A stretch of DNA of 21,292 bases from a virus, in the IMG/VR virus record IMGVR_UViG_3300037502_000806, positions 1 through 21,292 of that record. One strand, 5' to 3'. The notes under the pieces were generated by a model, which saw only the letters and a list, made by a program, of their open reading frames with translations, made no database searches and had not been told where the DNA came from. Shown in pieces: positions 1-21,292 of this stretch. Positions within the stretch are counted from its first letter, which is position 1. Every line of letters starts with the position of its first letter. The position numbers and the translations under genes were made by a program.

Positions 1-2130
1 TGGCTAAAGACACATGGCACAAGCGCCACTCCAGTCGTGACGGCAAACGCGGGCGCTGCTCCGAACGGAACGAGCACTGCAGACCGAGTTGACTTTGGTG
101 CAATTGACGCTGCTGGCGATTACTCTGTTATGTACCAAACATTCTCAGCCGCCGATGTGAGTTATGGCGCGGGCATTTGGGTAAAGGCACTCGCCGCTGG
201 TGATGTTGGGAAAAAGCTGTGGCTTTATCTGTTTGATACAGCCAATCGTGGTCAGGTCACTATCACACTGACGGCAGATTGGCAGTACATTACCACGTCT
301 GCAACGCTCACGTCTGGAACACGAAGCTTCTATCTTTCCACGCTGGGGTCTGACTTTGGCGGATCAAATCAAGCCGCCGTCTCCGCTCTCGTCTGGGGCG
401 CTCACCTCTATCGCTCCGACCTCGGCGGCATGCAGGCGAATGCCTCTGCCTACCCGATGTACAACCCGAGCACGCCCCGGAACCTGTTGGGCTGGAGCGA
501 GGCGTTCGATAATGCGGCGTGGAATAAAAGCAACGTACTTGCGTTTGGTTCAGGCTCAGTAGCAAACGCAATTGCTGCACCCAATGGTTCTTTGTCTGCT
601 GATCTTTTAATTCCAAACACAACGAGCGGTACGCATTCTGTCTCAATTACTGGATCTACGCTGTCGACGTTCTACGCAAGCGTCTACGCAAGGGCTGGTG
701 GCTATTCCAAGATTGCTATTCGTGAAAGTAGTGTGACTGGGGCTGCTGCTGCATTCAATCTTTCCACAGGAACAGTAATTGATAGCTATAACGCTGGCGT
801 AATCACTGTTTCGGAAGCCGCGATTACACCAGTCGGGGATGGTTGGTATCGCATCTCTTGTAAGATGACATCTACATCTGCGAGTTCCTTTAATATTTCA
901 ATCGTGTTTGTTGACCCGGCGTACACATCTGGTTCCCCATTTAGTTCTTGGACGCCGGATGGCACCTCTGGCATCTACCTCTGGGGCGCGCAGCTCTCCG
1001 ACAGCGCGTCTCTCGACCCCTATGTAGGCTCCTACGGTGCCGCTCCGTCTGCGGCTGCCGCGCATGGGCCGAGGCTGGACTATGATCCGGTGACGCTGGC
1101 GGCGAGGGGGCTTCTCGTTGAAGAAAGCGCGACCAATCTTCTGACCAGAACAGAAGAGTTCGACAATGCCGGGGCATGGACGCCCAGAACATCGTCTATT
1201 TCTAGCAACGCAGTTTCATCGCCAACCGGGACATTGACTGCTGATACCGTGCTGGCTACTGCCGGGTCCGGTTTTCACTATGTAAACAGGACTAACCCGC
1301 TTACGTTGACTGGTGCTCATACATTTTCGGTTTACGTCAGGAAGGGCACAAGCACTTGGATATTTGTAACCGTAAACGACAGCGGTCTGAACTACTTCAA
1401 TCTTGATACGGGTGAGTTTGGAACTGTTGCAGACACATGCACTCGGCAAGCTGTAGGCAACGGTTGGTATCGCCTTACAGTAACGCGAACACTTTCGGCT
1501 GCTCTGGCAAACTGCGGCGTTGGTGTTGCCAATGCAAATGGTGGCGGTAGCTTTAATGCTGTGGGCACGGAAAGTGTTTATGTCTGGGGCGCGCAGCTTG
1601 AGGCCAAGTCGTTTGCTACATCGTACCTACCAAATGTGGATACAGGTGCTGGCGTCACCCGCAACGCCGATGTTGCGAGCGTGGCAACCAGTCAGTTTCC
1701 GTACTCGGCAAGCGAGGGGACGTTGGTGGCTGCGTTCGATTTCCTTGGTGGGTCCGCAGCAAACTCAAACGCGCAATCGGCTGTTTCATTGTGGCAGTCA
1801 TCTGGAAACCAGATCACGCTCTATAACGGCGACGGCGTAGTAGCGGCCTATTGCGCTGTCAGCAGCGCAACGCAAGCCTACATGGCCAGAAGTGCAGTCG
1901 CAGCCAACACCGTGACAAAGGCGGCTTTTGCTTTTAAGGCAAACGACTTTGCTGCCTCTCAAGATGGCGGCGCTGTAGCAACCGACACAACCGGAAGCCT
2001 TCCGTCACCGACGACGCTTGCCATTGGCAACTCTGGTTCACCGTCAGCTTATATTAGCGGCCACATTCGTCAGATCACTTACATCCCCCGCCGCCTGACC
2101 AACGCTGAACTCCAAGCGAGGACCGTCTGA
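1..2130 (+). CDS. Modular phage fibre/spike protein, 5' end missing
   Basis: The frame is open from the first base, so this is the C-terminal 709 residues of a longer protein; the in-frame GTG at 37 is probably not the true start. The sequence shows repeated modules: 'NLL..(S/T)E.FDNA' openings at about residues 161 and 379, a 'GDGWYR/GNGWYR' core, and a closing '(L/V)WGA(Q/H)L' at about residues 131, 327 and 528, giving a period near 200 residues. A different, LamG/concanavalin-like beta region ('GTLVAAFDF') fills the C-terminus. Such modules are common in phage fibres and head spikes and probably bind cell-surface glycans. The stop overlaps the next ATG by one base. Its place directly before the scaffold and coat genes suggests a head- or portal-proximal spike, although a tail fibre is equally possible. 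The family is well supported; the exact location on the virion is inference. Confidence 0.85.
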   Translation, partial: WLKTHGTSATPVVTANAGAAPNGTSTADRVDFGAIDAAGDYSVMYQTFSAADVSYGAGIWVKALAAGDVGKKLWLYLFDTANRGQVTITLTADWQYITTSATLTSGTRSFYLSTLGSDFGGSNQAAVSALVWGAHLYRSDLGGMQANASAYPMYNPSTPRNLLGWSEAFDNAAWNKSNVLAFGSGSVANAIAAPNGSLSADLLIPNTTSGTHSVSITGSTLSTFYASVYARAGGYSKIAIRESSVTGAAAAFNLSTGTVIDSYNAGVITVSEAAITPVGDGWYRISCKMTSTSASSFNISIVFVDPAYTSGSPFSSWTPDGTSGIYLWGAQLSDSASLDPYVGSYGAAPSAAAAHGPRLDYDPVTLAARGLLVEESATNLLTRTEEFDNAGAWTPRTSSISSNAVSSPTGTLTADTVLATAGSGFHYVNRTNPLTLTGAHTFSVYVRKGTSTWIFVTVNDSGLNYFNLDTGEFGTVADTCTRQAVGNGWYRLTVTRTLSAALANCGVGVANANGGGSFNAVGTESVYVWGAQLEAKSFATSYLPNVDTGAGVTRNADVASVATSQFPYSASEGTLVAAFDFLGGSAANSNAQSAVSLWQSSGNQITLYNGDGVVAAYCAVSSATQAYMARSAVAANTVTKAAFAFKANDFAASQDGGAVATDTTGSLPSPTTLAIGNSGSPSAYISGHIRQITYIPRRLTNAELQARTV

Positions 2131-2528
2131 TGAGTAACGACCTCATGTACCGCGCCGACACGAAAGCCGCATGGGACGCCTACGCCTCCGACATGGGCTT
2201 AACCGCGACTGATGGCGAAAACACATACCCGCTTGGCTGCTACATCGACGAGATCGGCCCCATCGTTGTGACCCCTGCGGTGATCGGCGAGGACGGCGAG
2301 ATCGTCACGCCAGCGGTGATGGATGATCGGCACCATGTGAACGTGCGTGTCACTCAGGTGTCCGGCCCGCTTCCCGACCCCGTGCCCGAGGGGTACGTCC
2401 AGCAAGGTCACGACCTCGCCGTGCTGGCTCAAGGCGGCGAAGGCGTCGAGTGGGTGGACCCCTCTTCCGTAGACAACCCCCGGCGCATCTGGGCGGGGGG
2501 GATGAGCTACTATACTCCTGTAACATAA
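2130..2528 (+). CDS. Small phage protein following the fibre gene
   Basis: 132 residues, starting at an ATG that shares one base with the fibre stop codon (TGATG), which indicates translational coupling. I do not recognise the family with certainty. The N-terminus looks helical ('YRADTKAAWDAYASDMGL'). The middle holds a duplicated 'VVTPAVIGEDGE / IVTPAVMDD' stretch, and the C-terminus ends 'GGMSYYTPVT'. There is no signal peptide or membrane segment. Linkage to the fibre suggests a fibre accessory, chaperone or tip subunit, but this rests on position only. The stop codon lies in the loop of a perfect 7-bp inverted repeat. Confidence 0.8.
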   Translation: MSNDLMYRADTKAAWDAYASDMGLTATDGENTYPLGCYIDEIGPIVVTPAVIGEDGEIVTPAVMDDRHHVNVRVTQVSGPLPDPVPEGYVQQGHDLAVLAQGGEGVEWVDPSSVDNPRRIWAGGMSYYTPVT

Positions 2529-2538
2529 TCTGTTACAG
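2518..2538 (+). promoter_or_regulatory. Perfect inverted repeat over the stop codon
   Basis: CTGTAAC (2518-2524) and GTTACAG (2532-2538) are exact reverse complements with a 7-base spacer that contains the TAA stop of the upstream gene. No run of T follows, so it is a poor intrinsic terminator. It could be an RNA hairpin at the boundary between the fibre and capsid blocks or a protein-binding operator. Function unknown. Confidence 0.45.
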
Positions 2539-2585
2539 TTTGACCGTACTGGCCCGGTAGACCAGGATGCCGAAAGGTGACGTGA

Positions 2586-3359
2586 ATGATTGAGAACGAA
2601 CTAGCGGGTGCGCCCGCGCCGGAACCGGAGGCCACGGCCGCTTCCGCGCCCGAAACTGACAATTCTTCGCCGGAACCGAAGCCTGCGGAGGCGCCCAAAA
2701 CCTTCACGCAAGAAGAGTTGGATGCCATCGTAAGCAAGCGTCTCGCAAGAGAGCAACGGAAATGGGAACGCGAGCAGAAGTCCAAGGCTCCGCCGCCTCC
2801 GCCAATCCCGGCGGAACCGCTGAAGCCGGACGACTTCACCAACGCCCAGGCGTATGCCGACGCGATGGCCGAACGCAAGGCGCAGGAACTCCTCGCCCAG
2901 CGGGAAGCCGAAGCCGAACGGGCCGCAATGCTCGATGCGTATCAGGACCGTGAGGAAGAAGCCCGGACCAAGTACGACGACTTTGAACAGGTCGCCTACA
3001 ATCCAAAGCTTCCCGTCACGGAAACGATGGCGCAGACCATTCAGGCATCCGAGATCGGTCCCGACGTCATTTACTGGCTAGGGTCCAACCCCAAGGAAGC
3101 CGAACGGATTGCGCGTCTCAACCCGCTCTTGCAGGCACGGGAAATCGGAAAGATTGAGGCTCGTCTGAGCAGCAATCCTCCGGCCAAAAAGACCTCAACC
3201 GCCCCGGCGCCTATTGCTCCGGTGACGGCCCGCACCTCCGGTGCGCCTGCATACGACACCACCGACCCGCGTTCTGTGAAGAGCATGTCAACGTCGGAGT
3301 GGATCGAGCAGGAAAGGCTGCGCCAGATCAAGAAGTACGAGGCACAACGTCGACGCTAA
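2586..3359 (+). CDS. Capsid assembly scaffolding protein
   Basis: 257 residues, ATG preceded by an AAAGGTGA ribosome binding site at about 2573. The composition is typical of phage scaffolds: a Pro/Glu/Ala-rich disordered N-terminus (residues 1-38), a long charged helical stretch starting 'FTQEELDAIVSKRLAREQ', a further helical centre rich in Glu and Ala, and a short basic C-terminal helix ('QERLRQIKKYEAQRRR'). In P22 the basic C-terminal helix-turn-helix binds the coat protein, and the C-terminus here suits that role. It lies immediately upstream of the P22-type coat gene, the standard order. It would direct procapsid assembly and then leave the shell. No protease motif is seen. The role comes from composition and position rather than from a specific signature. 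Confidence 0.88.
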   Translation: MIENELAGAPAPEPEATAASAPETDNSSPEPKPAEAPKTFTQEELDAIVSKRLAREQRKWEREQKSKAPPPPPIPAEPLKPDDFTNAQAYADAMAERKAQELLAQREAEAERAAMLDAYQDREEEARTKYDDFEQVAYNPKLPVTETMAQTIQASEIGPDVIYWLGSNPKEAERIARLNPLLQAREIGKIEARLSSNPPAKKTSTAPAPIAPVTARTSGAPAYDTTDPRSVKSMSTSEWIEQERLRQIKKYEAQRRR

Positions 3360-3382
3360 CCATAGAAAGGACCATTTAGGTC

Positions 3383-4848
3383 ATGTCTAACTCACTTCTT
3401 ACAATTGACATGATCACCCGGAAGGCTCTGGAGATTAACTAATTCGGTCTCCCTTGGGGGTAACCCCTCGAAAAATAACTGTGTGAATTCGGTGGACATC
3501 ACATAACTGTGACAACACCGAGCCAAGCCCGAAAGGGAAGGCGTAACGACTATCCCGAAAGGGAGTAGGGTCAAGCGGCCCGAAGCGCACAGCCCCTCTA
3601 CGGAGGGTGAAGAGATAGTCTGCTCTGCATGGTGACATGCAGCAGTTCCGAAAGGAACGGATTGGGTTTAGCGAACCTGATTGAACATCTGGCCTTGAGA
3701 ACAACCTGGTGATCACCCGCAACGTCAACCGCCAGTACGACGACAGCTTCGCCGTCGAAGGCGCCAAGATCGGCTCCACCCTCCGCATCCGTCTGCCCGA
3801 CCGTGCGCTGGTGACCGACGGTGCTGCCCTTCAGGTGCAGGACGACAACGAGCAGTTCACGACCCTCACCGTTGCTTCGCAGAAGCACATCGGTGTGAAC
3901 TTCACGTCTGCCGAACTCACCATGCAGCTCGACGACTTCGCTGATCGTGTGCTCAAGCCGCGTATCTCGCAGCTTGCGTCTTCCATCGACGCTGACGTCG
4001 CCAACGCCTACAAGTCGATCTTTTCGTCTGTTGGCACCCCCGGCACGACCCCGTCCACTTCGCTTGTCCTTCTTCAGGCCCAGCAGAAGCTGAACGAGTA
4101 CGCTGCCATGATGCCGAACCGCTATGCGACCGTGAACCCGGCCGCCAACGCGGGTCTGGTCGAGGGCATGAAGGGCCTCTTCAACCCGGTCGACACCATC
4201 TCCCGTCAGTTCAAGAATGGCATGATGGGCGAAGGCGTGCTGGGCTACGAAGAAATCAACATGTCGCAGTCCATCAAGCAGCACACTTGCGGTACTCGCG
4301 CCGCCACGGGTGCTACGGTGAACGGCAACGCCTCGGAAGGCGCCACGACCATCACCCTTGCTTCGGCCGGCAACGCGCTGACCTTTGCAGTGGGCGATGT
4401 GTTTACGGTGGCCGATTGCTTCTCGGTCAACCCGCAGACCCGCGAAAGCACTGGTTCGCTTCAGCAGTTCGTCGTGACCGAGGCCAACACCTCGACCGCT
4501 GGCGGCGCTGTGACGCTCAAGGTGTCTCCGGCTCTGTACTCGCCGTCTAACGCTCTGGCAACCGTCAGCACCCTGACCATCACTGGTAAGGCTGTTACGT
4601 TTGTTGGCGCTGCTTCGACGCAGTACCCCCAGAACCTGATCTACCACAAGGATGCCATCTCGTTTGCCACGGCGGACCTGCTGCTTCCGAACGGTGTCGA
4701 TATGGCCTCCCGCCAGGTCCATAACGGTATCTCGATGCGTGTCGTGCGTCAGTACGACATTAACAACGACCGCCTCCCGTGCCGTATTGACGTACTGTAC
4801 GGATATTCGGTCATTCGTCCGCAGATGGCCGCGCGTCTCTGGGGCTAA
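3383..4848 (+). CDS. P22-type major coat protein, interrupted by a group I intron
   Basis: The gene is split: exon 1 is 3383-3435, exon 2 is 3693-4848, and the joined product is 402 residues. Exon 1 starts at an ATG behind an AAAGGA motif and encodes a typical coat N-terminus (MSNSLLTIDMITRKALEI). Read straight through, it hits TAA at 3440. Exon 2, in another frame, continues 'LENNLVITRNVNRQYDDSF', the conserved next segment of this family, and then 'EGAKIGSTLRIRLP'. It ends in a P22-coat-like '(R)IDVLYGYSVIRPQMAARLWG'. Joining U3435 to C3693 rebuilds an Ile codon and an uninterrupted frame. A naive gene call starts at GTG 3709, which has no good ribosome binding site and would remove the conserved N-arm. 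The protein forms the icosahedral shell (HK97 fold). P22 coat is 430 residues, so the length fits. Confidence 0.9.
3436..3692 (+). ncRNA. Self-splicing group I intron (IA-like), no ORF
   Basis: 257 bases between the coat exons. Pairings read directly: P1, exon GGAGAU (3430-3435) with GUCUCC (3447-3452), including the diagnostic U3435-G3447 wobble; P2, 3456-3459 with 3464-3467, GUAA loop; P3, 3479-3485 with 3586-3592; P4, 3489-3494 with 3516-3521; P5, 3499-3503 with 3508-3512; P6, 3522-3524 with 3540-3542, extended by 3528-3530 with 3535-3537, GAAA loop; P7, GACUA 3548-3552 with UAGUC 3616-3620; P7.1, 3553-3556 with 3561-3564; P7.2, 3568-3572 with 3577-3581; P8, 3594-3598 with 3603-3607, UACG loop; P9, 3625-3631 with 3636-3642, GUGA loop; a P9 extension, 3645-3649 with 3654-3658, GAAA loop. 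The last intron base is G3692. P7.1/P7.2 between P7 and P3' are typical of subgroup IA. No convincing P10 is seen. No homing endonuclease fits inside. Confidence 0.93.
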
Positions 4849-4873
4849 CAGGTAAAGATAGGAGAACACGCAC

Positions 4874-5290
4874 ATGGCACTTCCCAATGGCGCTGGTGGC
4901 TACCAGGTCGGTGACGGCAATCTGAATGACCCGCTCATTGACGCTCTGCCCGAACCCGTATCTATTGCGTCTGCGGCGACGCTCACCCCGGCTCAGGTTC
5001 TGAACGGGCTGATCCTCGCAAACAGCGGCGTTACTTCCGGGTCTGTGACCTACACGCTGCCGACGGTTGCCGATCTTGAAGCTGTTTTGGTCAACTCGGA
5101 CAAGGTGGGCACGTCGTTTACCTTCCGCGTGGTCAATCTCGGCACGTCTTCCGGCACGGCGATTATCGCTGCGGGTACGGGCTGGACGATCACGGGTTCG
5201 CTCACCATGACGATCCCCGTGACGACCGGTGCAATGATGATTGCCCGCAAGACCGGCGCGGGCACTTGGACGCTGTACCGCGTCGCCTAA
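4874..5290 (+). CDS. Small beta-rich putative capsid decoration protein
   Basis: 138 residues, starting at an ATG behind an AGGAGA ribosome binding site (GATAGGAGAACACGCACATG). The N-terminus 'MALPNGAGGYQVGDGN' is followed by alternating short beta-strand-like segments rich in Thr, Val and Gly, without membrane segments or cysteines. Proteins of this kind often follow P22-type coat genes in phage genomes. The position directly behind the coat and ahead of a strong terminator suggests a high-copy capsid protein such as a decoration or cementing protein. The role is inferred from size, composition and position; a fibre component is the alternative. Confidence 0.82.
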   Translation: MALPNGAGGYQVGDGNLNDPLIDALPEPVSIASAATLTPAQVLNGLILANSGVTSGSVTYTLPTVADLEAVLVNSDKVGTSFTFRVVNLGTSSGTAIIAAGTGWTITGSLTMTIPVTTGAMMIARKTGAGTWTLYRVA

Positions 5291-5299
5291 ACATAACGG

Positions 5300-5327
5300 C
5301 GGGCGGCTCCGGCCGCCCGTTTCTTCT
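5300..5327 (+). terminator. Intrinsic terminator after the capsid block
   Basis: An 8-bp GC-only stem, CGGGCGGC (5300-5307) and GCCGCCCG (5312-5319), closes a TCCG loop and is followed by TTTCTTCT. This is a strong Rho-independent terminator in the short gap between the putative decoration gene and the next ribosome binding site (GGAGGG at 5328-5333). It probably lowers transcription of the connector and tail genes relative to coat and decoration. Confidence 0.85.
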
Positions 5328-5336
5328 GGAGGGAAC

Positions 5337-5525
5337 ATGATCTATCTTTTTCACCCCAAGCACGGCGTCAAGATTGCTAGCATGGAAATGGAAGCGCAGC
5401 ATGACGAGATGCACGGCTGGATGCGGTTTGATCCTGACGAACCGTTGATTGAAGAGCCAGAACCCGTTAATATGGTTGCCGAACCCCGGCGTCGGGGCCG
5501 CCCGCGCCTAACGACGAGCGAATGA
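5337..5525 (+). CDS. 62-residue acidic/basic protein with AT-hook-like tail
   Basis: ATG at 5337 sits four bases after a near-perfect ribosome binding site (CTGGAGGG), which decides this start over an in-frame upstream one. The 62-residue product has an N-terminal 'MIYLFHPKHGVKIA', a Met- and acid-rich middle (MEMEAQHDEMHGW, then DEPLIEEPEPV), and a C-terminus 'EPRRRGRPRLTTSE'. The RRRGRPR core resembles an AT-hook minor-groove DNA-binding motif. It lies between the capsid block and the head-tail connector genes, and its stop is one base before the next ATG. Function unknown; contact with packaged DNA or a short structural role are guesses from motif and place. Confidence 0.75.
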   Translation: MIYLFHPKHGVKIASMEMEAQHDEMHGWMRFDPDEPLIEEPEPVNMVAEPRRRGRPRLTTSE

Positions 5526-5526
5526 C

Positions 5527-6237
5527 ATGACAACGGCTGGCGATCTGATTAACGGCTCTTTGCGTCTTTTGGGCGTTTTGGCGGAAGGCGAAACTCCGTC
5601 ATCGGAGACGTCTCAAGACGCGCTGTTTGCCATGAACCAGATGATCCAGTCGTGGAACACCGAACGCCTTGCGGTCTTCTCGACACAGGACCAAGTTGTT
5701 ACGTGGCCGCCCAGCACGCGCTCTCGCACGTTTGGCCCGACAGGCGATATTGTTGCCAATCGCCCTATTGCTATTGACGACAGCACTTACTTCCGTGACC
5801 CAGCTACCGGCATCTCCTACGGCCTGAAGCTGATCAACCAGCAGCAGTATAACGGTATTGCAGTCAAGACGGTTACGTCAACATACCCGCAGGTGCTGTG
5901 GGTCAACATGACCTACCCGGACATTGAGATGTACGTCTATCCGGTGCCGACGAAGGTGCTGGAGTTCCACATCGTGTCAGTAGACGAGCTAACCCAGCCC
6001 GCCAATCTGGCAACCGATCTGGCCTTCCCGCCGGGCTATCTCCGCTGTTTCCGGTACAATCTGGCCTGCGAACTGGCCCCCGAGTTTGGCGTCGAGCCGT
6101 CGCGGCAGGTGCAGCGCATCGCCATGACGTCCAAGCGCAACCTGAAGCGCATCAACAACCCGGACGACATCATGGCGCTGCCCTACAGCATCGTCGGAAC
6201 GCGGCAGCGCTACTCCATCTACGCAGGTAATTATTGA
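5527..6237 (+). CDS. Head-tail connector, P22 gp4-like tail accessory factor
   Basis: 236 residues. The N-terminus 'MTTAGDLINGSLRLLGVLAEGETPS' followed by 'FAMNQMIQSWNTERL' is the characteristic helical start of P22 gp4-like proteins, which in P22 bind below the portal ring and begin closing the DNA-filled head. P22 gp4 is 166 residues, so this version is longer, with a middle beta-rich part ('PQVLWVNMTYPDIEMYVYPVP') as in many relatives. The start ATG is one base after the upstream stop, and the stop overlaps the next ATG by one base, so translation with the gp10-like gene is coupled. The family call is strong from sequence pattern and synteny. Confidence 0.87.
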   Translation: MTTAGDLINGSLRLLGVLAEGETPSSETSQDALFAMNQMIQSWNTERLAVFSTQDQVVTWPPSTRSRTFGPTGDIVANRPIAIDDSTYFRDPATGISYGLKLINQQQYNGIAVKTVTSTYPQVLWVNMTYPDIEMYVYPVPTKVLEFHIVSVDELTQPANLATDLAFPPGYLRCFRYNLACELAPEFGVEPSRQVQRIAMTSKRNLKRINNPDDIMALPYSIVGTRQRYSIYAGNY

Positions 6238-7799
6238 TGCAGACGCCGATCCTCGGATCGTCCTACGTCGCCCGCAGCGTTAACGTTGCGGCCAATCGGT
6301 GTATCAATCTTTACCCTGAAGTGGTGCCAGAAGGCGGCAAGCAGGCGGCCTTTCTGAGCCGCGCGCCTGGGCTGCGGCGTCTGGCTACGGTCGGTCCCGG
6401 CCCTATTCGCGGTCTATGGGCACCGCAGATCACGGGATCAGATGGCTACGTCGTATCGGGGACCGGGCTATATAAGATCGACCGATCATACAACACCACT
6501 TTTATAGGCACGATCAACGGTACGGGACCAGTGTCGATTGCCGACAACGGCACGCAAATCTTCATTGCGGCGAACCCTGACGGGTACATCTATAACATGA
6601 GTACGGGCGCGTTCGCGCCGATTGGTGACCCAGATTTCCCCGGCGCATCTACGGTTGGCTATTTGGATGGTTATTTCGTCTTCAACCAGCCCAATAGCCA
6701 GAAGGTATGGGTAACGAGCCTGCTTGACGGCACCAGTGTGGACCCGCTGGACTTTGCCAGCGCCGAAGGCGCGCCGGACCAGTTGATCTCGGTAAACGTC
6801 GATCACCGCGAAGCGTGGCTGTTTGGCACCAGCACGATTGAGGTATGGTACAACGCCGGAACGGCCGACTTTCCGTTGCAGCGCATCCAAGGTGCTTTTA
6901 ACGAACTGGGTTGCGCCGCGGTGTATTCTGTCGCCAAGCTGGACAACACGCTGTTCTGGCTGGGCGCTGACGCCCGTGGCAACGGCGTCGTCTACCGGGC
7001 CAATGGTTACCGGGGCGAACGCGTGTCAACCCATGCCATTGAGTTCGCCATCCAAAGCTACAGCACGATTTCTGACGCAATTGCCTACACGTACCAACAG
7101 GAAGGCCACAAGTTCTATGTGCTGACCTTCCCGTCCGCCAACGCCACTTGGGTGTACGACACTATTACAGGCGCCTGGCATGAGCGTGCCAGCCTGCGCA
7201 ACGGTGAGTTTGCGCGTCATCGTTCCAACTGCCAGATGAACTTCAACAATGAAGTCGTGGTGGGCGATTTTGAGAACGGCAACATCTACGCGTTCGATTT
7301 GGACGTCTACAGCGACGATACCGCGCCGCAGAAATGGCTGCGCTCTTGGCGTGCGCTGCCGACCGGCGAGAACACACTGCGCCGTACAGCACAGCACACA
7401 CTGCAATTGGACTGCGAAACCGGCTTTGGCTACGTAGACGCAGCGTTGGCTGCGCAACCGTCCTATATCGGCCCTGCCGCAGAACTGCTGGATCAGTCGG
7501 CAGGCACAGCCATCGACTTTCTTAACGACGGATACGCAATCGCGGACGCAGACACGCCGCCCTACACGATACCCACGCCGCAGGTCATGCTGCGGTGGTC
7601 CGACGACGGCGGCCACACCTGGTCGCGCGAACATTGGGCTTCGCTGGGGGCGCAGGGTCAATACGGCAAGCGTGTGTTCTGGCGTCGGCTGGGCATGACG
7701 CAGAAACTGCGTGACCGCGTATATGAGGTATCCGGTACGGACCCGACAAAAATCATCATTCTTGGCGCGGAGTTGATCTTGAATGGCACTGCTGCCTAG
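6237..7799 (+). CDS. P22 gp10-like packaged-DNA stabilisation protein (tail hub)
   Basis: 520 residues from ATG 6237, which overlaps the preceding TGA (TGATG); a TTG at 6234 adds one residue and is less likely. The N-terminus 'LGSSYVARSVNVAANRCINLYPE' and the repeating short blade-like motifs ('GLWAPQITGSDGYVVSGTGLY', 'WVYDTITGAWHERAS') match the Phage_stabilise family of P22 gp10 (472 residues). In P22 this beta-propeller-containing protein follows gp4 on the portal and plugs the head, forming the tail hub to which spike and needle attach. It sits right after the gp4-like gene as in P22. The last 17 bases overlap the next gene. Confidence 0.88.
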   Translation: MQTPILGSSYVARSVNVAANRCINLYPEVVPEGGKQAAFLSRAPGLRRLATVGPGPIRGLWAPQITGSDGYVVSGTGLYKIDRSYNTTFIGTINGTGPVSIADNGTQIFIAANPDGYIYNMSTGAFAPIGDPDFPGASTVGYLDGYFVFNQPNSQKVWVTSLLDGTSVDPLDFASAEGAPDQLISVNVDHREAWLFGTSTIEVWYNAGTADFPLQRIQGAFNELGCAAVYSVAKLDNTLFWLGADARGNGVVYRANGYRGERVSTHAIEFAIQSYSTISDAIAYTYQQEGHKFYVLTFPSANATWVYDTITGAWHERASLRNGEFARHRSNCQMNFNNEVVVGDFENGNIYAFDLDVYSDDTAPQKWLRSWRALPTGENTLRRTAQHTLQLDCETGFGYVDAALAAQPSYIGPAAELLDQSAGTAIDFLNDGYAIADADTPPYTIPTPQVMLRWSDDGGHTWSREHWASLGAQGQYGKRVFWRRLGMTQKLRDRVYEVSGTDPTKIIILGAELILNGTAA

Positions 7800-8250
7800 C
7801 ACGTCGCAGATACCCGCGCAGCGCGTGCCGCTCAATGAGCCGCCGCAGACGCCTATCTATACGGCGCGGGAATGGTACAGGTTTTTTGACCTCTTGCACA
7901 CCTATATCCCGACGCCATCCACGTTTACGCCATCGTTCACGCCGGTCACCAACGTCGGGGCGCTGGTGCCTGGCGCCATGTTCTACAATCAGATGGGCAC
8001 GGTCATAACGCTGACCGGAACATTCACGTTGACGCCTGCCGCGCCCGGTAATACCGTGTTCCGTTTGACCCCGCCCGTTTTGGAGGATTTGAGCCTGACG
8101 ACGGCGGCGGGCGTTTTTGTAACCACCGCGGCGGGGGCCAGTGACACGGGTTCTATCATCGCTGCGTCTGGCAACCTTGAGTTTCGCCTTAACGCTGTTA
8201 CGACCACGCCGTCCGTCTATGCCTACAACGTCAACTACCAGATTGCCTGA
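7783..8250 (+). CDS. Putative tail/fibre attachment protein
   Basis: 155 residues, overlapping the gp10-like gene by 17 bases. The N-terminal part (about residues 1-45, 'REWYRFFDLLHTYIP') looks helical and Pro-rich; the rest is short Thr/Val-rich beta strands. I do not recognise a named family. It occupies the position where P22 has the tail needle gene 26 but lacks an extended coiled coil, so it is not an obvious needle. A short adaptor that links fibres to the tail hub would fit. The assignment is positional. Confidence 0.78.
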   Translation: MALLPSTSQIPAQRVPLNEPPQTPIYTAREWYRFFDLLHTYIPTPSTFTPSFTPVTNVGALVPGAMFYNQMGTVITLTGTFTLTPAAPGNTVFRLTPPVLEDLSLTTAAGVFVTTAAGASDTGSIIAASGNLEFRLNAVTTTPSVYAYNVNYQIA

Positions 8251-8277
8251 CAACCCGATTTACGCTAGGTTCACACC

Positions 8278-9345
8278 ATGACCGTTAACCTGTCACCTTT
8301 TGCCGGCGCTGGCGCACAGCTTTTCGACGACAACGGCGACCCGTTGTCGGGAGGCAAGATTTACACTTACGCCGCCGGAACGACCACGCCCAAGACGACG
8401 TTTACGGATTATCTTGGTTCAACGGCCAACCCCAACCCGATCATTCTGGACGCGGCAGGGCGCACGCCGGATGAAATTTGGCTGACCTACGGCGACGCTT
8501 ACAAGTTTATCGTTAAGGACAGCAACGATACTCTGGTCGGAACGTATGATCATATCGACGGTATTCCCCCGGTCAACATCAATCTGATCCGTCTCTACGG
8601 CGCCGTATCCGGCTATGTCGAATTGAAAGCCCCGGACGTTGCGGGCGCAAATACTGTTACGTTCCCTGCGGCGACGGGCACGGTCGCGCTCACCGAAAGC
8701 CCCACGTTCACCGGCACGACGGCGGTTGCCACGCTGACGGCATCCGAAAACATCACCGGGTCGAAGACGATCAGTGGCCGGCTGCTCTCGGCGTCGCAGA
8801 CCGTCAATATTGACCAATACCTTTACATGTCCGGCACCGGGCAAATGAAGGTGCCGGTCGGCTCCACAGTCCAGCGCGCGGGTGCGTTCAGCGGTACGGG
8901 CCAGATTGATGGTACGACGCTAACCATTGCGAACGTTACCGGCGGTGCGCTCTACATAGGCGCGACGATTACTGGAACCGGCGTTACGGCCGAAACGCGC
9001 GTTACGGACTTTTTGACCGGATCGGGCGGCGTCGGCACTTATATCGTTACGCCGTCGCAGACGGTGGCACCTGGCACGGCTATCTCGGATACGGCTGTTC
9101 TCGGCATGGTGCGGTACAACAACACCACCAATGCGTTTGAAGGATATGGACAGTCGGGGTGGGCCGGCATTGGCGGCGGTGCTACGGGCGCAGGCGGCGA
9201 TGAGGTGTTCATTCTCAATAGCCAAGTCATCACCGCGTCTTACGCCATTCCCTCTAGTAAGAATGCCTCTTCGACCGGACCTCTGACAGTCAACAGCGGC
9301 GTCACAATCACCATTCCATCCGGCTCACGCTGGGTAATCCTGTAA
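8278..9345 (+). CDS. Tail fibre protein with head-binding-like N-terminus
   Basis: 355 residues. The N-terminus 'NLSPFAGAGAQLFDDNGDPLSGGKIYTYAAG' followed by 'NPIILDAAGRTPDEIWL' and 'GDAYKFIVKD' is a widely shared phage module, similar to tailspike head-binding domains, that anchors fibres to the tail (about residues 1-100). The central part repeats 'GTTAVATLTA / GTVALTESPTFTG' beta segments typical of fibre shafts. A Gly-rich stretch ('GGGATGAGGDEVF', about residue 300) precedes a short beta-rich C-terminus. No catalytic spike domain is apparent, so recognition may rest with the next two genes. The stop is followed at once by a GGAG ribosome binding site and the next gene. Confidence 0.85.
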   Translation: MTVNLSPFAGAGAQLFDDNGDPLSGGKIYTYAAGTTTPKTTFTDYLGSTANPNPIILDAAGRTPDEIWLTYGDAYKFIVKDSNDTLVGTYDHIDGIPPVNINLIRLYGAVSGYVELKAPDVAGANTVTFPAATGTVALTESPTFTGTTAVATLTASENITGSKTISGRLLSASQTVNIDQYLYMSGTGQMKVPVGSTVQRAGAFSGTGQIDGTTLTIANVTGGALYIGATITGTGVTAETRVTDFLTGSGGVGTYIVTPSQTVAPGTAISDTAVLGMVRYNNTTNAFEGYGQSGWAGIGGGATGAGGDEVFILNSQVITASYAIPSSKNASSTGPLTVNSGVTITIPSGSRWVIL

Positions 9346-9355
9346 CGGAGCGATC

Positions 9356-9952
9356 ATGTCTCAAATCACCCTTACCAGTGACCCGCTTGGCAGCGCCACA
9401 ACCGGCACGCTGGAGTTTGAAAACCCCGCTTTCTATCTGACGGGCGCCCTGTCACAGCGCGGCGTTGTGCTGGCCGACCAGTTTCTGCTCCAGCAGGCGG
9501 CCTATACGCTGACCAGCCAAACGGCGGCGCAGAAGCTGTTCAATGTTACAGCAAATGGTGCCGTCACGCTGGTTGCCGGAACTTACGAATTTGAATGCGT
9601 GTTCTCGCTGTCCAGCATGAGTTCTTCGTCTGGTTCGTTTGGCTTTGCGCTGGGCGGCGCGGCGACATTTACGCAGTATTGGTGGTCTAGTGCCAACAAG
9701 GCGACGCTGGCCACGGCGGCCGGCGGCCAGGTCACCTACAACACGGCGGCCAACACGGCGATTGCGACGGCTACCACGGCGACAGTCGGGTTTGCGCGTT
9801 GCGGCGGCATCATTGTCGTTTCGGCTGGCGGAACGGTCATTCCGCAGGTGTCGCTCGGCGTCGCGGCTGCTGCGTCGGTCGGGATCGGCTCGTACTTCAA
9901 GGTCAGGGCGCTCGGTAGCGCGGCGGTGACGAGCAGCGGTAACTGGAGCTAA
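9356..9952 (+). CDS. Beta-sandwich fibre/receptor-binding-type protein
   Basis: 198 residues with a GGAG ribosome binding site in the 10-base gap after the fibre gene. The middle 'TAAQKLFNVTANGAVTLVAGTYEFECVFSLSSM' followed by 'SGSFGFALGG' resembles a jelly-roll module often found as a separate small gene after phage fibre genes. It is low in charge, rich in Ala, Thr and Gly, and has no membrane segment. It probably forms the distal tip or a virion surface protein. The module is recognised by pattern; the role is inference from fibre linkage. Confidence 0.8.
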   Translation: MSQITLTSDPLGSATTGTLEFENPAFYLTGALSQRGVVLADQFLLQQAAYTLTSQTAAQKLFNVTANGAVTLVAGTYEFECVFSLSSMSSSSGSFGFALGGAATFTQYWWSSANKATLATAAGGQVTYNTAANTAIATATTATVGFARCGGIIVVSAGGTVIPQVSLGVAAAASVGIGSYFKVRALGSAAVTSSGNWS

Positions 9953-9955
9953 CCC

Positions 9956-10369
9956 ATGTCAGTCCTCATTAACGGCGGCGCAGGCGTCACGTTTCCTGAC
10001 GGAGTGCAACAGACCAACGGCGTGACGAACACGGGCGGTAGCCCGCCATACTACGGCGCCCGTGCGTGGGCAACGTTTTCTGGCTCGACCACGCCGCCGA
10101 CTATCTTGGCCTCGTCAAACGTTTCGTCCATAACCCGCACAGGCACAGGGCTGTTTACGGTCACTTTTGCGACCCCAATGCCTAATGCTAACTATTCTAT
10201 TGCGGGCGCCGTTTACGACGCAAGCACGGGTGCGTACGTATTCTCTCTTAGCGCCGCGCCTACTACGGCAAACTTTTATATCCGCGTAACTTTTCTGTCT
10301 GCGTCAGCCGGTACGGCCTCTACCTCACCCACCAACGCAGATCGTATATCTTTTGCGGTGTTTGCGTGA
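9956..10369 (+). CDS. Short tail fibre/tip protein
   Basis: 137 residues. The N-terminus 'LINGGAGVTFPDGVQQ' is a small collar found at the end of many phage fibre proteins. The following 'ARAWATFSGSTTPP' and 'NVSSITRTGTGLFTVTFATPMPNANYSIAG' are a common fibre C-terminal beta domain. It begins four bases after the preceding stop behind GGAG, and the next gene's GTG overlaps its stop (GTGA). It is probably the outermost receptor-contacting tip or a separate side fibre. Confidence 0.82.
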   Translation: MSVLINGGAGVTFPDGVQQTNGVTNTGGSPPYYGARAWATFSGSTTPPTILASSNVSSITRTGTGLFTVTFATPMPNANYSIAGAVYDASTGAYVFSLSAAPTTANFYIRVTFLSASAGTASTSPTNADRISFAVFA

Positions 10370-10824
10370 TTGATCCCGAACAGCATCTTGATCAGCATTT
10401 TCGCAACCTTGCGCTTCCGCCTGCGGCCAACGAATGGCTGCGCGGAGTGTGGAACGCGATCCAAGTGCTGGACGATGTAGCTGACGGTGATGCGATTGAC
10501 CGCCCGGCGTTGGACCGGGCGATTTATGATCTTCTGGCCGGGCTGCCATCCAACCCGTTTTTTGTGGCTCACGCCGGGACGCTCCTGCCCGCGCTGGCGC
10601 TGATGGTGCTAAAGTGGAAAGCATCTGACACCGCAGAACGGGCAAACCGGGCAGATGCCCGGTCTTTCGTTTGGCGGGCCGGTTATTACGACGTGGTTCT
10701 CGCCGCTGTCGCGGCGCATCACGGACCTGCGGTTGCCATGACGGTTGCCGATAAGGTCATGGAGTTGTATGGTGAGACATTGCACGAATACTTAAAGGAG
10801 TTTCCGCCATGCCGGGACCAGTAG
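10366..10824 (+). CDS. Helical phage protein of unknown function
   Basis: 152 residues from a GTG overlapping the previous stop by four bases; no in-frame ATG would keep the N-terminus. The protein is predicted from composition to be mainly alpha-helical ('NEWLRGVWNAIQVLDDVADG', 'AGYYDVVLAAVAAHHGPA'). It has several histidines and acidic residues but no catalytic motif I can name. The end overlaps the following gene by 16 bases. Homologous small helical proteins occur between fibre and ejection genes of similar phages; the role is unknown. A chaperone for fibre or ejection proteins is conceivable. Confidence 0.75.
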   Translation: MIDPEQHLDQHFRNLALPPAANEWLRGVWNAIQVLDDVADGDAIDRPALDRAIYDLLAGLPSNPFFVAHAGTLLPALALMVLKWKASDTAERANRADARSFVWRAGYYDVVLAAVAAHHGPAVAMTVADKVMELYGETLHEYLKEFPPCRDQ

Positions 10825-11594
10825 CTGCAATTGCAGGCTCCGCCATTGTCGGCGCTGGCGCGTCTATCTTTGGCTCTAGCAGAGCATCCAAGGCAGCCAA
10901 AGACGCCGCCAAGGAACAGCGCCGCGCGACGCAGGCGGCTATTGCCGCCGAAGAACGGGCACTAAACCGTCAGATTGCGCTACAGGAGCCGTTCCGTCAG
11001 GTCGGTGTCAATGCGCTGGCGCAGTACCCGACGGCTGCCGCGCCGTCCTACACGCCGTTTGGCATGGAGCAGTTTAAGACGGACCCCGGCTACAACTTCC
11101 GCATGTCGGAAGGTTTGAAGGCTTTGGAACGGTCAGCGGCTGCGCGGGGTATTCTGTCGTCTGGCCAGACGCTGAAGGACATCACCCGGTTCGGTCAGGA
11201 TACGGCCAGCCAGGAATACCAGAATGCCTTCAGCCGCTATATGCTGGAAAGCGAACGGATGCGTCAGGAGAAGCTGGCGCCGCTGGAATACCAGATCGGT
11301 CTGGGGCAAGCGGCGGCGTCCGGTCAGGCCGCCAACATTGGCGGCACGGCCGCTGCGACGTCCAACCTGTTGCAGTCGCTCGGCAACATCAACGCGCAGC
11401 GCGACGTGACGCAGGCTAACATCATGTCGGGCTTGGCGGGCGGTCTTGGCAATCTCGCTGGGCAGGCTGCGCAGGGTTACATGGGTTATCAGGCGCAGCA
11501 GCCGTATCTTAACTATCTGCGCGCCATTACGCCTACGGCGTCGGCTGGGCTGGGCACTGCGCCGCCGGCTGGCTATGACATGCCGATCATCTAG
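10809..11594 (+). CDS. DNA transfer (ejection) protein, P22 gp7-like
   Basis: 261 residues. It opens with a hydrophobic Gly/Ala stretch ('VAAIAGSAIVGAGASIFGSS', residues 4-23), followed by a charged coiled-coil segment ('KAAKDAAKEQRRATQAAIAAEER'). It then has the hallmark 'DPGYNFRMSEGLKALERSAAARG' of gp7-like ejection proteins, and an Ala/Gln/Gly-rich tail. P22 gp7 (229 residues) is carried in the virion and released into the cell envelope to help form a DNA conduit. It is followed by two more ejection-type genes, in the P22 order. The ATG overlaps the preceding gene by 16 bases and has an AAAGGAG site within that gene's end. Confidence 0.86.
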   Translation: MPGPVAAIAGSAIVGAGASIFGSSRASKAAKDAAKEQRRATQAAIAAEERALNRQIALQEPFRQVGVNALAQYPTAAAPSYTPFGMEQFKTDPGYNFRMSEGLKALERSAAARGILSSGQTLKDITRFGQDTASQEYQNAFSRYMLESERMRQEKLAPLEYQIGLGQAAASGQAANIGGTAAATSNLLQSLGNINAQRDVTQANIMSGLAGGLGNLAGQAAQGYMGYQAQQPYLNYLRAITPTASAGLGTAPPAGYDMPII

Positions 11595-11604
11595 GAGATA
11601 ACGG

Positions 11605-12771
11605 ATGCCTATCGACCCCAGCATTATCGGCAACGTCATGGCCCCGCAGGCACCGCAGTTGCCTGACGTCAACGCTATGCTTGAGACGCAGACGCGGGGG
11701 GCGGAGAACATCTTTAAGATCGAAACCGCGCGGCAGGAGCAGGCGCGGGCTGAACAGGAACGGGCGGCGGCGGCAGAAGAAGACGCGCTCGTCAAGGCAC
11801 TGCTCCCTGCTTACACCTACGGTATTGAGACGGGCGATATGGCGGGTGCGCTCAACCTGGTGCCGCCGGACATGCAGGAAGGCATCCTGCCGTATGTGCA
11901 GGCATTGGAAGGCAAGTCGCCCGAGCAGGTCCGCGCCGCGTTGATCGGCTCGCTGTCCACCAGCAAGGCAGGACAGGAAGCGCTGGCCGCCATGCAGCGT
12001 GCCCAGACGGCGCAGATACAGTTCGGCCAGTTGACACTTGCACAGCAGGAGGCGCAGCGCAAAGCTGACGAAGCGGCGTTGGGACCGCAGCCTGAACCCA
12101 TGTCTGAGTATCAGAAGGCGCAGCAAGACCTTGCAGAACGTCGGTTTGCAGCGGAGCAAGAAAAAGCGGCGCGCGAAGCGGCTATGCCTGATGGCATGGA
12201 CCCTAAGACCAAACTAAAACTGGACCAGTCGTACCCGCAGGCGTCGAGGGCGCTTCAAAGCTCCGTCACTAATATCCAGAGCGATATTTCGGACGTTGAA
12301 AAACTTCTGGCCGACGAAAAAGGTCTTAAGGCCATTACCGGCACGCTCAACGCTATGACACCAAATATCTTTGCTGACGCGACGCGGGCGCAAGCCCTGC
12401 TTGACAAGATTATGTCGGGCGCAGGGTTTTCTGCCTTGCAGGCCATGCGCGACGCGTCGCCGACCGGTGGTGCGCTCGGCAACGTTTCCAATCAAGAAGG
12501 CGCCAAACTGGAAAAAAGCGTCGCGGCGTTCTCACAGAAACAAGAATACGGCGATTTTCGCGAGGCCCTTCGTCAGTACCTAATCGACCTTAAGATTGCG
12601 CAAGAAAATGTTCAGTCTGCATTTGACGAAACGTATAGCTATCGTGGCGAAGCACCATCCGCCGGGATTGTTGAAGAGACGACAAAACGTCGTGGTCGAA
12701 TTGAACAAGAAACGGCTCCTGCTACACCGAAAACCGCGCTTCCCCCCGGCGTAACTGTCAAGAGGAACTAA
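11605..12771 (+). CDS. Internal virion/ejection protein in the gp20 position
   Basis: 388 residues with an AGGAGATAACGG ribosome binding site. The protein is almost entirely helical and coiled-coil-like, rich in Ala, Gln, Glu and Lys: a long heptad-like stretch near residues 35-65 ('ARQEQARAEQERAAAAEE'), another near 130-190, and a C-terminal half with 'ALLDKIMSGAGFSALQAMRDASP'. No transmembrane segment or enzymatic motif is visible. By order (gp7-like before, large membrane-active protein after) it occupies the slot of P22 gp20 (471 residues), one of three proteins ejected with the DNA. Codon use becomes more AT-rich toward the 3' end. The function is inferred by position and composition. 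Confidence 0.8.
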   Translation: MPIDPSIIGNVMAPQAPQLPDVNAMLETQTRGAENIFKIETARQEQARAEQERAAAAEEDALVKALLPAYTYGIETGDMAGALNLVPPDMQEGILPYVQALEGKSPEQVRAALIGSLSTSKAGQEALAAMQRAQTAQIQFGQLTLAQQEAQRKADEAALGPQPEPMSEYQKAQQDLAERRFAAEQEKAAREAAMPDGMDPKTKLKLDQSYPQASRALQSSVTNIQSDISDVEKLLADEKGLKAITGTLNAMTPNIFADATRAQALLDKIMSGAGFSALQAMRDASPTGGALGNVSNQEGAKLEKSVAAFSQKQEYGDFREALRQYLIDLKIAQENVQSAFDETYSYRGEAPSAGIVEETTKRRGRIEQETAPATPKTALPPGVTVKRN

Positions 12772-12772
12772 T

Positions 12773-14473
12773 ATGGCCTCGTTCACCGTCACGCTTCCCG
12801 ACGGGTCTTCCTACACCGTGGAAGGCTTAGCGGAGGATGCTACTGAAGATGACGCGCTTGCTGCCGTGTTGGCGCAACATCCTGAAGCAGCCGAGGCCAA
12901 TAACAGCCTCCAGCAGTGGATGGGCGTAGCGACGCGCGCGTTACTTCCGTACGCGGCAGCGGCAGGGGCTGGCGCGCTGGCTGGCGCGCCGATTGGTGGC
13001 GTGGGCGCAATCCCTGGCGCAGCTGCCGGTATGCTGGCATTGGGGGCGGGTGACATTGGCACCGGCGTCTATAATCTGGCAACTACACCGTTTGGCGCCC
13101 CTCGCATGACGTTGCCGTCAGAAGCCATTCGCCAGTCTTATGAAGCCGCTGGCGGTCCTGGTACGCGCGGCCCAGTTACCCCACAACAACGCGTATTCAG
13201 TAGCGCGCTAGAAGCGGCTACAGGCGCTGGCGGAACAGCAACGGCGCTACGCACGCTTGCACCGACATTGCAAGCGGGCACCACGGCGCGTAACGTAGTT
13301 GCTGAACTTGGCCGTGGAGCGCGCGCGCAAGCAGCTGGCGGGGCGGGCGCTGGCGGGCTTACGCAGGCCGCTGTCGAAGGCGGTGAAACCGACCCTATGA
13401 AGTTGTTTCTTATATCGCTTGTTGGCGGCGTAGGGGGCACACTGGTAGGCGGCCGCACGCCGCGCCCTACAATTACTGGTGCAGATATTCGTAACCAAGC
13501 GTCGCAGTTTTATCGTCAGATGGAACGCGAAGGCGTTTACTTTTCTGAACAATCTGCGGATGCTCTTGCGGACAGGTTAGAAAACACGCTCCGTAGCCAA
13601 GCAGCTTCAATTAACAGGGCTGATCGCAATGAAGTTTTGCAGGTCGTCCGTGATCTGCGTAACCGCCCATACGCGCAACTTTCGTTTGAGGAACTTGAGG
13701 CGCTTCGTAGTAGACTAGGGAACGTTGGCCGCAGCCGCGAAACAGGTAAGATTACGCGAGAGCAGGCAAATCGTCTTGGCATGATCGTCCAAGATGACCT
13801 CGACGATTTTATCGCCAACGCGGGGCCTAATCAAGTGACGGCAGGCGACCCGCAAGCCGCCGCTCGCGCGGTTCAGCAGGCCCGTAATTTGTGGCGCAAC
13901 GCCCGTAAAGGTGAAATTTTAGAGCAGGTTCTATCAAAAACCGACTTGAGCCAGCGCCCTAAAGCTGAAGAATTGCGCGCCAAGTTAACACCGATCATTG
14001 CCGATGATCGCTTGATGGCTAAGTTTACGCCTGAAGAACAGGACGTTCTTCGCAGTATTCAGAGCGGTAACCTCACGGAAAAAGCGCTCGGAACTATGGC
14101 TAAGTTGGCCCCTGATTTAACGTCCGGCGCGGGCGTTACGAAACTCATCGGATATTTAAGCGTTCCTCCGACTGCTGCGGCGTCGCTTGTCGATCCCGCT
14201 TACGCAGCGACGGCCGGTATGATCGGCGGCGCGGCATTGGCATCGCGCGCTATGGCCAATCGGCTGGCCATGCGTCGCGCAAGCGATGTAGCTGAAGCCA
14301 TTCTTCAGGGCCGTCCGCCAGCGACTACCTCGCAGAGTGCAATCCGCGCGGCTGGGCGTGGCGCGGCGTATGTTCCGCCGGTTGTGTTGGGTTCGCAGGG
14401 AGTAAACAATGCGTTTCTGACAGACGCATATGGCAATACGTATGACGTTCAAGGCAACCGGATGGCGAGGTGA
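12773..14473 (+). CDS. Large ejection protein with hydrophobic segments, gp16 position
   Basis: 566 residues, one base after the previous stop. The N-terminus 'FTVTLPDGSSYTVEGLAEDATEDDAL' is a small module seen at the start of many phage internal virion proteins. A Gly/Ala-rich hydrophobic segment (about residues 58-105) and shorter ones near 210-225 and 465-495 could insert in a membrane. The middle is helical, including 'LEALRSRLGNVGRSRETGKITREQANRLG'. In P22 the third ejection protein is gp16 (609 residues), which helps DNA cross the cytoplasmic membrane; length, order and hydrophobic profile fit. No lysozyme or transglycosylase motif is recognisable. Confidence 0.8.
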   Translation: MASFTVTLPDGSSYTVEGLAEDATEDDALAAVLAQHPEAAEANNSLQQWMGVATRALLPYAAAAGAGALAGAPIGGVGAIPGAAAGMLALGAGDIGTGVYNLATTPFGAPRMTLPSEAIRQSYEAAGGPGTRGPVTPQQRVFSSALEAATGAGGTATALRTLAPTLQAGTTARNVVAELGRGARAQAAGGAGAGGLTQAAVEGGETDPMKLFLISLVGGVGGTLVGGRTPRPTITGADIRNQASQFYRQMEREGVYFSEQSADALADRLENTLRSQAASINRADRNEVLQVVRDLRNRPYAQLSFEELEALRSRLGNVGRSRETGKITREQANRLGMIVQDDLDDFIANAGPNQVTAGDPQAAARAVQQARNLWRNARKGEILEQVLSKTDLSQRPKAEELRAKLTPIIADDRLMAKFTPEEQDVLRSIQSGNLTEKALGTMAKLAPDLTSGAGVTKLIGYLSVPPTAAASLVDPAYAATAGMIGGAALASRAMANRLAMRRASDVAEAILQGRPPATTSQSAIRAAGRGAAYVPPVVLGSQGVNNAFLTDAYGNTYDVQGNRMAR

Positions 14474-14479
14474 TGTGCC

Positions 14480-14734
14480 GTGGATTATCAAGTGCTTTTC
14501 AACATTGCCTTCACCATCGTAGGCATCCTTGGAGGGTGGGTCTTGAACCGCATCTATGTGAGCATTGACAAGCTGGACAATGACGTCCGCGCCATGCCGC
14601 ACACCTACGTGGCGAAGGATGACTTCAAGAACGCCATCGCTGACATCAAGACGGACATCCGGTCCGGCTTCGCGCAGATCGACAAAACGCTAGCCACCAT
14701 CTTTGACCGCCTCAACGACAAGGCTGACAAATGA
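14480..14734 (+). CDS. Small membrane-anchored coiled-coil protein of the lysis cassette
   Basis: 84 residues from GTG 14480, with GAGGTGA upstream. One N-terminal membrane helix (about residues 5-27, 'VLFNIAFTIVGILGGWVLN') is followed by a charged, amphipathic tail with heptad-like spacing ('FAQIDKTLATIFDRLNDKADK'). The end overlaps the endolysin ATG by four bases. Similar short proteins precede endolysin genes in many phages. A holin, pinholin regulator or lysis accessory role is plausible but not shown by a specific motif. Confidence 0.78.
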   Translation: MDYQVLFNIAFTIVGILGGWVLNRIYVSIDKLDNDVRAMPHTYVAKDDFKNAIADIKTDIRSGFAQIDKTLATIFDRLNDKADK

Positions 14735-15156
14735 AGCTGAACAGCGCGTCCTACTCCCGCCTCCGTGACGTCCACCCCGACCTCGTCCGCGTCGTGTTGC
14801 GCTGCGCCCAGGACTGGCCCGAGAAGGACACCGGGTTCATCGTCACGCAAGGGCTGCGCACGCTGGAGGAGCAGAAGCTGCTCAAGGCCCGTGGTGCCAG
14901 CCGGACGCTGCGCTCCCGGCATCTCCGCGCCGCCAACGGTTACGCCCACGCAGTGGACCTCGCGTGCTTCATCAAGGATCAGGTGCGCTGGGACTGGCCG
15001 CTCTACGACAAGCTGGCCAAGCGCATGAAGGCGGCAGCCAAGAAGGAGAAGGTGCCGCTGGAGTGGGGCGGCGATTGGAAGACGTTCAAGGACGGACCTC
15101 ATTTTCAACTGCCGTGGGCACAATACCCCGGCACCAAGACGGAGAAAAAGAAATGA
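14731..15156 (+). CDS. Endolysin, M15-family zinc peptidase (D-Ala/L-Ala-D-Glu type)
   Basis: 141 residues, overlapping the previous gene by four bases (ATGA). Motifs of the VanY/M15 peptidoglycan peptidases are clear: 'VTQGLRTLEEQKLL' (residues 38-51), the first zinc motif with 'SRH' (His64) and 'HAVDLA' (Asp76), then 'WDWPLY', and 'EWGGDWKTFKDGPHFQLPW' with His124 as the third zinc ligand and Glu111/Asp115 as candidates for the catalytic acid. The spacing between His64 and Asp76 is longer than in the usual 'SRHLTGHAVD' form. The protein has no signal peptide, so it needs a holin to reach the cell wall, in agreement with the neighbouring membrane proteins. The family call is firm; the exact bond cleaved is not decidable here. 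Confidence 0.92.
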   Translation: MKLNSASYSRLRDVHPDLVRVVLRCAQDWPEKDTGFIVTQGLRTLEEQKLLKARGASRTLRSRHLRAANGYAHAVDLACFIKDQVRWDWPLYDKLAKRMKAAAKKEKVPLEWGGDWKTFKDGPHFQLPWAQYPGTKTEKKK

Positions 15157-15314
15157 CAAAGGACATGGTTTGGGGCGTTGTGCGCGCCGTTCTGGCGGCT
15201 GGCGGCGGCTACTTTGTCGGCGCCGGGCTGCTTGAGCAGTCGGCCGTCAATGACATCATCGGCGCGCTGGGTATCATCTTTGCCGCCGGTTGGTCCATCT
15301 GGTCCAAGAAGTGA
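15153..15314 (+). CDS. Putative holin, 53 residues, two membrane helices
   Basis: ATG at 15153 overlaps the endolysin stop by four bases (ATGA). The product has two hydrophobic segments (about residues 6-27 and 31-50) separated by a short polar turn ('LLEQSAVND') and a basic end ('WSIWSKK'). Size, topology and position next to the endolysin fit a small class II-type holin, similar to the Pam3-gp28-like family. It would form holes in the inner membrane for endolysin release. A membrane accessory protein is the alternative. Confidence 0.8.
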   Translation: MTKDMVWGVVRAVLAAGGGYFVGAGLLEQSAVNDIIGALGIIFAAGWSIWSKK

Positions 15315-15541
15315 ATTGGTTGGAAGTTGCAGCGATTGTCGTGCTGCTGGCGGGCGTTGCTGCGGGAGGGTTCCTCGTCGCGCAACGCCCGTCTTTTTGG
15401 TTTGGCCTTCTTACCGTGATGTTCCGGGCAGCGTTGCCCACCCTCCTAAAACGGATGCCTCCCGAGCAGGAGCAGGCGTGGAGGGACTGCCTTCGTCGTG
15501 GGGGCGAATGGGATCACGTTCGACGGCGTTGTAAGCGTTGA
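15311..15541 (+). CDS. Small membrane protein closing the lysis cassette
   Basis: 76 residues from GTG 15311, which overlaps the holin stop (GTGA); a TTG at 15290 is a weaker start. It has an N-terminal membrane helix (residues 4-22, 'LEVAAIVVLLAGVAAGGFL'), a second moderately hydrophobic stretch, and a C-terminal domain 'CLRRGGEWDHVRRRCKR' with two cysteines. The coupled start and a plausible conserved end favour a real gene. It could be an inner-membrane spanin-like or holin-regulating protein; no lipobox is present. A terminator-like hairpin (15349-15398) lies inside its coding sequence, and its last 131 bases overlap the convergent gene on the other strand. Confidence 0.68.
   Translation: MNWLEVAAIVVLLAGVAAGGFLVAQRPSFWFGLLTVMFRAALPTLLKRMPPEQEQAWRDCLRRGGEWDHVRRRCKR
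15349..15398 (+). terminator. Terminator-like hairpin inside a coding sequence
   Basis: CGGGCGTTGC (15351-15360) and GCAACGCCCG (15382-15391) form a perfect 10-bp stem, extendable outward by a G-U and a G-C pair, with a 21-base loop and a following TCTTTTT tract (15392-15398). It has the form of an intrinsic terminator for plus-strand transcription. It is about 40 bases beyond the holin stop, inside the last lysis gene and just ahead of the convergent minus-strand operon's end. On the minus strand there is no T tract. Confidence 0.6.
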
Positions 15542-15776
15542 CGATGAGCTGCGCATAGCCCGCAATGTCGCGCCAGTGGTCCACCTCATGCGGGTTGCCC
15601 GACAAGATGCGGCCGATCTTGCTGGCGATCATCTCCAGCGTCTCGCGTTGCGTGTCGTCAAGGATCTTCCAGTTCTTGCCCCGCCGCATCGCGTCCTTGA
15701 GCGTCTGCGCGGTCATGGCGACATCGTAGAAGTCGCCGTGGGTCTTCTGGCGTTCGGCCAACAAATCATTTACCAT
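15411..15776 (-). CDS. DUF6378-like phage protein
   Basis: 121 residues from ATG at 15776 (reverse strand), preceded by AGAGGATCA; longer upstream starts lack this support. The core 'LAERQKTHGDFYDVAMTAQTLKDAMR' followed by 'QRETLEMIASKIGRILSGNP' and 'DHWRDIAGYAQLIVNAYNA' (about residues 5-80) matches my memory of the DUF6378 family, common in phages next to replication genes. The His/Asp/Glu pattern in an all-helical fold recalls MazG-type or other helical nucleotide-handling proteins, but this is only a resemblance. The C-terminal 40 or so residues are Pro/Arg-rich and are encoded opposite the last lysis gene. It is the last gene of the minus-strand operon. Confidence 0.8.
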   Translation of the reverse strand: MVNDLLAERQKTHGDFYDVAMTAQTLKDAMRRGKNWKILDDTQRETLEMIASKIGRILSGNPHEVDHWRDIAGYAQLIVNAYNAVERDPIRPHDEGSPSTPAPAREASVLGGWATLPGTSR

Positions 15777-15957
15777 TGATCCTCTCCAACAGTTCCTTCC
15801 GTTCCCGCTGCGCCCGTAGCGTCGTGTAGCGTTGATGGATGCGAACAAGGTACGTCGGCCGCTTGTGGACCTTCACCTCCTCGTCCAGCATCGCCTTGAC
15901 CTGGTCCTCCGTCCGCATAGACAGCAGCACGTTCAGGTCGTGCCAAGCACTTTTCAT
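15766..15957 (-). CDS. 63-residue charged phage protein
   Basis: The ATG at 15957 overlaps the helicase stop by four bases on the reverse strand, and its end overlaps the next gene by 11 bases, so it is embedded in a coupled operon. The product is helical and highly charged ('MLDEEVKVHKRPTYLVRIHQRY', 'LRAQRERKELLERING'). I do not recognise it. The strong basic/acidic helix pattern might suit binding to the helicase or nucleic acid, but no motif proves this. Confidence 0.68.
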   Translation of the reverse strand: MKSAWHDLNVLLSMRTEDQVKAMLDEEVKVHKRPTYLVRIHQRYTTLRAQRERKELLERINGK

Positions 15958-17285
15958 CCTCTCAACTCCTCCATGGCGACCTCGGACAACGCGCGCTTGT
16001 CGCGGAGCGCGGTTAAAATCTTATCGTCAATCGTGTTATTGGTGATGAGTAGGTACACCCACACATCATGTTCTTGACCGCTGCGGTGCAACCGGCCGAT
16101 CACTTGTTCGTAGTCCGTAAAACTCCACGGCAAGGTCAGAAAGACCATGTGATGCCCGCCGTGCTGCAAGTTCAAGCCAAATTGTGCGCTCTTTGGATGG
16201 ACGGCCAGCAGCGGTATCTTGCCCGCGTTCCAGCGTTCAACCACACCAGCGCCGTCGTCCAGCGTCCACAGCGTGCCGGGGTAGCGGCGTTTCAGTTCCG
16301 CCAACTCCTCGATGAAGTTGTAGACGATCAAGGTGTTCGCCCGCTGGTTGCCTTCCAGCACCTCGTCCAGCAGGTCGAAGCGGTGCGTCGAAAACCAGTG
16401 CGGGGCCTTGACCGTCTTGAACTGTCCGGGGCTGTCGGACGCGACGGTCTGGCTGTCGTAGACCCAACCGCCCGCCATCTGCTGGAGTTTGGTCGTGACC
16501 GCAGCGGCCGACAAGGCGGTGATGTCCTGCCACATGAACTCCTTCTTCATCCTCTCGTATGGCTCACGGTCGGGCATGTCGCAGCGCATCTCGACGACGT
16601 GGCACGGCGGCAGCTTGTCCTTATAGACGCCAGGCTCCAGCACGTAGGTCGCCGGGCGGATGCGGGTCATCACCTGCTCCAGCGCCCCTTTGCGCGGCAT
16701 CCACTCGCCAAAGTCGCGGTTGATGCAAACGAAGTACTGCTGCATGAACGCGCCCTTTGTGCGGCCCAACAGCTTCTCGTCGATCACCTTGCATTGGCCG
16801 AAGACGTCCTCAAGGCCGTTCGACGTGAACGAGCCAGTTAGGCCCCAGCGCACCTTGAAGCGGTCGATCACCTTGAGGAGCGCTTTGAACCGCTTGCCTG
16901 ACGGGTTCTTGAGCCGGGTCAGTTCGTCGAAGACGATCCCGTCAAAGGGCACATCGGGCAGTTTGTCGAGGTTGTCATAGTTGAACACGACCACGTTTGA
17001 CTTGGCCTCGAAGGCCGCGCGGCGTTCGGCGGCGGTCCCGATGGCCACCGACATGCGCAAGCTGGGCGCCCACTTGGTGCGCTCGACCGGCCAGACGTCC
17101 GTACAGACGCGCTTGGGCGCCACGACCAGCCACCGCTTGACCGCGCCGTCGCGCAGCATCTCGGCCATGGCCGTGAGCGTGATAGCCGTCTTGCCGGCGC
17201 CGACGGGCGCCAGGATCATGGCGCGGTCGCGTTCGTAGAGGAAGGTGACGGCGTCGTTTTGGTATGGTCTAAGCGTGAGGCCCAT
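15954..17285 (-). CDS. SNF2-type DNA helicase/ATPase
   Basis: 443 residues. Superfamily 2 motifs are in order: 'LRPYQNDAV' Q-like motif (5-13), Walker A 'APVGAGKT' (26-33, Lys32), motif Ia 'WLVVAPKRV' (52-60), Walker B 'DELTRLKN' (120-127, DEL in place of DEAH), motif III 'WGLTGSF', and C-terminal motif VI 'QVIGRLHRSGQ' (394-404). The final motif is characteristic of SNF2-like phage helicases, which are much shorter than cellular remodellers. Such helicases usually sit beside a VRR-NUC gene and act in phage DNA replication or recombination, translocating on duplex DNA with ATP. The start codon lies within the VRR-NUC gene (70-base overlap), so both come from one message and their amounts are probably linked. 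Confidence 0.93.
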   Translation of the reverse strand: MGLTLRPYQNDAVTFLYERDRAMILAPVGAGKTAITLTAMAEMLRDGAVKRWLVVAPKRVCTDVWPVERTKWAPSLRMSVAIGTAAERRAAFEAKSNVVVFNYDNLDKLPDVPFDGIVFDELTRLKNPSGKRFKALLKVIDRFKVRWGLTGSFTSNGLEDVFGQCKVIDEKLLGRTKGAFMQQYFVCINRDFGEWMPRKGALEQVMTRIRPATYVLEPGVYKDKLPPCHVVEMRCDMPDREPYERMKKEFMWQDITALSAAAVTTKLQQMAGGWVYDSQTVASDSPGQFKTVKAPHWFSTHRFDLLDEVLEGNQRANTLIVYNFIEELAELKRRYPGTLWTLDDGAGVVERWNAGKIPLLAVHPKSAQFGLNLQHGGHHMVFLTLPWSFTDYEQVIGRLHRSGQEHDVWVYLLITNNTIDDKILTALRDKRALSEVAMEELRG

Positions 17286-17548
17286 TCATCTATCTCCGTT
17301 TTTGACCATAATACCGTGTAGTTTTGTCCGAGTTCCTTCATGCGGGCCGCGAACAGCTTCTGGAGCGGTGCCAGCCGACCGCCGGGCGCCTTGAGTTCCA
17401 CGAACCACACCGACCCGTCAGGCAGACAGGCGATGCGGTCGCTGACGCCGCGATGGTTGGGCGAACGGAACTTGTAGGCCGTCCCGCCCATGCGCTCGAC
17501 CGTCCAGACGAAATACTTTTCGATGTGACTTTCACCGCCCATGCCCAT
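17216..17548 (-). CDS. VRR-NUC domain nuclease
   Basis: 110 residues from ATG 17548; a GTG at 17551 adds one residue. It is a single-domain PD-(D/E)xK nuclease of the VRR-NUC family: conserved 'SHIEKYF' (Glu10), 'RSPNHRGVSDRIA' (catalytic Asp37), 'WFVELKAPGGRL' (Glu51-x-Lys53) and 'LQKLFAARM' (Gln63). Phage versions cut structured DNA such as junctions or flaps and are normally paired with an SNF2 helicase, which follows here with a 70-base overlap. The basic, Thr/Ser/Pro-rich end after residue 92 is the overlapping part. First gene of the minus-strand operon, reading away from the divergent promoter region. Confidence 0.92.
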   Translation of the reverse strand: MGMGGESHIEKYFVWTVERMGGTAYKFRSPNHRGVSDRIACLPDGSVWFVELKAPGGRLAPLQKLFAARMKELGQNYTVLWSKTEIDEWASRLDHTKTTPSPSSTNATAP

Positions 17549-17565
17549 CACTTAACAAACATCGC

Positions 17566-17594
17566 TTGACAGGTCAACAAGAAATCTGTAGTAC
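17566..17594 (+). promoter_or_regulatory. Divergent promoter/operator with palindromic -35 region
   Basis: The palindrome TTGACAGGTCAA (17566-17577) provides a consensus -35 (TTGACA) on the plus strand, with TAGTAC 17 bases downstream (17589-17594) as a weak -10. On the minus strand it reads TTGACCTGTCAA, with TAAGTG 17 bases downstream. The intergenic gap is only about 70 bases, between the VRR-NUC start and the DUF2800 start. One regulator bound here could control both early operons. Promoter calls by eye are uncertain, the -10 matches being poor. Confidence 0.5.
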
Positions 17595-17617
17595 CGGATC
17601 AAACGACAGGAGACGAC

Positions 17618-18742
17618 ATGGCACAACACTCAAACATCGTCGGCGGTTCGACCGCCAAGCGCGTCATCAATTGCCCCGGCAGCGTGGCGCTGGTTCAGAA
17701 GGTGCCGCCCAAGCCGTCCAGCAAGTACGCCGACGAGGGCACGCTCCTGCACCACGTCATCGCGGCCGTGCTGGAGACGGGCAAGGCGCCGGAAGACTTC
17801 CTTGGTACCGAGTACAACGGCGTTGAGTTGACGGGTGACCTGATGGAGCGGAAGCTGCTCCCTGCGCTTGCTGCGCTGGACGAGATCGACCCCGACAAGG
17901 TGATGGAATATGAGGTCGAGAAGGTTGTTGGTTTTGGCAACGTACTCCCTGGCGTTTTTGGTTCCGCCGATCTGGTTGGTCGTATTGGTGACCGAGGCAT
18001 TCTGGTGGACTGGAAGTTTGGTGACGGCGTGGCTGTCGAAGCCGAAGAAAACCCGCAGGCGCTCTTTTACATTGCCGCCGCCCTACACACGGCGTCAACG
18101 TCTTGGGCGTTCAGGGACACTGAGGCGATTGATGTCTACATCGTTCAGCCGCCGTTCGTGAAGAAGTGGACGACCGATCTCGACCGCGTGCGTCGCTTCG
18201 AGGCCGATCTGGTCCTCGCCGTGCGCGCCGCCGAGCAGCCGGACGCACCGCTCAAGACGGGCGACCACTGCCGTTGGTGTGCCGCCAAGACGATCTGCCC
18301 GCTGGTCAACGGGGCCGTGGCCCGCGCTGACCGCGCGGCACTCAAGACGGTCAACGTCGATGACTTGGCCGACGCGCTCGACAAGATCGACGTGCTGGAG
18401 GGCTGGATCAGGGACGCCCGTGAGATGGCGCAGACGCTGCTGGAGAACGGTGTGGACGTGCCGGGCTACAAGCTGGCCGCCAAGCGGGCCACCCGTCAGT
18501 GGACGGACGAGGCTGCGGCCTTGACAGCGCTGCGCGAAGCAGGCTGTAGTGCAGAAGAATTGACGGAGTTGAAGTCTCCGGCGCAGGTCGAGAAGGTGCT
18601 GAAGAAGCGCAAGATCGACATGCCGGAGGGGCTGATCACCTCCGTCTCATCGGGTAACACGCTGGCCAGTGCGGATGATCCGCGCCCCGCCGTGTTGCGG
18701 GTTGGCCACGTACTCAAGGCCGCCCTTGGTAAGCTAGTCTAA
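17618..18742 (+). CDS. DUF2800 RecB/Cas4-like nuclease
   Basis: 374 residues, ATG behind AGGAGA. It is a PD-(D/E)xK exonuclease of the Cas4/AddB/RecB type. The motifs are 'GTLLHHV' (41-47, His), 'GSADLVG' (Asp118), 'ILVDWKFG' (Asp131-Trp-Lys133) and 'NPQALFY' (the QxxxY motif, Gln147/Tyr151). One N-terminal cysteine (Cys19 in 'INCPGS') and three C-terminal ones ('HCRWCAAKTICP', Cys218, Cys221, Cys227) match the four-cysteine iron-sulfur arrangement of Cas4-type nucleases. Such genes start the DUF2800-SSB-PolA replication module of many phages. A role in end resection or recombination-dependent replication is likely. First gene of the plus-strand operon. Confidence 0.9.
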   Translation: MAQHSNIVGGSTAKRVINCPGSVALVQKVPPKPSSKYADEGTLLHHVIAAVLETGKAPEDFLGTEYNGVELTGDLMERKLLPALAALDEIDPDKVMEYEVEKVVGFGNVLPGVFGSADLVGRIGDRGILVDWKFGDGVAVEAEENPQALFYIAAALHTASTSWAFRDTEAIDVYIVQPPFVKKWTTDLDRVRRFEADLVLAVRAAEQPDAPLKTGDHCRWCAAKTICPLVNGAVARADRAALKTVNVDDLADALDKIDVLEGWIRDAREMAQTLLENGVDVPGYKLAAKRATRQWTDEAAALTALREAGCSAEELTELKSPAQVEKVLKKRKIDMPEGLITSVSSGNTLASADDPRPAVLRVGHVLKAALGKLV

Positions 18743-18757
18743 ACAGGAAAAAGTAAA

Positions 18758-19081
18758 ATGGAACCTACACTATCGCTAAACGAAGCAAAGGCTATCGTCG
18801 CCACCAAGACGGCGCCGCGCGTCACTGAGGAAAGCATCAAGGCCAAGATTGCCAGCGTTCATTATGAGACGCTTGTGATGAGCGAGGCCAGTATCGGCAC
18901 GCTTTGCATCATCACGATGCAGAATGGCTGGGTCAGCACGGGTTTCTCTGCGCCGGCCAGCGTTGAGAACTTCGATAAGGATGTTGGCCAGCGCTACGCC
19001 TATGACAATGCGTTCAAGCCGCTTTGGCAGCTTGAAGGCTATCTGCTCCGCGACCGTTTGGCTGCGGAAAACATTCAGTAA
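18758..19081 (+). CDS. Phage gp49/gp66-family protein
   Basis: 107 residues behind an AAACAGGAAAAAG site. The central 'TEESIKAKIASVHYETL' and 'LCIITMQNGWVSTGFSAPASVENFDKDVGQRYAYDNAFKPLW' pattern matches the N4 gp49 / Sf6 gene 66 family, small phage proteins of unconfirmed function found in early regions. The single domain spans nearly the whole protein. It stands between two replication genes, and co-transcription with them is likely. There is no membrane segment or known catalytic motif. Confidence 0.87.
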   Translation: MEPTLSLNEAKAIVATKTAPRVTEESIKAKIASVHYETLVMSEASIGTLCIITMQNGWVSTGFSAPASVENFDKDVGQRYAYDNAFKPLWQLEGYLLRDRLAAENIQ

Positions 19082-19104
19082 ACTCGTTTAAACAGGAGAA
19101 GACA

Positions 19105-19743
19105 ATGAACGACATCGTGAATTTCGGCAACGCCAAGCTCCCTTCCGTCCAGAACCTCTCGACCGCCCTGCGCTCGCTGGAGCATGAGGTGGGCGGCAGC
19201 GGCATGGCCATCCTCAAGATGGACAAGACGGGCCACTGGGTGTTCGGCGCCGACCAGACCGAGGTCGAGGATGACAGCACCTGGGCGGTGAACCCGTTCT
19301 CGTTCGTCCACGGCTACATCGCCTGGGGCGAAGGTGACGTGCTGGGCGAGAAGATGGTGCCGGTGGCCGACCCGCTGCCGGAGATGGATGTGCCGCCGCC
19401 CGGCGCCAAGCGCGGCTGGGAGCTGCAGGTCGGCATGAGCCTCAAGTGCATGAGCGGCGAGGACAAGGGGCTGGAGGTGGTCTACAACGTCACCTCCGTG
19501 GGCGGCAAGCGTGCCGTCCAGAAGCTGGCCCTCGACATTGCCGCGCAGGTCGAGAAGGACCAGACGAAGCCCGTGGCTGTTGTGCGTCTTAAGAAGGAGC
19601 ACTATACCCACAAGTCCTACGGCCGCATCTATACGCCTATCTTCGACATCACGTCGTGGGTTGGTCTTGACGGGCAGGCCGACGATCAGTCCGTGAGCGA
19701 GGCGCCGGTGGAGACGCCCACCCGCCGCCGTCGCAGCGCCTAA
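19105..19743 (+). CDS. Conserved phage protein in the single-strand-binding slot
   Basis: 212 residues behind AACAGGAG. It contains aromatic-rich beta segments ('DKTGHWVFGADQTEVEDDS', 'WAVNPFSFVHGYIAWGEGD', 'KSYGRIYTPIFDITSWV') and a basic end 'TPTRRRRSA'. Related modules of other phages carry DUF2815, a putative ssDNA-binding protein, at this position between the DUF2800 and polymerase genes. This protein is not recognisably DUF2815, but aromatic beta segments and the place would suit a DNA-binding role. Function is unproven; the gene itself is certain from its strong codon bias and ribosome binding site. Confidence 0.85.
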   Translation: MNDIVNFGNAKLPSVQNLSTALRSLEHEVGGSGMAILKMDKTGHWVFGADQTEVEDDSTWAVNPFSFVHGYIAWGEGDVLGEKMVPVADPLPEMDVPPPGAKRGWELQVGMSLKCMSGEDKGLEVVYNVTSVGGKRAVQKLALDIAAQVEKDQTKPVAVVRLKKEHYTHKSYGRIYTPIFDITSWVGLDGQADDQSVSEAPVETPTRRRRSA

Positions 19744-19750
19744 CGGGCGA

Positions 19751-19776
19751 GGGGGGCGGGCGCTAGCCTGCCCCCC
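19751..19776 (+). promoter_or_regulatory. GC-rich hairpin just before the polymerase start
   Basis: GGGGGGCGGGC (19751-19761) and GCCTGCCCCCC (19766-19776) make an 11-bp stem with one G-U pair and a GCTA loop. It begins 8 bases after the upstream stop and ends 9 bases before the polymerase ATG. No T run follows beyond ATTTC, so termination would be weak. The only purine-rich candidate for a ribosome site is inside the stem. It may act as an attenuator or as translational control of the polymerase. Confidence 0.6.
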
Positions 19777-19785
19777 GACCATTTC

Positions 19786-21292
19786 ATGACCATACTCTGG
19801 TGCGATTTCGAGACGCGCAGCCGCTGCGATCTGCCGAGCCGTGGCGTCTACAACTACATGCAAGACCCCAGCACTGAGGTGCTGTGCATGTCCTATGCCT
19901 TCGATGACGAAGACGTGGTGACGTGGACGCCACGTCAAGTATTTCCACAGAAAGTTTTGGAGGCAATTCTTTCTGGTGCACAGATCAGGGCGCACAACGC
20001 CGCCTTTGAGCGGCTGCTTTTCTGGTACGTCATCTGTCCTGACTTCGGCGTGCCGGAGCCTGCGCTGGAGCAGTTCTACTGCACGGCCACCCAAGCCCGT
20101 GCCAACTGCGCGCCGGGCAGCCTGGAGGACGTCGGCCGCTTCGCAGGCGCCAGCATGAAGAAGGACCATCGCGGCGCCGCGCTGATCCGCGCGCTGTCGA
20201 TCCCGCAGGCTAACGGGCAGTTCCGCGAGGACGCCGACCTGATGGCCGAGATGATTGCCTATTGTGAGGCCGACGTGCGCGCCATGCGGGCCGTCTCCAA
20301 GGCCATGCGTGACCTGACGGATGAGGAACTGGCCGACTATCACGTTAACGAGCGCATCAACGACCGTGGCGTCAAGCTCGACGTGCCGCTGGCCGAAGCC
20401 GCCATCACCTACGCGGCGGCCGAGTTGGAGGAGATTGAGAGCACCTTTCAGGACATCACCGGCTTGAGCAGCATCCGCTCGCCGCGCATGAGGGAATGGG
20501 TTTATGATCGTGTCGGGCCGGAAGCCCGCAAGCTGATGACGGTCTGGAAAGACGGCGAGGCAAAGGTTAGCATCGACAAGGCCGTGCGGGCGAACCTGCT
20601 GGCAATGGAGGACCATGATGAAATCTCACCGGAAGTCCGTGAGGTGGTGCAGTGCGCGGACGATGTGTGGGCATCGTCCGTGGCGAAGTTCAGCCGAGCC
20701 GCAGCGCTTGCAGATGATCAAGACCATCGCGTCCGGGGTGCGTTTGTATTTTCTGGCGGTGCAGCAACTGGACGAGCTTCGAGCTATGGCCTCCAGGTCC
20801 ATAACTTCCCCCGGAGATGCGCGGAGGAACCTGAACTAGTCCGTCAGGCCATGGTGCGCCGCCACGCCATCGTACCGCGCTACGGCAAGCGCGTCACCGA
20901 CGTGCTCAAGGGCATGTTGCGTCCGGCGCTGATCCCCGACAAGGGCAAGTCCTTCGTCGTGGCCGACTGGTCGTCCATCGAGGCGCGCGTCACGCCGTGG
21001 TGTTCCGGTCCGGCGGGCGAGGCCAAGTTGGACCTGTTCCGCAACGGCGAGGACGTTTACTGCTACAACGCAGCGGCGACGTTCAAGACACCGTATCAGA
21101 CTATCCTTGACGGCCATCGCGCCAAGGACAAGTCTTGCAGCGATATGCGCCAGGTCGGCAAGGTGCAGGAGTTAGCTTGCGGGTTCGCCGGAGGTGTGGG
21201 CGCGTTCAGTGCGATGGGCCGCATCTACGGCATCGTGCTGCCCGAGAGCGAGAGCCGCAAGATGGTGGACGCATGGCGGCGGGCAAACCCGT
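19786..21292 (+). CDS. Family A DNA polymerase with 3'-5' exonuclease, 3' end missing
   Basis: 502 residues visible; the frame stays open to the window end. The N-terminal proofreading domain shows motif I 'DFE' (Asp7, Glu9), motif II 'HNAAFE' (70-75; Glu75 instead of the usual Asp) and motif III 'YCEADV' (159-164, Asp163). The polymerase domain has motif A 'VVADWSSIEARV' (Asp394, Glu399) and the motif B helix 'RQVGKVQELACGFAGG' (Arg455, Lys459). Position 463, equal to Phe762 of E. coli Pol I, is Leu. Motif C lies beyond the end. There is no 5'-nuclease domain, as usual for phage PolA. The ATG at 19786 is needed to keep exonuclease motif I, although no clear ribosome site precedes it. It would be the main replicative polymerase. 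Confidence 0.93.
   Translation, partial: MTILWCDFETRSRCDLPSRGVYNYMQDPSTEVLCMSYAFDDEDVVTWTPRQVFPQKVLEAILSGAQIRAHNAAFERLLFWYVICPDFGVPEPALEQFYCTATQARANCAPGSLEDVGRFAGASMKKDHRGAALIRALSIPQANGQFREDADLMAEMIAYCEADVRAMRAVSKAMRDLTDEELADYHVNERINDRGVKLDVPLAEAAITYAAAELEEIESTFQDITGLSSIRSPRMREWVYDRVGPEARKLMTVWKDGEAKVSIDKAVRANLLAMEDHDEISPEVREVVQCADDVWASSVAKFSRAAALADDQDHRVRGAFVFSGGAATGRASSYGLQVHNFPRRCAEEPELVRQAMVRRHAIVPRYGKRVTDVLKGMLRPALIPDKGKSFVVADWSSIEARVTPWCSGPAGEAKLDLFRNGEDVYCYNAAATFKTPYQTILDGHRAKDKSCSDMRQVGKVQELACGFAGGVGAFSAMGRIYGIVLPESESRKMVDAWRRANP

Follow-up and report, generated by a model that had tools for sequence, protein, structure and literature searches.

A compact group I intron in the predicted P22-type major coat gene of an environmental virus

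The interrupted coat gene and its intron

The window, by which we mean the whole stretch of DNA analysed, is an IMG/VR virus record of 21,292 bases and a metagenome fragment. Its head genes include a putative scaffolding protein gene and, adjoining it downstream, a gene in two exons that profile matches identify as a P22-type major coat gene (Table 1). Joining 3435 to 3693 gives an open frame of 402 amino acids from the ATG at 3383. The protein family profile PF11651 covers residues 1-402 of this product over profile positions 1-423 of 423 at 132.9 bits, compared with 116.2 bits for exon 2 by itself, in agreement with the original prediction that this junction yields a full coat protein of 402 residues. 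Exon 2 matched the PHROG 283 major head protein (4.9e-65), and the coat matched the P22 gene 5 protein in PDB (5l35, E 3e-11). Elsewhere in the window, genes for an SNF2-like helicase (15954-17285) and a VRR-NUC-like nuclease (17216-17551) occupy 15411-17551 on the minus strand, opposite to the head genes, and are adjoined by a DUF2800/PD-(D/E)XK gene (17618-18742).

Between the two exons lies a complete and compact group I intron, IA-like in its anatomy, as the original prediction had proposed; the identification is confirmed by a covariance model, empty sites in relatives, the reading frame and covariation. The covariance-model search suggested with that prediction matched RF00028 at 3426-3642, over the full model, with 72.8 bits against a gathering score of 50 (E 4.9e-17), and this was the sole Rfam match within the whole window. 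The model ends at P9 (3642), and assignment of the 3' end to 3692 rests on the empty sites, the frame, the terminal G and the covariation of P9.1 and P9.2. All of the pairings that had been claimed were found, from a six-pair P1 with a U.G at the splice site through a 7-bp P3, P7 GACUA/UAGUC and P7.1/P7.2 to the P9 series and the terminal G. P7.1 and P7.2 lie between the 5' strand of P7 and the 3' strand of P3, which is the subgroup IA arrangement, and the group I pattern of an exon 1 ending in a U paired to a guide G and an intron ending in G is present. P2 contains mismatches in the window. P10, by inspection, is weak there, with one clear pair, and L139 is able to form four.

Table 1 Features of the window and of two further contigs with an intron or a probable intron in P22-type coat genes. 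Positions are those of the window unless a contig is named.
Feature	Position	Strand	Remarks
Putative scaffolding protein gene	2586-3359	+	adjoins coat gene upstream; PHROG 8865 head scaffolding, 1.3e-29
Predicted coat exon 1	3383-3435	+	ATG at 3383; 17 codons and 2 bases; ends GGAGAU, the 5' strand of P1
Group I intron, 257 nt, no ORF	3436-3692	+	RF00028, empty-site breakpoints, covariation
In-frame UAA stop	3440-3442	+	unspliced message would end after 19 codons
Internal guide GUCUCC	3447-3452	+	pairs with exon 3430-3435 as P1 (GGAGAU/GUCUCC), U.G at splice site
P3, 7 bp	3479-3485 / 3586-3592	+	encloses P4, P5 and P6
P4	3488-3494 / 3516-3522	+	within P3
P5	3499-3503 / 3508-3512	+	within P3
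P6	3522-3524 / 3540-3542	+	within P3
P6a, GAAA loop	3525-3539	+	same place holds ~510 nt with HNH gene in 74 relatives
P7	3548-3620 (GACUA 3548-3552 / UAGUC 3616-3620)	+	guanosine site
P7.1	3553-3564	+	between P7 strands; 3 covarying pairs
P7.2	3568-3581	+	between P7 strands; 4 covarying pairs
P8	3594-3607	+	between P7 strands
P9 series and 3' end	3625-3692 (P9 3625-3642, P9.1 3645-3658, P9.2 3660-3682, terminal G 3692)	+	
Predicted coat exon 2	3693-4848	+	last base of codon 18 to stop; PF11651, PHROG 283, 5l35
Codon-33 intron, L007	2276-3006		further loci among L454-L490
Third insertion, L082	~1755-2023 (MW202674.1 ~16823-17091)		near codon 87; unannotated

The boundaries were determined from intronless relatives. 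Four of these (L002-L005) encode coats 94-95% identical in amino acid sequence to that of the window, and the joined exons align with three of them (L002, L004 and L005) in one stretch of ~2.0 kb at 83-85% nucleotide identity; when the unspliced sequence is used, the alignment breaks exactly at 3435/3693. Alternative splice pairs nearby likewise leave the frame open, so the frame by itself cannot set the boundary and it is the empty sites that do so. A near-identical contig (L006, 99%) begins inside exon 2, and no confirmation of the intron was possible from it.

The intron had a folding z-score of -4.1, and none of 200 shuffles was equally stable. Covariation was assessed in 49 distinct intron cores from which the endonuclease part had been removed, giving 75 pairs in 14 helices. 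Standard pairs made up 96.7% of cells and changes on both sides were observed in 41 of the 75 pairs, compared with 32-41% paired and 6-15 double-changed pairs when partners were slid by 1-3 positions, and with up to 88% paired and at most 29 double-changed pairs in shuffles. P7 is invariant across the 49 cores and thus uninformative for covariation.

A family of introns at codon 18

A pattern consisting of P7 and the start of exon 2 was used to search viral contigs, and 111 stretches matched. Both exon ends could be mapped at 77 IMG/VR loci, the window included, and at every one the intron splits codon 18 after its second base; the exon 1 motif MITRKALEI is conserved across these loci. Intron length was 747-768 nt at 74 of the 77 and 248-257 nt at three (L089, L108 and the window). 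Each of the 74 long introns has an intact ORF in L6, 174-184 aa in length, whose ATG sits in the 3' strand of P5. This ORF gave weak but consistent matches to HNH endonucleases (PHROG 2255, E 5e-9), its CxCC, SIDH and CMNCQ motifs are conserved, and its median dN/dS was 0.12, a rough value with dS near saturation. All 77 introns have an in-frame stop no more than 37 nt from the 5' splice site, and such early stops would hold ribosomes off the intron core.

The original prediction had missed that introns of this kind usually bear an HNH gene and that the window's is a shortened form. No ORF was found within its 257 nt, and the encoded endonuclease of a mobile intron is therefore absent from this copy. 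L6 of the short forms is a hairpin, CCC-GAAA-GGG in the window, CCGG-GUAA-CCGG in L108 and CUC-GAAA-GAG in L089, and the RNA core is still paired in all three; the P6a hairpin of the window reads as a likely scar of the lost endonuclease gene. In a tree of intron cores, well-supported branches impose a separate change on each of the window, L089 and L108. The simplest reading of these placements, with the direction of change taken to be loss, is that the endonuclease gene was probably lost independently at least three times.

Every one of the 46 distinct contexts with the intron has GAG at codon 17, against 44 of the 148 without it (two of those rows had no readable context). Pairing to the guide needs GAG, although co-conversion or shared descent could also contribute to the excess. 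Intronless coats mostly have GAA at codon 17, which, by comparison with window 3430-3435, would break P1; GAA could be a silent way of evading homing or splicing, or could reflect mere descent. Contigs chosen only by a window-like exon 2 comprised 11 with the intron (the window's locus included), 87 empty and 2 cut by a contig edge, counts that are rough only, the sample not being independent.

At its gathering score, RF00028 failed to match the full-length HNH-bearing introns of L123, L085 and L150, presumably owing to the 510-nt insert in L6. The codon-18 core had no exact match among 84,980 bacterial and archaeal genomes, and hence no intron-bearing prophage pointed to a host; the intronless coat relatives in bacterial and archaeal genomes are mostly in proteobacterial MAGs. 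An intron in L317 (~6700-6900, reverse complement) shares the P7-P9 sequence of the codon-18 family and has an endonuclease-like ORF upstream in an apparent L6. It was rejected as a member, as it shares the P7-P9 motif only and sits in a different gene.

Other intron sites in P22-type coat genes

A scan for a second site returned 37 stretches, ~33 of which (the contig of L007 among them) have a different group I intron at codon 33; four others (L455, L464, L465 and L480) were rejected as chance matches or empty sites. The codon-33 introns have the signature CAGT/...G/AYGAY, measure 735-738 nt in nearly all cases and matched RF00028 in 12 of 12 tested. Their endonuclease, as read in L007, is an HNH_3 protein (PF13392). 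They resemble the window intron in belonging to group I and interrupting the same coat family, with an HNH gene in the codon-33 form, but differ from it in site, endonuclease and sequence.

A third insertion is present in MW202674.1 (L082), a complete circular podovirus genome in which the coat is annotated as two CDSs with a small ORF between. Its anatomy includes P1 GUGGAU/GUCCAC, P3 UUCUCUC/GAGAGAA, P8, P7 GACUA/UAGUC and an exon match, and the joined exons encode STQFHVD-TQFTTQDL. No Rfam match to this insertion was obtained even at E<=1; on its anatomy it is a probable group I intron, less certain than those at the other two sites.

Because introns are found at codon 18 (77 contigs), at codon 33 (~33) and probably near codon 87, it follows that group I introns have repeatedly targeted P22-type coat genes in environmental podoviruses. 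The codon-18 and codon-33 sites are not outstanding in conservation, as the entire N-terminal stretch is conserved.

Splicing, mobility and comparison with known introns

The locus is very probably explained by a mobile intron that has lost its endonuclease and splices itself out by the usual group I mechanism. In the late transcript, exogenous GTP at P7 would cut after U3435, at the U.G of P1, and the 3' OH of exon 1 would then attack after G3692, so that GAGAU is joined to CCUUGAG and the 402-aa coat is restored; without splicing, translation would stop at 3440-3442. The ancestor would have been the mobile form, whose L6-encoded HNH homing endonuclease would cut intronless coat alleles and so cause the intron to be copied in. 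In the window copy the endonuclease gene would have been lost and P6a resealed by a GAAA-capped hairpin. Such a copy would be kept by splicing well, and its own mobility would need an endonuclease in trans or be gone.

A benefit to the phage, either in the timing of coat synthesis or in resistance to a competitor's endonuclease, might be added to this explanation without replacing it. In three copies that lack the endonuclease the fold has remained intact, and the intron occupies and thereby shields the cut site, an analogy being the PhiPA3 interference described in PMC11620839. However, the homing cycle is expected to pass through a transient stage of introns without an endonuclease, and just 3 of 77 introns are of this kind; a benefit is unlikely. 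The broader proposal of a hot spot with at least three intron lineages (codons 18, 33 and ~87), together with phage takeover of the intron for purposes such as immunity to coat-cutting endonucleases of competitors or coat timing, is similarly doubtful.

It is highly improbable that the intron is dead, the ribozyme no longer splicing and the coat being made from an internal GTG at 3709 without its first 23 residues. An ORF does begin at that GTG and the endonuclease gene has already gone from the window intron, but every core helix pairs, exon 1 is intact and fits a conserved N-terminus that is nearly invariant among 182 intronless coats, and in three separate lineages a well-paired hairpin has replaced the HNH gene. 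An assembly artefact or chimera at the junction can be dismissed almost entirely, for although the window is a metagenome fragment and no independent contig spans the junction, the boundaries agree to the base with those in 76 other contigs and the core differs from all 76 yet stays paired.

Among known introns, that of Klebsiella phage RCIP0099 (L084) resembles the window's in having ~76% nucleotide identity over the core and no long ORF, and scored 70.6 bits against RF00028; its host gene, in contrast, encodes a family A DNA polymerase (PF00476). The intron of Streptococcus thermophilus phages interrupts a lysin gene in phages of a Gram-positive host, unlike the coat gene intron of the window. 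With its three deletion derivatives it provides full and shortened versions at one site, like the codon-18 family, according to a title that PMC8541194 cites.

According to PMC12350094, group I introns of phages favour genes of nucleotide and DNA metabolism, a preference whose reasons are called mysterious. The original proposal that a coat gene makes an unusual host is only partly right, since introns are common in IMG/VR P22-type coats and a paper of 2013 describes spliced group I-like introns, one in mycobacteriophage LittleE, where it interrupts the major capsid gene, and others in tail genes (PMC3706429, which also cites a capsid intron of lactococcal phage Tuc2009). Like the window intron, that of LittleE (Cluster J) is group I-like, lies in a major capsid gene, follows a U, ends in G and has a mobile form that bears an endonuclease. 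It differs in coat family and host, in its length of 819 bp, in a LAGLIDADG-like gene on the opposite strand and in a subgroup left unclear in PMC3706429; that paper reports efficient splicing by RT-PCR and protein, whereas splicing in the window is predicted. The literature searched, most subscription journals lying outside its coverage, contained no account of an intron in a P22-type coat gene.

What is new is the codon-18 site in 77 contigs, with HNH genes in 74, the probable repeated loss of the endonuclease and the further coat sites. The wider pattern, in which one coat family has three sites and alleles that range from empty to degenerate, merits a specialist's attention but is not categorically new. 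In practical terms, P22-type coats can be split or shortened in annotations, as in the two coat CDSs of MW202674.1, and phage surveys based on coats can miss intron-bearing alleles. For the biology of these viruses, repeated invasion of a highly expressed structural gene, at what are probably three sites, extends across many environmental podoviruses. Close relatives carry empty, endonuclease-bearing and endonuclease-less alleles, a set on which the homing cycle can readily be tested and which is equally suited to asking how splicing copes with heavy late expression.
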